The position numbers and the translations under genes were made by a program. A stretch of 64,000 nt of DNA, taken from NCBI RefSeq assembly GCF_020905295.1, contig NZ_JAJJMM010000001.1, forward strand, positions 5,952,001-6,016,000, written 5' to 3'. Positions 1 to 64,000 of the stretch are shown here, piece after piece; position 1 is the stretch's first letter, and every line of letters begins with the position of its first letter. The stretch comes from Flavobacterium piscisymbiosum (GTDB lineage: Bacteria > Bacteroidota > Bacteroidia > Flavobacteriales > Flavobacteriaceae). Under the pieces are notes generated by a model, which did no database searches, was not told the origin of the DNA, and saw only the letters and a program-made list of their open reading frames with translations.

Positions 1-1
1 C

Positions 2-826
2 GCAGTTTTAAAATTGGTTAATGCCGGTAAAATCGATTTGGACCAAAAAGTAAATACGATTTTAAAAACATTTCCTTACCCGGATTGTACGATTCGAATG
101 TTATTATCTCACAGAAGCGGAATGCGTAATTACGCTTATTTTACAGACAGAGACAAGTCGGTTTGGGACAGACACAATCAACTGACCAATAAAGATATTC
201 TTGATATTTTAGCTACAAAAGATATTGGATTAGAAGCTAAAACCGGAACACGTTTTAGTTATTGCAATACCAATTATGCAATGCTTGCGCTTATTATCGA
301 AAAAATTACGGGGCTATCATACAAAGAAGCGATGTCTCAAATGATTTTTAAACCTTTAGGCATGACACATACCTATGTTTTTGATGATGATAAGGACAGA
401 AAAAAAATTGTTCCTTCCTATAAAGGTAATGGTGTCGAAATTGGTTTTGATTACCTGGACAATGTTTACGGAGATAAAAACGTATTTTCGACTGCGAGAG
501 ATCTTTTAAAATTTGACCGTGCCAGAAATGCTCCCGGATTTTTAAAACCTGAAATTTTAAAACAAGTTTATACCGGTTATAGTAATGAAAGAAAAGGCAC
601 AAAAAACTACGGTTTAGGAATTAGAATGATCAATTGGGAAACCGGACAAAACTATTATTTCCATAACGGTTGGTGGCATGGTAATACGTCATCGTATATT
701 CCGTTAATGAAAGAGCATGTTACCATAATTGCTTTATCCAATAAAATGACAACGAAGACCTATGCGGTGCGTAAACTGGCTCCTATTTTTGGTGATTATC
801 CGTTTAATTTCAAGGATGAAGAATAA
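2..826 (+). CDS. Beta-lactamase-family serine hydrolase, 5' end missing
   Basis: The frame is open to the left edge of the window, so the N-terminus and the expected SxxK nucleophile motif lie outside. The visible start reads VLKLVNAGKIDLDQKV, and is followed by MLLSHRSGMRNY, which match the conserved block after the nucleophile in class C beta-lactamase-like esterases and peptidases. YCN in FSYCNTNYAML fits the YxN motif, and the HNGWWHGNTS stretch sits where the KTG/HTG motif is expected. Members of this family hydrolyse esters, amides or D-amino acid peptides; the substrate cannot be read here. The stop is just upstream of the tmRNA promoter. Family is clear, function open. Confidence 0.85.
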   Translation, partial: AVLKLVNAGKIDLDQKVNTILKTFPYPDCTIRMLLSHRSGMRNYAYFTDRDKSVWDRHNQLTNKDILDILATKDIGLEAKTGTRFSYCNTNYAMLALIIEKITGLSYKEAMSQMIFKPLGMTHTYVFDDDKDRKKIVPSYKGNGVEIGFDYLDNVYGDKNVFSTARDLLKFDRARNAPGFLKPEILKQVYTGYSNERKGTKNYGLGIRMINWETGQNYYFHNGWWHGNTSSYIPLMKEHVTIIALSNKMTTKTYAVRKLAPIFGDYPFNFKDEE

Positions 827-872
827 TATTATTTTTCTGAAAAATTTATTACAAAACTAACTTCAAATAGTA

Positions 873-880
873 TAAATTTG
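873..880 (+). promoter_or_regulatory. -7 element of the tmRNA promoter
   Basis: TAAATTTG matches the Bacteroidota -7 consensus TAnnTTTG and ends 13 bases before the mature tmRNA 5' end. No clear TTG -33 element is visible. Confidence 0.5.
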
Positions 881-893
881 CAAACTCATTTTT

Positions 894-1287
894 GGGGTCG
901 ACTGGTTTTGACAGCAAGTCGAATTGAAAAGTAAGCACGTCGAGCATTGAGACCTTGCTCGTAAATATAAGATCTTACAATTTTACACGGCGAAAATAAC
1001 TACGCTTTAGCTGCATAATCCGAATTATAGTAAGATTAAGCCACGTCCCTATCAGATAGGGAAGCTGGATTCTCCTTGAAAGCCTTGGTTTGTGGCGGTC
1101 AGTCCAGGAGAACCGTAAAAATAGACCTAGATTTCCATGAGCTTCGGGTGGAGATCGAAATTAAGAAGATAAGTGTTGAGTGGTTGTTCCTGACCTAGCT
1201 TAACAACGAAAATCCAATCAGGAAATAAACGTGTAGAAAGCTCTTTAGTTGCTTGTTTGGACCCGGGTTCGATTCCCGGCGACTCCA
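894..1287 (+). ncRNA. ssrA: tmRNA (transfer-messenger RNA)
   Basis: The 5' end GGGGTCG pairs with the 3' CGACTCC to form the acceptor stem of the tRNA-like domain, followed by discriminator A at 1287; CCA is not encoded. The T-arm GGGTTCGATTCCC is at 1265-1277. The tag reading frame is at 989-1018 and encodes GENNYALAA then stop, the usual Bacteroidota proteolysis tag. With SmpB it rescues stalled ribosomes. The gene remains intact although a prophage is integrated into its 3' end, because the phage core repeat restores the last 20 bases. Confidence 0.97.
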
Positions 1288-1293
1288 CAAAAA
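1268..1293 (+). repeat. attL core, 26-bp direct repeat
   Basis: The repeat starts TTCGATTCCCGGCGACTCCA and continues CAAAAA. It overlaps the T-arm and acceptor stem of the tmRNA and is identical to 54701-54726. Confidence 0.92.
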
Positions 1294-1314
1294 ACCCCTG
1301 TTTTACAGGGGTTT
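1292..1314 (+). terminator. tmRNA terminator, phage-supplied
   Basis: AAACCCCTG and CAGGGGTTT form a stem around TTTTA directly after the tmRNA. It lies on the phage side of the attL core; the probable chromosomal tmRNA terminator is now beyond attR at 54725-54757. Confidence 0.8.
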
Positions 1315-1335
1315 ACAATGAGTTTTTAAAACTCG

Positions 1336-1352
1336 AGAACAAAAAGTGAACA
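1336..1352 (+). repeat. Candidate integrase arm-binding repeats, left
   Basis: GAGAACA (1336) and GTGAACA (1346) lie 10 bp apart, about 45-60 bp inside attL. The same GTGAACA heptamer occurs twice near attR (54599 and 54611). Arm-type binding is an inference. Confidence 0.35.
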
Positions 1353-1411
1353 GAATTACAAATAATTGATTTAATGTCCCCGCAAACATTTTAATTTTTA
1401 AACAAATTAAA

Positions 1412-2572
1412 ATGAAATCAATTTACACAATCCCAAAGCTTGTCAAGTATGACGATGTTTCAAAGCCGTGGTTTGTCTTTTTTAGATATAGCGGCAAACT
1501 CTTCCGTTACAAATACGGAATAAACTACATTGCAAATCTTAAGAAAAGAGAAGCCGAAGCAAATATAATTTGTGATGCTTTACTTCAAAAACTCAAGGAA
1601 GGATGGAATCCAAATGTTCCGGATGTAGTAAATAATTTTAGCAGCCTGACGTTTAGCGAAGCTTTAGATTTTGCTATTGAAAAGAAAACGCCAAATCTAG
1701 GTAGCAAAACTCTTTGCGGTTATAAGAGCACAGTAAAATTCATAAAAGAAGCTTTAAAAGCTACTAATATGACGAAGCTTCTTGTAGCCGATACTAAAAG
1801 GATCCATATAAAATTAATTATTGAGAAAACAAAAGAGCAGCGAAAGTGGTCGAATAAGTCATTCAATAAAAATTTAGGTTATCTAAAGGCAATTTTGTCT
1901 GAACTGATGCAATGGGACATAATAGAGAATAACCCAGCGCACGGAATAAAATCTTTAAAGGTTGGCGAAATTACTGCTTTCACTCCGGCAACTGATGAAG
2001 AAGTAAAACTAATAAAGGAAAAGATCCTTGCTGAATTCCCGAGTTTTTACGTGTACATAATTTCGATCTTTCATACCGGCATTAGACCAGAAGAGCTTTT
2101 GCACATAAAGCTAAAAATGATTGATCTTAAAAAATCACAAATTATATTACCTCCGGAAATCACTAAAACCGACATCGAAAGAATAGTTCCATTGAATCCA
2201 TTTTTAAAAAATTACTTTGAAGAAATGAAGCTATCCGATTATCCGGATGAATATTTTGTATTTGGTTCAAAAAGAGAATTTACAAATCGTGGATTAAAAA
2301 AAGATTTAGATTTCATTCCTGGGCCGCGAAGATTGAATAGAGATTGTGCTTCTAAATTATGGAGAAAATTAATTATTGACGGACTTAAAATAAATGTCAA
2401 CATGTATTCGTTAAAACATCTTGGAGCAAACAAAAAAATTCTGGCAGGCGTAGAACTTGATGCTCTTCGTGAACTATACGGCCACACCTCAAAAATGATG
2501 ACTTTGAGATATGCAAAAGTTGTAAAAGAAGTAAATAGAAACCAAATTATGGAAAAGTCACCGGACTTTTAA
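1412..2572 (+). CDS. int: Tyrosine recombinase, phage integrase
   Basis: The 386-residue protein has a SAM-like core-binding domain (about 80-185) and a C-terminal catalytic domain. Visible active-site residues are R225 (HTGIRPEE), K252, the box YSLKH at 332-336, GH at 357-358 and the nucleophile Y367 (TLRYAKV). The usual HxxR box reads YSLK, so the second arginine is lysine; I recall this form in other Bacteroidota phage integrases, so it need not mean inactivity. It starts 119 bases after the attL core, facing into the prophage, as expected for an integrase acting on the ssrA site. Confidence 0.95.
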   Translation: MKSIYTIPKLVKYDDVSKPWFVFFRYSGKLFRYKYGINYIANLKKREAEANIICDALLQKLKEGWNPNVPDVVNNFSSLTFSEALDFAIEKKTPNLGSKTLCGYKSTVKFIKEALKATNMTKLLVADTKRIHIKLIIEKTKEQRKWSNKSFNKNLGYLKAILSELMQWDIIENNPAHGIKSLKVGEITAFTPATDEEVKLIKEKILAEFPSFYVYIISIFHTGIRPEELLHIKLKMIDLKKSQIILPPEITKTDIERIVPLNPFLKNYFEEMKLSDYPDEYFVFGSKREFTNRGLKKDLDFIPGPRRLNRDCASKLWRKLIIDGLKINVNMYSLKHLGANKKILAGVELDALRELYGHTSKMMTLRYAKVVKEVNRNQIMEKSPDF

Positions 2573-2582
2573 AAATTATCAA

Positions 2583-2720
2583 ATGGAATTATCCGACATT
2601 GTAATAACAGTAGCAGTAATTGTCCTTGTAGTAGCATTGCTATTTAAAAAGTTTCAAGGACATCCTAGCGACAAATATCATAACGGTAGCTGGAGAAAAA
2701 GAAAAAGCGATCGTTATTGA
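2583..2720 (+). CDS. Small single-pass membrane protein
   Basis: 45 residues, starting MELSDIVITVAVIVLVVALL, one hydrophobic helix followed by a basic tail (WRKRKSDRY). It begins 10 bases after the integrase stop and its stop codon lies inside the terminator at 2702-2731. Function unknown; a link to excision or exclusion is not supported by anything visible. Confidence 0.5.
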   Translation: MELSDIVITVAVIVLVVALLFKKFQGHPSDKYHNGSWRKRKSDRY

Positions 2721-2731
2721 TCGCTTTTTTT
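2702..2731. terminator. Bidirectional terminator between int and acyltransferase
   Basis: AAAAAGCGATC and GATCGCTTTTT form an 11-bp stem with U-tracts in both directions. It ends the rightward integrase unit and the leftward acyltransferase unit; both stop codons are within it. Confidence 0.85.
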
Positions 2732-3835
2732 ATTGTCTCTTAACTTAGTGGTCGGCACCTCAAAATATTTGTAGAGGAAAATTGATATCACAATTGTAAA
2801 AATCCAATACAGAAAATAATTTATAATTAATGTAAAATATGAATTTATAAAATCAATTCCCATATTTGAAATGATCCAATTTTTAACTAAAGTCAAATTT
2901 ATCAGGTACATTGAATATGAAATCAGCGAGATGTAAGTTACCACTTTATAAACGAATCCTTTACCTGATTTTATTTGACTTAATAAAGGCAAAATAAGCA
3001 AAGTACCAATTGAGTTTAAAGTAAAGGCAAAATTGGTAGTATAAAAAGAATTCAATTCTCCTTTAATAAAAAACCTATTAGATATTAACAAAACAACTCC
3101 AATTGCAAACAGAATTTTTCTATAGTGAATCCAAAAGCTTTTATAAAAGTAAGCAATATAGGCACCTAAAACTCCAAACATAATACTATCAATTCTAGTA
3201 AATACTTGCTTTCTAAAATACAAATCACGCTGTCCGCCCGTTAACAATACCATTTCCATACTCCTGAAATATCTAAAAATAGTAACTGAAAATATTACCA
3301 AAATTGCAGTAAGTAAAACTGATCTTTTTGTTTTAAGATCTAAAAAGCGAATTAAACAGAATAAAACAACTGGAATAATTATATAAAACCATTCCTCAAT
3401 GCTTAAACTCCACGCTTCCGGAAACCAATTTGGATGAGGATAATATAAATTTTGACAAAAAATATAGTATGCAAGGGAGTCACTTAAATTAAAATTACTG
3501 GTAAAAAAATAACTTAGAATAATCAACACACTTAGAACTAAAAAATAATTCGGTAATGTTCTATACCATCTTCTTTTCCAAAAATTAATTAACACATCTG
3601 TTGTGAAAGGCTTAGTTTCAATTTCCTTTATAAGTATTGATCCGATCAGGTAACCGCTTAAAACAAAAAAAATACTAACTCCATCAAAAACAAAATATTC
3701 TAAATATCTAGCAGTGGAATCTGAGATAAATAAATTTCCATGCCCAAAAACTACAAAAAATATTGCCAAACACCTAATAATATCTAAACCGTAAACTCTA
3801 TTATTACCTATATCAATTTTTAAAATCCCAAACAT
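2714..3835 (-). CDS. Acyltransferase 3 family membrane protein, probable surface-modification moron
   Basis: 373 residues with about ten hydrophobic helices. The N-terminus GLDIIRCLAIFFVVFGHGN carries the family's R...H pair (R21, H32). Family members O-acetylate surface polysaccharides; phage copies often change the host surface and block superinfection by related phages. It is separated from the lysis genes by a terminator and has its own -7 element, so expression in the lysogen is likely. Acceptor sugar unknown. Confidence 0.85.
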   Translation of the reverse strand: MFGILKIDIGNNRVYGLDIIRCLAIFFVVFGHGNLFISDSTARYLEYFVFDGVSIFFVLSGYLIGSILIKEIETKPFTTDVLINFWKRRWYRTLPNYFLVLSVLIILSYFFTSNFNLSDSLAYYIFCQNLYYPHPNWFPEAWSLSIEEWFYIIIPVVLFCLIRFLDLKTKRSVLLTAILVIFSVTIFRYFRSMEMVLLTGGQRDLYFRKQVFTRIDSIMFGVLGAYIAYFYKSFWIHYRKILFAIGVVLLISNRFFIKGELNSFYTTNFAFTLNSIGTLLILPLLSQIKSGKGFVYKVVTYISLISYSMYLINLTLVKNWIISNMGIDFINSYFTLIINYFLYWIFTIVISIFLYKYFEVPTTKLRDNKKSDQ

Positions 3836-3855
3836 TAGCTTAATTTAACTTTAGC

Positions 3856-3863
3856 CAAATGTA
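3856..3863 (-). promoter_or_regulatory. Promoter -7 element of the acyltransferase gene
   Basis: On the minus strand TACATTTG matches TAnnTTTG, 20 bases upstream of the ATG at 3835. The -33 position falls within the stem of the upstream terminator and has no TTG. Confidence 0.55.
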
Positions 3864-3871
3864 AATAAAAA

Positions 3872-3901
3872 ACCTACATGAAATTTCACTTTCATGTAGG
3901 T
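3872..3901 (-). terminator. Terminator of the fibre-lysis operon
   Basis: ACCTACATGAAA and TTTCATGTAGGT form a 12-bp stem; on the minus strand it is followed by TTTTT and an AT-rich tract. It lies directly after the last lysis-block gene. Confidence 0.85.
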
Positions 3902-3907
3902 CATATA

Positions 3908-4528
3908 TCATTTTTTCTTTTCAATTTTCATAATCCGGCTTTCTCCGCAATCATCAAAATTTTGAGATGTAAATTCCTTTTTACCAAACAACCGAGTTTT
4001 AATACCTAAAAATTTCCATTGGCGGCGTTCCCAATAAAGAACACCATCAGACTTATTATTGAACTGCCTATCCAATACACGCCATTTAAGTTTATTATTC
4101 TCGTAAGTAATAATTCCCTTTGTCGTCCAACAATTCAACGTATCTATCACTTCCTGACTTGTGGGAGTATTATTCCTTACAGCTTCTACAATTCGTGAAA
4201 GATCCGTTTCTCTTTTGGTTGTATCCTGGTACTTATAAGAATTAGATACTATACTTTCAATTCGACTTGCCTTTATACCGGCATTATCTAATTTCTTTTT
4301 CAGATCGGAATTTTGATACTTCAGATAATCGTTCATTTCTTTTTCGTTCAAAATTTGAGTAGTAAAAAGAAGCGTTTCGGATTTCCTTAATTGACTGGCA
4401 TTTTCGGTTTGCCTTAAATTTTCAGATTTTTGGAAAGTGTAATCTTTATAAAACCAAACGACAGCCACAACCAAAACAATAATAAGTACATGCTTAATAT
4501 TATCCCCTAACAATTTAAAAGAAATCAT
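3908..4528 (-). CDS. Membrane-anchored coiled-coil protein, spanin-like by position
   Basis: 206 residues: one N-terminal helix (about 13-28, HVLIIVLVVAVVWFY), then a charged, probably coiled-coil stretch to about residue 85 and a soluble C-terminal part. It overlaps the endolysin gene by 4 bases (ATGA type). Topology and place after holin and endolysin resemble an inner-membrane spanin subunit, but I see no lipoprotein partner nested with it. The spanin role is inference only. Confidence 0.6.
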   Translation of the reverse strand: MISFKLLGDNIKHVLIIVLVVAVVWFYKDYTFQKSENLRQTENASQLRKSETLLFTTQILNEKEMNDYLKYQNSDLKKKLDNAGIKASRIESIVSNSYKYQDTTKRETDLSRIVEAVRNNTPTSQEVIDTLNCWTTKGIITYENNKLKWRVLDRQFNNKSDGVLYWERRQWKFLGIKTRLFGKKEFTSQNFDDCGESRIMKIEKKK

Positions 4529-4965
4529 GGATGTACAAATATTACATTTTTGTTTTTTCTAACTCGCTTCATCACATTTCCACCATTACTATCGTTTCCA
4601 ACAGCAGTATTACCTTCAATCGTCTGAAACTCTTTATCATTTATCCATTTTACAAAAAGTCCAGTATGATCATATCTACCATCTGCATTCCAATCAAAAA
4701 AAACAATATCACCTTCGACCGGATCATTTGTAATTTGATTTACTTTTTTAAAATAGGCGACAGCAGTTTGACAACCCGCGTAACCTTTCAAAAAACCTAT
4801 TTTAGGCAACTGAAATCCAGCCTGAGCATAACACCAAGAAACAAATATTCCACACCAGGCAACACCATCCAAACCAAACCATTTACCATACGGTGTTTTA
4901 TTTGAATTAGCTGGTTTTTCACTTTGACCAATTTCTTTTTCTGCAATCCTTAAAATCTCATTCAT
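4525..4965 (-). CDS. Endolysin, CHAP-type cysteine peptidase/amidase
   Basis: 146 residues, a single catalytic domain without binding module. AWCGIFVSWCY gives the nucleophile C38, DHTGLFV gives H100, and IEGN (E117, N119) completes the catalytic set of CHAP domains. It would cut peptidoglycan cross-bridges or the amide bond at lysis. No signal peptide is visible, so release depends on the adjacent holin gene, whose stop is 7 bases upstream. Confidence 0.88.
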   Translation of the reverse strand: MNEILRIAEKEIGQSEKPANSNKTPYGKWFGLDGVAWCGIFVSWCYAQAGFQLPKIGFLKGYAGCQTAVAYFKKVNQITNDPVEGDIVFFDWNADGRYDHTGLFVKWINDKEFQTIEGNTAVGNDSNGGNVMKRVRKNKNVIFVHP

Positions 4966-4972
4966 TTTATAA

Positions 4973-5392
4973 TTATTTAGTTATTATATTCCCTGTATCA
5001 GAGAATAAATTTTTTACTTGAAAAGTGATTAATCGTCGAACTGGTCTGATAAAATATTTTACAAAATCAGTATCTTTTCCTATGACTTCCATGTTTTCCA
5101 AAATCGAAACAACTTCAATGTAAATCATTATACTTATCATCGAATCCCCAAATAGACTCGAGTATTCACTTCCAAATCTGCTATCGCTAACGCTTTTTAT
5201 ATTTAAAAGAACTATGCCCATCACAATAGCACCTCCATATTGAGTGAATTTGGTAAATGTTTTTCTGAACCCTTTCGAAGTTCTAATAGTTTTTGTCAAT
5301 GTTGCTTTTGTAACCCCAAACACAAAATCTAAAGCACACATAATTAGTAATCCAATTACCAAACTACCATCAGGTATATATTTTAAAATCAT
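4973..5392 (-). CDS. Phage holin
   Basis: 139 residues with three hydrophobic segments, starting MILKYIPDGSLVIGLLIMCA and containing LDFVFGVTKA, a pattern of the phage holin 4 (toxin secretion/lysis) family. It would form the inner-membrane hole that releases the endolysin. It lies between the fibre gene and the endolysin gene in the same operon. Confidence 0.8.
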   Translation of the reverse strand: MILKYIPDGSLVIGLLIMCALDFVFGVTKATLTKTIRTSKGFRKTFTKFTQYGGAIVMGIVLLNIKSVSDSRFGSEYSSLFGDSMISIMIYIEVVSILENMEVIGKDTDFVKYFIRPVRRLITFQVKNLFSDTGNIITK

Positions 5393-5411
5393 TTTCGTTT
5401 TTTATTATTTA

Positions 5412-7760
5412 TTATTTTTCAACCCATGCAGCCCACCCGCTCCCGTGTGATGACCTTGTGTATAGTTTATTGCTAGATAAATCTATAGCGAGCATTGTTC
5501 CATAAGAGGCTGACGCCTTGTATACGTTAACAGAGCATAAGTTAGAAGTAGGCGCATTAGATGTTGCTCCCCCGTTATTTGCTAAAAATGTTGATGTTGA
5601 GTTATTCGGCATACTATCAAATACTGTATCTAAATTAGTAGCACCTAATGAGGGTGCTGAAATACCCGTTGCTGAAATAGTACCATTAACTTGCAGTTTG
5701 TCTACTCCGTTGTCTGTTGCAGTTCCAATTAAAACATTTCCTCCTGTAAGCATTAAAGAGTTATTAAAATTAATTTCACCAGCTACATAAGAATTACCCG
5801 CGTCATTTAAAAAACCAATAGATGGGAGATTGTTTCCTCCTAGCCTAATGAAAACATTTTTATTTGTTGCCAAATTAACTTGAAACTTATCGAGGGGATT
5901 AGTTGTTCCTATACCTACGTTAGTACCATTATCAAAAACCTGACTATTTCCAATTGCCCCAGTCCCTGTGAATCTCGGTAAAAAATTAGGTGTTCCCGTT
6001 CCTGTAATGGGGTTTGTTAATGTAGTTACTGAGCCATCGGCTTTTAAATATTCGGTTGCAAGACCTCCGATCTTAATAAAGGAATTTGCTGTAATATCCC
6101 CCGTTTTATTAATTCTAGAAACTGTACCTATTGTCGGGTTAGAACAATTTAAAAAATCTGAATTTACACTACCTGATTCATTCCTTATTGTGATTATAGA
6201 GGCACTTGTCAATGTTCCATAATTAGAAAATGTAGCTATGTTTCTATTAAAAGAATTAAATCCTGATACAATTAAACCTACTCCTGAATTTAAAGCATTT
6301 ATAGTTGCCGCGGCTGTTCCTGTTCCTGATACTGTAGCATTTAACGACGCTGTTGACCCGCTTGTCGTATCAAATGATTTTGATCCAGTTATAGTTTCTG
6401 TTCCAGTTTTATGAACCACGTTCGCATCGTTTGCCGGAACATACGCTAAGTTAGAACTTAATACGCTCCAATTCCCTGCAGTCTGTCCGGGTGCGTCTGT
6501 TAGCGCTCTGAAAGAATCGCCTACAGAAACCGCCTTACCTCCTAAAGTTCCGGCTACCGACACGTACCACAGATCACCCTTTAAAACTGCCCCACTTGTC
6601 CCACTTCCTCCGGTTGTTGGAAATACATTTGTTGATGCATTATAAGATCCTCTGTCATCCAAAAGACCAACAACCAAACCATCCGCGTAGGATTTAGTTA
6701 CTAAATGATTTGCAGTAGTAGGATTGGCTCCAGAAACATTACCCGTAGTTATGATATTACCTTCTTTGTCTATTGTAGCTTTAACTACTCCTGATTTTGA
6801 TACTGTAAAAGGCATTCCCAATGAACTTACTCCTGTATCTAAAACCAATAATTTACATGTATTTGTAGAAGAATCTCCTCCTGTACTATTTATACTTAAT
6901 AAGGTTCCGCCAGAAATATTAGACCCAGTTTGAAAAGTAACAAGTGTGCCTGAGGTTCTATTTTGAACACCTGAAAAAAGTGCTTGACCTGAATCTGAAT
7001 TAGTAAAGCTTTTTTGTCCTTTGAAATTTTCATTTCCTGTTAAATGTAACGCTGTAGGTGTTGTTGGAGCATCTGCTGTACCTCCAAGATCACCCGCAAG
7101 TTTTACAATTCCTTTTACAACTGTCGTAGCATCAGGAACTACAATTGCAGCTAGACCTGCATTAACCGCATCAACCGTAGGATATTTAGTTCCGCTCCCA
7201 TCAACTGCCAAAGAGTTTTGTTTATTGATCACTTTCTCGTAATCTCCTCCTACTATCGGTGGTGTATTACCAATCGTTGCATCTGTAATATTAATAATTG
7301 TAACTAATACGGTATCAATTGGAGTTGGCGGAGTCGGCGAAATCCCTACTGTTTCAGGGCCAATGACACGAATGATGTGATTGTTTTTGTCAGCAACCAA
7401 AATATCATTTCGGGTATAACCATCTTCAGCATATTCAATAGTGAATGAAGTATCACTAATTGTTGAATAATTTACATTGCCTATGATCCATTGTGCGCCG
7501 GATGCAACCTTTACCTCGTTTACTAGAACAGAAATATTAGCTGATAATAATTGATTTTGACGAATTGAATAAAACCAATCAAATATTTGTTGAATCTTGA
7601 TTTTAAATGATGTACCGGCATCACTTACATGAATTTCAGATTCTGGACGCAAAACTGATTGCCATGGTAATTCGATGATTTTCTTGGCATTATTTGCAAT
7701 TGCATTTAATCTTTCAGTTAATGCAGCGACTTGTTGAGTAATAAAGGATTGAAAGCTCAT
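5412..7760 (-). CDS. Tail fibre / receptor-binding protein with C-terminal knob
   Basis: 782 residues. The ATG at 7760 (MSFQSFITQQVAAL) is preferred because upstream in-frame codons lie in the promoter and begin only with TTG. The N-terminal 130 residues look like a tail-attachment region; the middle is Gly/Ser/Thr/Asn-rich and repetitive (SFTNSDSG, GSKSFDT, GIGTTNPLDKFQV), typical of fibrous trimeric beta structures. The C-terminus YTRSSHGSGWAAWVEK resembles a pyocin-knob domain. No S74 chaperone is visible. First gene of the operon with holin and endolysin. Confidence 0.85.
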   Translation of the reverse strand: MSFQSFITQQVAALTERLNAIANNAKKIIELPWQSVLRPESEIHVSDAGTSFKIKIQQIFDWFYSIRQNQLLSANISVLVNEVKVASGAQWIIGNVNYSTISDTSFTIEYAEDGYTRNDILVADKNNHIIRVIGPETVGISPTPPTPIDTVLVTIINITDATIGNTPPIVGGDYEKVINKQNSLAVDGSGTKYPTVDAVNAGLAAIVVPDATTVVKGIVKLAGDLGGTADAPTTPTALHLTGNENFKGQKSFTNSDSGQALFSGVQNRTSGTLVTFQTGSNISGGTLLSINSTGGDSSTNTCKLLVLDTGVSSLGMPFTVSKSGVVKATIDKEGNIITTGNVSGANPTTANHLVTKSYADGLVVGLLDDRGSYNASTNVFPTTGGSGTSGAVLKGDLWYVSVAGTLGGKAVSVGDSFRALTDAPGQTAGNWSVLSSNLAYVPANDANVVHKTGTETITGSKSFDTTSGSTASLNATVSGTGTAAATINALNSGVGLIVSGFNSFNRNIATFSNYGTLTSASIITIRNESGSVNSDFLNCSNPTIGTVSRINKTGDITANSFIKIGGLATEYLKADGSVTTLTNPITGTGTPNFLPRFTGTGAIGNSQVFDNGTNVGIGTTNPLDKFQVNLATNKNVFIRLGGNNLPSIGFLNDAGNSYVAGEINFNNSLMLTGGNVLIGTATDNGVDKLQVNGTISATGISAPSLGATNLDTVFDSMPNNSTSTFLANNGGATSNAPTSNLCSVNVYKASASYGTMLAIDLSSNKLYTRSSHGSGWAAWVEK

Positions 7761-7781
7761 GATAATGAATATTTTATCCAA

Positions 7782-7823
7782 CAAATGTAAAAAATATTAT
7801 TCTATTTAGAATCATTCTAAATA
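7782..7823 (-). promoter_or_regulatory. Late promoter and palindromic operator A of the fibre-lysis operon
   Basis: The -7 element TACATTTG (minus strand) is at 7782-7789. A perfect 21-bp palindrome around TTTAGAATCATTCTAAA occupies 7803-7823, its centre 24 bases upstream of the -7 element, in place of a TTG -33 box. The same arrangement occurs at 22196-22241. Confidence 0.7.
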
Positions 7824-7868
7824 ACAATTTGAATTAGCTAAAAGATTAATATTTAATAACTTTGCTTT

Positions 7869-8072
7869 ATGGGATTTATAGTTGTACTTTTTTTCGTTGT
7901 TGTGGGTGGATGTTGGATGATCGGCAAAGGCATTGGCAATGCTCTTTTTCCTGATAGAGATGACTCGAAGAAATACGTTGATAATTCAACAACAATTGTG
8001 CATCACCATCATTATCATGACAACAGAAGTGTGCATGTTGATGGAAAACAGTTTAAAGATTTGAACAAATAA
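7869..8072 (+). CDS. Small membrane protein with histidine-rich stretch
   Basis: 67 residues: an N-terminal hydrophobic helix (FIVVLFFVVVGGCWMIG) and a soluble tail with VHHHHYHDN and VHVDGKQ. It points right, against the surrounding late genes, and ends before a terminator at 8158-8185. TAACTTTG at 7857-7864, 19 bases after a TTA, could be a -7 element, but it would leave almost no leader. Function unknown. Confidence 0.55.
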   Translation: MGFIVVLFFVVVGGCWMIGKGIGNALFPDRDDSKKYVDNSTTIVHHHHYHDNRSVHVDGKQFKDLNK

Positions 8073-8157
8073 TTAAATAATATTTAAGCCGTTCCGTCAG
8101 ATACCTAATACGGCTGGCGGCACATAAAGAAGGATTTACTTATTGCTTAAATAAAAT

Positions 8158-8185
8158 AGCCTCTAAGCAATTAGAGGCTTTCTTC
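8158..8185. terminator. Terminator between the head-tail operon and the small membrane gene
   Basis: AGCCTCTAA, loop GCAA, TTAGAGGCT, then TTTCTTCTTTT on the plus strand; on the minus strand the stem is followed by ATTTTATTT. It likely serves both converging units. Confidence 0.8.
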
Positions 8186-8187
8186 TT

Positions 8188-10206
8188 TTAGTAACTTACA
8201 TATCCAGATTCGGTCGAAATTAATCCTGGTACTTCAACTTGACTTCCATCAAAATCAATATTACCAGTTCCTTGTGAATTATAAACATTTCCTGTTTTAA
8301 GCATATTGGCAGTTAATACATAAAGGTTTGATTTCTCCAATGGACCCTCGGTGCTAAAGCTTCCGTTTTTGACATATCCTACTCCATTTACCCATACTTT
8401 CTCATGTGATAAAGCGATCATGTTCTTTTTCCAAATTTCTTTGGTAGTTGGTTCAAAAACAAATTGATCACCTTCGTATAAATCTGCCGTTAAAAGAATT
8501 GTATCAGTATCAGTTTTATGAATTTCACTTTCCTCATCCGGCACGCCTTTTTGAATTGTGAGCGGCACTCTTACTTTAAACTCAATGCCGGTTGCATAAA
8601 ATACATCAGTATTTGTCGTATTTCTGTATTTAATTTCTACAGTATCCTCATGTTTCACCTTACACCAGATCTCTTCACTCAGATGCGTAATTGTGGTAAA
8701 ATTGGGATCTGAATTCACAAGCTCAACACTGAAATGTTGATCAATATAATCAACCATGTCAATGTAGTATTCATAGACCTCATAATTGAATCTATTAAAA
8801 ATAGAACCCACTACAAGATTAATTTCAGGTCCGGCATAACTTTGTGAGAAGATCACAACATCAGCGCTTTTTGTTTCGTCAAAAGCAATTTCCTCAATTA
8901 AAAACCAAGAAGTTCCGACAATAATATAATTACCGATGATGGCCCACTCTGGCAAATTACCATTTAAAGAGTATGTACCAGTAACAGCATTTGTATCATA
9001 ATTATATGTGTTTCCAGACAAAAAGTATATTCCTGTTCTACCGTCACCTAAATTGTATTTCCTTGCATCACGTTTGTCTTTAATACCAATGTTACTTGTT
9101 TTCTTTTCGATGGGAATAGTAACTTCTGAAAGATCCTCTTTAATAATTTTCGCTACAATATTGCTATAATTAGATTTAAATTGTGTTGGAACAATATCAG
9201 CACTTTGAAATTGTTGAACTTCTTTATAAGGAACATCTACATCTACTTCGAAGCTTAAGGTATTTTCATCTGTTTTATAATTTGCTGAATCTCCCCAGGT
9301 AATTCTATTGGCATATCTTATTGCGTTTGCTTTCGACATGTAGAAATACGGAACTTGTATTCCGAACTCACTTACTGAAAAAGCTTTACTAAAAGAACAT
9401 CCTAACTGATCTCTAACATACAAAGTAAAATTACCTACTTCCAGACCTGAAAAAGTGTTTAATATTTGCCATGTTGAACTGTCTAAGGAATACTCAAGAT
9501 TCAATCCTGATGTATTAATATTTTCAATCACAACCGTTGCACCATTTGGACTGTTATTTACGTTAATCACAAAATTACTTGCGTTCAATAAACTTGGTAG
9601 TGAGAGACTTTGTGCCACTTGCTGTCCGTTTGAATCTTCAACAACCAAATTTACAGTGTCACCACGCAGCCAATCAAATGAAATGGGATTGTTACTGTTT
9701 GGATTAATGGAAACAGGGCTAATTACTTTGGTAGCTAAGTGATCTGTGGTCACGTTCACTTTTACATTCTGACATGGCGTAGTTGAACTTTGAGAAAAAC
9801 TCACATTGGTAATATTGAAATCAGGTAATGCAGGCTCATTCTCAATTGTAAAAGTCACATCTGCACTAGCAGAAGCGTTCTCGAAAACTGCGTTTGGAAA
9901 ATTAGCAGTAATTATCACGGTTCCTAAGCCTGACCCTACTTCACCTCGAACAGATTGTACTGTATATAAATTAGCACTATTATAGTCTAAGTTAAAAGCA
10001 GTCCTATAAAAATCCGAAGCATATCCCATATATGTCTCGTTTTCATAGTTAAACTTCGGCTGTTCTGCCTGGTAAGAACCTAGCCTTTTATCTCGGAATG
10101 TTTCTCTATAAAAATTTGAATACGCATCATTTCTTTGATCAAAATAAATTGATTCATTGAAAATCGGAATTGAGTTAAATTGTATTGTTATTTTTGAATA
10201 TGCCAT
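8188..10206 (-). CDS. Large tail/baseplate protein
   Basis: 672 residues, last gene of the head-tail operon, 3 bases after the preceding tail gene. The sequence is rich in predicted beta strands; about residues 130-285 read like Ig-type repeats (FNITNVSFSQSSTTPCQNV, VEIGNFTLYVRDQLGCSF-like turns). No enzyme motif is seen. Position after the tape measure and before fibre and lysis genes suggests a tail-tip or receptor-contact protein. The exact role is not resolvable. Confidence 0.65.
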   Translation of the reverse strand: MAYSKITIQFNSIPIFNESIYFDQRNDAYSNFYRETFRDKRLGSYQAEQPKFNYENETYMGYASDFYRTAFNLDYNSANLYTVQSVRGEVGSGLGTVIITANFPNAVFENASASADVTFTIENEPALPDFNITNVSFSQSSTTPCQNVKVNVTTDHLATKVISPVSINPNSNNPISFDWLRGDTVNLVVEDSNGQQVAQSLSLPSLLNASNFVINVNNSPNGATVVIENINTSGLNLEYSLDSSTWQILNTFSGLEVGNFTLYVRDQLGCSFSKAFSVSEFGIQVPYFYMSKANAIRYANRITWGDSANYKTDENTLSFEVDVDVPYKEVQQFQSADIVPTQFKSNYSNIVAKIIKEDLSEVTIPIEKKTSNIGIKDKRDARKYNLGDGRTGIYFLSGNTYNYDTNAVTGTYSLNGNLPEWAIIGNYIIVGTSWFLIEEIAFDETKSADVVIFSQSYAGPEINLVVGSIFNRFNYEVYEYYIDMVDYIDQHFSVELVNSDPNFTTITHLSEEIWCKVKHEDTVEIKYRNTTNTDVFYATGIEFKVRVPLTIQKGVPDEESEIHKTDTDTILLTADLYEGDQFVFEPTTKEIWKKNMIALSHEKVWVNGVGYVKNGSFSTEGPLEKSNLYVLTANMLKTGNVYNSQGTGNIDFDGSQVEVPGLISTESGYVSY

Positions 10207-10209
10207 GAC

Positions 10210-12471
10210 TTATCTATTTAGTTTTAAAACTTTAAACTGACCTTTACCGTTAGGCTTAATGTTCAAGAAGAAAGCTCTCTCCTTTTCGCCGTTTTCATTT
10301 ATAAATTCAATCAAACCGTATAGATTTATTACTTCTTTACCTAAGATTGTTGTAGTACCATTGATCTGCTGTAGAACATCAAAATCGCAAATATGTTCAA
10401 ATTCAATTTCCTCTGGAATAAAACGAGCAGTTGGCAATTCCGAATTCAAAATATCACCATTCTCAGCATATTCATTGCGGCCGATCATCTTTGTTTTAAG
10501 CAATCTGTTTGCAGTAGATGAACCAAACTTTAATTTATCTGTTGCGTATTTAATTACTGAAGCTGCTATCCACCAACCGTGTCGCAATAAACAATTAACT
10601 GGTGAGAATCTTAAATTTGTGGCTGTCTCCGGGCTGAAAATACCTGTCGGAGCTTGCTCGAAATCATCCTTTGTTCGATCGTACTTATTAAACCAAAATC
10701 TTTGTTCAAATCCTCCTACTGGATTCTTAAACAGGTCTAACCAGAAAATATCTTCATCATAAGAAGTATCTTCAGTATCGTTTAATGTGACCAGCTTTCT
10801 TCTAGCGAACTCCATTCCATAACTATCGGCTCTATATTTTGAGATTTGGATATAAACATTTTTAAGTCTGCTGATGATTGTTGAAAAATTAGATTTCACA
10901 TTATATTCATCCAATCCAACTGCTTCTTCATAATCGCCGCCTTTCTCATAACCGAATTCTAAAGCAGAATAATACTTGTCAGTAGCTACTTTCCTTTTTA
11001 CATTTTTTACCTGGTTAGGAAGCCTAATAGTTACGTTTCGATTATAGAAATAGCTTTTTTCTTCAATTCTTACTACTTCCTTATTTCCAATTGTTTCGAT
11101 ACCAATTCCAATATTTAAGACTGCAGTAGCAGAAGTCGCAAAGTCACTGAATGATGTTGTCAATGGCTTGAATAGATTTGTAACTTTATCTTGAGTGATA
11201 GTTTCTTCTTGTGGAATTGGAAGCTTATCAAACTTTCTAACCCAAAAACCATGTGTAAAAGCAATATAAGCTCCAGGTCCGTCAACTGCATATCCTAAAT
11301 CTTTTCTACCAAAATAATCAGAATAAAATACCCGCTCTTTGTTTGTTGAAATTGTAACTAAGCGATCAGCTAATTCATGAGCCAAAATTGCTTTCGTCGT
11401 AGATTTTTCCTGAAAACTATCTTCGTCAATATCAACTTTACAAACAACATCGGAAACTGTAATATCTAAATGCGAACTATGGCCATTAGCACCATCGTAA
11501 TTCTGATCAAAAACAAGTTGTAGACTTTCGCCCGTTAGCACTTCGATCGTACCATCAAAATTCACGCTGAAAGTATTTCCGTTTAAAGCAGAATAAGAAT
11601 CCTTTGAAAATAAAATAATATTTTCCTTAAAAATAAATTCTGCTCCATCTTTATACTTACCGATTCTGGCCCAAAAGGTGAAATGATTAACATCATCGAA
11701 ATTTGTTATGTTTACTTTAAAAGTAAGTTTCATGTTTACTTTTAAATCACGATCTCGATCTGAAATAGCAAAAAATAGGTTTCCTGGCTCCGCTCTTCCC
11801 GATCTATCCCAAGAATTATCGCCAACCAATACCCCCTGAAGCGGCGCTTGTGCACTTTCATGTGACTTATTTACAAGTGAAAGAGGTACAGCAATCGTAC
11901 TACCTCTGGTATTACCATTTGTTTGATTGCTTAATTTTGCTGTATTATCACTTGCCTTAGTTGCAAATTTTGTTTGTAGAAAAATTCGTCTACCATCTAA
12001 TTCAACATCGATTGTATTTAATTCCGGAATCTTAGTATCATTAAATGTTGTAGTTCGATCAACTTCCACACTTTCGGATTCCCGGGCTTTTAGTTCCTGT
12101 TCTAATCCCCCAGAATTGAATTTAACCATCACTTGAACTCTATTTTCTCGACTCCAGGTTGAAAGATCTAAAAAGCCAGAATAAGTCAATGTCCAAACGT
12201 CAGTTTGTGGATGTCTCTCTCTTCTAGTCAATTCAACATCGGCCATAATCCCGTCGATATCATAAATCAGTTGAATATATTCTGCAGCATCCCCGATGAA
12301 CTTTAGGGAATTAGAAAACTTAGCTACTATTCCGTCATACTTTTCATGACGTGAATATTCCTTATCATCGTCGGTCCATCCAATTGGCTCAATAGTTACC
12401 AACTCCCCAAAATTTTTATTTTTTAAGGTGTACTCAACACGGTTGTTATATTGTGGATTTATATTTCCCAT
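10210..12471 (-). CDS. Tail tip protein, downstream of tape measure
   Basis: 753 residues from the ATG at 12471, which shares its A with the tape measure stop (TAATG), a translational-coupling arrangement; an upstream in-frame TTG would add three residues. The protein is beta-rich with no catalytic motif that I recognise (EYTLKNKNFGELVTIEPIGW near the start). In Bacteroidota siphoviruses the gene after the tape measure usually encodes a distal tail or tail-hub protein, so this is the inferred role. Confidence 0.7.
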   Translation of the reverse strand: MGNINPQYNNRVEYTLKNKNFGELVTIEPIGWTDDDKEYSRHEKYDGIVAKFSNSLKFIGDAAEYIQLIYDIDGIMADVELTRRERHPQTDVWTLTYSGFLDLSTWSRENRVQVMVKFNSGGLEQELKARESESVEVDRTTTFNDTKIPELNTIDVELDGRRIFLQTKFATKASDNTAKLSNQTNGNTRGSTIAVPLSLVNKSHESAQAPLQGVLVGDNSWDRSGRAEPGNLFFAISDRDRDLKVNMKLTFKVNITNFDDVNHFTFWARIGKYKDGAEFIFKENIILFSKDSYSALNGNTFSVNFDGTIEVLTGESLQLVFDQNYDGANGHSSHLDITVSDVVCKVDIDEDSFQEKSTTKAILAHELADRLVTISTNKERVFYSDYFGRKDLGYAVDGPGAYIAFTHGFWVRKFDKLPIPQEETITQDKVTNLFKPLTTSFSDFATSATAVLNIGIGIETIGNKEVVRIEEKSYFYNRNVTIRLPNQVKNVKRKVATDKYYSALEFGYEKGGDYEEAVGLDEYNVKSNFSTIISRLKNVYIQISKYRADSYGMEFARRKLVTLNDTEDTSYDEDIFWLDLFKNPVGGFEQRFWFNKYDRTKDDFEQAPTGIFSPETATNLRFSPVNCLLRHGWWIAASVIKYATDKLKFGSSTANRLLKTKMIGRNEYAENGDILNSELPTARFIPEEIEFEHICDFDVLQQINGTTTILGKEVINLYGLIEFINENGEKERAFFLNIKPNGKGQFKVLKLNR

Positions 12472-15400
12472 TAGTTCCAATTAGTGTTTTTTGATTTCCA
12501 AATAGCATGAGGAATATCTATTTTAGGTGCATTGTACACGGCTTGCTTTTGATTCCTAATAGCGGCCGTATTACGTTTTAACTCTTCTAAAAGTTCTTTT
12601 CCATAAGAAGCTTCAAAATATTGAGAAGCTTGGAAATCGCTCATGTTTCTGCCTTCCATGTTGAGACTGGTCAACATCGCTGCTCTTTGCAATTTGTTAT
12701 AATCATCAAAGGATTTATGTACAGTATCGCCTTCTAAAAGTTGAACAATTCGATTCTTTCCGGAATATATTCTTGCACTACCATCTTTAGATTCTACGAT
12801 CTCGGTCATTCCACCGTCATTGATCATCGCAACTTCTTTCGGACCTCCTTTACGACCATCTTTGTATTTTGGTATTGGAGTTGCGATGATAGCTGCTAAT
12901 TGAACAGCAGCAACTGCCGCAGTAATAGCTGCTAACGCTAAACCAATACCAGGGCCGGCAGATAGAGCCGAAGTGATTGCTTTCGCAGTATTATAACTTG
13001 CTTCGGCAATGGCTAAACCTTTATTAAATATGGCTTGCTTTTCCTGTTCTTTACGTTTCTTTTTCTCTAAAGCCTCATTCTTTTTATCACGCTCTTTTTG
13101 TAGAAGATCCTTTTGTCTTTCGTCTTTTCCTGCTAATTCAATTTGCTTAGCATAGTACTCATCATTTTTAGATTGTTCAGCTTCTATATTTTGAATCCTA
13201 CTGTCAAAAATTGCATTACCCAGATCTTGTAGGGCATAAGTTAAATCTCGAGATCTTTCTTCTATTTTTTTAAAATTTTCTTCTTCGAAAAACAAAGTCT
13301 TTTTTGTTGCTGCATCGTTATTTTCAACATTGATATCTGAATTTTCCCTTCTCAAAGTTGCTAATTCATTCTCTAATTTCTTTATTTTATCAATAGAAAT
13401 AGCAGATCCGTCGGTTCGTAACTTTTCTGCATCTAATAATTTTTGTATTACTCCAATCTGAACATTTAAAGCTTCTTTCGCAAATGCCTTTTTTATCTCA
13501 AGAATTTTTCTTTCGTGTTCTTCCTGTGCCTTTTCTAGATCCGTAAATTTATTTAAGGATGCATTATAAGTAATATTTTCCGCTTCAAGAGCCTCTTGAA
13601 GTTTGGTATCTTGAAGTAATAGTTCAGCATCAATACGCTTTTTAATCTCATCTGCTTCGCTATCGATAATTTTTTGACGATCCTTAACACCTTTCAAAGT
13701 CAACTTCTTTTGATCATCTTGAAATTTTTCTAAGATCAATAATTGTCCAGATGTCAGTTCTTTTTTAATCTCACCATTTTCTAACAGAGTTTTAATTTCC
13801 AAATCAGAAAGCTCACGCATTAGTTTTCCAGTCTTTTCGTTATACTTTCCTAATTGTGACAATTCAAACTCTGCTGCATTACGTATTTTTTCAGATGCGA
13901 TCTGTGTATAATCGGCAAGAGCATCAAGTCTTTTATCATACGACATTTTCTCATTCCCAAGAATCTCATCATCCATATCCAGACCAACCTGAAGTCTAAA
14001 TTGTTGCAACTTGAAAAGATCTTCAAGGCCTTTTTTCCAAAGTTCGAATTGCTCTTTTAACCTTTTTCTCAATGCAGCAAGTTCTTTCTTTGAAAGTTCT
14101 TTTTTAAATTCAGCATCTTTGATTGCAGCATCTTGTTCTAAACTCTGCAATTGTTTTTTCAATCTAAGCTGCTCCTCTATGGATAATTTTGAACTTTGAG
14201 CTTGAGTGGCTTGCTTAAAGTCCTTTTTTTCTTTCTCGGTTCTAATTAACTCATCAAGATCTTCACTTGTCCGACCTTGTTTACTTACTCTATAACCACT
14301 ATTTTCTAAAACTTTTTGTTCTAGCTGGAACTGAGCGATTCTTTGCCTTGAAGCATTAATCTCGCTTTGAGTTCTTTTTGTTGTTCTAGCATCCAAATCT
14401 GCAAGAACATCTATACTGGATTGAATTACTGCTTTCTTTCTGGTAATTTCCTCTTTATCTAACTTATCTGAATTTTCACCTTGCGCTTTTCTAAGTTTAA
14501 TATCATTTTCAATTGCCTTAAATCGATCAGCATTTGCCTTGTCTCTCTCTTCGGAATAGAATTTTTCAGTTTTAGCCATATCTTTATTCGCATCAACAAT
14601 CCTCTGAATGTTCTTTTCAGCATCACTCATTTCATCATTAAATATCATGTAAGCAACAATTGCAGCAGATAAAAACGCAAGAATCAACCCCCATGGAGTT
14701 GCTTTAACTGCTACGTTCAAACCTTCCTGAGCAATCATCGCTTCTCTGGCAGCAGCTGCTTGTGCTAGAATTGACTTTGTTCCAATTCCCGTTGCTAACG
14801 CAAATCTTATTTGTGCAGCAGTTGCGGCAGTTTGTAATGCGCCATATGCTGTAATAACAAAATTTACTGTCCTGAGAACACCCAAATATGTCAGTAAAAC
14901 AGTTCCAAACTTGACAATAAAATCAATGATTTCTTTGAAATTATCACGAACAAATTTCAAAGTCTTAGCGAGAGTTAGTGAACCCGAATTCGCATCATCA
15001 GCGCTTAAGATATAAGCTTCCCAACGATCCTTTATATCGGATAAAATAGATGATAAACTTTCAGAAGCCGCCTCAACTTCTTTATTTAATGCAATATTAT
15101 CGATATACTCTTTTTTAGCTTGTTCCATTGCACTTGCTAATAAATCATAGTTTGCCGCTAAGGATCCAATTGTTTTAAATGACCTAACCTCATCCAAACC
15201 TAATTCACCTAATACAACCGCTAAATTTTGACCTTCTTTTTTAGCTGAATTAAGTCCCTTAATGAACTTCACAAATACACCGGTAGCATCTTTATTAAAT
15301 TGCTTAGAAAGTTCTTTTTGAGTCAAATTTGTTAGCTCTAATACTTTCTCTAAGTTTTTACCCGTTGCAATAGATTTATTAATTACACCAAATGTTTTTT

Positions 15401-16610
15401 GAATAGAACTAGCAGAAACCTCAGCTTCGGATCCTAATGATGAAGTCGCTGCTCCTAATGCTAAAACTCCCTGCGCGGAAGTATTATATACCGCAACACC
15501 TTTTTGAATCTCTGTCGCATTCGCAAGAACTTCTTTCTCAGTCGTTGCAAATGAGTTACCTAATTGCGTGATAACCGATGCTAAACGATCAGCATTTTCA
15601 AAACTGTCAGATGATACCTCGATGAACTTGGCAAACTGGCCAACCTGCTCATCTGAAATAATATCTGATGTCAGTTTTAATTTTTCAATAGCTTCTGAGA
15701 ACTTTAAAATATTAGCGGTACCGGTTACACCTAACTGTCCAGCAACCTCAGCTGATTTAATTAGTCCCTCAACTGTAACACCATTTAATCTATCTCCAAG
15801 TTCTACTACTTCGCGACCAAATTGTTTTAAGTCTTCACCAGAAATATTAGTTGTTTTTCCTACCGCAATTAATTGTCTGTCAAAATCTTTAATTACACTA
15901 AAGATGTCTTTTACAATTTGTCCAAATAAAGCTAATCCTGTTGCGATTCCAAACGTTGACATTAAGTCTCTTAAGGTTCCGTTTAGACCTTTGAACGCAT
16001 CTTGATAATTACCTATATTTTTAGAGTAGTTTTTTATTGCAGCATCAACTGCTTTAACTCTGGCATCTAATTTTTCAAATTCTCTCTGCGCCAGTATGAC
16101 CTCCGCAATATTACTTTTCTCAGCAGATAATAATTCAGCAAGTCTTTTTTGTGCATCAAGCCTGGCTTTATTTAATTTGGCATATGCTCCAACAAGACCG
16201 AGCCTTTCCCTTGCAGCTTCTTTTAATTGTTTATTAGTTTCAGCTAACAAAATTTTTTCATCCAAAGTCATTTTATTGGTTGCCTCTTTTGCTTTGCGCT
16301 CTTTTTCTTCTAGAGCAATAGAGGAAATTTTGATTTTGTTCGCAGAAATTTCAGCAGCTTCTCTTTCTTTGATTGCAAGAATAGCTTTTTGCGTGGCTAA
16401 TATTCCCTGCTGCAGAGCATCTGTGTAGGCAGAATTACCGGTTGCATCTTTAATCTGTTTCTGAATAGTAGCAATCTGAACAATACCTTGCACAAATTCT
16501 TTATTTTTATCAATTGCAATTTGAGTTTGTTTCGCGTATGTCGATCCCCAGGTTAGAGCATCATCTTCAATGACCTGTTTTCTTGTAATTATACCGTCTG
16601 AATTAGCCAT
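12471..16610 (-). CDS. Tail tape measure protein
   Basis: 1379 residues, the longest protein here. The N-terminal 200 residues are coiled coil; the TP901-type core follows (DRQLIAVGKTTNISGEDLKQ, then VEGLIKSAEVAGQLGVTGT). Hydrophobic segments lie around 560-660, and a long charged coiled coil with repeated KKE/EEK runs covers about 700-1200. At about 1.5 Angstrom per residue it predicts a tail near 200 nm. Its first 40 residues (ITRKQVIEDDALTWGSTYAK) reappear in a separate small gene at 54116-54274. Confidence 0.92.
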   Translation of the reverse strand: MANSDGIITRKQVIEDDALTWGSTYAKQTQIAIDKNKEFVQGIVQIATIQKQIKDATGNSAYTDALQQGILATQKAILAIKEREAAEISANKIKISSIALEEKERKAKEATNKMTLDEKILLAETNKQLKEAARERLGLVGAYAKLNKARLDAQKRLAELLSAEKSNIAEVILAQREFEKLDARVKAVDAAIKNYSKNIGNYQDAFKGLNGTLRDLMSTFGIATGLALFGQIVKDIFSVIKDFDRQLIAVGKTTNISGEDLKQFGREVVELGDRLNGVTVEGLIKSAEVAGQLGVTGTANILKFSEAIEKLKLTSDIISDEQVGQFAKFIEVSSDSFENADRLASVITQLGNSFATTEKEVLANATEIQKGVAVYNTSAQGVLALGAATSSLGSEAEVSASSIQKTFGVINKSIATGKNLEKVLELTNLTQKELSKQFNKDATGVFVKFIKGLNSAKKEGQNLAVVLGELGLDEVRSFKTIGSLAANYDLLASAMEQAKKEYIDNIALNKEVEAASESLSSILSDIKDRWEAYILSADDANSGSLTLAKTLKFVRDNFKEIIDFIVKFGTVLLTYLGVLRTVNFVITAYGALQTAATAAQIRFALATGIGTKSILAQAAAAREAMIAQEGLNVAVKATPWGLILAFLSAAIVAYMIFNDEMSDAEKNIQRIVDANKDMAKTEKFYSEERDKANADRFKAIENDIKLRKAQGENSDKLDKEEITRKKAVIQSSIDVLADLDARTTKRTQSEINASRQRIAQFQLEQKVLENSGYRVSKQGRTSEDLDELIRTEKEKKDFKQATQAQSSKLSIEEQLRLKKQLQSLEQDAAIKDAEFKKELSKKELAALRKRLKEQFELWKKGLEDLFKLQQFRLQVGLDMDDEILGNEKMSYDKRLDALADYTQIASEKIRNAAEFELSQLGKYNEKTGKLMRELSDLEIKTLLENGEIKKELTSGQLLILEKFQDDQKKLTLKGVKDRQKIIDSEADEIKKRIDAELLLQDTKLQEALEAENITYNASLNKFTDLEKAQEEHERKILEIKKAFAKEALNVQIGVIQKLLDAEKLRTDGSAISIDKIKKLENELATLRRENSDINVENNDAATKKTLFFEEENFKKIEERSRDLTYALQDLGNAIFDSRIQNIEAEQSKNDEYYAKQIELAGKDERQKDLLQKERDKKNEALEKKKRKEQEKQAIFNKGLAIAEASYNTAKAITSALSAGPGIGLALAAITAAVAAVQLAAIIATPIPKYKDGRKGGPKEVAMINDGGMTEIVESKDGSARIYSGKNRIVQLLEGDTVHKSFDDYNKLQRAAMLTSLNMEGRNMSDFQASQYFEASYGKELLEELKRNTAAIRNQKQAVYNAPKIDIPHAIWKSKNTNWN

Positions 16611-17202
16611 TTTTTTTGCTTTTAATGTTTTGTTGGCGAATGTGCTCTATCTTGTTATGAACTTGCTTTTCGTAGCTATTAAAAGCTGTATAAGTGATCT
16701 TATTGAAGTCCCCAATTTGAAATTCTAGGATGGAACAATACGAGGCCATCACATCATCGATGTTATATTCTTGCCCTTGATCAACTTTAGGAAGCAGCTT
16801 AGAAAGAGTGTTTATTTTTACTTTAAGCGCTTTCGATTCTCTTTCAATTTGTTCAATGTCTTCGTAGTAAACTTTCTCATCTGTAATTCTCAAAGTATAG
16901 CCGTAGTCAACAGTTAGTATTTCGAACAGTTCTTGACTAAAATCAAATTTTAATGCATCACAAGCCATAAGAATCACTTTGTATTGGGTTTCCAAAGCGC
17001 TGATCTGTTTAGAAATTCTAAAAGTTTTCTTTTCCTGAGAACTGGCCCCCGCAATTTCAATATGTTGTTCATATAGAGAATCCCATATTTTTGACAGTAC
17101 TTCCGGATCCTTTTCAGTATCAGATAACAAAGTGAAATTTCCAGATTCAGCGATCTTGAAAAATGTTTTATAAGGAATTATGTCAAGTGAATCGTAAATC
17201 AT
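16603..17202 (-). CDS. Possible tail assembly chaperone
   Basis: 199 residues, helical, overlapping the tape measure start by 8 bases and the upstream gene stop by 4. The gene between major tail protein and tape measure commonly encodes the tail assembly chaperone (lambda gpG/gpT role). No programmed slippery sequence was identified with confidence, and the sequence itself (DDVMASYCSILEFQIGDFNK) is not one I can assign. Confidence 0.5.
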   Translation of the reverse strand: MIYDSLDIIPYKTFFKIAESGNFTLLSDTEKDPEVLSKIWDSLYEQHIEIAGASSQEKKTFRISKQISALETQYKVILMACDALKFDFSQELFEILTVDYGYTLRITDEKVYYEDIEQIERESKALKVKINTLSKLLPKVDQGQEYNIDDVMASYCSILEFQIGDFNKITYTAFNSYEKQVHNKIEHIRQQNIKSKKNG

Positions 17203-17657
17203 AGCTCAAGTATTTTTCGTGCGTTTTGTATAAAAAAAGGAAGCAATCGAGATGTGATCACTTCCTTTAATTCTTTATCAGTTAATCCGAATAATTCATC
17301 AGAAAGCCAAGTATTATCTGGTCCATCACTGAGGATGATTGAGTTTTTAGGGTCTTTAGAACTAAATCTCAAAACACCATTAACTTCTTGCATATAGAAT
17401 CCTTTGAACCAATCCCCAGTATCTAATCCGGTAAACGGATCTCCGGCTTTTTTCCGACCTCCTGAAATGATTTCTGTGTTCTCTGAATAAAAACCAATCG
17501 GATTTCCGAAAATGTCTTTATGATCAACAGACAGCCTTTTCTTCTCGAGATCTAAAAAATCCTTTTCAATACTTCTAATGAATTTATAAAGGTTTATCTC
17601 CAGGCTTTTCGGTTTCAACTTCTTTGCCCTTGCCAATTGTTGTTGAAATGTTGCCAT
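17199..17657 (-). CDS. Phage tail-region protein, unknown function
   Basis: 152 residues, basic N-terminus (MATFQQQLARAKKLKPKSLE) and a mixed alpha/beta body with SGGRKKAGDPFTGLDTGDWF. It overlaps the next upstream small gene by 74 bases in another frame and the following gene by 4. It lies between the major tail protein and the tape measure; a minor tail or neck role is possible. Confidence 0.6.
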   Translation of the reverse strand: MATFQQQLARAKKLKPKSLEINLYKFIRSIEKDFLDLEKKRLSVDHKDIFGNPIGFYSENTEIISGGRKKAGDPFTGLDTGDWFKGFYMQEVNGVLRFSSKDPKNSIILSDGPDNTWLSDELFGLTDKELKEVITSRLLPFFIQNARKILEL

Positions 17658-17811
17658 TGGTTGCGATTTTGTGAGCTTTTTTTAGTTCGGCTTCTCTTTC
17701 GTCTGATGGGATATCTTTAAAAACATGAGTTGAAGCAAACTCTTTTTTAAAATCTGCAAAGGGCTTGTTATAGCCCTCTGCAAATACTATCCCTTTGTAT
17801 TCACCTCGCAT
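17584..17811 (-). CDS. Small phage protein coupled to the major tail protein
   Basis: 75 residues (MRGEYKGIVFAEGYNKPFAD...), Lys/Glu-rich at the end. Its ATG shares a base with the stop of the major tail gene (TAATG), and its 3' third overlaps the following gene by 74 bases. The tight coupling argues that it is translated. Function unknown. Confidence 0.55.
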   Translation of the reverse strand: MRGEYKGIVFAEGYNKPFADFKKEFASTHVFKDIPSDEREAELKKAHKIATNGNISTTIGKGKEVETEKPGDKPL

Positions 17812-18689
17812 TATGGTGTAACTTTAATTTTTGTAGGTTCTGGAGTCTCATATGAAGTTCCGGTTTGAGTAACCACTCCATTTAAGCCAATAGTGAATCC
17901 TGTTGCAAATCCAGTTCCGGTAACAGTGTAAACACCTTCGGAATCAGCAGGAACAAACGTTACACTTTCTGTAGCTCCATCAAGATCTTTAACCACAATA
18001 TTAGCAGCTAAGAAAGAAGTGATCTCTTCATCGCCTCCGGAACAACCATCAGTTGCAGTGAATTTGATTTCTGTTGAAGTTGCTGAAACCTGATTGATAT
18101 TAATATCGAATATTCCATACAAATCATCAGCGCCCCAACCTTCAGGACGAAAGATTGCGCCATCATCTTCAAACTCGTTAAAGTCTTTGTAGTTTAAAGT
18201 AACTCCTGTTGATGCTGGTCTATTTGCTAAAGGATCAATACGTTTTCCAACGTTCATTACAATTGATTGGCCTTTTATAGTTCCATCATCATTGATCACG
18301 CCTTTGATCGCTCCATCTTCGGTAAACTCAAATAAACCTAATTCAGCTTTGTGATAGGTTTTAAGCGCCGAGTGAGAACATAAGCTTAAGAAGCTATTGT
18401 AAGTAGTGATTTTTTTACCTTCTGAGGTAATGAACTGATTTCTTCTACCTTCGAAAGTTGTATCTTCAGTATTGGCAGATGCTAATTCTTCAACCTCATA
18501 CAATGGAATTACTTTCTTAGCAGCAACTGCAGCATCCCATTTAGTTTTGTCCTTTGCATCTGCAATCGATTCAAAAGAGAATCCCGGCACGTGGACTGCC
18601 GTTTTGATTGTAAGCCCTTCAAGACACTGCTCTTTCGCACCAGTGTTCTTTTTGGCTTTCTTTTTGTTTTTACATTCTTGGTAAACCAT
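17811..18689 (-). CDS. Major tail tube protein (probable)
   Basis: 292 residues. The first 150 read as a beta-rich tube domain (EGLTIKTAVHVPGFSFESIA, TTFEGRRNQFITSEGKKITT). The C-terminal 90 residues look like an Ig-like add-on domain (VTFVPADSEGVYTVTGTGFA) common on phage tail tubes. It follows the head-completion genes and precedes the tape measure, the canonical place of the major tail protein. Confidence 0.72.
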   Translation of the reverse strand: MVYQECKNKKKAKKNTGAKEQCLEGLTIKTAVHVPGFSFESIADAKDKTKWDAAVAAKKVIPLYEVEELASANTEDTTFEGRRNQFITSEGKKITTYNSFLSLCSHSALKTYHKAELGLFEFTEDGAIKGVINDDGTIKGQSIVMNVGKRIDPLANRPASTGVTLNYKDFNEFEDDGAIFRPEGWGADDLYGIFDININQVSATSTEIKFTATDGCSGGDEEITSFLAANIVVKDLDGATESVTFVPADSEGVYTVTGTGFATGFTIGLNGVVTQTGTSYETPEPTKIKVTP

Positions 18690-18707
18690 GGTGTAATATT
18701 TTTTTAG

Positions 18708-19226
18708 TTAACAATTTATTTTGTATTTCATTTTTCCAGTAATAGCAAAAACATGAAATGGTTGCATATCTAAAAGTTTTACTCTGTCGATATTGAAGCC
18801 TTTAAAAACAGATTCAATCCCCTTTTCAAAGCCATCAACCTGAAACATTCTATGCCTTTTGACTATTTTTAAAGCATCAATTTCAACTTCCATATCTGCA
18901 CGGTGTATAATGCTTGGTTTTACTTTTTTTAGATCAACCATGAATACTATTTTTACTTCACTGAAATAAAAAACTCTATTATCAGTAGTATGCTCCGAAT
19001 CATCTATGAAGAAGATATTTGCTGCTTTGAGATCGTTTGTGAATACATCTTTATATTCGCCTTTCCCTAAATAAAACTCTGGAACTAAACCCTTTTCTTT
19101 AGATTGATTTTTATGAACTCGACCAAATACATCGATTGGCGACCATCCTAATTTTTCAAACAAAGAAGTTTGTATCAATTGGATCTCTTTATCTATTCCT
19201 TTTGGTTGTGTTATTGGATAATTCAT
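18708..19226 (-). CDS. Head-tail joining / tail terminator-like protein
   Basis: 172 residues, one base after the upstream gene. Mixed alpha/beta composition (EIQLIQTSLFEKLGWSPIDV near the start; DRVKLLDMQPFHVFAITGKM near the end). Place between connector and tail tube genes fits a tail terminator or neck protein. No motif proves it. Confidence 0.5.
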   Translation of the reverse strand: MNYPITQPKGIDKEIQLIQTSLFEKLGWSPIDVFGRVHKNQSKEKGLVPEFYLGKGEYKDVFTNDLKAANIFFIDDSEHTTDNRVFYFSEVKIVFMVDLKKVKPSIIHRADMEVEIDALKIVKRHRMFQVDGFEKGIESVFKGFNIDRVKLLDMQPFHVFAITGKMKYKINC

Positions 19227-19227
19227 G

Positions 19228-19806
19228 TTACCAGGCGTTAGCGTCGTTTACAACAATTTTATAAGGAAAAATTACTTTCTGTGCCTTTTTAATGCTTTGC
19301 TCCATCTTGTAAACAATTCCTTTTGCTATAAAATGACCGTTATCGTTTTTTGCACCCTCTAATTCAACCTTGAGTGACTGATAACTCATCTTTGCACTTC
19401 TCTCGTTAAAATTGGTTCTGGTAGTAGAAACGAACATCTCGATCATCTTTATTGCTAAAGAATAGCCAATTGCATCATCAAACAAAGTCGGTCTGTCGAT
19501 TATAGTTCGTGAATAATCAATTGTGGAAACATAGTTCTCATGTGTATCAAGAATTGATGTAAGAACGCTTAATACAGCCTGATTTCTAATGTCCGATAGG
19601 TATTTATTAAAATCTTCCTCCGACATTTCAACCTCTGGTACAGCTGCATAAATGTTATCAACCAATACAAGTGAATGATACCAATTGAATTTTTTACCAG
19701 ATTCAGCAGTTAAGTTTTCATCACTTAAAACGAAAGGAAGGCCCGATGATAAATCGGACCAACCAATACGTTTTTTTAATACATCAATAGCTTCTTGAGT
19801 ATACAT
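19228..19806 (-). CDS. Head-tail connector-like protein
   Basis: 192 residues, mainly helical, with an N-terminal part (EAIDVLKKRIGWSDLSSGLP) and central helices of the kind seen in gp6-like connectors. It lies directly downstream of the capsid gene with a one-base gap. Role inferred from position and helical content. Confidence 0.5.
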   Translation of the reverse strand: MYTQEAIDVLKKRIGWSDLSSGLPFVLSDENLTAESGKKFNWYHSLVLVDNIYAAVPEVEMSEEDFNKYLSDIRNQAVLSVLTSILDTHENYVSTIDYSRTIIDRPTLFDDAIGYSLAIKMIEMFVSTTRTNFNERSAKMSYQSLKVELEGAKNDNGHFIAKGIVYKMEQSIKKAQKVIFPYKIVVNDANAW

Positions 19807-19807
19807 G

Positions 19808-21091
19808 TTATGCTGGAGTTATATTTCCTTCAAACTTCAATACATCCTCTTCAGATAATTTGTTGACACCAGCCATAATATTAGCATCCGTGGTACTAAA
19901 AGTAATTGTAGAATTTGGCTTGATAAGTTTGTAAGAAGCAACAACTGAAGATTTGGTGTAATTTGTTCCCTTATAGGCAAAGTTTGCGTCACCTTCTGTT
20001 TGCGCATCAATAACAGCTTCTTCTGCATCCAATACATAAATGCTACCCACATTGTCGATGATTGGAAGCGCTAAACCTTGTACAGAAATGTTCTCAGCGA
20101 ATGGCTCTTCGTCTCTCCAAAGTTTGGTCATGATATACTGATCAACAAAAGTGTATTCAACCTTTTTTGAAGGTCGTGTTGCTTCAGCTAACTTACTCCA
20201 TACAAGACGTCCAACTTTTGTCGAAGTCAAAAACACAACTTTGTTTGGTGTCCAGGTTGGAACAGTAGTTCGAACTCCATTTCTTTCATGTGTTACTGTA
20301 CGATCCATTATCTGAATTTGCACTTTGAATTGGCTGTTGTTTTTCAACATCAAGTTTACCTTTTCTAAATCAAGACTTGGAACGTTCTGAACTGAACCAA
20401 CATAATTATTGTAAAAAGCAAACTGCTCTCTTACTTGAGTATTTCGAGAAAAATTATCAAATGTTGTATCATCCATTTTAAGAATAGAGATCGTATCGCC
20501 TTTTGCCTTTGCAGTTTTTAAAACGCGCTTAATATCATCAAGAGGTTTTGCATTTGCATCCGACCATGGTAATACAACTCCAAACTTGTTCGCATTTAAG
20601 TAACGAAAGTTAACTCTGAAACCAACCCCAACATTAGTATCATCATCAACTAACATTAATCCGGATGATAAAGCTTGGTCGTAGCGGTACTGCATTGTTT
20701 CTGCAACACCGGAAACCAACTTAACTGCACCAGAAAATAATTTTTCTGCTACTGTAGCGGTATCAGCGCTTTTCGCAATCATATTGTCGATATCGCTTAA
20801 AAGTCTCTCAGAAAGAACAATCTTCTTACCGAATTTCGGAACCTCTCCCGTGGCCACTCCTAGCTTATCCCATTTTGCCAATGGCAAATCAGAATCCATT
20901 GCAACGAAATCAACAGTAACAACTGTATTATCGATGCTTCCTGTATTCCAGGTCATATCTGCACTGAACTCTTTTTTAAGTTCAGTTGTGAAAGTATACT
21001 GCAAAGGATCTTTCGAACCATTTACACGCAACTCTACCGCTTTCATCATTGCCTTAAAGGCTGCGATGTACTGTATTAAAATACTTAACAT
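19808..21091 (-). CDS. Major capsid protein, lambda gpE-like family
   Basis: 427 residues. The segment TPNKVVFLTSTKVGRLVWSK and the following EYTFVDQYIMTKLWRDEEP match the signature region of the gpE-like major capsid family, as does the position after a small decoration-like protein. It assembles the icosahedral head. The last 100 residues contain an extra beta domain (NFAYKGTNYTKSSVVASYKL) that may project from the capsid surface. Confidence 0.85.
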   Translation of the reverse strand: MLSILIQYIAAFKAMMKAVELRVNGSKDPLQYTFTTELKKEFSADMTWNTGSIDNTVVTVDFVAMDSDLPLAKWDKLGVATGEVPKFGKKIVLSERLLSDIDNMIAKSADTATVAEKLFSGAVKLVSGVAETMQYRYDQALSSGLMLVDDDTNVGVGFRVNFRYLNANKFGVVLPWSDANAKPLDDIKRVLKTAKAKGDTISILKMDDTTFDNFSRNTQVREQFAFYNNYVGSVQNVPSLDLEKVNLMLKNNSQFKVQIQIMDRTVTHERNGVRTTVPTWTPNKVVFLTSTKVGRLVWSKLAEATRPSKKVEYTFVDQYIMTKLWRDEEPFAENISVQGLALPIIDNVGSIYVLDAEEAVIDAQTEGDANFAYKGTNYTKSSVVASYKLIKPNSTITFSTTDANIMAGVNKLSEEDVLKFEGNITPA

Positions 21092-21094
21092 AGG

Positions 21095-21493
21095 TTAGTC
21101 TTTTGTAAAATAGATTGATGGAATCGCTGTTTTTACAGCGCTAAGGATCGAAGTTGCATCGTACTTCATAGCTTTCCAGTTCACAGTTCCGATTCGCAGT
21201 AAACCTGCAAATGGTTTTGCTGTTGGAATTCCAGCCATTACGACATACTTGTAAGTGTGACCTGATGGTAATGCCCCGTAGGCAGTTCCAGAAATCGGCA
21301 TTGGCTTTAATACACCAGTCGCTGTTTCTTCGATCACGAGGTGTCCTTGTGGAATAAATGCTGGAGCAAATCCAGTAACATCCAAAGTTCTACCTCCCGG
21401 AACTGTATCAACAACTTTCTGAATTACGATACCCTCGTTTTCCATGTCGCCATACACCGGATCGTTGCTTAAATTTGCAGTAGTTCCTGCCAT
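21095..21493 (-). CDS. Head decoration protein (probable)
   Basis: 132 residues, beta-rich and Gly/Pro/Thr-rich (GGRTLDVTGFAPAFIPQGHL, SGHTYKYVVMAGIPTAKPF). It directly precedes the gpE-like capsid gene with 3 bases between, as gpD precedes gpE in lambda-like phages; its small size and composition fit a capsid-stabilising decoration protein. Confidence 0.65.
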   Translation of the reverse strand: MAGTTANLSNDPVYGDMENEGIVIQKVVDTVPGGRTLDVTGFAPAFIPQGHLVIEETATGVLKPMPISGTAYGALPSGHTYKYVVMAGIPTAKPFAGLLRIGTVNWKAMKYDATSILSAVKTAIPSIYFTKD

Positions 21494-21511
21494 GATTTTG
21501 TAATTTTAAGT

Positions 21512-22162
21512 TTATAAAATGTTTTCAACAATTTTTTCAGCTTCAGCATCTGAGAATTTAGCTGCGTCCGGTCTTCCTTGCGGAGCACGTCCGGCATAAT
21601 CTCCTGAATCTGCAACTCCTTGCACAAGTTCAGTGTACTCTGTTTCCAAAGCAGTAACTTGATCTTCAAAGGGAGTTTCTGAATCCAAATCAATACGCTT
21701 TAGCCAATTTGCCTTTATATCAGGTTTTAGACCTTTTAAAATTTCAGACTTGTCAAGTAATGACTGAGCTGTTTGAGTTTTAGATCCAATAATTTTTTCT
21801 GATTTAAGAGCTTCCAGATCTTCCTGAATTTTCTTCGCCCATGCTGGAGCATCGTCCGCTGGTTTGGGTGTCGGATTGTTTGGATCAGGATCCGTTGTAG
21901 GTGTTGGCGTTGGAGTTGGTTCTGGTTTTGGCTTTTGGTTCGCCTCTAATGTTCTGATTCTATCATCCTCACGGGCAATTTCTTCAAAAGACATAAAGTC
22001 GTTAGCTGTTTCCAATACTGCATCAATAGCTTCATCATCTGCATCGTCTGCTGGTTTCAAACATAGTTTAGCCGCCAATGCGTCTATCCTTTTTGTCGAT
22101 AAGTTCGCCTTAGGAAATTTTATCTTAAGTCGTGCCTTAATCTGTTCTGGTTTAACTGCCAT
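21512..22162 (-). CDS. Capsid scaffold-like protein
   Basis: 216 residues from ATG 22162 (MAVKPEQIKARLKIKFPKAN); upstream in-frame codons fall in the promoter. An N-terminal helical segment is followed by a Pro/Thr/Asp linker (PKPEPTPTPTPTTDPDPNNP) and an acidic helical C-terminal half. First gene of the head-tail operon, before decoration and capsid genes, the usual place of a scaffold. It could instead be a structural head protein. Confidence 0.6.
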   Translation of the reverse strand: MAVKPEQIKARLKIKFPKANLSTKRIDALAAKLCLKPADDADDEAIDAVLETANDFMSFEEIAREDDRIRTLEANQKPKPEPTPTPTPTTDPDPNNPTPKPADDAPAWAKKIQEDLEALKSEKIIGSKTQTAQSLLDKSEILKGLKPDIKANWLKRIDLDSETPFEDQVTALETEYTELVQGVADSGDYAGRAPQGRPDAAKFSDAEAEKIVENIL

Positions 22163-22195
22163 AAGAATTGATTTTAAATTGTTTATTATTAGAAA

Positions 22196-22241
22196 CAAAA
22201 GTAATAAAGTTTTTCTTATTTAGAATCATTATAAATAAGAA
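22196..22241 (-). promoter_or_regulatory. Late promoter and palindromic operator B of the head-tail operon
   Basis: The -7 element TACTTTTG (minus strand) is at 22196-22203. A 29-bp palindrome with one mismatch, core TTTAGAATCATTATAAA, spans 22213-22241; its centre (22227) is 24 bases upstream of the -7 element, exactly as in operator A. Confidence 0.7.
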
Positions 22242-22251
22242 AATAATTTGA

Positions 22252-22283
22252 CAAAAAAAAACCACTTCAAATGATGTGGTTTT
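22252..22283 (-). terminator. Terminator after the portal gene
   Basis: On the minus strand AAAACCACATCA and TGAAGTGGTTTT form a stem followed by nine T. It separates the terminase-portal unit from the head-tail unit. Confidence 0.85.
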
Positions 22284-22304
22284 ATTTAGTTTATTAGGGA
22301 TTCG

Positions 22305-23753
22305 CTATGCTGTAATGGGATCTGGATTTTTAATGACTGTTTCAGCAGCAATCAATTTCATCTCCTCTTCAGTGTCTTCGTTAAGTCCCAATCTTTCGAC
22401 AGCTGTTTTTGTAGCAACAAGTCCAGCTTCTTTTGCGGAGCTCATAGTTTCAACCAACTCTTTTAGATCATCTGGAAGAATGCTGTTGAAAACTATATCA
22501 TAATAAAGGTTTTTACTTTCAACAACTAATGAAGTGTTTGTTGTCTTTGTGATACCTGACATCATAATATTGATTATTCTTTCGACAACGGTTCTATTGT
22601 CACCTTCATTCATTGAAGCTTTAATCATTGCATCCAAGAACATTAATTTTAATGCTATTCCAGAAACTGCACCAAGACCTTTTACATTATCAAAAGATAA
22701 ATCAGGTGTAGAAGTAATGCCGTAAATTGCTTTTTCTAAAGTCTCAAGCTCTAGTTTAATACTATCTGGACCATTTGGGTTTGTCATAAACTCAGCGTCC
22801 CCATGAATTTCTTTTCCGGAGTCTTCATCAACTTTAATTGGAAATTGCAAAATCTTTCCGTTATCATCGGCTTCAGGAAAGGAACCGAGTTCACCATATA
22901 ATTTCATTAAAGGATATGCCGTACGATCATTTGAACCGCCTAGTTTCGATATTATAGTTTCATACCTATCTACAGGGTCTAAAGCATCAAACCATTCAGG
23001 TTCATCTTGATCATCATAAACAATTGGAATTCTATCGAATCCATGAAGTTTTGGATATCCCTCTGACATTGTTAATTTACCTGTTGAATTATCTAACTTG
23101 TAAACAGTTAAATCATCCCAGACCATAACGTTTTCTAAATCCTTATCATCATCGCTTTTAGAGGCATATTTCCAACTAAAAGCCTTCATATCTCCAGTTT
23201 CATCAAAGTATGGAGCCATAACCCCATTTTTATTTTCTAGGAGTGCTATTTTAGTTTCTTTATTTTGAGAACTTATACCAAGCTTAGCTCCAACGAACGA
23301 AATTATTTTCATAAATAGTCCATCAGGTTTTACATCAGCAATATAAAATTGTAATGCAGCCTGCGTTTCGGACTTTTTCTGAAACACAAATCTTACTAAT
23401 ATACTATCAATCCTGTTCGTTTTCCACAATAGTTTAATCAACTGTGACAGTTTATTAGTTTCTGATGGAATTAGAGTAACTGGTTTCCCAACTTCAAATG
23501 CCGTTGCCACACGACAAATCTTTTTTGCAAAATTTATTGCGATACGAACTGCAACAACAGTTCTTCTTTTTTCGCCGGTACCAACGTCTTTATCTTTCTG
23601 TGTCTTACCGACTTGGCTTTCTCTAATTGATCTATCTCTGTTGTTAAATTCCTTTCTGATATTTTGAATGTCTTCAGGTTTTTTTCCAGCAGCAAACAAT
23701 CTTTCAATTGTCTTTTCTGTGTTTGAGGTCAATCCTCCTTTAATATCTAACAT
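22305..23753 (-). CDS. Portal protein, SPP1 gp6-like
   Basis: 482 residues. IAINFAKKICRVATAFEVGKP and the later GLTSTPDLSFDN-like segment (ITSTPDLSFDNVKGLGAVSG) match portal proteins of the SPP1 type. The dodecamer forms the DNA entry vertex and docks the terminase. It follows terL with 2 bases between, and is smaller than many portals but of normal family length. Confidence 0.88.
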   Translation of the reverse strand: MLDIKGGLTSNTEKTIERLFAAGKKPEDIQNIRKEFNNRDRSIRESQVGKTQKDKDVGTGEKRRTVVAVRIAINFAKKICRVATAFEVGKPVTLIPSETNKLSQLIKLLWKTNRIDSILVRFVFQKKSETQAALQFYIADVKPDGLFMKIISFVGAKLGISSQNKETKIALLENKNGVMAPYFDETGDMKAFSWKYASKSDDDKDLENVMVWDDLTVYKLDNSTGKLTMSEGYPKLHGFDRIPIVYDDQDEPEWFDALDPVDRYETIISKLGGSNDRTAYPLMKLYGELGSFPEADDNGKILQFPIKVDEDSGKEIHGDAEFMTNPNGPDSIKLELETLEKAIYGITSTPDLSFDNVKGLGAVSGIALKLMFLDAMIKASMNEGDNRTVVERIINIMMSGITKTTNTSLVVESKNLYYDIVFNSILPDDLKELVETMSSAKEAGLVATKTAVERLGLNEDTEEEMKLIAAETVIKNPDPITA

Positions 23754-23755
23754 AG

Positions 23756-25225
23756 CTAATAATTTACTGATTTAATTGTTTCGGCCGTTGTTGTATATGT
23801 TTTGGGTTTTGAGTTATGCGCGATGTGACCATACCTTGCGCTATCCCATATGTGATTGAATTTGTCTAAGGGTTGATTAATTGAAATACCTGCGATTTCA
23901 CGCATCTTATAATTCTGTTGTTCCCTTAAAGCCTCTTTATAAAGATGATTTTTAACTATATGTATCTTCTTCTTTTTCATTGAAGCCAACCAAAACATAA
24001 CTGATTTGGTTTTACTTATTTTGTACGCATTTATCCATTTAAGCTTTTTTAAACCCTTAACCATTTCCACGGTTCCCTTGTTCTCTCCAGTGTATTTATC
24101 AGCCGAATCGCAGGGAATAATATCCTTTGACTTATCAATTCCTAAACTTTCGAGAAGCATTGAAAGCGCTTCCGGTGTCTCTATTGGTTCATAACTCAAC
24201 GGCTCAATCCATATGTTATACTCATCTTCCGCATACTTAACCAATGTGTTAGGATCCGTCGTAAAGCCAAAGTCGTTTGGATATATTGGAGCTTTATCTT
24301 CTGGGAACTTATCGATCCATTTTACAAATGGGAAAATCAATCCTTTCATTGCTCCTCTTAGACCTAAACCATAAATACGCCAGTAGCTTTCATCAGCAGT
24401 ACCGTTTCTAATGTTTTCAGGATGTGGCGGCGGTTGGTTGGTCGGAGATAATGGTTCAACCTTATTAGTTTCTTTATTGTAGCATTGAACAACATTATCT
24501 TTAACCATATAAGAACCTGGCTTCCATGGTTCTGTAATTAAGATCTCATTTCTTTCCTGAGCAGAAATGTATTTGTTGTCTTTGAATGTTGTTCTCAAGA
24601 ATACTACATCCGGTCGGGCCAAAACGCTGTCAAAAAACCAGTGATCTGTAAAGGATGGATTATAATCGGCCCACCAGAACTTACGACAACGCATTTTTAC
24701 CTGGTCAAAGACTGATTTTTTAATGAACATCACCTCATTAAAGAAAGCATAATCACATCCTCCCCCATGTTTACCATCTCCAATAAAAAAGATCTTACTA
24801 TTGCCAATCTTAAATGATTTTATTTCATCATTGTCCTTGAATTTATTAGGCAATCCATAATCGTCTAATCGGCGCTTGAAGTCATCATAAAGAGTCGTCT
24901 TAAACTCGTTATAGGTTTCACGATAAATATTGATGGTGCATCCTTTTGGTTCATAAAATAAGCAAAGCCAAATAATGATATCAATTCCGGACCAAGTTTT
25001 GCCAGAACGAGAAGATCCTTCAAGACCGGCTCCTCGATATCCGGATACTAGTTCTGACTTACCGTTTATTACCTCGTATTTTTGGTTCTGAATAGCATTG
25101 AACAGTAGAGAGTAATTTGGATTGGTTTCGTCATCAACTTTTGTAAGCCTCTCACGTGACATATCGATATCACGTGCAGCCAACAATTCTTCCAGCTCTA
25201 TTATTTCAGCATCGGTTAATGACAT
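23756..25225 (-). CDS. terL: Terminase large subunit
   Basis: 489 residues. Walker A EGSSRSGKTW at 69-78 and the Walker B-like YAFFNEV (about 168) mark the packaging ATPase. The RNase H-like nuclease domain begins around FGFTTDPNTLVKYAED (about 300), with further acidic residues in PCDSADKYTGE and in DKFNHIWDSARYG. It translocates and cuts concatemeric DNA at the portal. Confidence 0.95.
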   Translation of the reverse strand: MSLTDAEIIELEELLAARDIDMSRERLTKVDDETNPNYSLLFNAIQNQKYEVINGKSELVSGYRGAGLEGSSRSGKTWSGIDIIIWLCLFYEPKGCTINIYRETYNEFKTTLYDDFKRRLDDYGLPNKFKDNDEIKSFKIGNSKIFFIGDGKHGGGCDYAFFNEVMFIKKSVFDQVKMRCRKFWWADYNPSFTDHWFFDSVLARPDVVFLRTTFKDNKYISAQERNEILITEPWKPGSYMVKDNVVQCYNKETNKVEPLSPTNQPPPHPENIRNGTADESYWRIYGLGLRGAMKGLIFPFVKWIDKFPEDKAPIYPNDFGFTTDPNTLVKYAEDEYNIWIEPLSYEPIETPEALSMLLESLGIDKSKDIIPCDSADKYTGENKGTVEMVKGLKKLKWINAYKISKTKSVMFWLASMKKKKIHIVKNHLYKEALREQQNYKMREIAGISINQPLDKFNHIWDSARYGHIAHNSKPKTYTTTAETIKSVNY

Positions 25226-25238
25226 TCAATTATTTCCT

Positions 25239-25505
25239 TTAGTTTTTTACTTGGATATGGCCCTTTGAAATAAGATATTTAATTTGCAAAACAACAATTT
25301 CTCTTTCGCGTCTTGACAGTTTACTTTTCTTTTCCTGAATTAATCTTAGTTCATTGATTAAAGCTTCGTAATTACTTTTTGCACGATTAAGCGCTGCTTT
25401 TCTTGCTTTACTTTTGCGATTTCTGTCTGCGAAATATGCTACTATTTCATTTAAAATTTGAATCCTTTCAATCATTAGTAAAATGTTTTTGTTTTCAATT
25501 GTCAT
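25239..25505 (-). CDS. Small helical protein in the terminase region
   Basis: 88 residues from ATG 25505 (MTIENKNILLMIERIQILNE), highly charged and helical (NRKSKARKAALNRAKSNYEA). It lies 13 bases before terL. Might act in packaging by position only; family not recognised. Confidence 0.6.
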   Translation of the reverse strand: MTIENKNILLMIERIQILNEIVAYFADRNRKSKARKAALNRAKSNYEALINELRLIQEKKSKLSRREREIVVLQIKYLISKGHIQVKN

Positions 25506-25548
25506 ATTATTCAGAACTTCCAATTAAATTGAGATTTTTTTCTAAAAT

Positions 25549-25728
25549 CTAACCTGCAGCAAAAGAGGAATCGTGAACATTCATGATCAGTTTTTTAATT
25601 TCCTCTTCCTGACATATGATCATATCACCGTTTTCAGCCGCATCCAATACAGCATATCCAATTAAAGCCGGATCAACAGTTTCTTTACCTTCTACGAATA
25701 CGCGGCCATTTACTACTTCTATGCTCAT
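25549..25728 (-). CDS. Small acidic phage protein
   Basis: 59 residues (MSIEVVNGRVFVEGKETVDP...), acidic, ending in SSFAAG. A consensus -7 element at 25754-25761 with an upstream conserved 15-mer supports expression. It sits between terminase subunit genes. Function unknown. Confidence 0.55.
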   Translation of the reverse strand: MSIEVVNGRVFVEGKETVDPALIGYAVLDAAENGDMIICQEEEIKKLIMNVHDSSFAAG

Positions 25729-25753
25729 GATATGTTGTTTTTGGTTAATACTA

Positions 25754-25794
25754 CAAAGCTAATATATTTTACAATTATGTTGCATTATATGTTA
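25754..25794 (-). promoter_or_regulatory. Promoter with TAACATATAATGCAA element
   Basis: On the minus strand the -7 element TAGCTTTG (25754-25761) is preceded by 18 bases and then TAACATATAATGCAA (25780-25794). The same 15-mer with one change and the same 18-bp spacing occurs before terS. Confidence 0.6.
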
Positions 25795-25816
25795 TTTTTT
25801 AATTGCAGTAGGATCA

Positions 25817-26443
25817 TCATTGTTTTTGAGCTTTGGCAATTAATTCTGCAATCCTATTATTTCGATCTTCTGGATTTGAAATATCTAAACTTAATTTCTT
25901 TTGATCATTATCCTTTTCATAGAATCCAATGTGCTTATTTATCTTTTCAATGCTCCACTCCTTACCGTGAAGTTTAATCTCAATCCCATATTTGGTTTGC
26001 TTAATACCTTCAATACACATCTTTTGCTCTTCGTTGAGTTTATCGAAAGTCTTTAACCTCAATTCGGTCCTCTTTTCAATTGTCGTTGAAACACTCTTAT
26101 TTTTACCCGTTCCGGTTGTAGTGGTGATCGGAACTTCGTACTCATAGTATTCTACATATTCATCGATTCTCGCTTTACGAAGAATATTCAAATGACGAAG
26201 CATTTCTTCTGATGTGATCTTAAATTCTTTTTCGGCAATCTCGGCCACAACAGATTGCAATTCTTTTATCCTTGCTTGTACCTTGCTGTTGTTTAGCACT
26301 CTACACGCTGCTTCATGAATTGACTTATCGCTTTTGTTTGAATACGAATAACCAGCTTCTTTATAAGCTTCCGAGCCAATACCTATTCTTATGTACGCAT
26401 TAGAAAAGGCTTCCTGTTTTTCAGTCAAATTATTAATCTTCAT
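25817..26443 (-). CDS. terS: Terminase small subunit
   Basis: 208 residues from ATG 26443 (MKINNLTEKQEAFSNAYIRI). The N-terminal LTEKQEAFSNAY...GSEAYKEAGYS is the DNA-binding helix-turn-helix of terminase small subunits; helical and Lys/Glu-rich after that. It recognises the packaging site and activates TerL. Longer in-frame start codons upstream would overlap the promoter. Confidence 0.88.
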   Translation of the reverse strand: MKINNLTEKQEAFSNAYIRIGIGSEAYKEAGYSYSNKSDKSIHEAACRVLNNSKVQARIKELQSVVAEIAEKEFKITSEEMLRHLNILRKARIDEYVEYYEYEVPITTTTGTGKNKSVSTTIEKRTELRLKTFDKLNEEQKMCIEGIKQTKYGIEIKLHGKEWSIEKINKHIGFYEKDNDQKKLSLDISNPEDRNNRIAELIAKAQKQ

Positions 26444-26462
26444 AGTGATTCTATTAACAATA

Positions 26463-26503
26463 CAAAAGTAATACAATATATTATTTTATTGCATAATATG
26501 TTA
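26463..26503 (-). promoter_or_regulatory. terS promoter with TAACATATTATGCAA element
   Basis: Minus strand: TACTTTTG at 26463-26470, 18 bases, then TAACATATTATGCAA at 26489-26503. The element replaces the normal TTG -33 box. Confidence 0.6.
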
Positions 26504-26518
26504 AAGTTTAGAATTGTG

Positions 26519-26549
26519 TTGCACGACACATTTTTGCGTCGTATATTTG
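26519..26549 (+). promoter_or_regulatory. Consensus promoter of the rightward accessory genes
   Basis: TTG at 26519-26521, 20 bases, TATATTTG at 26542-26549: a full match to the Bacteroidota housekeeping promoter. ACGAC...GTCGT arms lie in the spacer and could be an operator. Confidence 0.75.
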
Positions 26550-26593
26550 TAGGGTAGAAATGAAACAATTATTAACAATTAAATTTTAAAACA

Positions 26594-26887
26594 ATGATTT
26601 CAAGAGAAGATTACAACAAAGCTTTAGATGTGGTCGAAGCGTATCACATTCAATTAGCTCAATTGATGACAACACCTTCCAAAAAGAAGTACAAGTCACT
26701 ACAAGATTTAGAAATTGGCGATTTTGTAGAATGTGTAGAAGTTCACGGAAATAGTACAGAGAACTTGACAAAAGGTAAAGAATACGAAGTGGTTAACCTA
26801 AGTGAGTACGATTTTTATATCATCTCCGATAAAGGAAAAAAGAAGTTCTATAGTTATTCAAACAGCCAGTTCAAAGCTGTAAATTAA
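26594..26887 (+). CDS. Small accessory protein with KOW/SH3-like C-terminus
   Basis: 97 residues. A helical N-terminal half (MISREDYNKALDVVEAYHIQ) precedes a beta-rich part with LEIGDFVECVEV, NLTKGKEYEVV and FYIISDKGKKKFY, which reads like a small SH3-like barrel. First gene behind a strong consensus promoter, so probably expressed in the lysogen. Not assigned. Confidence 0.65.
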   Translation: MISREDYNKALDVVEAYHIQLAQLMTTPSKKKYKSLQDLEIGDFVECVEVHGNSTENLTKGKEYEVVNLSEYDFYIISDKGKKKFYSYSNSQFKAVN

Positions 26888-26935
26888 TTAATCCGGAGGA
26901 GTCGAAAGGCTCCTCTTTAAAAACCTTAAAACATC

Positions 26936-27223
26936 ATGAAAAAGAAAACATATAAATTTAAAAAGAGATTCTTCAATTGGCTATTAACTGGATTTTTGAT
27001 CGATTTCGTTGATCAAGAATTGAGCTTTCAAATTCAATTGGTTCAAAATGGACAAACGGTTTTGGTCTGTAAAATGGCAACAGTTCCGCATATTGGATCT
27101 AAGGTAGAAGTTCTGGTCCGGGATTTTCCTAATCCAGATATCACAAAGCTGTTTTTAGTTGAAGATATCATTTACTCTCCCTATGGAGCAGCAAACAGAT
27201 TGATCGGAAAATATATAGAATAG
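26936..27223 (+). CDS. Small accessory protein, unknown
   Basis: 95 residues with a basic start (MKKKTYKFKKRFFNWLLTGF) and a beta-rich remainder (LSFQIQLVQNGQTVLVCKMA). 48 bases after the previous gene and directly before a terminator, so probably co-transcribed. Function unknown. Confidence 0.6.
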   Translation: MKKKTYKFKKRFFNWLLTGFLIDFVDQELSFQIQLVQNGQTVLVCKMATVPHIGSKVEVLVRDFPNPDITKLFLVEDIIYSPYGAANRLIGKYIE

Positions 27224-27236
27224 TCCCGAAACAAAA

Positions 27237-27262
27237 AAACCTCTCTTTATCGGAGAGGTTTT
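27237..27262 (+). terminator. Terminator of the 26594-27223 unit
   Basis: AAACCTCTC and GAGAGGTTTT form the stem with loop TTTATCG, followed by a short T-run. Confidence 0.8.
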
Positions 27263-27296
27263 ACCTTTTGTAGAAAGGAAACTTAACTATTAAAAT

Positions 27297-27304
27297 TAAA
27301 TTTG
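27297..27304 (+). promoter_or_regulatory. Possible -7 element of the 27330 gene
   Basis: TAAATTTG matches TAnnTTTG, 25 bases before the ATG; no TTG lies at the right distance upstream. Confidence 0.4.
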
Positions 27305-27329
27305 CTGTAAATGTAATAATTATATCAAT

Positions 27330-27527
27330 ATGGAAACAGGTGAAAAAATAAACAAAGTACTTGATGATTTCGGGATGTCTGGCGTAAAAGCTGCTGAAGC
27401 AATGGGAATTTCCTATGATACATTCCGAAGTAAAAAGACCGGAAAAAATGAAAGGCATTCATTCAATGAAAAAAACTATCAGGATCTTATATCATTTATA
27501 AAAGAACTTACTAAAAACTTAGATTGA
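27330..27527 (+). CDS. Small helix-turn-helix DNA-binding protein
   Basis: 65 residues. VKAAEAMGISYDTFRSKKTG (19-38) reads as a Cro/XRE-type helix-turn-helix. Preceded by a terminator and possible promoter. Its last bases overlap a pseudogene. Target unknown. Confidence 0.65.
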   Translation: METGEKINKVLDDFGMSGVKAAEAMGISYDTFRSKKTGKNERHSFNEKNYQDLISFIKELTKNLD

Positions 27528-27891
27528 TTCAATTAAGTAAAACCATTTTCTCAGAGGATATCTTGAAACCCATTATCGCCGAAAAAGATTGAGGTTACGT
27601 TCTTTTCGACGGAAAAACGGCTCTTTGCAGAATCGAGCAAGATTATAACCAAGGAATCGTAGACTGGAAAAAACCGGCTTCTTGTCATTTATATCCAATT
27701 CGTGTAAAGACTTTACAGAATATGCCGCAGTCAATTATGATAAATGGGATATTTGCGATGATGCTTGTTCTTTATGGAAAGAATTAGAAGTTCCGGTTTA
27801 TAAATTTGTCAAAGAAGCATTAATACGCCGCTTTGGTCAGGAATGGTATTTGGAGCTTGAAAAAGTTGCTGAAGTACTTAAAAAACAGTAA
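27524..27891 (+). pseudogene. Decayed DUF3109-type gene of host origin
   Basis: Conceptual translation gives IQLSKTIFSEDI, then after a gap [20 protein letters not shown] with YPIRVK, then in another frame [19 protein letters not shown] and VPVYKFVKEALIRRFGQEW. This order and wording match DUF3109 proteins of Flavobacteria (about 190 residues) as I recall them. There is a TGA inside (about 27588), a frameshift near 27710, and the N-terminal cysteine-rich third is deleted. A non-functional fragment of a chromosomal gene carried in the prophage. Confidence 0.75.
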
Positions 27892-28191
27892 AAATACCAG
27901 CGCCTCACTAACAACTTTTTAGAGATATACTTTGACTCAAAAATTAAGGCTTTAACTCAAAAAAAACTTTTAAAAACAATTAAAAATTTCTTGCTTTTTA
28001 TTGTAAAAAGTCTATATTTTACAGGGTAATAGCTACTTTCATCAACAGTAAATTCTTAATAATCAACAATGTAAATATTGTATGAAAAGTATCTCATTTT
28101 TTCTCCTTTGTTAAAAACTACGTCGAATTGTGCATAAGTTTGGCTTTCATCTTTAGCGATAAATGACAATCTTTGTAGTCTATTGAAAGAT

Positions 28192-28231
28192 AAAAAAAAT
28201 GAGCCTAAAGACTCCGAAAGTCTATGGCTCA
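28192..28231 (-). terminator. Leftward terminator in the spacer
   Basis: TGAGCC/GGCTCA with inner AAAGACT/AGTCTAT pairing; on the minus strand followed by eight T. Confidence 0.75.
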
Positions 28232-28330
28232 AATTTAGGATCCTCACATTGTCAATTCTTGGTTTTGGACGACTCATTTATGACTTTGTGAAATTATTTA
28301 TCGAAAGATAGAATAATTATGTTTCAGAAG

Positions 28331-28364
28331 CCGCTGATGTTTAAAAACTGAGGCGGTTTTCTTT
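28331..28364 (+). terminator. Rightward terminator in the spacer
   Basis: CCGC and GCGG with inner GTTT/AAAC pairing, then TTTTCTTTT. Confidence 0.55.
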
Positions 28365-28604
28365 TGACAAATATATTATAAATGTTAAAGATAATATCCC
28401 AAAATTCAGGATTTATTTATCAACAGTTCGTTTATAACTCAAAAAAATCCCCAAATTCCTCAAATAATTACCTCCGAATTCCTGAACAATTCCTGATATT
28501 CCCTAAATTCCTCAAAAAACCTCTCTTCTTATACTCAAAATCTCCATTTGCATTTTGTTCCAATTTAGAACACTCTATACAAACGACTATGTTACAATCT
28601 GTAT

Positions 28605-28612
28605 TAATTTTG
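28605..28612 (+). promoter_or_regulatory. -7 element of the paralogue-SRAP unit
   Basis: TAATTTTG matches TAnnTTTG, 13 bases before the ATG at 28626 and 19 before an alternative ATG at 28632. Confidence 0.55.
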
Positions 28613-28625
28613 CATTTCTAAATTA

Positions 28626-28943
28626 ATGAAGATGAAAACAGATGAAAAGAATGCAGTTGAAGCACACCTACTCAAAGCGTGCGGATTTCACTCAGCAACT
28701 CCGCAATATAAATTAATTCAGCGTCTATTTAAAGATGACGAACTACTATTTATAGACGTAAATTATGACGATGCGGTGTCCCTTAGAAAAGAACTTTGGT
28801 TTTTGAAATTTGAATGCGGAATGCGATTTGACAAAATCATGATCACTCCTGATATAATAGTAAAATATTACGAGAATGTAATGGGCCTGCAACCCATATC
28901 AAGTGACTTTAATTTAAATATTCAAATCAAAAAAAATGAATAG
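28626..28943 (+). CDS. Small protein, first of a tandem paralogue pair
   Basis: 105 residues; an in-frame ATG at 28632 is an equally good start. DEKNAVEAHLLKACGFHSAT matches EEKKAVAEHIIKIAGFDNTT of the next protein at the same position, and both share YYENVMGL/YYKNILGM near the end. The pair overlaps by 8 bases. Helical, no known motif. Function unknown. Confidence 0.7.
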   Translation: MKMKTDEKNAVEAHLLKACGFHSATPQYKLIQRLFKDDELLFIDVNYDDAVSLRKELWFLKFECGMRFDKIMITPDIIVKYYENVMGLQPISSDFNLNIQIKKNE

Positions 28944-29265
28944 CGAAGAAAAAAAAGCCGTAGCAGAGCACATAATTAAGATAGCCGGATTTGATAATAC
29001 AACAAAAGGATACCAAGCAATCAAGCTATTATTTGATAAGAACGAATGGGATTTTTGGATGTTACGTGAGCCACAACTTCATAGAGACTTAGCTATATGG
29101 TTACAAAACATTGGTTTAAAAGTTCTGATTAGAGCTGACAAAGTACTATTAGAAAACGATGCTATAAATGAGTATTACAAAAATATACTTGGAATGACAC
29201 CAGAACCGAAAGAAGCAGAAAAAAGCTACTGTGAGCGTTATAACATAATTGTGAAAAAAGATTAA
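28936..29265 (+). CDS. Small protein, second of a tandem paralogue pair
   Basis: 109 residues, about one third identical to the preceding protein over their length, with the same order of segments (LIQRLFKDDE / IKLLFDKNEW). Its start overlaps the first gene's stop. An ancient tandem duplication is the simple reading. The SRAP gene follows 24 bases later. Confidence 0.7.
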   Translation: MNSEEKKAVAEHIIKIAGFDNTTKGYQAIKLLFDKNEWDFWMLREPQLHRDLAIWLQNIGLKVLIRADKVLLENDAINEYYKNILGMTPEPKEAEKSYCERYNIIVKKD

Positions 29266-29289
29266 CTTTATATTACTAATATAAAGCGT

Positions 29290-29922
29290 ATGTGCTACTA
29301 TGTAGATCAAAAAGGAAGTCGCCGAGATGTAAAGATCAGATTTAATATTTCTGTGAACAATACTGGCCAATATTATGAAGGCGTTTTTGTGAATGGATTT
29401 GATCATCCTAACATTCCTATTATTACAAATACGGATCCCGATCAAGTCCAAACTGATTTTACATGGGGCTTGATGCCTTCATGGGCAGGTATTGAACAGT
29501 TAGAGTTCAGAACTGGAAAACTAAATGCAAGAATAGAAGATCTTGATTCAAAACCTTCTTATAGAAACATTAAGTCAAATAGATGTTTGATAATAGCGAC
29601 TGGCTATTACGAATGGCGTTGGTTAGATCCCAAAGGGAAGAAGAAAGAAAAGTATCAAATATTTTCTCAAAACGATGAAATTTTCTGTTTTGCAGGATTA
29701 TATGATACTTGGCTAAATCCGTCAACTGGTGAAAGTTTAAAGACGTATACAATGGTTACGACCGAAGCAAACGAATTAATGAAATACATTCACAATAATA
29801 GAGAAAGGATGCCTGTGATGCTTCGAAAAGAGGATGAGCAAGCTTGGCTTGACCCTACAAATGATGTATCTATATTTGCATTTCCTTATGAAGCAAAACT
29901 CGTGGCTTTTGAAGCTGCATAA
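29290..29922 (+). CDS. SRAP-domain protein (YedK/HMCES type)
   Basis: 210 residues. All catalytic features are present: C2 right after the start Met, N79 in LNARIE, E108 in GYYEW and H168 in YIHNNRERMPVML. The family forms a covalent thiazolidine link to abasic sites in single-stranded DNA and shields them. Phage copies would protect replicating DNA or guard against abasic-site-forming defence. Full length. Confidence 0.92.
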   Translation: MCYYVDQKGSRRDVKIRFNISVNNTGQYYEGVFVNGFDHPNIPIITNTDPDQVQTDFTWGLMPSWAGIEQLEFRTGKLNARIEDLDSKPSYRNIKSNRCLIIATGYYEWRWLDPKGKKKEKYQIFSQNDEIFCFAGLYDTWLNPSTGESLKTYTMVTTEANELMKYIHNNRERMPVMLRKEDEQAWLDPTNDVSIFAFPYEAKLVAFEAA

Positions 29923-29932
29923 AATTATAAAC

Positions 29933-30433
29933 ATGGAAGAAAAGAAATCCTCATTTACCCCAGAGCAGCAAGAAGTACTTGATAAGATAGCTGAAAAGCT
30001 GAAAAGACCAGTATCCGATGATCCTACAGATTATTACGCACACATAGATAATCAACTGTATATAAAATATTTCACTCAGCTTTTACACAGCAGAATGGAA
30101 TTGACGAATTACAGTTATCCAACTCAGTTGTTTGAAGAAGGATTTGAGGTTTTGGATTACCACGTCAATAAGTGTCTTGAAATTCTTTACAACAAAATTT
30201 TAAAAGTTGTACAGAAAGCTAAAAATGAAGAGGGAAAATGGCTCGACAATGAAACTCAGATTATAAAATCTGAAGATAAGCATTTTGAATTGAAACCATT
30301 ACTGGAACCGATAATTGCCAAATATGAAGAAGAGGTAATTATTTCACAAATCGATTTAGATATTCCACTTGTGTTTATTCCTGATTACCCTGGCGAAGAT
30401 GAATTTGAAAATGATGAATTTGAAGAAGCTTAA
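29933..30433 (+). CDS. Acidic accessory protein, unknown
   Basis: 166 residues from ATG 29933 (MEEKKSSFTPEQQEVLDKIA); longer versions would run into the SRAP gene. Helical and strongly acidic at the C-terminus (YPGEDEFENDEFEEA). 10 bases after the SRAP gene, likely co-transcribed. Its stop overlaps that of the convergent gene. Confidence 0.65.
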   Translation: MEEKKSSFTPEQQEVLDKIAEKLKRPVSDDPTDYYAHIDNQLYIKYFTQLLHSRMELTNYSYPTQLFEEGFEVLDYHVNKCLEILYNKILKVVQKAKNEEGKWLDNETQIIKSEDKHFELKPLLEPIIAKYEEEVIISQIDLDIPLVFIPDYPGEDEFENDEFEEA

Positions 30434-30786
30434 TGATGCAAGTAAAGTGTCACATCTTTTTTATCCGCTCGCAGTTCAATGTTAGCGGATTTTTTTATTA
30501 CTTCCAGGACAAAACCGTCAATATCAGTTTCTGAAAATAGATCATATTCGATTGGTTCTTCAGTATCAAAAAAGAATTCGAAATATGAAATTTCTTCACT
30601 GGCCAGTTTCATATCGGGTTCAATAAAATCTTCCTGGTTATCGATCTCCGGTCCAAAATATTCGATTCCGGTTAATCCGCGATTAATCAAACTTGTGATA
30701 AAGTCGATTCTAACTCTTTCCGGAATTGCCACTTTTGCTGTTGATAATATGAGTGTGTGATTTGCCATATTGCTATTTCTTTCCAT
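30430..30786 (-). CDS. Small acidic protein, unknown
   Basis: 118 residues from ATG 30786 (MERNSNMANHTLILSTAKVA); ATG 30768 is a good alternative. Earlier in-frame codons overlap the promoter of the divergent gene. Mixed alpha/beta, acidic (EPIEYDLFSETDIDGFVLEV). Not recognised. Confidence 0.55.
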   Translation of the reverse strand: MERNSNMANHTLILSTAKVAIPERVRIDFITSLINRGLTGIEYFGPEIDNQEDFIEPDMKLASEEISYFEFFFDTEEPIEYDLFSETDIDGFVLEVIKKSANIELRADKKDVTLYLHH

Positions 30787-30818
30787 AAAAATACAAATTA
30801 ATTTTGATGTAAAAAATG

Positions 30819-30826
30819 TATGTTTG
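30819..30826 (+). promoter_or_regulatory. -7 element of the 30849 gene
   Basis: TATGTTTG, with TTA 18 bases upstream. Because it spans 30819-30826, the ATG at 30816 cannot be the start of the downstream gene. Confidence 0.6.
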
Positions 30827-30848
30827 CAACAACTATAAACCAAAACCT

Positions 30849-31529
30849 ATGATTGACTATTTTAAGAAAAATATACTAGTAACAATCTCACTTATTTCTT
30901 TATTACTTATAGTAGTTGCAGGTGCATTTTATATTGTAACTTTTTGGGATCATCCAATATCTGATGACTCAGCAGTGTGGGGCACATTTGGTGACTACAT
31001 TGGCGGAACAATTAATACACTTGTCTCACTAAGTAGTTTAATAATTCTTGCCATTCTAACCAATACAGTTAGCAAGCAGTCAAGTGAAGAAAATAAAAAT
31101 GTAACTTTACTTTTAAAGAGAATAGATAGCTATGAGAAGTTAACAGACCATTTGCCTACACTAAATCAAATATTCTTTGATTTATATGATGATATTTCCG
31201 GACTTATTGAGATCCTACATTATCCTGAACTACAATTTGGCCCTAAAGTAAAAGCACTAGCAGAAAAAGCTAGGATATTTAAACATCTTCATGTTTTTCT
31301 CTTAACATTTAATCATCGTTTTGGACACTTATTTATATATGATTTCACAGCTAAAGAATTTAAGCAGCTCGTAATTGATCTAAATGAAGTTATTATATAT
31401 TTTGATCTTGTAGTAGAGCATATGAAGAAAAGGAGTGGTGATTTTCCTGAGTTTCCACAGAATCAATTTGACAATTTCAATAATTCGTTTGGAAAAATAC
31501 TCAATAACTTACAAAAAGAATTAAAGTAA
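30849..31529 (+). CDS. Two-helix membrane protein resembling putative phage abortive infection proteins
   Basis: 226 residues from ATG 30849 (MIDYFKKNILVTISLISLLL). Two hydrophobic helices (about 9-30 and 53-70) flank SAVWGTFGDYIGGTINTLVS; the WGxFGDxxGG signature between helices is typical of the putative AbiC-type family as I remember it. The rest is a helical cytoplasmic domain. It has its own promoter and lies alone, as expected for a moron active in the lysogen. The abortive infection role is inferred. Confidence 0.7.
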   Translation: MIDYFKKNILVTISLISLLLIVVAGAFYIVTFWDHPISDDSAVWGTFGDYIGGTINTLVSLSSLIILAILTNTVSKQSSEENKNVTLLLKRIDSYEKLTDHLPTLNQIFFDLYDDISGLIEILHYPELQFGPKVKALAEKARIFKHLHVFLLTFNHRFGHLFIYDFTAKEFKQLVIDLNEVIIYFDLVVEHMKKRSGDFPEFPQNQFDNFNNSFGKILNNLQKELK

Positions 31530-31571
31530 GCTTTATTAAATATAAATATCTACTGAAACATTACTATAGAG

Positions 31572-31601
31572 CAAATAAAAAAGCCACTCAATTGAGTGGC
31601 T
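31572..31601 (-). terminator. Leftward terminator after the 31768 membrane gene
   Basis: The 20-bp palindrome AGCCACTCAATTGAGTGGCT is followed on the minus strand by TTTTTTATTT. Confidence 0.8.
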
Positions 31602-31622
31602 ATAGTAGTGATAATTGTAATT

Positions 31623-31724
31623 TTAGTTGTATTCATCGGTTAACCATGAACTACATCTTGTTTCGCCATTTTTTCCATAATATTTGATTTTAAATTGATT
31701 TAGTGCATTACAATTTCTTTCCAA
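31623..31724 (-). CDS. Possible 33-residue peptide, TTG start
   Basis: A frame starting TTG (LERNCNALNQFKIKYYGKNG...) ends 22 bases before the terminator at 31572-31601. No ATG is available; composition is protein-like with two cysteines. It may be a real small peptide or the tail of a decayed gene. Confidence 0.25.
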   Translation of the reverse strand: MERNCNALNQFKIKYYGKNGETRCSSWLTDEYN

Positions 31725-31767
31725 AGATATTCTTTTATTTAAATATCCAATGATTATTTTAATTTTT

Positions 31768-32724
31768 TTAAAGTTTGTTTAACAACAAAATAAACCCCTG
31801 TTTCGTAAATATAAGCCCCTCGTAATGAGCATTTAATCTATTATGTGTCCCTAAGTGATCTTTTAAATTAGTTTCGAATTTATTTACGACCCCCATTTCA
31901 ATAAAATCAATTTTTAATTCTTTTGAATATATTAAATCTAATGAAAAGTTTTGATATAACCAAATTGCATTATGCTGTCTATACGGATTTGCCTTAAGAT
32001 TATATCGTTTTTTTTCCACTCGTATTATTTTATATTTCTTTTTTCCACTGACTTTATAATGACAGTACGCGTTTAAATAATTATCCTTTTTAACTATTAC
32101 TAATTCATCAACAGATAATACTTTTTTCTCTTTGTCGACTGTAAAATTTGAAACTTCATATGTAGTTAATTCTTCTTCTCCTTCAATTAACGGAATACTA
32201 CTTGAAAATTTATAACATATTTCCTTTGTATCTTCTGAAATTAATGTTGTTTCAGTTTGTTCGTTTACAATTACATATTCTGGATTTTCCTTATCAATTT
32301 CGATATGAATTTCAACTTTATGATCTCGATAATAAAACTCATGATTGATTGGCAAATAACATATTTTTACACCATCATGCAATTTTTTACTAATTAGTTT
32401 GAATTTCTGATTACAAAGAGCTTTCGTTACTTTGTCCCAAAGTTCTTCTAAGTCGACCCTTTTTTTTAAGTCTTCATCCCCATAAATAATATTACGCAAC
32501 TCATTCTGAAATATATTAGAAAACTGTTCTGATTTTACTATTACAGCAAATACACCTCCAGATATCAATGTAAAACCAAGACTTTTTAAAACATCGAACG
32601 CCCAGAAATCCTTTTCAAAACATGTGTAGGCAATAAGTAAAATAATTATGGATAAAAACGCTATGATATAGAGCACATTTTTTTTGTAAAAATTATAAAT
32701 TGGGTCCCAGTACTTTTCTATCAT
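31768..32724 (-). CDS. Membrane-anchored accessory protein, unknown soluble domain
   Basis: 318 residues: two N-terminal helices (about 17-34 and 42-62), then a 250-residue beta-rich domain (FKLISKKLHDGVKICYLPIN; HHKVEIHIEIDK-like). It ends GLIFTKQGFILLLNKL. The gene is an isolated unit with its own terminator, facing away from a second membrane gene at 32999. The layout resembles membrane-effector defence or exclusion genes, but no nuclease, NTPase or toxin motif is visible. Confidence 0.6.
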   Translation of the reverse strand: MIEKYWDPIYNFYKKNVLYIIAFLSIIILLIAYTCFEKDFWAFDVLKSLGFTLISGGVFAVIVKSEQFSNIFQNELRNIIYGDEDLKKRVDLEELWDKVTKALCNQKFKLISKKLHDGVKICYLPINHEFYYRDHKVEIHIEIDKENPEYVIVNEQTETTLISEDTKEICYKFSSSIPLIEGEEELTTYEVSNFTVDKEKKVLSVDELVIVKKDNYLNAYCHYKVSGKKKYKIIRVEKKRYNLKANPYRQHNAIWLYQNFSLDLIYSKELKIDFIEMGVVNKFETNLKDHLGTHNRLNAHYEGLIFTKQGFILLLNKL

Positions 32725-32903
32725 TTATCTTTATATTAAATTATTTATGCAATAATAATGCCGATATATTAAAAACATTACTTCCATGCGTGCTGTTTAA
32801 TCTATAGCTTTTAGAAAATTTCCATAATTATCTTCTGCTATCAAATTTTAGCAAACATACAGTTTTATTTTATTAAATTATGAAGTGTAAAACTGACCAT
32901 TGA

Positions 32904-32929
32904 AAAAACAGGTATTTATACCTGTTTTT
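32904..32929. terminator. Symmetric terminator/insulator between divergent membrane genes
   Basis: AAAAACAGGTAT and ATACCTGTTTTT form a 12-bp stem around TT, with U-tracts both ways. No gene ends here, so it may insulate the 32999 unit from read-through. Confidence 0.65.
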
Positions 32930-32951
32930 GCTTCACACTATTGTAAGTTAT

Positions 32952-32981
32952 TTGGAAACTTCAATTTAAATCCTATGTTTG
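32952..32981 (+). promoter_or_regulatory. Consensus promoter of the 32999 gene
   Basis: TTG (32952-32954), 19 bases, TATGTTTG (32974-32981). Confidence 0.75.
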
Positions 32982-32998
32982 CCAAAATTAAAAAATGA

Positions 32999-33877
32999 AT
33001 GGAGACAATTAAGGAGTTTTTTCAAAATATCTATGACAGCTCAACGGAGAGAATAAAAAGTCCTTTAGTTGGTTCCTTTATAATTTCTTTCTTAATTTTT
33101 AATTGGAGAGTATTTGCAATTCTATTTTACTCGGAATGGCCTGTTCATTGTCGAATAGAATGGATTGAAGATAATTATTGTAAATGGCCAAATTTATTGA
33201 TTCCAATCGGAATTGCATTATTCTATATAGTCCCACTACCCTACATAAATCTAATTATAGATTTTCTGTTAGGGAAATATTCTAAAAAAAGAGCAGAGGA
33301 AAAAAAAGCTAAACGAACTGGTGACTTACATCAAGAAAGAGATTATGCGGCACTAGAAAGACAAGTTGCCGATGCAAAAGCCGGTACCAGTGAAATTAAT
33401 AATCTACAGGCTAGAATAGAAAGTCTGCAGCAGGAAATTAAAGATCTAACCGAACTCAATAAACTAGACCATCAAAGATGGTTAGAAAGAGGAGATCTCG
33501 CACTTGAAAAGGAAAATGAACTAATAAAATTAAATCAACAAAAAGATAAAGAAATTATTGCCCTAAAAAGCAGTATCACAGAAACAATTCATAAATACGA
33601 AAATAAAGACGAGCTGGACTTCGTGTTGGATCCAGATGTTAATTTTACGATACAGAGGACATTACCAAAATTAACAGAAGATGAAAGAAACACGCTAAAA
33701 ACTATGTTTGGTAATGGCAAAGAGCATAAGGCTTTTCCAATGCTAAGTGTACACCCCGATAATTTAAATCGATTTATAGATTTAGGAATAGTAAATTTGA
33801 ATAATCAACTAGTCACACTTACAAGATTAGGTAGATTTATCTTAATTTATATTCAAATTACTGTCAAAAAAATGTAA
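32999..33877 (+). CDS. Two-helix membrane protein with coiled coil and C-terminal domain
   Basis: 292 residues. ERIKSPLVGSFIISFLIFNW (18-37) begins the first helix; a second is at about 66-90 (LLIPIGIALFYIVPLPYINL). Residues 100-210 form a charged coiled coil and the last 80 residues a compact domain ending in a hydrophobic helix (GRFILIYIQIT). A full consensus promoter and an upstream insulating terminator argue for expression in the lysogen. I regard it as a candidate defence effector by architecture only. Confidence 0.6.
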   Translation: METIKEFFQNIYDSSTERIKSPLVGSFIISFLIFNWRVFAILFYSEWPVHCRIEWIEDNYCKWPNLLIPIGIALFYIVPLPYINLIIDFLLGKYSKKRAEEKKAKRTGDLHQERDYAALERQVADAKAGTSEINNLQARIESLQQEIKDLTELNKLDHQRWLERGDLALEKENELIKLNQQKDKEIIALKSSITETIHKYENKDELDFVLDPDVNFTIQRTLPKLTEDERNTLKTMFGNGKEHKAFPMLSVHPDNLNRFIDLGIVNLNNQLVTLTRLGRFILIYIQITVKKM

Positions 33878-33930
33878 TAATTAATATAAAACCTTATATT
33901 TAGCTCTTAACCACAAAAACATACTAATAA

Positions 33931-34113
33931 ATGAAACTAATTAAAATAAGTGACGGAAACGACCGTATTCATTACATTAATATAAATTATATTGTAGATG
34001 TATTTGACAGAAAAGATCGTAGGCACATTATTACTGCCGGCAACGAAATTCACACAAATGAGACAATCGAAGTGATTTTAAGAAAAATTACAGAAGCAGA
34101 AAGCAATTCTTAA
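33931..34113 (+). CDS. Small beta protein, FlbD-like fold by pattern
   Basis: 60 residues. MKLIKISDGNDRIHYININY and the later IHTNETIEVILRKI follow the strand pattern of small FlbD-like proteins seen in many phages. It follows the membrane gene by 53 bases. Function unknown. Confidence 0.5.
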   Translation: MKLIKISDGNDRIHYININYIVDVFDRKDRRHIITAGNEIHTNETIEVILRKITEAESNS

Positions 34114-34219
34114 TTTAAAAAGTTGCTGCCTTAAGCAAAGATTAAGTACTTTTTAACTATGTTACTATCAAAGAGAATGCAGCTTCTTTTTGTGCTTGCT
34201 AAAAATAATCAAATGAAAT

Positions 34220-34351
34220 ATGGGATATGTAATTGGAGGAGTTGCGCTTTGTGCAACTGTGATTATTCTGGTTCTTGCTGCTACCGGATACAGTAAATTT
34301 TCTTTTAACTTGTTAGGAGTATTTACTATTAAAGCTGAAAAAAAAAATTAG
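34220..34351 (+). CDS. Small membrane protein
   Basis: 43 residues (MGYVIGGVALCATVIILVLA...), one hydrophobic helix and a Lys-rich end. Followed by a stem-loop at 34359-34377. Function unknown. Confidence 0.4.
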   Translation: MGYVIGGVALCATVIILVLAATGYSKFSFNLLGVFTIKAEKKN

Positions 34352-34358
34352 CTTTAAT

Positions 34359-34377
34359 CTGGTAGCAATGCTACCAG
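34359..34377 (+). terminator. Stem-loop after the 34220 gene
   Basis: CTGGTAGCAATGCTACCAG folds into an 8-bp stem. It contains the ATG at 34368, arguing against that ATG as a start. The T-run comes 13 bases later, so terminator strength is uncertain. Confidence 0.4.
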
Positions 34378-34421
34378 TTCTTAATAAAATTGTTTTTTTG
34401 CTCATACCCGCTTCTGAAATT

Positions 34422-34658
34422 ATGAATAAATTTTTACAAATATTATATCAGATCGTTCGAGTTATAATTCTCTTGTTTTTGTTTAATGTCGGTATGCTTT
34501 TAATAGGTTGGTTACTTCATTACTTTCTAAAATTAACCGGAAACATTATCATCTTCTTTACTTACCTAATAGGAAGCATAATAGCCCTTTCATTTTTTCT
34601 TTTAGTATCTGGAATGATTGTAACTGAAATACGAAAAAAATGGTTTGATAAACGTTAA
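34422..34658 (+). CDS. Small multi-pass membrane protein
   Basis: 78 residues from ATG 34422 (MNKFLQILYQIVRVIILLFL), two to three hydrophobic helices and a basic C-terminus (EIRKKWFDKR). The upstream ATG at 34368 is inside a stem-loop. Its stop overlaps that of the convergent ASCH gene. Function unknown. Confidence 0.5.
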   Translation: MNKFLQILYQIVRVIILLFLFNVGMLLIGWLLHYFLKLTGNIIIFFTYLIGSIIALSFFLLVSGMIVTEIRKKWFDKR

Positions 34659-35155
34659 CGATATACTTCAGAACACTCTCTACATCCAAAACCATCTACC
34701 AGTTTTTTACACCACTGAAGACAATAATTACAAACATCAAGTTCAATATCCCAAAAACCAAGTTTACCTCTAACATTTAAGATAGGCTTATCATAAAGTA
34801 CCGGATTTGCAAGAACCCAGTTCCAAATTGGTTTTTTTTCGGGATCTGCTTTTTCTGCCCAAATTGACGGATGGTTTTGAACGCAGTCAATTATTTCTAC
34901 TTCGCCAATAATTGCTGAGGTTATAAAAAACTTTTCTTTTTCACCTGGAAGTTTCAGATCAATTACTTTGTTTATTTCCGCCCATTGATCACTAGGAAAA
35001 GCCAAATTATTTCCTTTGAAGAATGGGTAAATTTGTCCGGATGCATGAATATAGCATGTCCCTCTGAAATTAGTACGCCAGGATCTATTTTCAATGTCTT
35101 TGATTCCGAGTACAATCAAATAACCCCAAGGATTCTTTACTGAAAGTGCTTTCAT
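34655..35155 (-). CDS. ASCH-domain protein with C-terminal zinc-ribbon-like cysteines
   Basis: 166 residues. ALSVKNPWGYLIVLGIKDIE and WRTNFRGTCYIHAS are the classic start of an ASCH (PUA-like) domain, which binds RNA or modified nucleotides. The C-terminus adds CNYCLQWC and CRECSE, four to five cysteines likely binding zinc. It may act on RNA or nucleotides; substrate unknown. Found in phages of many groups. Confidence 0.85.
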   Translation of the reverse strand: MKALSVKNPWGYLIVLGIKDIENRSWRTNFRGTCYIHASGQIYPFFKGNNLAFPSDQWAEINKVIDLKLPGEKEKFFITSAIIGEVEIIDCVQNHPSIWAEKADPEKKPIWNWVLANPVLYDKPILNVRGKLGFWDIELDVCNYCLQWCKKLVDGFGCRECSEVYR

Positions 35156-35203
35156 AATATGATTTTATTTATAAGTGGTCAAAATCGACCACTTATGATT
35201 TAA

Positions 35204-35506
35204 CTACTCTATTTTAAAAGATACCTCATCGCCATGCTTATATAAGTTGCCACGGTCTGAACATACGCCCCTGCCCGATTTTGAATTATAGCTAGAACAT
35301 TGTGATTTTTTACACATATGTCTTTCTACACATTCCCCTTCACTTGTACACCAAGTAAAGTCTGTATTGTCATTATCCGGATCCGCCTCGATCAAAGTAA
35401 CTTCTTCTAAACCTTCATTCTTTGCATCTTGCAAGTGACTTTCTAAGGAGCTGCAAAATGTATCATCAATAGTTTTAAAATATAATTTTGGCTTATCTTT
35501 TTTCAT
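35204..35506 (-). CDS. Cysteine-rich accessory protein
   Basis: 100 residues with eight cysteines, most in WCTSEGECVERHMCKKSQC and GVCSD, a metal-binding or disulphide-like pattern. No signal peptide, so zinc binding in the cytoplasm is more likely. Not recognised. Confidence 0.6.
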   Translation of the reverse strand: MKKDKPKLYFKTIDDTFCSSLESHLQDAKNEGLEEVTLIEADPDNDNTDFTWCTSEGECVERHMCKKSQCSSYNSKSGRGVCSDRGNLYKHGDEVSFKIE

Positions 35507-35508
35507 GA

Positions 35509-35682
35509 TTAAGTTGTTATTTGAGTTGATAAATAATTATTTACAGTCGCTTTAATAACATGCTGCTTTAATCCAAACTCCAATGCAATAGCAGGAATAG
35601 AATTTAATCTGCTGGACTGCCATCTTTCAATGATTAATTCTTGTGTGTTTTTATTAATTTTTTGAATCTTTTTATTTTTCAT
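35509..35682 (-). CDS. Small helix-turn-helix protein
   Basis: 57 residues (MKNKKIQKINKNTQELIIER...). LNSIPAIALEFGLKQHVIKA reads like a homeodomain-type helix-turn-helix. It ends two bases before the next gene's ATG region and follows the terminator at 35702-35729. Role unknown. Confidence 0.5.
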   Translation of the reverse strand: MKNKKIQKINKNTQELIIERWQSSRLNSIPAIALEFGLKQHVIKATVNNYLSTQITT

Positions 35683-35701
35683 CACATTTCGTATTTAGCT
35701 A

Positions 35702-35729
35702 ATAAAAAACCGCCCAATTACGGGCGGTT
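35702..35729 (-). terminator. Terminator downstream of the early operon
   Basis: AACCGCCC and GGGCGGTT form an 8-bp GC-rich stem; on the minus strand it is followed by TTTTTATT. It ends the leftward operon that begins at 52032. Confidence 0.8.
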
Positions 35730-35852
35730 AAAAAGTCTGATTATAATTTGATTGGGTTAATGAAACGTTTCCCTTTTTCTCCCAATCTTAACACATTATA
35801 ACTAGCTACCTTGCCGACAAGCAAAGATTCTTCTATAGAAAAAGGATTTATA

Positions 35853-36968
35853 TTAGTTTATTAGGGACGGCATGATCAACATTAATATCTTTTCTTGATC
35901 ATCCTTATCATCAATAGGAGTTAAAATTGCAGCTCGATTTGGTAAAGAAAATTCGAAGTTGATTTCTTCTGAACTTAAATTGCTGATCATTTCAGCCAGG
36001 TATTTCGCATTGAAACCGATTTTAGTATCTTGACCTTCGTAATTACAATTTAAGCGCTCATCTGCCTTGTTTGAATAGTCCACATCTTCAGACGAAAGGT
36101 TAATTTCGTTGCCAGTAAACCTAAAGCGAATTTGTTTTGTAGTTTTATTTGCGAAAATAGAAACGCACTTTACAGAACTTAAAAGTTTTGATCTGCTGAT
36201 CACTGCTTTATTTGGATTTTCCTTTGGTATTACGTTTTCATACTTTGGATAAGTAGCATCAACTAAACGACACATTAAAACATAATCTTCAAAAGTGAAA
36301 ATTGCATTTGTTTGATTAAAGGAAATCACAACATCGATATCCAACGTGGAAAGAATTCCTTTTAGAACATTAAGAGGTTTCTTTGGAACAATGAAATCAA
36401 TTTCCTCTGCAGATGTAATATCTGATCTTTGATATTTCACCAACTTATGTGCATCGGTCGCAACAAAATTTAATCCGGAAGGTGAAAATTGAAATAACAC
36501 TCCGGTCATTGCCGGCCTTAAATCATCGGTACCAGTTGCGAAAATTGTTTTACTGATGGCCTTTCCTAAAATCTTGGAATTGATTGTCGCGGTTTGAGGA
36601 TCTTCGATCAGAACAGCTTGCGGATACTCTTTTGCAAGCGCATAAGCTATCGAATAAACTCCCGCATCGGAATTAATATCAATCGTACTGTTATCTTTGA
36701 CGTAAAAGTCAAGCGGCTGCTCTGGGAAAGCTTTTAAAATATCGATCAACATTCGAGATGGTACCGCGATAGACCCTTTGTCGGATGAGGTAATTTCTAG
36801 AGTAGAACTAATAGTTGTTTCTAAGTCAGAAGCTGTGATTTTTAATTCATTTCCATCAATATCAAATAAAAAGCAATCCAGGATAGGAAGCGTATTTGAC
36901 GAATTAATAACACCGTTTAAAATTAAAAGCTTGTCGAGTAAATTTTTACTATTTAAAGTGATTTTCAT
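35853..36968 (-). CDS. dnaN: DNA polymerase III beta subunit (sliding clamp)
   Basis: 371 residues, full family length, with the three-domain clamp pattern: MKITLNSKNLLDKLLILNGV at the start, TATDAHKLVKYQ-type segment (FVATDAHKLVKYQRSD) in the middle and the C-terminal AILTPIDDKDDQEKILMLIM with its conserved end. It tethers polymerases and other factors to DNA. A phage-owned clamp is unusual and suggests it recruits phage replication proteins. It overlaps the preceding gene by 4 bases. Confidence 0.93.
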   Translation of the reverse strand: MKITLNSKNLLDKLLILNGVINSSNTLPILDCFLFDIDGNELKITASDLETTISSTLEITSSDKGSIAVPSRMLIDILKAFPEQPLDFYVKDNSTIDINSDAGVYSIAYALAKEYPQAVLIEDPQTATINSKILGKAISKTIFATGTDDLRPAMTGVLFQFSPSGLNFVATDAHKLVKYQRSDITSAEEIDFIVPKKPLNVLKGILSTLDIDVVISFNQTNAIFTFEDYVLMCRLVDATYPKYENVIPKENPNKAVISRSKLLSSVKCVSIFANKTTKQIRFRFTGNEINLSSEDVDYSNKADERLNCNYEGQDTKIGFNAKYLAEMISNLSSEEINFEFSLPNRAAILTPIDDKDDQEKILMLIMPSLIN

Positions 36969-38320
36969 ATTTTAGTATTTGAATGGTTAATAGTTTTTTT
37001 TCGTTTTTCAAGTTTTTCTTGTTGCTTAATTATCAATCTGATCTGATCCATATTTTGGTTTACAAGTTTTATGATTCGCTTATTATATCTAGTAGCTTTA
37101 TTTTTTTTGCCGCGAGATTGTTTGATGGTGAAACTAGAAAGGGATATTTCGATCGTCTCGATGTTATTATTTCCAATTTTTGCAGATAATATTAGAGATT
37201 CCTGTCTATTATAATACTCATTTGTAAAGACGCAATGGCTAAGGTTATCTCCTTCTTCCATAAATTCAGCAACTGTTGAAATCACTTTCACAGTTATCTC
37301 CTTATCCTTAAATTCTAAACCAAGAAAAGGTCTTTTTTCGCTTTCGTATTTCTTTTGAGACTTCTCAATTTCTGCTTTCATTTCAGATAACTTTTGTTTT
37401 CTTTGAATTGAACGCTTCTTTTTTATTAGTCGATCGTGAGCGTTAACAAGATTGTCGGGACATGTATATTTTGCATTCCGCAAATCCTTATTGAAGTATT
37501 TTAGTAAATCAACGTAATCCTTCCAGGTTACAAAATCTTTAATTATATATCCATTTTTAATACAGATTCTTATAGAATCTAAATACCCATTTACTTTATA
37601 TGAGGAATCTGAAAGATGGAATCCTAAAACGTTTGTCTGTTTAGTTTTTAATAAAAACTCAGTCGTCGAATCTTTTAATAAATAGGAAAAAAATATTTGC
37701 GGAGCTATATCGTAAAAATGTCCTTTAAAACCATTCCTTTTAATTAAGGGATGAATATTTCTTTCTGGATAAATTTTATAAGGATTAAGTTTATACTTAT
37801 TATCGTAAACAAATCTTTTAGGTTTAATTTCCATCCTGCTGTTGTGAATCCAGAGATCATAACAACCTCTTGCTCCCATAGTTTGAGTAAACTTTGCCAA
37901 AGATCGGACCTCTCCATTTTCATCAATCCAATGTTGCATAACTTCGCAACTAAAATAAGTCGGTGGTTGATTTTTCCTCATATACTTATAAGAAGCTATC
38001 ATTCTAACAACTTGATAATTTTCTTTTTTGGTTAATATTGCGAAATAATTCATCTCTTGAAAAAGAGTTGAATTGTATTTAAACATTTTCAATTTTGAAC
38101 TACAAGTGGGACATATAGGCTCAACAATTTCATTATGCCATGTAGGAGAATCTTCTTTCCATGAATGTCCACATTCAAGACAATGAACTCTGTTTCTGGA
38201 AAATGATCCCCATGTTCGAAATAAATTGTCTTCGGGATATTTCAATTGCTTTTCGGTTAATTTAGGAAGCTTACTACTCAATTCGACTATCCTAATCTCT
38301 TGCTTAGTTTTTGGTTCCAT
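36965..38320 (-). CDS. PcfJ-like protein
   Basis: 451 residues. Two CxxC pairs (CLECGHSW, CPTCSSKL) form an N-terminal zinc ribbon. The region CPDNLVNAHDRLIKKKRSIQ, then VAEFMEEGDNLSHCVFTNEY and ETIEISLSSFTIKQSRGKKN, matches PcfJ family proteins of conjugative elements and Bacteroidota phages. Biochemical role unknown; pairing with PcfK and the clamp suggests DNA processing or replication. Confidence 0.82.
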   Translation of the reverse strand: MEPKTKQEIRIVELSSKLPKLTEKQLKYPEDNLFRTWGSFSRNRVHCLECGHSWKEDSPTWHNEIVEPICPTCSSKLKMFKYNSTLFQEMNYFAILTKKENYQVVRMIASYKYMRKNQPPTYFSCEVMQHWIDENGEVRSLAKFTQTMGARGCYDLWIHNSRMEIKPKRFVYDNKYKLNPYKIYPERNIHPLIKRNGFKGHFYDIAPQIFFSYLLKDSTTEFLLKTKQTNVLGFHLSDSSYKVNGYLDSIRICIKNGYIIKDFVTWKDYVDLLKYFNKDLRNAKYTCPDNLVNAHDRLIKKKRSIQRKQKLSEMKAEIEKSQKKYESEKRPFLGLEFKDKEITVKVISTVAEFMEEGDNLSHCVFTNEYYNRQESLILSAKIGNNNIETIEISLSSFTIKQSRGKKNKATRYNKRIIKLVNQNMDQIRLIIKQQEKLEKRKKTINHSNTKI

Positions 38321-38322
38321 AC

Positions 38323-38730
38323 CTAGAATAATTCAGCTTGAACGGTTTGAGTTGCATCTTGTTTTTTTAGATTTGCTTTCTTTTTTAATCTTTCCTTTTC
38401 TTCAGTTACAACTTGTGAGATAGCCTTTTCCTTTGCTTTCTTTATATCATCCTCAGTAAGCTCAACATGATGATTCACTACGACATTTCCGGAAAAAGAT
38501 TTCCCAGGCTTAATATTATCTTCATCATAATAATGAATCGCCATTCCAAAAATTTCATCATCTGTAAATCCCGAACAACCGCTTTTCTGAACTTCTGATA
38601 AAATATAATTAACGCATCCCTCAATATTTTTGCTTTCTTTTTTTAATGTTTCTGCAAATAATGCATCATTTGAAGCGACCAATTCAAGGTGGTCGCTTAT
38701 TACTTTTTTAAAATTATCTGTGGTTTTCAT
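38323..38730 (-). CDS. PcfK-like protein ending in a clamp-binding-type motif
   Basis: 135 residues. CVNYILSEVQKSGCSGFTDD and MAIHYYDEDNIKPG match PcfK-like proteins. The last residues QAELF fit the beta-clamp binding consensus QxxLF and are at the free C-terminus, where such motifs work. The clamp gene is two genes downstream. It overlaps the helicase gene by 4 bases and lies 2 bases before the PcfJ gene. Confidence 0.82.
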   Translation of the reverse strand: MKTTDNFKKVISDHLELVASNDALFAETLKKESKNIEGCVNYILSEVQKSGCSGFTDDEIFGMAIHYYDEDNIKPGKSFSGNVVVNHHVELTEDDIKKAKEKAISQVVTEEKERLKKKANLKKQDATQTVQAELF

Positions 38731-41237
38731 ATTGCTAAATCAAATAAGGTTGGAACATTTATTTTGTACTCGATAGATTTCAGGTAAAAAAGACCATCAT
38801 CATAATAGCTTGGATTCAGCTCTGCAGATATCGCTTTGCGTTCCATTTCAAGTGCTTTGTAAGCTGTAGAGAATAAACCGCCAAAAGGATCATCAACAAC
38901 ATCGCCTTTCATTGTAAATCGATTAATTAATCTAGATATTATATCGAGCTGAAGCGGGCAAATATGCTTTTCCTTTTTTCGGTTTGCCTGATTAGCATTT
39001 AAAGTATTCATACGATTGACATCAGTCCAAACCATATCAGTTGGTGATGTTGGGGGAATAGTCATAAATAAACGGCTTAGCTTGTTTGATTTTTCCAGAT
39101 CATTACATACTTTCAAATGCTCGTCGTAACTATAAATATTCTTTTTGTCAAATTCTCTCCAGCGATTAAATACAGATTTCATATCAGATGCAGCTAATTC
39201 TTCATAACTCATAAATCTATCACCGGATGATTTCCAGTAAGCATGAGCATCAAGTTGCCACTTGTCAATTGAATATTCGTCTTTTGATTTTATACAAGGC
39301 TCATCAGCATAAGCATTGTTCATTTCGCTTGGTCGCTTTCTAAAAAGAAGAACATACTCAGGAAGGCCAACACCCATTTTTGTAGCATCCTTACATTGTT
39401 CCGACCATCCGAGACGATATGTTTGATTATTTTCACGAACAACATCCGTTGTAACTGTGATCTTTCCAACAAGATAGAAACCGTGTTTAACAAAGTGCGA
39501 AACTGTCTTACCTGAGAAATCATCGATTGTAGTAAATGAAGTTCCGTTTTGATATGAATAACGGATCCTGTCTTTGACATGGATTGCTGCAATTTTACCA
39601 GGCTTCAAAGTCCTAAGCAAATTTGGAGTTAAGTAATCCATTTGTTTAAAAAATTCTTCATTACCGTTATTATGGCCGAAATCATTATAATTGTCTGAGT
39701 ATTCATAATGATCACCAAAAGGAATTGACGTTAGAATCATGTCCGTAGAATTATCCGGCATTTGCTCATGGACGGCAACAGTATCATCATTGAAAACTTT
39801 TGCATTTCCGATGATCGCACTTCTTTTATTTTCAAAAATTTGTCTTTTCATATCAGCTGTAATTTTATCTGAGTTAAGTCCATACTCACGGACCAGGTTG
39901 ATCATTTCAGTTTGTAATTCGATATGTTTGCGCCATTTCTCTTTTAGGGTTTTAAGTACCTCACGTTCGTTATTTGTGAAGATTGCGTAAACATTCACCT
40001 CAAATTCTTGCTTGAATCTGTAGCATCTGTGAATGGCCTGAATGAAGTTGTTAAACTTGTAATCTATACCAACAAACACCATATTGTGGCAAGCGTGTTG
40101 AAAGTTGCATCCGCTACCGGCTATTTCTGGTTTTGTAGAAAGTATTTGAAACTTAGAATGCTTGAAATCGATTAGTAAATTTTCTTTTTCGATATTGGAT
40201 TGCGAACCGTAAACCGATTTTAGTTCAAACTTTTTAAACTTCTTTTCTAAGGCATCTCTTTCAGCTTCCCGATGGTGCCATAAAATCCAATTAGCATTGG
40301 GTTCATTATTTACTAGATCAAACGTTTTTTGAACTCTAATTTCGATGCTCTCTTTTTTCTCGCGAGAAGTATCAACAAGACTTTTAGTTGTGTCTTTGAA
40401 TAAAACAATTTTACCTTCTTTATTGGTGACAACTCCTTCTACAGTATTATCAATTTCAACTTCGTGAAAGTTCAATTTCGGGAGATTGTAGCCGGTATCA
40501 TCATAACCAAGATCTGACGGCTTATTGATAAACACTGCCCAAGAAGAAACCCACTTCCAGAACTCCTCTTTTTTGTTTTCGTAAAGTGTAAGATGTCCGG
40601 CTTTTGTAGAATCTCTTTGGAAGAATCGTGTAAGCGCATGACCTCGGTCAATAACTCCCAAATAATCGGCGTAATTTAATATCTCAATGAAATCATTTGG
40701 CGTGGGCGTCGCTGTTGCAACAAATCTATAATTGATGTCTTTGAAGTGCTTTAAAACGTAATTTGTAGTTTCAGTCTTAAGATTTCTCAAGATACTTGCC
40801 TCATCAAAAGATACACCTCCAAAACAGTCGGGTGTGATATCTCCCTTTCGAACTCGCTCGTAATTGGTTACATAAATCGCCAATTCCAGATCATCGACCT
40901 CATCCGTATCAGTAATGTACTTTATCTCAAAACCGGTACTTAAAAGATTATTATCATCTCTAAATTCTCCAATAACTCCCAAAGGCATACAAATAAGAAA
41001 AGGTTTTCCTGTCAATTCGATAATTAATCTGGCAATTTCAAGCTGCATCAATGTTTTACCCAAACCAAAGCTGGCAAAAATCGCTCTTCGACCTCCATTA
41101 ATGGCCCAATGAATAATGTCTTTTTGGTGAGGTAAAGCGATTGGATTTATTTTTGATCGGTCTATTTCTACACCGTAGCTGTCAGCTACAACAATCTTAT
41201 CCTCTAAAAATTCCTTATAAGGTTTTTGATTCATCAT
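38727..41237 (-). CDS. SNF2-type helicase fused to DNA methyltransferase
   Basis: 836 residues. Residues about 30-460 are a helicase: Walker A FASFGLGKT, DEAS box (FDEASILRN), motif III VATATPTPND and a C-terminal helicase part with IHRCYRF. Residues about 480-836 are an N4/N6 methyltransferase in permuted order: catalytic TSIPFGDHYEYS and SAM-binding DPFGGLFSTAYKALEMERKA. One polypeptide would translocate on DNA and methylate it, either in replication or to hide phage DNA. Frame is intact. Confidence 0.9.
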   Translation of the reverse strand: MMNQKPYKEFLEDKIVVADSYGVEIDRSKINPIALPHQKDIIHWAINGGRRAIFASFGLGKTLMQLEIARLIIELTGKPFLICMPLGVIGEFRDDNNLLSTGFEIKYITDTDEVDDLELAIYVTNYERVRKGDITPDCFGGVSFDEASILRNLKTETTNYVLKHFKDINYRFVATATPTPNDFIEILNYADYLGVIDRGHALTRFFQRDSTKAGHLTLYENKKEEFWKWVSSWAVFINKPSDLGYDDTGYNLPKLNFHEVEIDNTVEGVVTNKEGKIVLFKDTTKSLVDTSREKKESIEIRVQKTFDLVNNEPNANWILWHHREAERDALEKKFKKFELKSVYGSQSNIEKENLLIDFKHSKFQILSTKPEIAGSGCNFQHACHNMVFVGIDYKFNNFIQAIHRCYRFKQEFEVNVYAIFTNNEREVLKTLKEKWRKHIELQTEMINLVREYGLNSDKITADMKRQIFENKRSAIIGNAKVFNDDTVAVHEQMPDNSTDMILTSIPFGDHYEYSDNYNDFGHNNGNEEFFKQMDYLTPNLLRTLKPGKIAAIHVKDRIRYSYQNGTSFTTIDDFSGKTVSHFVKHGFYLVGKITVTTDVVRENNQTYRLGWSEQCKDATKMGVGLPEYVLLFRKRPSEMNNAYADEPCIKSKDEYSIDKWQLDAHAYWKSSGDRFMSYEELAASDMKSVFNRWREFDKKNIYSYDEHLKVCNDLEKSNKLSRLFMTIPPTSPTDMVWTDVNRMNTLNANQANRKKEKHICPLQLDIISRLINRFTMKGDVVDDPFGGLFSTAYKALEMERKAISAELNPSYYDDGLFYLKSIEYKINVPTLFDLAI

Positions 41238-41469
41238 TTGTAGTTGGTTTTTTAAAGTGATAGATTTTGTTTCCGTTCGGCAGCGTTTTAACCTCTTTTG
41301 GTTTTTGCTCGCATTTTAAAAAGAGCATTAGCTTTTCATAAGCATTAATCTCGCTTTCTCCTTTCATTTCTATATCGGTTTTAGTTGGAGTATAGATTGT
41401 AGTTTTTGCGACCCAGACAGATCTAACTATTTTTTCAGTCTCGATTTTATCGATGATAATATTTCCCAT
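41215..41469 (-). CDS. Small early protein, unknown
   Basis: 84 residues (MGNIIIDKIETEKIVRSVWV), overlapping the helicase-methyltransferase start by 23 bases. Beta-rich N-terminus, Lys-rich C-terminus. Not recognised. Confidence 0.55.
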   Translation of the reverse strand: MGNIIIDKIETEKIVRSVWVAKTTIYTPTKTDIEMKGESEINAYEKLMLFLKCEQKPKEVKTLPNGNKIYHFKKPTTNDESKTL

Positions 41470-41492
41470 ATTTATGTTTTGTGGTTAGGCAA

Positions 41493-41519
41493 TAAAAAAG
41501 CCCTCGATATCGAGAGCCT
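41493..41519 (-). terminator. Internal terminator in the early operon
   Basis: GCTCTCGATATCGAGGGC on the minus strand, followed by TTTTTTATT. It may reduce or time expression of the genes beyond, or require antitermination. Confidence 0.7.
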
Positions 41520-41547
41520 TAAAAATGTTTTGGATTGAATCGATCAA

Positions 41548-41985
41548 CTATCTTCCAAAAATCAGCATAAATGCATCTCTTTGTTCCTGATTAGTTTTAC
41601 CAGTGTAACCGGTGATCGCTTTAAAGTAATCGTTACTTATTTTACTTTTGGTTGGTTTGATTTTATAGTGAGTGATCTTTAAGTATTCGCACATTTCAAC
41701 AATCTTTTTCGCTGTTTCAAAATTTGCTCCAGTATGCTCACCAATTTTAGAATTAAAAGCAGCTGATCTATCACTTTTTTTATGCCAATTTGATTTGTTT
41801 AAAAATCCACATTCGACATAAACTTCAAGCCCAGGATATTTTTTTTTCATTTCGTTGAAGTAATCAAAAAGCTGAAAGAAAGTAAGATTATCCAATTGCA
41901 ACTGATTTCCACTTAAAAAAGCAACTCCTGATTTATCAACGTCCGGATCAATACCAACAATAAACTTTTCTTTTTGCTTGATCAT
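41548..41985 (-). CDS. RuvC-like Holliday junction resolvase
   Basis: 145 residues, one RNase H-like fold. VGIDPDVDKSGVAFL gives the first catalytic Asp (D13 or D15), VYVECGF the Glu, and NQEQRDAFMLIFG the C-terminal Asp. The family cuts branched DNA; here it would resolve recombination or packaging intermediates. It overlaps the upstream gene by 4 bases. Confidence 0.85.
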   Translation of the reverse strand: MIKQKEKFIVGIDPDVDKSGVAFLSGNQLQLDNLTFFQLFDYFNEMKKKYPGLEVYVECGFLNKSNWHKKSDRSAAFNSKIGEHTGANFETAKKIVEMCEYLKITHYKIKPTKSKISNDYFKAITGYTGKTNQEQRDAFMLIFGR

Positions 41986-42203
41986 GATTTCAGTGTGCTT
42001 GATTTTGGAATTAGACCAACATTACCGGAACTAAGTTTTTTAATAGCCTGGTCGATCGAAGTATCAATACTGGTAAATGGCCTCAGGGTTAATCCAACAT
42101 CACTTAATGATACCGGCATCTGATTTTCAACATACTTCATTCCTAATTCTGCAATTTGCTTCTTGATTGCAGTCAAGTCAGATACAATTTCTATATTTCC
42201 CAT
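41982..42203 (-). CDS. Small early protein, unknown
   Basis: 73 residues (MGNIEIVSDLTAIKKQIAEL). The first half is helical; the second half has SLSDVGLTLRPFTSIDTSID. One base from the next upstream gene. Unknown. Confidence 0.55.
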   Translation of the reverse strand: MGNIEIVSDLTAIKKQIAELGMKYVENQMPVSLSDVGLTLRPFTSIDTSIDQAIKKLSSGNVGLIPKSSTLKS

Positions 42204-42204
42204 T

Positions 42205-42429
42205 TTAAATAGTTCTAAAGTTAGATTTGCTTTGACGCGTTTCGTAGTGGTAATGAACCTCTTCTACCAATTGTTCAATTGTAAATTCTCTTATTTTTTC
42301 CAGTCGATCATGAATTTTTGTAATTTCCTGAAGCAACGGCTGAAGCGAATCATTTGGACAAAAAGGGACAAAATCTTTGAAGCTTTTAAGTTGAACTTCT
42401 AAAAGATTGCGTTGGCTAATGTGATTCAT
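42205..42429 (-). CDS. Small helical early protein, unknown
   Basis: 74 residues, coiled-coil-like (LLQEITKIHDRLEKIREFTI). Between the ATPase and the 41982 gene with close spacing. Unknown. Confidence 0.55.
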   Translation of the reverse strand: MNHISQRNLLEVQLKSFKDFVPFCPNDSLQPLLQEITKIHDRLEKIREFTIEQLVEEVHYHYETRQSKSNFRTI

Positions 42430-42437
42430 CAGGCCAA

Positions 42438-43307
42438 TTATTTTCGAAAGGATTTACCTTTGAATTCGATAATATTGAACATTTCATAAATCCTATCCCA
42501 GACACGGCCACCATACTTTTCGCCGATTTCATCAATTGCAGCTTGCAGATCATCTTCATACCCCTCTTTGAAGTTACAAATCAGGAATGTTTTTGATTTA
42601 AGGCGATATCTCTCTTCGAGGATCTCTTTGAAAATATTAACCTTGCCGTAATTGCTAGCGATACGTTCTGTTTTTAAATCATCGAAGTTTATAATTCCAC
42701 GCCACATGATCTTTTCAAAGTTATCCCGGTCGAGATCACTTGATAATTTTTCGAACATTGTTACCGCTTCATTTGCCGAAAAACTTCTAAATCCCACTCC
42801 GGGAACACCTTTGAAAATATGCTCGAAAACTTTCATTGTTGATGTTTTACCATTTCCATAATTGCCAATAATCAGAAGACCTTTATCAAAACTTGGTTCG
42901 GAAATTCTCGATAAATTTTCACATTTGAAAAAGCGCTCATCTCTCGAAAAATAATAAATCAAAGGCTCTAAGTTTTTTATCGTAACACCCTCGATTTTGA
43001 TAAATGGCCTTTCGCATATTTTTTGAAAATTTGCTTTGAAAAGATTGTAAAGCCTTCTCGCTGTAATTGAAAATTTCGGTTTTGATTTTGGGCGATGAAC
43101 TATTTCAACATATTTTGCACGAAATGCGATCTGTTCCTCTGTAGCTTCTGAGTTTTTGGATTCGTATGCAGCAATTTGACTTTTTTGATCTTCGGTTAAC
43201 TTATCACTACTGAAGCTTTTTAACTCGTTGTATTTGTGAATTCCAATAATGGGAATTAATACATTATCGATTTTTAGTAAATCCTCCCGTGCCTTTTGTG
43301 TTTCCAT
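42438..43307 (-). CDS. DnaC-type helicase loader ATPase
   Basis: 289 residues. Walker A GNYGNGKTS is preceded by GLLII; GIINFDDLKTERIASNYGK is the Walker B and sensor region; ILEERYRLKSKTFLICNF is typical for DnaC/IstB-like loaders. It overlaps the initiator gene by 44 bases. With the initiator it would load the replicative helicase at the iteron-containing origin. Confidence 0.82.
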   Translation of the reverse strand: METQKAREDLLKIDNVLIPIIGIHKYNELKSFSSDKLTEDQKSQIAAYESKNSEATEEQIAFRAKYVEIVHRPKSKPKFSITARRLYNLFKANFQKICERPFIKIEGVTIKNLEPLIYYFSRDERFFKCENLSRISEPSFDKGLLIIGNYGNGKTSTMKVFEHIFKGVPGVGFRSFSANEAVTMFEKLSSDLDRDNFEKIMWRGIINFDDLKTERIASNYGKVNIFKEILEERYRLKSKTFLICNFKEGYEDDLQAAIDEIGEKYGGRVWDRIYEMFNIIEFKGKSFRK

Positions 43308-44001
43308 CTTTGTTTACTTTTTTTGATTTTAAAATTTCTCCTGGAAGCCACCGGGAAAAATGTCCGGCATAATCTTGTTTGTTAATTTTTAAATCACATT
43401 CAACAATTAATTTTTGATTGAATTTTAAAATCCAATCTTTAACATTTTCTAATGCAACTCGATTTTGCATCGAAATTGCTTCTAACCAAATTTGATCTTG
43501 TAAAACTTCATCTCCAAAAATTTCATTTTTAGAAAGAGGTTTTAAAGGTTTTATATTGTTTTCTTGTTTTATTATACTCTCCGTGCTTTGTAAGGTGCTT
43601 TGATAGGTGCTTTCGCATGTGCTTTGTAATTTTCTTTCAAAGCATTCTTCGCTTTTTGGGGTTGCTTTCGCATGTGCTTTGATAGGTGCTTTGTTATTTT
43701 CTTTCAAAGCAATTATGTTGGCTGAATACTGATTTTTGCTATATTCTATTACTTCGAAAAAACCAAATTGAACCAAATCATCAAAGGTTTTTTTATAAAC
43801 TGAGTAGCTTTTAATTCCAACATAATCTAAAACCATTGAGGTTGGAAAACCAAACTTCTCTTTCCATCCTAAACGATTACAGTGTTCTACAGCATAGGCA
43901 TACACAGCACAATGGTTTGGCTTTATACTTTCAGGGTTTTTAAAAGCAAACTCCCAAAAATCACGCATAAGCTTGAAGTAATCTAGTTTATCATCAGCCA
44001 T
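43264..44001 (-). CDS. Replication initiator with origin inside its gene
   Basis: 245 residues. The N-terminal winged-helix region (YFKLMRDFWEFAFKNPESIK; GFPTSMVLDYVGIKSYSVYK) fits phage O/DnaD-type initiators. A low-complexity middle (KAPIKAHAKAT, then LQSTCESTYQSTLQSTE) is produced by DNA iterons. The C-terminal part (HFSRWLPGEILKSKK) resembles the DnaD-like tail. It would bind the iterons and recruit the loader encoded next door. Confidence 0.8.
   Translation of the reverse strand: MADDKLDYFKLMRDFWEFAFKNPESIKPNHCAVYAYAVEHCNRLGWKEKFGFPTSMVLDYVGIKSYSVYKKTFDDLVQFGFFEVIEYSKNQYSANIIALKENNKAPIKAHAKATPKSEECFERKLQSTCESTYQSTLQSTESIIKQENNIKPLKPLSKNEIFGDEVLQDQIWLEAISMQNRVALENVKDWILKFNQKLIVECDLKINKQDYAGHFSRWLPGEILKSKKVNKDGNTKGTGGFTKNR
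43583..43712. repeat. Replication origin iterons
   Basis: GTGCTTTG-type units start at 43583, 43595, 43607 and 43619, and at 43662 (TTGCTTTC), 43674 and 43686: seven units at exact 12-bp period in two groups. Each group is followed by the same ATTTTCTTTCAAAGCA block (43629-43644 and 43697-43712). The groups are read in different codon frames within the initiator gene, so the DNA is what is conserved. Confidence 0.82.
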
Positions 44002-44006
44002 ATTTT

Positions 44007-45167
44007 CTATTTTTTAAATGGTACGTTGGTTAGTTGCCGGCCATTGTTCCAGATAGCAAACCTGCCTTCAGAATCAACCTTAATTTGCATTGTTTCTATC
44101 TTTCCAAAGAAGTTGACATTACCTCCCATATCTACGAACCAACCTGTCTTTTTAGTACCATCAGGATAAGTGAAGATTCGCATAACGCGGCCAACAATTT
44201 GATAATACAAGGAAAGCGACATTGTAGAACGGGCCATAAGAACCGCTTCAAGTCCTGGATAATCAAATCCCGTTGTTAGAACTCCAACATTTATAAGGCA
44301 CTTTATAATGCCTTTTTTAAACTGACTTAAGATTCGCTCCCTTTCTTCTGTTTTTGTTTCTCCAGTTAGAATTTCGGATCCTGGTATGCGCTTTTGAACT
44401 GCTTTAGCTTCTTCAATTAAGGAGCAGAAGATCAATATATTTTTTCTTTTACTCAGAATCGTTAGAGCTGTTCTGACAATTCGTGAAGGCATGTCGATGG
44501 ACTTGTAATATCTTCTTAAGGATGTTTGCGTAAAATCGGTTCCAGAACTATTAACTTCTAATTTGCTTCGGTCAATAACATCAAAATTGTAGTATTCCAA
44601 TTGCGCCAAGAACCCGGCATTAAACAGTACATCATTTTGAACATAGTAAAGAACTTTGTCAAATATTGCCGGTGTACTTCTAGTTAAGAAGGTAAGTTGC
44701 GGACCGGTAGAAGCTTGATCTAATCGATAAGGAGTTGCTGTTAATCCCAACACCTTAGCATTGGGAAACGCTCTTATAAATTCAATATACATTCCGGCAT
44801 CAGAATTAACAAGGTGACATTCGTCAATAAGAATGTTTTTTAATCCTTTAAAAAGATGCTTTTTGTTAATGATACTCCCGATCGTGCAAAAAGTAACTTT
44901 ATCAATTCTTTTTTCACCTGCAGAGGCACTATAAATGGATGCCTTACCGTAATTGGAAAACTTTTCATAGTTCTGTTCTAAAATCTCTTTTGAAGGCTGG
45001 AGAACAACAGTTTTGCCCTCCAGCGGTTCCAAAATTTTAGCAATTACAACTGATTTTCCAGATCCTGTCGGAAGTATTACCAAAGCATTTCCTTTAGTAT
45101 TATCTTTGAGAAAGTCAACACTTAAATTTATGGAGTCACTTTGATAAGGTCGTAATTGAAAAGCCAT
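44007..45167 (-). CDS. Superfamily 2 DNA helicase
   Basis: 386 residues. Q-motif region LRPYQSDSINLS, Walker A LPTGSGKSVV, DECH box (LIDECHLVNSD), motif III LGLTATPYRL, and C-terminal LTTGFDYPGLEAVLMARST with QIVGRVMR. These are the SSL2/RAD25-type helicases of phages. It follows the initiator gene and precedes the 45170 protein with 2 bases between. Confidence 0.92.
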   Translation of the reverse strand: MAFQLRPYQSDSINLSVDFLKDNTKGNALVILPTGSGKSVVIAKILEPLEGKTVVLQPSKEILEQNYEKFSNYGKASIYSASAGEKRIDKVTFCTIGSIINKKHLFKGLKNILIDECHLVNSDAGMYIEFIRAFPNAKVLGLTATPYRLDQASTGPQLTFLTRSTPAIFDKVLYYVQNDVLFNAGFLAQLEYYNFDVIDRSKLEVNSSGTDFTQTSLRRYYKSIDMPSRIVRTALTILSKRKNILIFCSLIEEAKAVQKRIPGSEILTGETKTEERERILSQFKKGIIKCLINVGVLTTGFDYPGLEAVLMARSTMSLSLYYQIVGRVMRIFTYPDGTKKTGWFVDMGGNVNFFGKIETMQIKVDSEGRFAIWNNGRQLTNVPFKK

Positions 45168-45169
45168 AA

Positions 45170-45757
45170 TTAAAGTTTGGCATTTTCAAATGCAGCATGT
45201 TCTTCCTCAAAAGACATGTTAACTTGATTAGGATCTTCTTGCGGCGCTGTCTTACCATTCATATATTGCTCCACCTCATCAAGAGCATTTTCTACTCTTT
45301 CTTTCAAGTCGCTGATATATAAATAAGCACTTGAGTATTTAACTTTTGGTGCATCGAATTTTATTATTCCGTTAGTTACCTCTTTCCATCCGGAAAGGAC
45401 AACGGACTTGTTTTCTTCTACACCTGAAATCTTAAATCCGGTAACATGGTATTTCTCAGTTTCAATCTCAGCTTCTAATTCTCCCAGTGGAGTAACATTC
45501 GTATTTCCTGTGTAAGCATCATCCAGATGAGCAAAAAAAACATCGAGCTGATCAAATCTTATTTGCAGATCATCGTGAACAATGTGCGCTCCATTTCGGC
45601 TTAGTGTATCGCCTTTAGTAGGTCCTTTTAGCAGCTGGTAAGAATAAGTGCAGAGTGCGTCTTTTATCGAAGCACCTTTTATTTCAACTTCTTTTTCTGA
45701 AATCTTCTCTAAAGCTTGAACAAATTTATCTGAATTGATAGTTATCGTCTTAGTCAT
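45170..45757 (-). CDS. Early protein, possible single-stranded DNA-binding role
   Basis: 195 residues. Beta-rich body (DTLSRNGAHIVHDDLQIRFD; YHVTGFKISGVEENKSVVLS) and an acidic C-terminal tail (MSFEEEHAAFENAKL) as in SSB-like proteins. It lies between helicase and recombination genes. The role is inferred from layout and acidic tail only. Confidence 0.55.
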   Translation of the reverse strand: MTKTITINSDKFVQALEKISEKEVEIKGASIKDALCTYSYQLLKGPTKGDTLSRNGAHIVHDDLQIRFDQLDVFFAHLDDAYTGNTNVTPLGELEAEIETEKYHVTGFKISGVEENKSVVLSGWKEVTNGIIKFDAPKVKYSSAYLYISDLKERVENALDEVEQYMNGKTAPQEDPNQVNMSFEEEHAAFENAKL

Positions 45758-45817
45758 GAGTTATTATTTATTGGTTAATTTTTAAGTAATATTCTTTGTA
45801 TTTCCCTTCCTGCTGAT

Positions 45818-46258
45818 TCATAAAAATTGCTCGTTATTTTTAATCTGAATTTCTATTTCTCTGATAATAGCTAAGTCTTTAGGTTCTGGAAGATATATAC
45901 CAGCCTCTTTGCTTGAATAGTCTCTAAATCGATCAATTGCTAACGTTAGTTCATCTTTAGTGATGTTCGCCAAGCTTTTGTACTCAACTCGTATTTCGCC
46001 AGTTTTATGGTTAATAAAATCATATTTAAAAATGGCAGGATTAACAAGCTTTTTGAAATACTCAAGTTTTATGTATTCAAGTTGTTCGCCGTATTCTAAT
46101 GCGAACCAGGACATAATAAGATGAGCATACTTTAATTGAGGATATGTCTTTGGAACTTTCTTTGCTGATAGTTCAAATACTTTATTATGCTTTACAAAAT
46201 ATTTGAACTTTTCAATAGCTCTCTGGACATCGATCGGTTTTTCTGGATTGTAAAGCAT
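45818..46258 (-). CDS. NinB-like recombination protein (uncertain)
   Basis: 146 residues. KTYPQLKYAHLIMSWFALEY and the later LANITKDELTLAIDRFRDYS with IYLPEP recall phage NinB-type proteins, which bind single-stranded DNA in recombination. Location beside RecT agrees. Similarity is weak to the eye. Confidence 0.5.
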   Translation of the reverse strand: MLYNPEKPIDVQRAIEKFKYFVKHNKVFELSAKKVPKTYPQLKYAHLIMSWFALEYGEQLEYIKLEYFKKLVNPAIFKYDFINHKTGEIRVEYKSLANITKDELTLAIDRFRDYSSKEAGIYLPEPKDLAIIREIEIQIKNNEQFL

Positions 46259-46263
46259 AATTT

Positions 46264-47004
46264 TTAAAAGGGTGTTAGGTTGAAATCAATTATTAAATCC
46301 TTTTCGGCCACTGTCACATTCTTGCCAGTCAGATCTGAAACTTCTCTTTGAAATTGTTTAGCATTTGAATTGCTATCTGATAAGTGAATCAGAACAATAT
46401 TGTTGACTTTTGAAAGATCATTTGCCGCCAACATTTCTTTGCAGTTTTCTAAGGAGAAGTGAGATCTCAGAATCCTATTTCTTAGAAATTCCTTTCCACT
46501 ATCTGAACCAAACTTTCTATCGATAATTTCTTTAGAGAAATTAGCCTCAATTATGATGTTGTTCAAACCTTTGAAAGTGTACTCGCAATAGTTGGTATCG
46601 GTTAAGAAAAGCACTTTGCCGCATTCCGGATGTTCTATCAAAAAACCTAAAGGTTCAACTGCATCATGTTTGACATCAAACGCCATTACTTTAAAGCTTC
46701 CGATCTTCACAATCTCTTTTGATGCAATTGTCAGTGATCTGTGAAAGTTATCTGGATTTAGGAACTGAGTAGTTTTGGCACCGGTATAAGTTGTAATGCC
46801 TAAACCCATGACCTCATCAAATGATTTAGCGTGGTCCTGGTGTTCATGCGAAACAAGACAGCCTACGACTTTACTAAAATCAAAATTCAATGCTTTTTTG
46901 ATGTCCATAATATTGACACCACATTCTATAAGCAACGCTTCATTCTCTGATTCGAGAATGTAAGCGTTGCCAATACTACCTGTTGAAATTACTTTTAACT
47001 TCAT
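46264..47004 (-). CDS. Metallo-beta-lactamase-fold nuclease (YycJ/WalJ type)
   Basis: 246 residues. SHEHQDHAKS is the HxHxDH metal motif; D in LFLTDTNYCEY and H in IVLIHLSDSN complete the di-metal site. Proteins of this size and pattern are 5' exonucleases related to WalJ. Next to recT (2 bases), it probably supplies the single strands RecT anneals, replacing RecE. Confidence 0.85.
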   Translation of the reverse strand: MKLKVISTGSIGNAYILESENEALLIECGVNIMDIKKALNFDFSKVVGCLVSHEHQDHAKSFDEVMGLGITTYTGAKTTQFLNPDNFHRSLTIASKEIVKIGSFKVMAFDVKHDAVEPLGFLIEHPECGKVLFLTDTNYCEYTFKGLNNIIIEANFSKEIIDRKFGSDSGKEFLRNRILRSHFSLENCKEMLAANDLSKVNNIVLIHLSDSNSNAKQFQREVSDLTGKNVTVAEKDLIIDFNLTPF

Positions 47005-47006
47005 AA

Positions 47007-48077
47007 TTAAAAGCCTGGTCCATCACCTTGTGATTGATCTATATCTAAGGTTTGCTGAGTTGCGTTTTCAGGTTCCGGATCTTGATTAGCTTTTTGATCT
47101 ATTACTGTTGTTCCGGCAACTTCCAAAAGTTTATCATCGACCATTTCAGCATCTTCAAAATCTAATGGTTCTTTGTTTGCGTTGGCATCAATTTGATTTT
47201 GAATGATTGAATCATTCATTTCATTTTCCTTTTGAAGAATAGCCAAATAATTATCATCAATTTTCTTGCTGTCGATAGTGATCGCGTTATAAGCATTTCG
47301 GGAAATTGTTTTAATGGCCATTTCTTCAAACCATCCTTCTATTATTTCGGTTCCAACTTTCTTTTTATTTTCCCAAATATCCTTCTCTCCTCCCCAAAAT
47401 TCAGCCGAAGCATACTTTGGTTTTCTTTTTTCAATGTCCTTTAAAGAAAAGACCTTAATTTTATTCTTTTCAGGAGCATCTTTAAATTCGTGATACCAAA
47501 AACCTCCGACAACCTTACCACGATCAAAATCATTAGTGATCTCTAATGTGTACGATTCAACCGGATTATTCATATCTTTTTTAAACTGCTTAAACTTATC
47601 CGTCGAATAAACCAACTCATAAACTACGTCACTTGGAACTTCCAAACCATACTTTTTCGCTTTGATCTCCATACCTCGGTAACCGATGAGAAAACCCATA
47701 TCAAACTTATTGTTTGCTGTGTTTTTATATGGAACAATACTAATGTGGTTTGGTTGAGTAGGATCTAACTCAACGCTTGAATAAGCGATTACGTCAGTGG
47801 CAAGTTTAGCCATGTTTACATTTTCCCATGTAAAAGCTAATCCATCTCGATATCGTTCATCTTTCGCCAATCTCTTCTTTTCGTTATCTTTTAGCGTTTG
47901 ATCAACTTTAATAAAGTAGTTTTGGCAAAGTTTCTTTTGAAAAGGAGTTAAAGTAACTGCTCCGTTATTTGATGAAAACTCTTTCATTACAGCATTTGTG
48001 AATCTTTCACTTTGTGACGGTTGTGTAATTGCTAATTCCGTTTTTGCAGGTTCTGCAGCTTTTATATCTGTGCTCAT
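47007..48077 (-). CDS. recT: RecT-family single-strand annealing protein
   Basis: 356 residues. NHISIVPYKNTANNKFDMGF and LIGYRGMEIKAKKYG are the RecT core, followed by WYHEFKD and the MAIKTISRNAYN segment (MAIKT, as in RecT). The C-terminal 70 residues are acidic and flexible, ending near TLDIDQ, a common feature for partner binding. It anneals complementary strands during phage recombination. Confidence 0.93.
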   Translation of the reverse strand: MSTDIKAAEPAKTELAITQPSQSERFTNAVMKEFSSNNGAVTLTPFQKKLCQNYFIKVDQTLKDNEKKRLAKDERYRDGLAFTWENVNMAKLATDVIAYSSVELDPTQPNHISIVPYKNTANNKFDMGFLIGYRGMEIKAKKYGLEVPSDVVYELVYSTDKFKQFKKDMNNPVESYTLEITNDFDRGKVVGGFWYHEFKDAPEKNKIKVFSLKDIEKRKPKYASAEFWGGEKDIWENKKKVGTEIIEGWFEEMAIKTISRNAYNAITIDSKKIDDNYLAILQKENEMNDSIIQNQIDANANKEPLDFEDAEMVDDKLLEVAGTTVIDQKANQDPEPENATQQTLDIDQSQGDGPGF

Positions 48078-48082
48078 TTTAA

Positions 48083-48292
48083 TTATATTTCGATTGTTAA
48101 TTGATTACTTTGAAGTTTTGGACACCTTACGATTTTCAAATCGAAAGCCTGTTCTTGAATTTCTTTTTTGGTGTTTTGATTATGTGGACAATTGGCCGTA
48201 CAATCAAAACTTCCAATTTTAACTCCGATGTTTTCTTTACAATTTTCTGTAAGGATTCCATCGGAGTCTCTTTTGACTCTGTAGTCAGTCAT
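48083..48292 (-). CDS. Small cysteine-containing early protein
   Basis: 69 residues. C18, C30, C34 and C57 (NCKENIG, DCTANCPHNQ, VRCPKL) suggest a zinc site. It shares one base with the SbcC-like gene and precedes recT by 5 bases. Unknown. Confidence 0.6.
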   Translation of the reverse strand: MTDYRVKRDSDGILTENCKENIGVKIGSFDCTANCPHNQNTKKEIQEQAFDLKIVRCPKLQSNQLTIEI

Positions 48293-50298
48293 TACGCAAT
48301 TCTGATTTTGCTATCAGGCTCGCTAACTACCAATCTTATTAATTGGCTCTCCGTGTCCATTATAGAATGGATAGATTCAGCGCCATCAATGAAAACTGGA
48401 GCGGATACTTGATAGAATTTCGATAGAGTAGAAATAATGTCGATACCGGCATTTATTTTTGAAGCAGTATTTGCATCTGCAAAAGGAACACCGTTAACCA
48501 GGATTTCACAAGCAGGATTCTCGCCCCCGTTAACTTGATCCTCAAACATTTTGAATTTTACAATTCTGAATTTAGAATTGACATTTGCTTCAATTGCCGA
48601 CATCTTATCTTTTTCAAATCGTTCAATTAAGAATTGAGTTTTTTCAACTCCGGCGATCTCCTGAGCTAATCTTGTCTCTTCTGCTTTCAAAGCATCGATA
48701 CGAGCATTGATTGTGTTTAGTTGATCTTCGTTTCTTAAATTAGTTTTGATGCCATCAATATCAGAAACGATAGCTTTTCTGTCTTCTTTCAATTGCGCAT
48801 CGTCTACTTTTGGAACTTCTAGAATTGATTTTTCAACCGTTTCTAGCTGTAATTTTTTAGAACTGTAATCAGTATTAAAAGCTAACATTTCAGCGTAAAT
48901 CGTTTCAATATCAACTGGCGTTGCACTTGAAGATTTAGATGTTTCAGTTTCAATACTGCTTTCAATTGTTTTGATATCAGTATTCAAATTTGCTATTAAG
49001 GTTTCGCCGTTTGCAACTCTCACTTTTAAGTCTGCCAATTCTTTTTCAAGGTTTGCTTTTTGAGTTGCAAGCAAGCCGCCTTGACGGTTAATCTCTGCTA
49101 GTTTGTTTGATTTATCAGTCTTAAAATTGTTAGACATTTCAGTCTTTCTAGTTTCAATATCTGATTCCTCAAAAGCACGTTGGCAAGTTGGGCAGCAAAA
49201 AGAATTTTCTTCAAATGTCAACACCTTTCCATTTTCATTGGTCCATTCATTACGTTTGTTTTGAATGGTAACTTCCAAAGCTTTTAAGTCAGATTCTTTT
49301 GCTGTAACTAAACCTTTAACTGTTACCAAGCCATTTGAAGCGGTTTGCAACTCAGCCTTTTTATTTTGAAGATTTGTTTGTAAACCATCCAAAACAGAAG
49401 TATCCACTTTTACAGAATTATTAGCTTTCGTTCTAGTTTCAAATTCAATATTTGAAATATCAGATCTTAGACTTGATGCTGATCTTTGTGCCGTTTCATT
49501 CGCTTCTAAAATTCTTTCTAAACCTTTTGATTTATCTTGAATACTTTCATCAATTCTTGCAAGCTCCGATTCTTTAGCAGAAAGTAAATTTTTAAGATTT
49601 TGAAAATCGTACGCTTGTGGTTTTGTTTTTGAAACCTCATCAATTCGAGTTGGAATCAATTTCAGATCATCTTTTGATTTTTTAACGCTGGCTTTGATTT
49701 GCTTTAAATAATCTTCCATCGTTTTACCTTGAGTAAGATTTGCGATCAAGGCTTCATACTCCGGATTCCCAGCTGCGAGTTGTTCGTTTGTAAACTCACC
49801 GGCCATTTGTGTAATAATTGTTCTACGGTCCGGCCATTTCATAGAATTAAGCGCAAAAGGATTAGTGATCAGTTTGAAAACAGTTTCGTCCAGTATAGAA
49901 TAAACCTTCGCTTGAAATTCCTTTTGGTTCATTGGAACCTCATTATAATAGTAAAGAGTTTCATTTCCGGTATATTTTGCAATTTCTTCTCCCTGCTTTT
50001 TTACCCACTTTTCTTTGTATATTTTTTTAAGAGTAATATCGTCACCATCTACATTTAAAAAGCCTTCAACCTCATGATCTTGTCTATTAAGCGACGTATC
50101 AACAGTGTTTTTAATGCTGAACTCTTTTTTCTCTTCTGCATTTTTACCAAAAAGCAACCATAAAAAAGCATCATATATTGTAGATTTTCCGGTACCATTA
50201 GCGCCAAAAACATCAGTATTGTGTTGGAAGTTTACTTTTAACTTTACGATTCCTTTAAAGTTGGTAAGGATCAATCCTTTAATTTCAATTGTTTTCAT
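48292..50298 (-). CDS. SbcC/Rad50-like AAA ATPase
   Basis: 668 residues. Walker A FGANGTGKSTIYDAFLWLLF near the start, long coiled-coil arms, a zinc-hook-like CPTC in NSFCCPTCQRAFEE (about 372-385) and a C-terminal lobe with PVFIDGAES as Walker B (the D-loop part is short). SMC-type ATPases with hooks process DNA ends with a nuclease; no SbcD is present, so the MBL-fold nuclease at 46264 may be its partner. Confidence 0.88.
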   Translation of the reverse strand: MKTIEIKGLILTNFKGIVKLKVNFQHNTDVFGANGTGKSTIYDAFLWLLFGKNAEEKKEFSIKNTVDTSLNRQDHEVEGFLNVDGDDITLKKIYKEKWVKKQGEEIAKYTGNETLYYYNEVPMNQKEFQAKVYSILDETVFKLITNPFALNSMKWPDRRTIITQMAGEFTNEQLAAGNPEYEALIANLTQGKTMEDYLKQIKASVKKSKDDLKLIPTRIDEVSKTKPQAYDFQNLKNLLSAKESELARIDESIQDKSKGLERILEANETAQRSASSLRSDISNIEFETRTKANNSVKVDTSVLDGLQTNLQNKKAELQTASNGLVTVKGLVTAKESDLKALEVTIQNKRNEWTNENGKVLTFEENSFCCPTCQRAFEESDIETRKTEMSNNFKTDKSNKLAEINRQGGLLATQKANLEKELADLKVRVANGETLIANLNTDIKTIESSIETETSKSSSATPVDIETIYAEMLAFNTDYSSKKLQLETVEKSILEVPKVDDAQLKEDRKAIVSDIDGIKTNLRNEDQLNTINARIDALKAEETRLAQEIAGVEKTQFLIERFEKDKMSAIEANVNSKFRIVKFKMFEDQVNGGENPACEILVNGVPFADANTASKINAGIDIISTLSKFYQVSAPVFIDGAESIHSIMDTESQLIRLVVSEPDSKIRIA

Positions 50299-50322
50299 TT
50301 TTATTAGAATTAGATGATATTA

Positions 50323-50463
50323 TTATTTTTTAGAGTTCCTGATGTGTTTTACATCGTGCTTATAAGCTTTGATCACATTCTCATCAATTAAAGAAGGATC
50401 CTTCAAGTATTTTTTGTAGAAGTCAAAAAGCTCCTGTTCTCGTTTGGATTTGGTTAATGACAT
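50323..50463 (-). CDS. Small early protein
   Basis: 46 residues (MSLTKSKREQELFDFYKKYL...), basic and helical. It overlaps the preceding gene by 10 bases and lies 24 bases before the SbcC-like gene. Unknown. Confidence 0.5.
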   Translation of the reverse strand: MSLTKSKREQELFDFYKKYLKDPSLIDENVIKAYKHDVKHIRNSKK

Positions 50464-50675
50464 ATCGAAACTTTTTTAAATGATCTAATAGTTTCCTCTG
50501 TGCATAAGCGCTCAGTTCGTTGGATAACATGACCGCGAGTATTTCGCTTCTCCGGGATTGCCTTGCCTTTTTTATCAATTAGCACTAGAGTGTGCAAACC
50601 TGATTCACGAACAGTTTGTACTTTTAAAAACAATCCTACCGGAGTTTTAAAAGTTTGGTTTTTCTTGATTTCCAT
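50454..50675 (-). CDS. Small beta-rich early protein
   Basis: 73 residues from ATG 50675 (MEIKKNQTFKTPVGLFLKVQ); ATG 50684 is an alternative that overlaps the upstream stop. Strand-rich with basic residues; a nucleic-acid-binding role is possible, nothing more. Confidence 0.55.
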   Translation of the reverse strand: MEIKKNQTFKTPVGLFLKVQTVRESGLHTLVLIDKKGKAIPEKRNTRGHVIQRTERLCTEETIRSFKKVSICH

Positions 50676-50677
50676 AA

Positions 50678-50899
50678 CTAACATGTAAAAGGTGGATAAT
50701 CGTGATTTTGATGATCTTCAAACATTTCATCAAATTGAGGAACTTGAAACTTCCAGGCTAAAGCCAAAATATTTTCAGATTCTATAGGATCGGAGATAGC
50801 ATCATCAAATGCCTTTTTTAAGCATTCCCCTAAAAGAAATTTTGTTTTATCATTCGACAATGTGGTATTGCAGAATCTTTGTATTAGATTTGTATTCAT
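50678..50899 (-). CDS. Small early protein
   Basis: 73 residues from ATG 50899 (MNTNLIQRFCNTTLSNDKTK). An upstream in-frame GTG lies inside the hairpin at 50946-50974 and is rejected. Helical with acidic C-terminus. Unknown. Confidence 0.55.
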   Translation of the reverse strand: MNTNLIQRFCNTTLSNDKTKFLLGECLKKAFDDAISDPIESENILALAWKFQVPQFDEMFEDHQNHDYPPFTC

Positions 50900-50945
50900 A
50901 ATAATTTGTATTAAGGATTCGAGGTCCGTGATTGAATTATTTGCG

Positions 50946-50974
50946 AAAGCCACTCTGTCAAGTGGCTTTTTTTT
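50946..50974 (+). terminator. Hairpin with plus-strand U-tract
   Basis: GCCACT and AGTGGC stem followed by eight T on the plus strand. No plus-strand gene ends here, so it would stop antisense transcription; on the minus strand it is a hairpin without a T-run. Confidence 0.5.
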
Positions 50975-51203
50975 ATTTCTTTAAATGCTCAGGCTTTTTA
51001 ACCCGTTTACCACTTCCGATTAATTCTTTGTATTTATTAACTTTCTGTGATCTTGTTTCTTTAGGTTCTGGCTTAGGAGGCTTGCTCTCACTTGCTAGCC
51101 CCCCGGCCATTCCCAGGCTATTGAAAATTTCATTCGCCTTTTCTAAATGTCCCCGCAGACATTTGTATGTTTCCAGAGGTATTGTTATCGTTTTTAGTGC
51201 CAT
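50973..51203 (-). CDS. Small early protein, unknown
   Basis: 76 residues (MALKTITIPLETYKCLRGHL). Helical start, then Pro/Lys-rich linker (KPPKPEPKETRSQK) and basic end. Overlaps the small membrane gene upstream by 10 bases. Confidence 0.55.
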   Translation of the reverse strand: MALKTITIPLETYKCLRGHLEKANEIFNSLGMAGGLASESKPPKPEPKETRSQKVNKYKELIGSGKRVKKPEHLKK

Positions 51204-51310
51204 CTGTTTATCTTTTTAGAAATCCAATAAATGATGTTAATAAAGCCTAGAAGAACAATTAAGGCTGCGAAAAACAGAATAAAGTCCTCGATTGATACTA
51301 ACTTAGACAT
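51194..51310 (-). CDS. Small membrane protein
   Basis: 38 residues (MSKLVSIEDFILFFAALIVL...), one hydrophobic helix and a basic end. It overlaps neighbours by 8-10 bases on both sides, which supports coupled translation. Unknown. Confidence 0.5.
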   Translation of the reverse strand: MSKLVSIEDFILFFAALIVLLGFINIIYWISKKINRWH

Positions 51311-51527
51311 CGGTTAATTCTTCTTTTGGTTTGCCGATATGTTTTGAAATAATATCCAAAACAAAAGGCAAACTGAATTTTGTAGATTTTCGAACTGCAG
51401 CTCCATATACAGAATCACGTTCAATATTTAATGCGTTAGCAAGTTTCGCTCGTAATGGAATATCATTCCTGATGATATTATAAATCTCATCTTTAAGCTT
51501 TTTCTTTTTTTTGATAATTGTTGCCAT
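51303..51527 (-). CDS. Cro-like DNA-binding protein (probable)
   Basis: 74 residues. IPLRAKLANALNIERDSVYG reads as a helix-turn-helix and the basic start (KKKKKLKDE) fits a small DNA-binding protein. It is second in the early leftward operon, opposite the repressor gene, where a Cro-type regulator is expected. Role inferred. Confidence 0.6.
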   Translation of the reverse strand: MATIIKKKKKLKDEIYNIIRNDIPLRAKLANALNIERDSVYGAAVRKSTKFSLPFVLDIISKHIGKPKEELTDV

Positions 51528-51549
51528 ATTAAAATGATGTTATATTTTG

Positions 51550-51831
51550 TTAATCTCCAGAGTATCTACCTGCTCCGTAATAAGCTGCTGCTCCAGTGTT
51601 ATCTGCAACAAATTGACCTCTCCACGGATATGTTATTGTTTCAATCGTTTGCCAAAGTTTTTTAGCTTCCGCTTTTTTCTTTTGAAAGCTTCTAGTTGAA
51701 GGAATTTTATTGTATGCTTTTATCAGTACTTCTCTTTTTGCAAGTTTCCAAGCTTCAATTAAAGCTTGTGAAAATGTCATTTGGAACTTTCTAAATAATT
51801 CCCACGCTTTTTTAAATATTGATTTTCTCAT
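51550..51831 (-). CDS. First gene of the early leftward operon, unknown
   Basis: 93 residues. KKAWELFRKFQMTFSQALIE and AWKLAKREVL form a helical N-terminal half found in many Bacteroidota phage and plasmid proteins as I recall; the C-terminus has Gly and Tyr runs (GAAAYYGAGRYSGD). Preceded by a 200-base leader with a strong hairpin. Confidence 0.6.
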   Translation of the reverse strand: MRKSIFKKAWELFRKFQMTFSQALIEAWKLAKREVLIKAYNKIPSTRSFQKKKAEAKKLWQTIETITYPWRGQFVADNTGAAAYYGAGRYSGD

Positions 51832-51852
51832 GATATAGTATTTTGAAATTGC

Positions 51853-51891
51853 GCCGTTGTCGCTTCGATGCTACGACTTACTCGCAACGGC
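51853..51891 (-). other. GC-rich leader hairpin
   Basis: GCCGTTG and CAACGGC form a perfect 7-bp stem around a 25-base GC-rich loop, within the leader of the early leftward transcript and about 20 bases before its first gene. No T-run follows, so it is not a simple terminator. Confidence 0.45.
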
Positions 51892-51958
51892 TAACCTGTA
51901 TTCGATTTTTATTTTTCAGCTCATTCTCAAAAAGGTTTTCTTAAACCCACAGAGCTTT

Positions 51959-52021
51959 TTACTTACATTTTTTCGTATTCAGTATTTCAAAGAACTTTTT
52001 TAGTACATTTGCATTCGTCAT
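51959..52021 (-). CDS. Possible leader peptide
   Basis: 20-residue frame MTNANVLKKFFEILNTKKCK starting about 5 bases after the predicted transcript start. Too short to support by composition. Confidence 0.2.
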   Translation of the reverse strand: MTNANVLKKFFEILNTKKCK

Positions 52022-52031
52022 TTGTACAGAG

Positions 52032-52117
52032 CAAATATATATCTAATATTAGATATAAATAACTAAAATTAGATATTTTTAATCTAACAATATCTAATTT
52101 ATAATCATTCTAAATTA
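52032..52117. promoter_or_regulatory. Lysogeny switch region: early leftward promoter and operators
   Basis: The leftward -7 element TATATTTG (minus strand) is at 52032-52039. It is overlapped by the perfect 20-bp palindrome TATATCTAATATTAGATATA (52038-52057). Further half-sites TTAGATAT (52069), ATCTAA (52082) and ATATCTAA (52090) lie between. A 23-bp palindrome with one mismatch, core TTTATAATCATTCTAAA, is at 52095-52117, just before the repressor ATG. Confidence 0.75.
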
Positions 52118-52121
52118 TAAA

Positions 52122-52826
52122 ATGGATTCAATCGGAGAAAGATTAAGCTTAAAAATGAAAGAAAACGGATTAAACCCTAATAAAATAGCAGTATCAACGG
52201 GTATCCACCCAACGACAATAAAAAATTATCTTAACAATATTGGAAATCCTGATAGTCTAAAATTAGATAAAGTTGCAGAAGTATTAGATATCAATTTAAA
52301 ATGGGTTCTAACCGGTGAAGGTGAGGTTGAACGTAAAAAAGAGCTACTAAAAGATGAAGTCGTAAATCACGTGGCCGAAAATCTGATGTACGTTCCTTTA
52401 GTGAATCAGTACGCATATGGCGGCTATCTAAATGGTTTTAACGACCCAACATATATTGAAGAACTTCCGAAAATTCCTTTTTTAGTGGAAAAAGAACATA
52501 AAGGTGACTATATCTGCTTTGAAGTAAAAGGTGATAGTATGGATGACGGAACACATGAAAGTTATCTCGAGCGTGACATTCTATTATGCCGAAATGTTAG
52601 AAAAGATTTTTGGAAAAGTAAATTACACATAAACAAATGGGATTTTGTAATTGTACACAAAGACAACGGGATTTGTGTAAAGCGAATAATTAAGCATGAC
52701 GTTGAAAAAGGGATCATCACTTGTCATTCCCTTAACGATTACTACGAAGATTTTGACATGGACCTGAGAGATGTGACAAAGATTTTCAACATCGTAGACA
52801 TCCAAAGAAAAAGAAATAGAAGATAG
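52122..52826 (+). CDS. CI-type phage repressor with S24 peptidase domain
   Basis: 234 residues. The XRE helix-turn-helix is at about 17-45 (NPNKIAVSTGIHPTTIKNYL). The C-terminal LexA-like domain has the catalytic serine S139 in GDSMDDG and lysine K187 in GICVKRI. YAYGGY (97-102) is a plausible self-cleavage site. It would keep the lysogen silent and be cut upon RecA activation. The only gene facing right at the switch, divergent from the early operon. Confidence 0.93.
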   Translation: MDSIGERLSLKMKENGLNPNKIAVSTGIHPTTIKNYLNNIGNPDSLKLDKVAEVLDINLKWVLTGEGEVERKKELLKDEVVNHVAENLMYVPLVNQYAYGGYLNGFNDPTYIEELPKIPFLVEKEHKGDYICFEVKGDSMDDGTHESYLERDILLCRNVRKDFWKSKLHINKWDFVIVHKDNGICVKRIIKHDVEKGIITCHSLNDYYEDFDMDLRDVTKIFNIVDIQRKRNRR

Positions 52827-52887
52827 TTACGGATTTCCGTACAATATAAAACTCCGGAATAACTAAGTTCGACCAAAAATAACAACC

Positions 52888-53376
52888 ATGAAAAAATTTT
52901 ACTTAATTACTTTTCTTTTTACTTCATTAATAATTCACAGTCAAGATTGTAAATACAAAAGGAACGAAGTGGATGAATTTACCAAACACAAAGTTCTAGA
53001 AACGAAATCTGAATGGCTTGCCGAAAATATTGCCTACACATTAATAAAAATTAATGATGCAAAATTTTTAAGCATAGAATTAGGATCTTTTAAAGTTTTT
53101 GCAATAAGCGATGGTGCAAAGTTGATGTTCTTACCAGATAAAGGTGATCCTATTGTCTTGTTATTTCCAAAATACGAAATTTCAAAAACAACTCCTGGCG
53201 CAGTAGCTAGTCAATACGTAACTCAAAGTATTAATATTTCGGATGAAATTTATCAAAGATTCTTGGATGAAAAAATAACTAAAGTCAGATTTTATACAAC
53301 TGATGGATACATTGACAAACCGGTTAAAGAAAAACGAGCAAATAAATTTAGACAACAATTAAAGTGTATTGAATAG
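52888..53376 (+). CDS. Secreted protein, lysogen cargo
   Basis: 162 residues with a signal peptide (MKKFYLITFLFTSLIIHSQ, cut near 19). The mature part is beta/alpha (FLSIELGSFKVFAISDGAKL) and basic at the end. It follows the repressor gene by 61 bases, so probably shares lysogenic expression. Not recognised; an exclusion function is possible. Confidence 0.65.
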   Translation: MKKFYLITFLFTSLIIHSQDCKYKRNEVDEFTKHKVLETKSEWLAENIAYTLIKINDAKFLSIELGSFKVFAISDGAKLMFLPDKGDPIVLLFPKYEISKTTPGAVASQYVTQSINISDEIYQRFLDEKITKVRFYTTDGYIDKPVKEKRANKFRQQLKCIE

Positions 53377-53378
53377 AT

Positions 53379-53801
53379 ATGAGAAACATTCTACTATTAT
53401 TCTTGTGTACATTTTTGTATAACTGTCACAATAAATCAAGTCAGCCTATAGACTTATTAAAACTAGAAGCAGAGGGTAAACTGTTAAGCAAATTGAACGA
53501 TCCTGAATCATACGAATTTGTCAGTTTTACGGTTGACACCAGTGCTCGTGAAAACGCCAACAAGAGACTAAACGACTTGCAACGAATGTTAAAAGAATAT
53601 CAGCGAGATAGAAAAAATAATGAGTTAAAAATTATGATTACCAAGGAGGAAATAAACGCCACAAACATTCAGCTTTTTCCAAAAGATGAAATTGAATTTG
53701 CATATACCTTCAGAGCAAAAAACCAATTTAATGCGACGGTTTTAAATCAAAAAGTTGTTGTAAGTGATAAAACATTTAATTTTTTAAGATTTCAAGAATA
53801 G
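53379..53801 (+). CDS. Lipoprotein, lysogen cargo
   Basis: 140 residues. The lipobox LYNC at 13-16 follows a short hydrophobic start (MRNILLLFLCTF), so it would be a lipoprotein. The rest includes a helical stretch (NKRLNDLQRMLKEYQRDRKN). It starts 2 bases after the secreted protein gene and both are likely co-expressed. Phage lipoproteins of this place can block superinfection; inferred only. Confidence 0.65.
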   Translation: MRNILLLFLCTFLYNCHNKSSQPIDLLKLEAEGKLLSKLNDPESYEFVSFTVDTSARENANKRLNDLQRMLKEYQRDRKNNELKIMITKEEINATNIQLFPKDEIEFAYTFRAKNQFNATVLNQKVVVSDKTFNFLRFQE

Positions 53802-53863
53802 TTCTTAAATATCAAAATGAATAAAACGCAAAACACCGATAAAAGAATTACAAAAATAAAATC

Positions 53864-54121
53864 ATGATCGAAAGAATAGAAGATAAATGCAGAGAAATCA
53901 TTGATGCAAGATTTGCAGAGGTTGTATATAAGAGAACCGGAAATAAACTTGAGGATCAAACCTCACTTGGATCTTTGTTAGACGCTATTACGAAAAAATC
54001 AGTAGATGAATGCTTAAATTATTTAAACTCAGAAAATCCTGAAAAAGCAAATGAATTCGCGAAATCAGGATTTATAAACAGCTATATAAGCGAAAAGCAA
54101 AAACAGTTTCTAGGTCTATAA
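53864..54121 (+). CDS. Small protein, unknown
   Basis: 85 residues, helical and acidic (MIERIEDKCREIIDARFAEV). Its stop overlaps that of the convergent tape-measure-like gene. No motif. Confidence 0.55.
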   Translation: MIERIEDKCREIIDARFAEVVYKRTGNKLEDQTSLGSLLDAITKKSVDECLNYLNSENPEKANEFAKSGFINSYISEKQKQFLGL

Positions 54122-54274
54122 TTTTTTTAAAATCTTCTTTATTTTTTTAGTGGATTTTATAAATTTTTTGTTCAGCCTAATTACCTTTTTTACGGTTTTT
54201 GCATATTCATTTCCCCATTCCAAAGCTTCATTTGAAATAATGTCTTCTCTCTTAATTTGACCTTCGTTTTCCAT
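54116..54274 (-). CDS. Small protein resembling the tape measure N-terminus
   Basis: 52 residues (MENEGQIKREDIISNEALEW...). Residues 3-41 align without gaps to residues 4-42 of the tape measure protein at 12471-16610: EALEWGNEYAK against DALTWGSTYAK, and IxxxxNKxF in both; 15 of 39 positions are identical by my count. The remainder is a short basic tail. A consensus -7 element (54304-54311) with an operator-like palindrome in its spacer lies upstream. Possible roles: modulation of tail assembly, exclusion of related phages, or a relic of another tape measure gene. Confidence 0.65.
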   Translation of the reverse strand: MENEGQIKREDIISNEALEWGNEYAKTVKKVIRLNKKFIKSTKKIKKILKKL

Positions 54275-54303
54275 AATGATGTGTTTTTATAATAATAGTT
54301 AAA

Positions 54304-54333
54304 CAAATGTACTATTTAAAATGGTTCTAAATA
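54304..54333 (-). promoter_or_regulatory. Promoter and palindromic operator D
   Basis: Minus strand -7 element TACATTTG at 54304-54311. TTTAAAATGGTTCTAAA (54315-54331) differs from operator A at 3 of 17 positions; it lies in the spacer of this promoter and covers the start codon of the rightward gene at 54321. Confidence 0.5.
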
Positions 54334-54596
54334 AAGAAAATACTATAGATAAAAGAATATTACGCCTAATTGATGTTCTTATATTTCAGAACAAGGTTAA
54401 TCGTGAAGTAGACTTTTGTAGAGAAATAAATATTCTTCCACAAACAGTTTCAAAAATTAAGAATGGAACAAATCACTTTACAGTAACTCATATAGAAAAC
54501 ATCGTTTATAAATATAATGTCAATGCAAATTGGATTTTTGGCACTGATAAAAAAGTCTTCAATATGTCTGGAAGCATTGAAATTAGCGAAGTTTAG
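54321..54596 (+). CDS. Helix-turn-helix regulator
   Basis: 91 residues. EVDFCREINILPQTVSKIKN (30-50) is a helix-turn-helix and YNVNANWIFGTDK is the typical end of XRE-type domains in Bacteroidota (NxxWLxTG variant). It is the last gene before attR. It could control integration or the operator covering its own start. Confidence 0.7.
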   Translation: MVLNKENTIDKRILRLIDVLIFQNKVNREVDFCREINILPQTVSKIKNGTNHFTVTHIENIVYKYNVNANWIFGTDKKVFNMSGSIEISEV

Positions 54597-54598
54597 CA

Positions 54599-54617
54599 GT
54601 GAACAAAAAAGTGAACA
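54599..54617 (+). repeat. Candidate integrase arm-binding repeats, right
   Basis: GTGAACA at 54599 and 54611 in GTGAACAAAAAAGTGAACA, about 85-100 bp inside attR. Matches the heptamer near attL. Confidence 0.35.
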
Positions 54618-54700
54618 AAAACGAATATTAACCTATTTTAATTTGTTTGTAAAGTCAATAAATACGGTCATTTATAATTCAGAATTTACATGGTGTAGTT

Positions 54701-54726
54701 TTCGATTCCCGGCGACTCCACAAAAA
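54701..54726 (+). repeat. attR core, 26-bp direct repeat
   Basis: Identical to 1268-1293. Preceding bases (TGTAGTT) do not match the tmRNA, so this copy is only the 3' end fragment. Confidence 0.92.
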
Positions 54727-54757
54727 GGAAGGTGTCGAACACCTTCCTTTTTTATTT
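54725..54757 (+). terminator. Displaced original tmRNA terminator
   Basis: AAGGAAGGTGT and ACACCTTCCTT form an 11-bp stem with loop CGA, followed by TTTTTATTTT. It begins right at the end of the attR core, where the tmRNA gene would end in an uninfected chromosome. Confidence 0.85.
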
Positions 54758-54858
54758 TATTATCAAAAACATTCATTTTTAAATCCTTAAATCACTACAA
54801 TTCTTATTCTTTTAACAAATATTCTTTTTTAGATTATCGAAAGTATTAAAACCAAAAA

Positions 54859-54882
54859 AGGAGTTGTTGGGAATCGAACACC
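54859..54882 (-). other. T-arm-like relic
   Basis: Minus strand GGTGTTCGATTCCCAACAAC is close to the tmRNA 3' GGGTTCGATTCCCGGCGAC. No full tRNA can be folded around it. It may be a leftover of an older integration or of a tRNA gene. Confidence 0.3.
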
Positions 54883-54971
54883 TTAACCGGCTATAAACCA
54901 ATAAGTTAAAAAATAGTTCGACTGAGCAGTAATTTCATTATAAATCATTTAAGTCATTAAAATATTACACC

Positions 54972-55070
54972 TCATCTTCTGACAAACCAATCGATTATAG
55001 CGGCATGCTGCTTCTCTTTCTTTATTTTATCATCAGTCTTTTTTGAAGATTTTCCAGATTTTAATTTCAT
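54972..55070 (-). CDS. Small basic protein (doubtful)
   Basis: 32 residues (MKLKSGKSSKKTDDKIKKEK...), Lys-rich. It lies in the gene-poor stretch right of the prophage. The rest of 54758-55268 shows nothing else I can support. Confidence 0.3.
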   Translation of the reverse strand: MKLKSGKSSKKTDDKIKKEKQHAAIIDWFVRR

Positions 55071-55268
55071 GATAGTTGGATCAAATCATTATTTAATCAA
55101 AGTTTAAAACTGAATTTAAATTGATAGTTAAAGAAAAATCAAAATAAGATTAATACTAAATGAGCTCCACCCAGCTTTTTAAAATATGAAATATCTAAAG
55201 TTAATTTCACTTCCCGAAATTAGTTTTATACTATTAAGCACTCTAAAACTCTCATGAAATACATATAA

Positions 55269-55547
55269 GATACAAATTTATCATTATTAACAGACCGAAA
55301 GAACGATATAAACTTTAGAGAAAACATTCAAAAAGGTATAAAGGAGGATTTATATCGAAAAAATATAAATCTTGAGTTGTATGTTTTCTTTTACTACAAA
55401 CTTCTCTTTCATACTAAAGAAAAATCACTTTCTCAAGTAGATTTTCGCAAAGAAGAAATCGATCTTCTCGAATACCATATAAGATCAATGGCTACACCTT
55501 TTGGAGTAATCGAGTTAGAAAAGCAATTGGCAAAGCTTTTAAAGTAA
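55269..55547 (+). pseudogene. Coding remnant without start
   Basis: A frame of 92 codons reads as protein (YRKNINLELYVFFYYKLLFH; VDFRKEEIDLLEYHIRSMAT) but follows an in-frame TAA at 55266 and has no ATG until near its end. Upstream ATG at 55254 is in another frame (MKYI then stop). Probably a gene with a lost or frameshifted 5' end. Confidence 0.45.
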
Positions 55548-55601
55548 TTAAGTTAAAAAAGCATATTTTTATTTGTTTGATTTTTGTACTTTTATATTTG
55601 T

Positions 55602-56474
55602 ATGAAAGCAACAAGAGAATTTGCCAACCCTGCATTAAAATCGGTTCTGAAGCAAAGAGGATTCAAAGTGACCTGGAATAAAGTTACAAAAACCGGTACT
55701 TCAGCTTTCGGGCGTCGTCATTTCTATCTAATACTTCTTAGCATAGGAAACAGCAAAATACATTACGACGATCAGACTATTCATCTTAACGGAGTGTATC
55801 TTTTTTTTGCTAATTCTCGTATACCTTATGCCACTGAGATAATTTCTGAAAAGCAGACAGGATATTCCTGTGTATTTACAGAAGAATTTATTAAACCTTT
55901 GGAAAGGCTGGAAAACCTCCAGCATTCGCCTCTATTTCAACTCAACTCAAACCCAGCTTTTAAACTTAACAAAGAACAACAGAATAAGATCACAGATATT
56001 TTTAATACTATGATTACAAGCGACAAAACAAATTATCTCTACAAGGATGATTTAATGCGTACTTACATTGAACTGATCATTCACGACGCATTACAAATGC
56101 GTCCTGCAGAAAATTTTATACAATCCAGCAGTGCTTCATTACGAATCGTTAATCATTTTATGGATCAGTTGGAACGTCAGTTTCCAATAGAAAACCTCAG
56201 CGAACCTTTAAAATTCAAAAGCGCACAAGATTTTGCGGGCTTACTTTCTATTCATGTAAATTATCTTAACCGTGCTGTTAAAGAAGTTACAGGAAAATCA
56301 ACAACAACAATAATTGCAGAGCGTATTACTGCCGAAGCAACAACATTATTGCGCTACACCGATTGGAGTATCTCTGAGATTGCGCACATTTTAGGATTCG
56401 AATATCCCAACTATTTCAGTAGTTTTTTTAAAAAAATTACTGGCAATATTCCTAAATTTTATCGGGACCCTTAG
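55602..56474 (+). CDS. AraC-family transcriptional regulator
   Basis: 290 residues from ATG 55602 (MKATREFANPALKSVLKQRG). N-terminal 180 residues are a cupin-like sensor (IHLNGVYLFFANSRIPYATE). The C-terminal AraC DNA-binding domain has both helix-turn-helix units (FAGLLSIHVNYLNRAVKEVT; WSISEIAHILGFEYPNYFSS) and the FFKKITGNIPKFYR end. Its stop overlaps the first of two direct repeats that lead to the downstream hydrolase gene, which it most likely activates. Confidence 0.92.
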   Translation: MKATREFANPALKSVLKQRGFKVTWNKVTKTGTSAFGRRHFYLILLSIGNSKIHYDDQTIHLNGVYLFFANSRIPYATEIISEKQTGYSCVFTEEFIKPLERLENLQHSPLFQLNSNPAFKLNKEQQNKITDIFNTMITSDKTNYLYKDDLMRTYIELIIHDALQMRPAENFIQSSSASLRIVNHFMDQLERQFPIENLSEPLKFKSAQDFAGLLSIHVNYLNRAVKEVTGKSTTTIIAERITAEATTLLRYTDWSISEIAHILGFEYPNYFSSFFKKITGNIPKFYRDP

Positions 56475-56540
56475 GTTTGAATTTTATACTTCTTGGTTTG
56501 AATCGTTTATATTTTCAGGATTATTCTTTCATAGCTTTGT
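56474..56540 (+). promoter_or_regulatory. Candidate AraC-type activator sites and promoter of the hydrolase gene
   Basis: GGTTTGAAT occurs at 56474-56482 and 56495-56503, a direct repeat with 21-bp period (two helix turns). TAGCTTTG at 56533-56540 matches the -7 consensus; no TTG -33 is present, as expected for an activator-dependent promoter. Confidence 0.6.
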
Positions 56541-56578
56541 AATATTAAATTAGCTAATAACATAATAATTATATAAAT

Positions 56579-58333
56579 ATGAATACTATAGCTGAAAAAA
56601 TGATTTTCAAACCAGCATTTGAATACATTGACAACGGAATTGAACACGGAGTATTAAGTCCATTTGAAACCAAAGAAATCATTTTGAAAAAAGGAGAACA
56701 AATAGCTCCTGGCTTTAAAGCTCTTGGTTGCGATATTCGTTTCCTGAAAGATGTTCCTGTAAAAATGCGTGATGGGATCACAATATACACAGATGTTTAT
56801 CTGCCTGTAACGGAAGAAAAAGTCCCTACTTTAATTGCATGGAGTCCTTACGGAAAAAGTGCAGGAACTGCTCCACGTTATGTTGGTTTGTTTAATATGC
56901 TTGGAATGGGAAATGCGTGGGGTTCAGGTTTAACAAAATTTGAAGCGCCAGATCCAGCTTACTGGGTAGAGCACGGCTACGCAGTTTGTAACCCGGACGC
57001 ACGTGGTATTGCACATAGCGAAGGTGATATTACCATGATTGGTTCGCAAGAAGCAGAAGATTGTTACGACCTTATAGAATGGTTGGCAGCACAAGACTGG
57101 TCGAACAAGAAAACAGCATTATCCGGAACTTCTTATTTAGCTTTTTCACAATGGTTTATCGCTGCAGGTCAGCCACCACATCTTACTTGTATAAACCCTG
57201 TTGAAGGTTTACAGGATGCGTATCGCGATTTGGCATATATTGGCGGAATTCCCGATCCAAATTTCCTTCACCGTTTGCAGGTAAATCATGTAAGTGCTAC
57301 CGGTGCAAAACGAGAAGATATGGTTGCAGAGTTAGAAGCTTATCCACTGGCAAATTGCGATTTGTGGGAAGACAAAGTAGCCGATGTTTCTAAAATTACG
57401 GTTCCTGCCTATATTGTGGCAAGTTATTCTAATACATTACATACAATGGGAACTTTCCGTTCCTGGCGTTCTATAGGTTCTAAAGAAAAATGGATGCGTA
57501 TTCACGATACTCAGGAGTGGCCGGATTATTATGCTAAAGAATCTACCGAGGAACTTCGTAAATTCTTTGATTATTATTTGCTTGGGAAACAAAACGGATG
57601 GGAAAGAACGCCAACCGTACAATATTCAATTTTGGATTTTCATGGCGGTAATCGTACCGGACTTACTTCGGAAACTTTTCCACCAAAAGAATCAGAATTG
57701 CAACGATATTATTTGAATGGAAAAACACGAACGCTACAATTGACTGCAGATGAAAATGAAACAGCACTGCGTTATTTCCCTGAAGCTATGCCAGCTCGTG
57801 TATCGTTCCAGACTGTATTTGATAAGGACACTACCTTTATAGGTTATCCAAAAGTGAAACTGTTTATGGAAGCAGAAAATGCAGACGATATGGATATATT
57901 TGTTTGGGTACAAAAAATTGACAAATTAGGCAATGTATTAAGCGAATTTGTAGTACCAAACCGCAACGCTGCTTTACAGGATTTTACACAAGACGGAGCT
58001 TCTGCATTGCGTTACAAAGGCGCGAGTGGTCGTTTACGCGCATCACACAGGCATTTAGATCCAAAACTCTCTACTGATGAAGTACCTGCGTATAGTTTTG
58101 ACAGGGTAGAAAAGCTTTCGCCAAAAGAAATCGTAGAATTAGATATTGTCCTTAGTCCACTTGGTTTGATTTACTATGCAGGCGAAACACTGCGAGTAAT
58201 GATAAGCAGCAAGGATGAAATTGGTTCTGTGATGCCGGGAACTCCAGGCTGTACACCAAACAACAAAGGAATTCATGTTCTGCATACTGGAGGTAAATAT
58301 GCAAGTTATTTGCAAATGCCATTAATGAAATAG
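56579..58333 (+). CDS. CocE/NonD-family hydrolase
   Basis: 584 residues, no signal peptide. The alpha/beta hydrolase part has MRDGITIYTDVYLPV, NPDARGIAHSEG (oxyanion region) and the nucleophile S185 in GTSYLA, a variant of GxSYxG. The C-terminal part (from about 340) is the jelly-roll domain of the X-Pro dipeptidyl-peptidase/cocaine esterase group (VSFQTVFDKDTTFIGYPKVK). Substrate is an ester or amide, not known here. Likely under control of the AraC regulator upstream. Confidence 0.9.
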   Translation: MNTIAEKMIFKPAFEYIDNGIEHGVLSPFETKEIILKKGEQIAPGFKALGCDIRFLKDVPVKMRDGITIYTDVYLPVTEEKVPTLIAWSPYGKSAGTAPRYVGLFNMLGMGNAWGSGLTKFEAPDPAYWVEHGYAVCNPDARGIAHSEGDITMIGSQEAEDCYDLIEWLAAQDWSNKKTALSGTSYLAFSQWFIAAGQPPHLTCINPVEGLQDAYRDLAYIGGIPDPNFLHRLQVNHVSATGAKREDMVAELEAYPLANCDLWEDKVADVSKITVPAYIVASYSNTLHTMGTFRSWRSIGSKEKWMRIHDTQEWPDYYAKESTEELRKFFDYYLLGKQNGWERTPTVQYSILDFHGGNRTGLTSETFPPKESELQRYYLNGKTRTLQLTADENETALRYFPEAMPARVSFQTVFDKDTTFIGYPKVKLFMEAENADDMDIFVWVQKIDKLGNVLSEFVVPNRNAALQDFTQDGASALRYKGASGRLRASHRHLDPKLSTDEVPAYSFDRVEKLSPKEIVELDIVLSPLGLIYYAGETLRVMISSKDEIGSVMPGTPGCTPNNKGIHVLHTGGKYASYLQMPLMK

Positions 58334-58340
58334 AATACCA

Positions 58341-58378
58341 AAAAAACAACTCCTTTTCAAAGAAAGGAGTTGTTTTTT
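58341..58378 (+). terminator. Terminator of the CocE/NonD gene
   Basis: AAAAAACAACTCCTTT and AAAGGAGTTGTTTTTT form a 16-bp stem with loop TCAAAG. Confidence 0.9.
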
Positions 58379-58757
58379 AATTTTCCAAATACCCAATTAT
58401 GACCATTACATTACATTACATTCTACATTACCTTCATACTGATATGAAAGCCCTGCGGGACCAGCCAATTCCTCACATTATGTATTTTAAAGATCAGACA
58501 AAGGCTGGGCAAATTTTACTTTCAGTAATTAATGCCAGTACTCGCAACTTACAGGAAGATCGTAAAAAAATATCCTTTTAAACTAACCATCCATTTTTAG
58601 AATTCTGAGGTCTTATTTTATAAGGAACGCAGAGTATTAACTGTTTTATATCCCGTGTCGATATAAATTTACATTTGTTAGTAAAATTGAATTGTTTATA
58701 ATATCTGCTCTCTGATTTGACTATTGTCATTACAGCACATATAAAAATAAACTACTG
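58379..58757. other. Spacer without a supported gene
   Basis: One frame (58399-58581, with an inner ATG at 58444 giving MKALRDQPIPHIMYFKDQ) is open but without visible start signals or neighbours; it may be a relic. Nothing else seen. Confidence 0.4.
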
Positions 58758-58790
58758 AAAAAAATTAGGGTGTTATACTCCAGCTTTGTA
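58758..58790 (+). promoter_or_regulatory. Probable ECF-sigma promoter of the GH115 gene
   Basis: AAAATTAGGGTGTTATACTC followed by CAGCTTTGTA. It matches the block before fecR (61711-61740) at 23 of 30 positions with no gap, including the invariant AAAATTAGGGT and TTGTA. Confidence 0.6.
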
Positions 58791-58877
58791 TTATAATCAT
58801 AACTCAGACAATTAAGTGAATTCTCATGCAATGCCTCTTTGTTATCTACTATCTATAACCACCCAAAAATAACCACA

Positions 58878-60953
58878 ATGAAAAAACACAATTTCTTATT
58901 ACTACTCCAGTTTTTGCTGGTCTGCTTTTTTAACCAAACTACGAAAGCACAATCTATAACAATAAAGGCTAAGATTCCCATATATATAAGTCCTGGCGAA
59001 TCAGCACCAGTTCGTCGTGCTGCAGAAGATTTACAACGTGACCTTAATACAGTTCTAAGTCAACCATCGGCTTTTGTTACGAAACTACCACAAAAAGGCC
59101 CTGTTATCGTAATTGCCACTGGGGATCATTACAAAAAAGACAACCGATTAGTAAAGGGCTGGGAAGCGCACCAAATTTATACAGATAAAGAACGTATCAT
59201 ACTAAACGGTGCTGATATGCGAGGAACTATTTATGCCATTTATAGTTTTAGCGAACTGATATTGGGCGTTAAACCACTTTGGTTCTGGGCATCTGAACCA
59301 CCTATTCATAAGGACCAAATAACAATGGCTGCCAATTATAAAAAGGTCTTTAATTCACCAGATATTAAATATAGAGCATGGCTGCCCAATGATACTGACT
59401 TCCTGACTCCCTGGCAAAAACTATCAGACAGCAACTATCAAGCTTTGTTCGAAGCGATGCTGCGTCTTAAACTTAATACGCTTGAAGGTGTAATTACAGG
59501 AAAAGAAAGTTTCATTCCTCCCTATAGTCCTGGAAAGGATGCCACAACTGGTCAACAGCGTGGTTTAATAACAACAGGTCATCATCTTAATATTTTTGGA
59601 TCAACCTATGCTTTTTGGGAAGATTATTGGAAAGAAGTTAGACATCTGCCTGCTCCCGAATTGACAATTGCGAACCGTCAGGCTTTAAAGGAGTTTTGGG
59701 GTTATCATATTGATTTGGCAAAACGAAATAACTTAGAAGTTGTTTGGCTGGTTGGTTTTAGAGGAAATCATGATATTCCATTTTGGGAATTTTTTCCAGA
59801 TGCGCCAAAAGATGACAAAAGCCGAGCAAAAGTTATTGAAGAAATGGTGCAGATGCAAATCGACCTTCTTAAAGAAAAAACTGGAGATCCGCATCCGCCA
59901 ATGCGATTAACGCTTTATAACGAGATGTCGAATCTTACAGCTGCCGGACTTTTTCATATTCCTGATGAGTCATCATTAATCATAAATTTCGTAGCGGCAC
60001 GTCGAGATCACTTCCCAGCATTAGATATACTCAATTACACTTTTTCAGGAAAACCTGTCGGTTATTATCTTAATTTTCAGTTTACATCAACAGGTTCGCA
60101 TTTAGCACAGGCAGAAGGTCCGAGAAAAATGGAACAAAACTATCGTATAGTTGATAGCCTTAGTGGTCATAAATTACTATTTTCTGTAGTAAATGCCGGA
60201 AATATTCGAGAACATCTTGTAGAGTTATCGGCCAATGCAGATATGATGTGGAATTTTAAACCTTTTAATTCTACTTCATTTCTTTCTACATTCAGCAATA
60301 ATTACTATGGTTCTCAATATGGAGCCGAAATTTCTCAATTGTATCAGGATTTTTTCAATTCTTATTGGCAGCAAAAAAAAGGTGACCTGCCAGGATTCGA
60401 ACGACAATATCTATTTCAGGATTTGAGGTATGCTCGTGCAATCGAAATGTTACTCAACGATCTTGAAAAAGATAAATACTCAACAAACCCGCTTGACAAT
60501 CATCCGCTGGATGATCCAAGTAAAGGAAGTGTCGGTTATTTTCGAGTAATTCCTGCCGATAATGATGCAGAAAATCAGCTGGAAGCTATGGCTAAAGGAA
60601 CTGCCTCAAGTATAGCAAAGTTGGAAAAGATTACAACTAAATCAGATCAGATTTATAACAAACTTAAAAGCGGAAAAGTCTTTTTTGATGATAACTTAAG
60701 AGGACAAGCTTATCTTATGCTGCATTTAAATCGTTCGCTAAATTATTTGATACAGGCTTATGAAAGTAAGGAAAACAAGGAGAAAAAGCGAGAATTTATC
60801 AAGCAAACCTTAAACGAAATTCATCTGGCACAAGAACGTTTAAATACATCTAATCATGCGCCATTTACCGACTGGTATACTAACGACGCTAAATTTGGAA
60901 TGAATTTGCTCGAAAAGCGTCTTTCGGATCTATATAACGAGCTTTTGAAATAA
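58878..60953 (+). CDS. Glycoside hydrolase family 115 protein
   Basis: 691 residues from ATG 58878 with a signal peptide (MKKHNFLLLLQFLLVCFF, cut near TTKAQS). It shows the GH115 order: N-terminal domain (AAEDLQRDLN; GADMRGTIYAIYSFSE; PLWFWASEPP), catalytic barrel (NTLEGVITG; TTGHHLNIFG; NNLEVVWLVGFRGNHD; MRLTLYNEMSNL) and helical C-terminal part. Family enzymes remove glucuronic acid from xylan. It is shorter than most members I know, apparently lacking the last beta domain. Secreted or periplasmic. Confidence 0.85.
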   Translation: MKKHNFLLLLQFLLVCFFNQTTKAQSITIKAKIPIYISPGESAPVRRAAEDLQRDLNTVLSQPSAFVTKLPQKGPVIVIATGDHYKKDNRLVKGWEAHQIYTDKERIILNGADMRGTIYAIYSFSELILGVKPLWFWASEPPIHKDQITMAANYKKVFNSPDIKYRAWLPNDTDFLTPWQKLSDSNYQALFEAMLRLKLNTLEGVITGKESFIPPYSPGKDATTGQQRGLITTGHHLNIFGSTYAFWEDYWKEVRHLPAPELTIANRQALKEFWGYHIDLAKRNNLEVVWLVGFRGNHDIPFWEFFPDAPKDDKSRAKVIEEMVQMQIDLLKEKTGDPHPPMRLTLYNEMSNLTAAGLFHIPDESSLIINFVAARRDHFPALDILNYTFSGKPVGYYLNFQFTSTGSHLAQAEGPRKMEQNYRIVDSLSGHKLLFSVVNAGNIREHLVELSANADMMWNFKPFNSTSFLSTFSNNYYGSQYGAEISQLYQDFFNSYWQQKKGDLPGFERQYLFQDLRYARAIEMLLNDLEKDKYSTNPLDNHPLDDPSKGSVGYFRVIPADNDAENQLEAMAKGTASSIAKLEKITTKSDQIYNKLKSGKVFFDDNLRGQAYLMLHLNRSLNYLIQAYESKENKEKKREFIKQTLNEIHLAQERLNTSNHAPFTDWYTNDAKFGMNLLEKRLSDLYNELLK

Positions 60954-61000
60954 GTTCAGGTGGTAAAACATTACTATTTCTTTTTACATTTTAAAACAAA

Positions 61001-61030
61001 AAATCCACTCTGATTGAGTGGATTTTTTTT
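61001..61030. terminator. Bidirectional terminator between GH115 and sigma genes
   Basis: AAATCCACTC and GAGTGGATTT form a 10-bp stem with U-tracts on both strands. Confidence 0.85.
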
Positions 61031-61050
61031 AAAGTTTATATTTTAGTATC

Positions 61051-61647
61051 TCAAGTCTTAGAATATTCTTTTTGTGGAGAATGAAAGAGCAAAAACAACA
61101 TCATATTATAATTATCTTTCAATTTTTCTTTCAAAATTTTAAAAGCTTTACTAATCTGTGCTTCAACAGTTTTAATGGATATTTCTAAATGTTCTGCAAT
61201 CTCAATATTGGTTAGTCCCTCCTTTTTACTTAGGATAAAAACTTTCTGGCACTTTGGAGGTAAATTTTGTATTTCTTTATTGATGATAGCCAACATACGT
61301 TCTATAGAACTTTCGTCTGTGGTTTCAACAACTTGTTGCAAAGAGTCTACATATTTCTGCTGTAATAGCATCATCGCCTTATTTTGCTGGTAAGTATTGA
61401 TGAATTCATTATAAACGGATTTATATAAAAAACTTTGAATAGAAAATTCAGCATTAAGTTTGATTCTGTTTTTCCATGTTTTTAAAAATACATTCTGAAC
61501 AATATCCTGGGCCATCGAATGATCGTTAACCAATGTTAGTGCATATGCGTTCAATTTTCTATGAAATTTATTCAATAGAAACTTATAAGCTTTCTCATCC
61601 CCATTTTTGAGGCTTTCCATTAAAATTATATTATCCTCGAAATCCAT
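61051..61647 (-). CDS. ECF RNA polymerase sigma factor
   Basis: 198 residues. Region 2 has MAQDIVQNVFLKTWKNR and region 4 has LPPKCQKVFILSKKEGLTNI with EIAEHLEISIKTVEAQISKA. It belongs to the FecI-like group common in Bacteroidota, activated via FecR and a SusC transducer. Divergent from fecR. A longer than usual C-terminus (NYNMMLFLLFHSPQ) is seen. Confidence 0.95.
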   Translation of the reverse strand: MDFEDNIILMESLKNGDEKAYKFLLNKFHRKLNAYALTLVNDHSMAQDIVQNVFLKTWKNRIKLNAEFSIQSFLYKSVYNEFINTYQQNKAMMLLQQKYVDSLQQVVETTDESSIERMLAIINKEIQNLPPKCQKVFILSKKEGLTNIEIAEHLEISIKTVEAQISKAFKILKEKLKDNYNMMLFLLFHSPQKEYSKT

Positions 61648-61710
61648 AAAAAGTATTTATTCGGCAAAATAAAGAAAAAAAATATACGAATATGAAAAAT
61701 ATTTTAATAA

Positions 61711-61740
61711 AAAATTAGGGTATTGTAATTCTGTCTTGTA
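61711..61740 (+). promoter_or_regulatory. Probable ECF-sigma promoter of fecR
   Basis: AAAATTAGGGTATTGTAATT then CTGTCTTGTA, 24 bases before the fecR ATG; shares 23 of 30 positions with the block before the GH115 gene. Confidence 0.6.
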
Positions 61741-61764
61741 ATACATAAAAAAGCACCCCAGAAA

Positions 61765-62928
61765 ATGGCTCCTAAAGAAATAGAAATTATAATCGTTAAA
61801 TATTTTTCACAGTCCGCAAACATGGACGATTTGGATATATTAAACAAATGGATAGAAGATCCGGAAAATCAATTGATATTTCAGGAATATGTTAAAACGC
61901 ACTTTGCTATAACTTTAGCCATGAATGAGCCCGATATTAAAACTGTGAGAAAAGCGCTTCTTAAGGAAATCAGAAGAGAAAAGAAAAAATCGAAAAAATA
62001 CAATCTTCGCTCTTTCATGAAGTATGCTGCAATCGCAATCTTGTTTTTAGGAATAGGTGCTGTATTGCAAAAAAACATCTTTGATAACAATACAAAAGAA
62101 ATAATTGTCCCTAAAAAAGATGAAATTACGCTGAAACTGGGAAATGGAAATATTAAAGTTATTGCTGCTGACGGAACTTCGAAAGTTTATGACGCAAATG
62201 GAAAAGTAGTTGGCGAGCAAAAAGGTAAAGAACTAGTTTACGCAAATGATCCAAATGCGACCAAATTAGTATACAACACATTAAGTATCCCAAATGGAAA
62301 GCGTTTTAATATTACGCTTTCAGATGGGACCGTGGTATATTTGAATGCAGGAAGTTCTATGACTTATCCGGTGCAGTTTATAAAAGATAAAACCCGCAAA
62401 ATCTTCCTTACAGGAGAAGCTTTCTTTGAAGTTGCTCACGATAAAAAACATGCATTTATAGTAAATGCAAACAAACTAGATGTACAGGTTTATGGTACTA
62501 AATTCAATGTCAGCAATTATCAGGAAGATGACGCTACTGATGTCGTCCTTCTTGAAGGTTCTGTAAGCATGACAGAATCGGGATTAACCGGAAAAAGTAA
62601 AAAGGAAGTTTTCCTGTCTCCAGGTTATAAAGGAACTTTCACCAAAGGTGATAAAACAATATCCAACGAAAAGGTCAACACATCTTTATATACATCCTGG
62701 ATGAGCGGAAATCTTGTTTTTAGACAGGAATCTTTTGAAAATATAATTAAAAAACTAGAACGCCACTACAATGTCATTATCATCAATAATAATAAAAACC
62801 TGGCACATGAAACTTTTAATGCCACTATAGAAACTGACCACGAAAGTATAGTACAAGTATTCAATTACTTTAAAAAGGTGTATCAGATTGATTATAGCGT
62901 AGTAGAAAATAAAATAATAATCCACTAA
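61765..62928 (+). CDS. FecR-family anti-sigma factor
   Basis: 387 residues. The cytoplasmic N-terminus (about 1-87) holds the sigma-binding part; a helix at about 88-103 (YAAIAILFLGIGAVL) crosses the inner membrane; the periplasmic FecR domain has LSDGTVVYLNAGSSMTYPVQ and EAFFEVAHDKKHAFIV, then the C-terminal DUF4974-type segment (FENIIKKLERHYNVIIINNN). It holds the sigma factor until the SusC transducer signals. Confidence 0.95.
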   Translation: MAPKEIEIIIVKYFSQSANMDDLDILNKWIEDPENQLIFQEYVKTHFAITLAMNEPDIKTVRKALLKEIRREKKKSKKYNLRSFMKYAAIAILFLGIGAVLQKNIFDNNTKEIIVPKKDEITLKLGNGNIKVIAADGTSKVYDANGKVVGEQKGKELVYANDPNATKLVYNTLSIPNGKRFNITLSDGTVVYLNAGSSMTYPVQFIKDKTRKIFLTGEAFFEVAHDKKHAFIVNANKLDVQVYGTKFNVSNYQEDDATDVVLLEGSVSMTESGLTGKSKKEVFLSPGYKGTFTKGDKTISNEKVNTSLYTSWMSGNLVFRQESFENIIKKLERHYNVIIINNNKNLAHETFNATIETDHESIVQVFNYFKKVYQIDYSVVENKIIIH

Positions 62929-63103
62929 AAATTAAAACAATGCCTATGAATTAGAGTTCCACGCAAAAACTTAGTACTAACTATCACTTATTACCTCTCC
63001 AAATCATCTGGATAAAAAAAATCGGAAAATGCGCTAACATTTCCCGACTTAGGTAAAGTGATCAAACCGCAAAAGATTAATCACTAATTAACATTCCAAA
63101 ATT

Positions 63104-64000
63104 ATGAAAAAACCACCAAAGTCCAATGGATTATTTCCTGCGTGCTTAAAATTTGATTTAAAAATGAAGTTATCACTATTATTTTTTGTCACCGCAAGTT
63201 TTGTTATGCAAGCCAGCGTATCATATTCTCAAAAAACCAAAATCTCCTTAAATAAAGAAAGTGTTACTGTAAAAGAAGTTATCGATGAAATCGAGACTAC
63301 TACAGAATTCAAATTCCTATTTAACACAAAGGCCGTAGATTTAAACAGAAGGGTTTCCCTGAACGTTAAAAAAGTACCTGTTAATGTTATTCTGGACATG
63401 CTTTTTAAAGGAACAGACACTTCATATGAAATTGACGACCGAAAAATACTACTGACCAAAACCAAAGCAAGTAAAGTAATTATGACCGAGGCACCAAGTC
63501 TTCTCGATCTGGCGCCTAAGCCAATAAAAGGTGTAATTACAGATTCTAAAGGACAGCCATTACCAAGTGCCAATGTTGTTGAAAAAGGAACTAAAAATGG
63601 AGTTACAACCGATTTTGATGGAAAATTTGCCCTTACAGTTTCAGATGAAAACGCTATACTAGTAATTTCATTCATTGGTTTTGACTCTAAGGAAGTTGCT
63701 CTTAAAGGACAAAGTCTTATCAATGTAACCCTGACAGAAAGTGCAGCAGGCCTAAATGAAGTTGTAGTTGTGGGATACGGGACTCAAAAGAAACGTGATA
63801 TAACAGGGTCTGTATCTTCTATTAATAAAAATGCTATAAAAGATTTAGTACTTACCTCTACAGAACAGGCTTTAAAAGGACAAGCTGCGGGAGTACAAAT
63901 GACACAGTCTTCATCCGCTCCCGGTGGAGGTGCATCGGTAAGAATTCGTGGAGGAAACTCCATTAGTGCAGGAAACGAACCCTTGTATGTAATTGATGGT
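63104..64000 (+). CDS. SusC-family TonB-dependent transducer, 3' end missing
   Basis: 299 codons visible, open to the right edge. After a signal region (MKLSLLFFVTASFVMQASVS, residues 21-40) comes an STN domain (KISLNKESVTVKEVIDEIET), a carboxypeptidase D-like domain (IKGVITDSKGQPLPSANVVE), the TonB-box-like VVVGYGTQKKRDITG and the start of the plug (ALKGQAAGVQM). The STN domain marks it as a transducer that contacts FecR. It would import a glycan, possibly linked to the GH115 product; a SusD gene is expected beyond the window. Confidence 0.95.
   Translation, partial: MKKPPKSNGLFPACLKFDLKMKLSLLFFVTASFVMQASVSYSQKTKISLNKESVTVKEVIDEIETTTEFKFLFNTKAVDLNRRVSLNVKKVPVNVILDMLFKGTDTSYEIDDRKILLTKTKASKVIMTEAPSLLDLAPKPIKGVITDSKGQPLPSANVVEKGTKNGVTTDFDGKFALTVSDENAILVISFIGFDSKEVALKGQSLINVTLTESAAGLNEVVVVGYGTQKKRDITGSVSSINKNAIKDLVLTSTEQALKGQAAGVQMTQSSSAPGGGASVRIRGGNSISAGNEPLYVIDG

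Follow-up and report, generated by a model that had tools for sequence, protein, structure and literature searches.

The window, by which the whole stretch of 64,000 nt analyzed here is meant (in lists of loci, the name also stands for this Flavobacterium piscisymbiosum locus), contains a prophage of about 53 kb inserted at the tmRNA gene. Its landmarks are given below, the mimic being a 52-aa protein related to the N-terminal head of the tape measure protein (TMP).

894–1288, tmRNA gene, the attachment gene
1268–1293, attL core, a 26-bp direct repeat in or at the 3' end of the tmRNA gene
1412–2572, integrase
12471–16610, minus strand, TMP, 1379 aa, PF10145
16452–16601, minus strand, TMP head (residues 4–53), homologous to the mimic
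19808–21091, major head protein
52122–52826, plus strand, CI-like repressor gene, the first of several same-strand genes that include the 85-aa gene
52888–53376, plus strand (that of CI), 162-aa protein with a hydrophobic N-terminus
53379–53801, plus strand (that of CI), 140-aa lipoprotein-like protein
53864–54121, plus strand, 85-aa partner gene, convergent with the mimic gene, product predicted to be all-helical
54116–54274, minus strand, mimic gene, 52 aa, net charge +8
54321–54596, plus strand, 91-aa Cro/C1-type HTH gene, divergent from the mimic gene with 46 bp between the starts
54701–54726, attR core, second copy of the 26-bp direct repeat

The match of the TMP to PF10145 is barely over the cut-off (33.4 vs 33.2 bits), and its named close homologues are from Flavobacterium. 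The mimic ORF ends 426 bp from attR; this adjacency, already part of the original prediction, is genuine, as the direct repeat shows. The 162-aa and 140-aa proteins are candidate superinfection-exclusion proteins of the Ltp kind.

Homology to the tape measure head and the mimic family

The 52-aa ORF was confirmed on the minus strand with an ATG start. It had been described as aligning without gaps to the beginning of the phage's own TMP, and this holds: mimic residues 3–52 pair with TMP residues 4–53 at a BLOSUM62 local score of 94. None of 2000 query shuffles reached this score (best 66), and the next unrelated frame among the 502 stop-to-stop frames of at least 40 codons in the window scores 45. 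The identity, counted by eye as 15 of 39 residues, came to 37% over 49 residues in the search, while the gap of about 38 kb between the two genes was measured as 37.5 kb to the TMP head. In an HMM–HMM comparison (HHalign), seven mimics and 35 TMP heads matched with 99.3% probability (E 2.9e-20). A profile built from nothing but the 35 heads recovered the window mimic with a best-domain E of 2.6e-14 among the 3373 frames of the loci compared, and in the same frames the four stand-alone ORFs that this set covered with whole-sequence E values of 3e-17 to 1.6e-13. Column-shuffled mimic sets (200) reached at most 10.0 bits, the real seven 42–61 bits. By these results, the mimic is a genuine, free-standing homologue of TMP N-termini.

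It is not a full-length TMP, for which PF10145 and a length of about 1000 aa or more were required: it has 52 aa, a stop at 54116, and no PF10145 match. Judged by eye from the translation, it has no signal peptide, lipobox, or hydrophobic segment, and its N-terminus is charged. The AlphaFold2 model consists of a short helix and a long helix spanning residues 15–51 (mean pLDDT 82.6), and the helical moment of the mimics is 0.35–0.61. Mimics and heads have a signature in common, read from the alignment rows as approximately I-x-R-x-D-I-I-x-x-x-A-L-x-W-G-x-x-Y-x-K, which is retained in part by the two most diverged mimics (L076 and L077). They differ in charge: over the 42 shared columns, the seven mimics carry +4 to +9 and the 35 TMP heads −5 to +1. 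The head of the prophage's own TMP is not the nearest to the window mimic, standing at rank 25 of the 35 heads compared; in genome G195, the own TMP head is rank 1 of 35 for its mimic.

The stand-alone mimics are a single conserved family and not a relic. In a tree of nine mimics and 37 TMP heads, all mimics lie on one side of a branch with a support of 95/98, recovered in 94% of bootstrap trees; in a smaller tree of seven mimics and 35 heads, the support was 98/98. These trees rest on 42 columns only, most of their inner branches are weak, and they do not give the position of the root. The nine members are those of the window, P0003, P0004, P0027 (the G195 protein, from Flavobacterium agricola), P0028 (locus L035), P0029, L033, and the diverged ones in G823 and G859. 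Surroundings are available for six loci, namely the window, L024 (the F. agricola locus), L033, L035, L076 (from G823), and L077 (from G859); P0003, P0004, and P0029 come without them. The window and F. agricola mimics are 53% identical, whereas that of G823 is strongly diverged (profile E 1.3e-3). Other prophages of Flavobacterium likewise have a stand-alone copy in their immunity region. The frame, whose decay in related genomes would have spoken against the original prediction, is kept open in all nine stand-alone members. In L077, the diverged mimic (5950–6111) has a GTG start and no convergent partner, and genes of 64 aa and 194 aa come after it on the same strand.

Mimics are rare. They were found in two of 398 genomes of the genus and, with a better profile, in four of 396 genomes of an overlapping genus draw. 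In 397 family-wide genomes, no stand-alone mimic was recognized besides the window's own, some short weak frames being left aside. Of the 396 genomes, 16 have a head-bearing TMP (frame >1000 aa), and all four mimic carriers belong to these; this co-occurrence supports the link between mimic and TMP head. The corresponding chance of 1.8e-6 is a guide, as genomes were treated as independent and one search was used for both features. The distance from mimic to TMP is 23–41 kb in those four genomes and 34 kb in the L033 phage. The other 12 of the 16 genomes yielded no stand-alone mimic, as expected of an accessory cassette. In G195, there are two TMPs with almost identical heads (C1:491969 and C1:842679), 350 kb apart, and the mimic cassette lies within 25 kb of the second only.

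A tblastn search of the mimic against 50,697 phage records gave no match. Scans of viral contig collections yielded two loci and one further virus record, which was not counted apart, its mimic being 100% identical to that of G823 and its TMP a 100% match too. A scan of a genome contig collection gave no match and missed F. agricola as well, so this collection is no test of rarity. Two matches were set aside, a 161-aa lipoprotein-like frame in G249 and a 548-aa frame in G774, interpreted as a TMP head truncated by the end of the contig. Also left out were a 509-aa frame in G412 (mimic counts), the weak hits other than G774 in the family-wide draw, including short frames in G688 and G424, and G232, G212, G241, G383, G217, and G882 (count of four in 396).

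The convergent partner gene and shared promoter elements

The mimic had been presented as a lone gene, a picture that is incomplete, as the convergent 85-aa partner was overlooked. The two genes converge, with 3' ends overlapping by 6–12 bp, in four of six loci (window, L024, L035, and L076). The overlap in the window is 6 bp, at the stop codons; in L076 (G823) it is 12 bp, the 85-aa homologue matching with E 2.5e-23. The G823 pair amounts to a blind confirmation, since the mimic was located first by its weak profile match and the 85-aa homologue was noticed afterwards. Conversely, each of the four clear 85-aa genes found faces a mimic. The homologue in L024 is 41% identical to that of the window (E 2e-21), and the L024 pair has CI-strand genes on one side and a related HTH gene (44%) on the other. 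The pair is common to these two prophages even though their integrases (E 0.10) and repressors (25%) are hardly alike. Among the 398 genomes, the 85-aa family is clear in two, the same two that hold stand-alone mimics (chance 1.3e-5), and in another draw it occurs in three of 328 genomes, all three with a mimic facing it. Three weak 85-aa hits among the 398 genomes (E 6e-4 to 0.0096) were taken as chance and set aside, one lying in a host region (G239) and two in frames over 700 aa (G072 and G334). The pair stands downstream of CI in the window and L024 and upstream of it in L035 and L076; given that the internal layout is unchanged, it seems to travel as a unit. The 85-aa gene is absent from the two remaining mimic loci, L033 and L077 (G859), and in the latter nothing is convergent with the mimic. 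In L033, a different gene of 90 aa (998–1270) occupies the convergent place, with only weak coiled-coil or XhlA-like matches.

AlphaFold2 modeling of the 85-aa protein from two sequences predicts four helices (mean pLDDT 82.7). A Foldseek search of this model against the PDB and BFVD gave no match at E 0.001 or better, and none of the searches linked the protein to a homologue or fold of known function. Searches with the mimic and the 85-aa protein in PADLOC-DB 2023, Pfam, PHROGs, NCBIfam, and PDB sequences returned only weak, scattered matches below the cut-offs, the lowest being Cnn_1N for the L024 partner (E 0.00098, 19.7 bits vs a cut-off of 28.5), phrog_13581 for P0029 (E 0.0037), and JetB for the L076 mimic (E 0.0053). 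Neither protein matched a toxin or antitoxin family. The HTH gene resembles PezA weakly (15.9 bits, cut-off 290).

The strands follow a rule. In four of four loci, the 85-aa gene shares the strand of CI. The mimic has the other strand in all six, which is that of the early genes as judged by neighboring gene runs and, in five loci, also by a large ATP-binding gene, labeled SbcC-like here. A divergent repressor-type gene adjoins the mimic in four of the six loci, with start-to-start distances to the HTH or CI gene of 46, 71, 70, and 51 bp (window, L024, L033, and L035). In the window and L024, the mimic lies antisense between the CI and 85-aa genes and the same-strand HTH gene, and in L033 it has the same antisense position but another partner. 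The TMP is less regular. It is on the strand of the mimic in three of the five phages with a known TMP (window, G195, and G421) and on the opposite strand in two (G823 and G859). In these two (L076–L079), the TMP strand is opposite to the early genes as well as to the mimic, unlike in the other three. In G823, TMP and mimic belong to one phage, both being in the same 47.7-kb virus record.

The upstream region of the mimic contains two elements, one of which is a TAnnTTTG box, the −7 consensus of Bacteroidota. These elements and their copies in the window are as follows.

54304–54311, minus strand, TAnnTTTG box TACATTTG of the presumed mimic promoter
54314–54332, 19-bp operator-like dyad, 2 bp upstream of the mimic box, overlapping the HTH start
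52097–52115, dyad copy, 6 bp upstream of the start of the CI-like repressor
22218–22236, dyad copy ahead of gene 21512–22162, with a TAnnTTTG box 14 bp downstream of the dyad
7804–7822, dyad copy ahead of gene 5412–7760, with a TAnnTTTG box 14 bp downstream of the dyad

The original prediction of a consensus promoter of its own holds for the box, which is perfect; no good −33 element was seen. The operator-like palindrome is present as the 19-bp dyad. Gene 21512–22162 precedes that of the major head protein, and gene 5412–7760, in the structural region, has no PHROG match.

The dyad, ATTTATAATNATTCTAAAT, is strongly enriched. With up to three mismatches, the window has nine strand matches (1.24 expected; as many in none of 100 shuffles), which correspond to four sites matched in both orientations plus one weak match. 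L033 has four (0.20 expected) and L024 five (0.64 expected), in each case with as many in none of 200 shuffles. In the 6.49-Mb genome, up to two mismatches gave 30 strand matches vs eight for a reversed control pattern; seven of the 30 fall at the four sites in the prophage. Exact matches number two, both in this prophage. Copies stand 1–13 bp before the CI start in the window, L024, L033, and L076, and in L035 one is 4 bp before the start of the 85-aa homologue and another at 651. At presumed late promoters, the dyad precedes the TAnnTTTG box by 14 bp in four of five sites (window 22218 and 7804, L025 9340, L040 5081) and by 16 bp in the fifth (L041 542), whereas at the mimic promoters of the window, L033, and L024 it does so by 2, 2, and 8 bp. 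Given this spacing (2–8 vs 14–16 bp), the same element could have opposite effects at the two kinds of promoter. The L035 mimic promoter instead has a 26-bp box, a second copy of which (one mismatch) separates the 85-aa homologue from the early genes; at the mimics of L076 and L077, no dyad was found. For prophages of Flavobacterium, the 19-bp dyad is a candidate element of a late or lysogeny regulon. Three loci have the 91-aa HTH gene beside the mimic, and its product may bind the dyad; in L035, an HTH gene stands elsewhere in the immunity region.

Its strand, the divergent repressor-type gene, and cis-elements that recur at late or early-region promoters together suggest that the mimic is expressed in the lytic phase. 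In at least four loci, it is wired into the lysis–lysogeny switch, most likely on the lytic side, a sign of regulation that we infer. Co-expression with the late genes is not general, since the G823 and G859 mimics are off the TMP strand and L076 and L077 are without the dyad. The earlier suggestion of a poison acting from the lysogen finds no support, in view of the early-gene strand (six of six), the divergent repressor-type gene (four of six), and the promoter elements in common with late or early regions.

A possible tail-interference cassette and its alternatives

With the convergent partner taken into account, the best reading shifts from a lone mimic to a two-gene cassette of blocker and antidote. 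We give a probability of about 40% to the proposal that mimic and 85-aa gene form a tail-interference cassette, with a blocker made in the lysogen and a decoy antidote made in the lytic cycle. In its favor are the conserved convergent pair and its apparent movement as a unit, the strand rule, the shared cis-elements, the co-occurrence of mimics with head-bearing TMPs, and the precedents described below. What we infer is the timing of expression, the tail block, and that the 85-aa protein binds both TMP heads and the mimic. In the lysogen, the 85-aa protein would be transcribed together with the repressor and would bind the conserved TMP head of related phages, stopping their tail assembly. Upon induction, the repressor strand would fall silent, and the mimic's own promoter, which reads along the early-gene strand, would supply the mimic. 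Acting as a free TMP head, it would occupy the 85-aa protein, and its transcript would run antisense into the 85-aa gene, after which the phage's own tails could be built. Where the 85-aa gene is absent, the mimic may counter another blocker. That such cassettes make up a class of molecular-mimic antidotes, in which a stand-alone TMP-head decoy with convergent wiring frees the phage's own tails from a co-encoded 85-aa head blocker, is a proposal that we consider somewhat less probable. Several observations count against the cassette: the partner is missing in two of six loci, the TMP is on the other strand in two of five phages, the window's own TMP head is at rank 25 of 35, two mimics have no dyad, the spacing of dyad and box differs between mimic and late promoters, the 85-aa protein resembles nothing of known function, and the basic charge of the mimic relative to TMP heads is not needed by a simple decoy.

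The proposed roles of the 85-aa protein as reader and blocker of the TMP head and of the mimic as decoy are modeled on the logic of two systems, Tab/anti-Tab and Tai/Ati, both compared here by their descriptions. The lysogen of the Pseudomonas phage JBD26 produces Tab, which targets the TMP and is neutralized by anti-Tab, a product of the late operon (PMC10884400). As in the cassette proposed here, the system is prophage-encoded, combines a lysogen blocker with a lytic antidote, and has its genes close together on opposite strands (PMC10884400). It differs in that the inhibition by Tab is tied to the C-terminal part of the TMP and that the pair lies between terminase genes and not in the immunity region; moreover, in the available part of that account, anti-Tab is not described as a TMP homologue (PMC10884400), whereas the mimic is one. 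In phi80 and its relatives, Tai is encoded on the strand opposite the late operon, from which the neutralizing Ati is made (PMC11364771). Like anti-Tab, AtiEcA counters a tail blocker made in lysogeny (PMC11364771, PMC10884400). The system is described as tail-assembly inhibition by a lysogen blocker, with an adjacent late-operon antidote and opposite genes in a noncontiguous operon (PMC11364771), features to which those of the proposed cassette may correspond. In gene layout, the order of CI, 85-aa gene, antisense mimic, and HTH gene in the window and L024 resembles this noncontiguous operon. The targets described for Tai are the central tail fibre or the tail needle, and TaiEcA has 26.1 kDa (PMC11364771), compared with 85 aa for the presumed blocker here, where the presumed antidote is a TMP-head homologue.

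A third point of comparison is given by exclusion lipoproteins of the Ltp/Sie type, whose genes are in the lysogeny module and whose target step involves the TMP. Ltp is a surface-exposed lipoprotein that mediates superinfection exclusion (PMC3952083). The mimic is unlike Ltp in having no signal peptide by eye, and the 140-aa lipoprotein-like neighbor in the window fits this class better. A limited search of the literature found no description of a TMP-head mimic.

The main rival to the cassette takes the mimic itself as the weapon, a dominant-negative TMP head that would join or cap TMP oligomers, or occupy the partner of the head, in related phages, with the 85-aa gene as antidote or unrelated. 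Homology to the TMP head, the predicted single long helix (15–51), the immunity-region position, the two loci of six without an 85-aa gene, and the location off the TMP strand in two of five phages are all compatible with it, and the reversed charge (+4 to +9 vs −5 to +1) could favor mixed coiled coils with the TMP. While the charge fits, the wiring does not: the early-gene strand in six of six loci and the shared promoter elements argue against expression in the lysogen, and production during the lytic cycle would hurt the phage's own progeny. On balance, this rival appears somewhat unlikely.

Alternatively, the mimic could be the phage's own lytic assembly factor, for example one that tunes TMP copy number or loading or occupies the tail chaperone, with the 85-aa gene as its regulator. 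The dyad common with late promoters in three loci and the restriction of stand-alone mimics to genomes with head-bearing TMPs (four of four) would agree with such a role. Since 12 of 16 head-bearing genomes yielded no stand-alone mimic, it looks dispensable for tail building, and the conserved pairing with a repressor-strand gene would be left unexplained; this explanation is improbable. Even less probable is a general toxin–antitoxin or addiction pair that uses a TMP-like sequence, in which the basic amphipathic helix would be toxic. It would account for the convergent overlapping genes and for the helical moment and net charge of the mimic, but not for a strong similarity that is specific to TMP heads and conserved at the N-terminal motif, and neither protein matches a toxin or antitoxin family. 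A relic of another TMP gene left by recombination, which the short length, the position next to attR, and the homology to a TMP end could suggest, is hardly credible in view of nine stand-alone frames, all open and all on one side of a supported branch (95/98), and of a layout recurring in separate prophages, as well as of the YN00 dN and dS of the two computable pairs of six (0.44, 1.48 and 0.31, 2.05; dS near saturation).

The mimic family stands even if the 85-aa protein binds neither TMP heads nor the mimic. Tab and Tai illustrate that prophages strike at their rivals at the stage of tail assembly, while blocker-binding antidotes keep them safe from their own weapon. In the cassette proposed here, the presumed antidote visibly copies the head of the target itself, which would point to a direct mechanism and name a target surface of 42 residues. 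If this reading is true, tail interference would be extended to Bacteroidota, and the conserved but unexplained TMP head would gain a role as a recognition site. It would also provide a rule for further searches, namely to look for stand-alone ends of structural proteins that are convergent with small genes in immunity regions.
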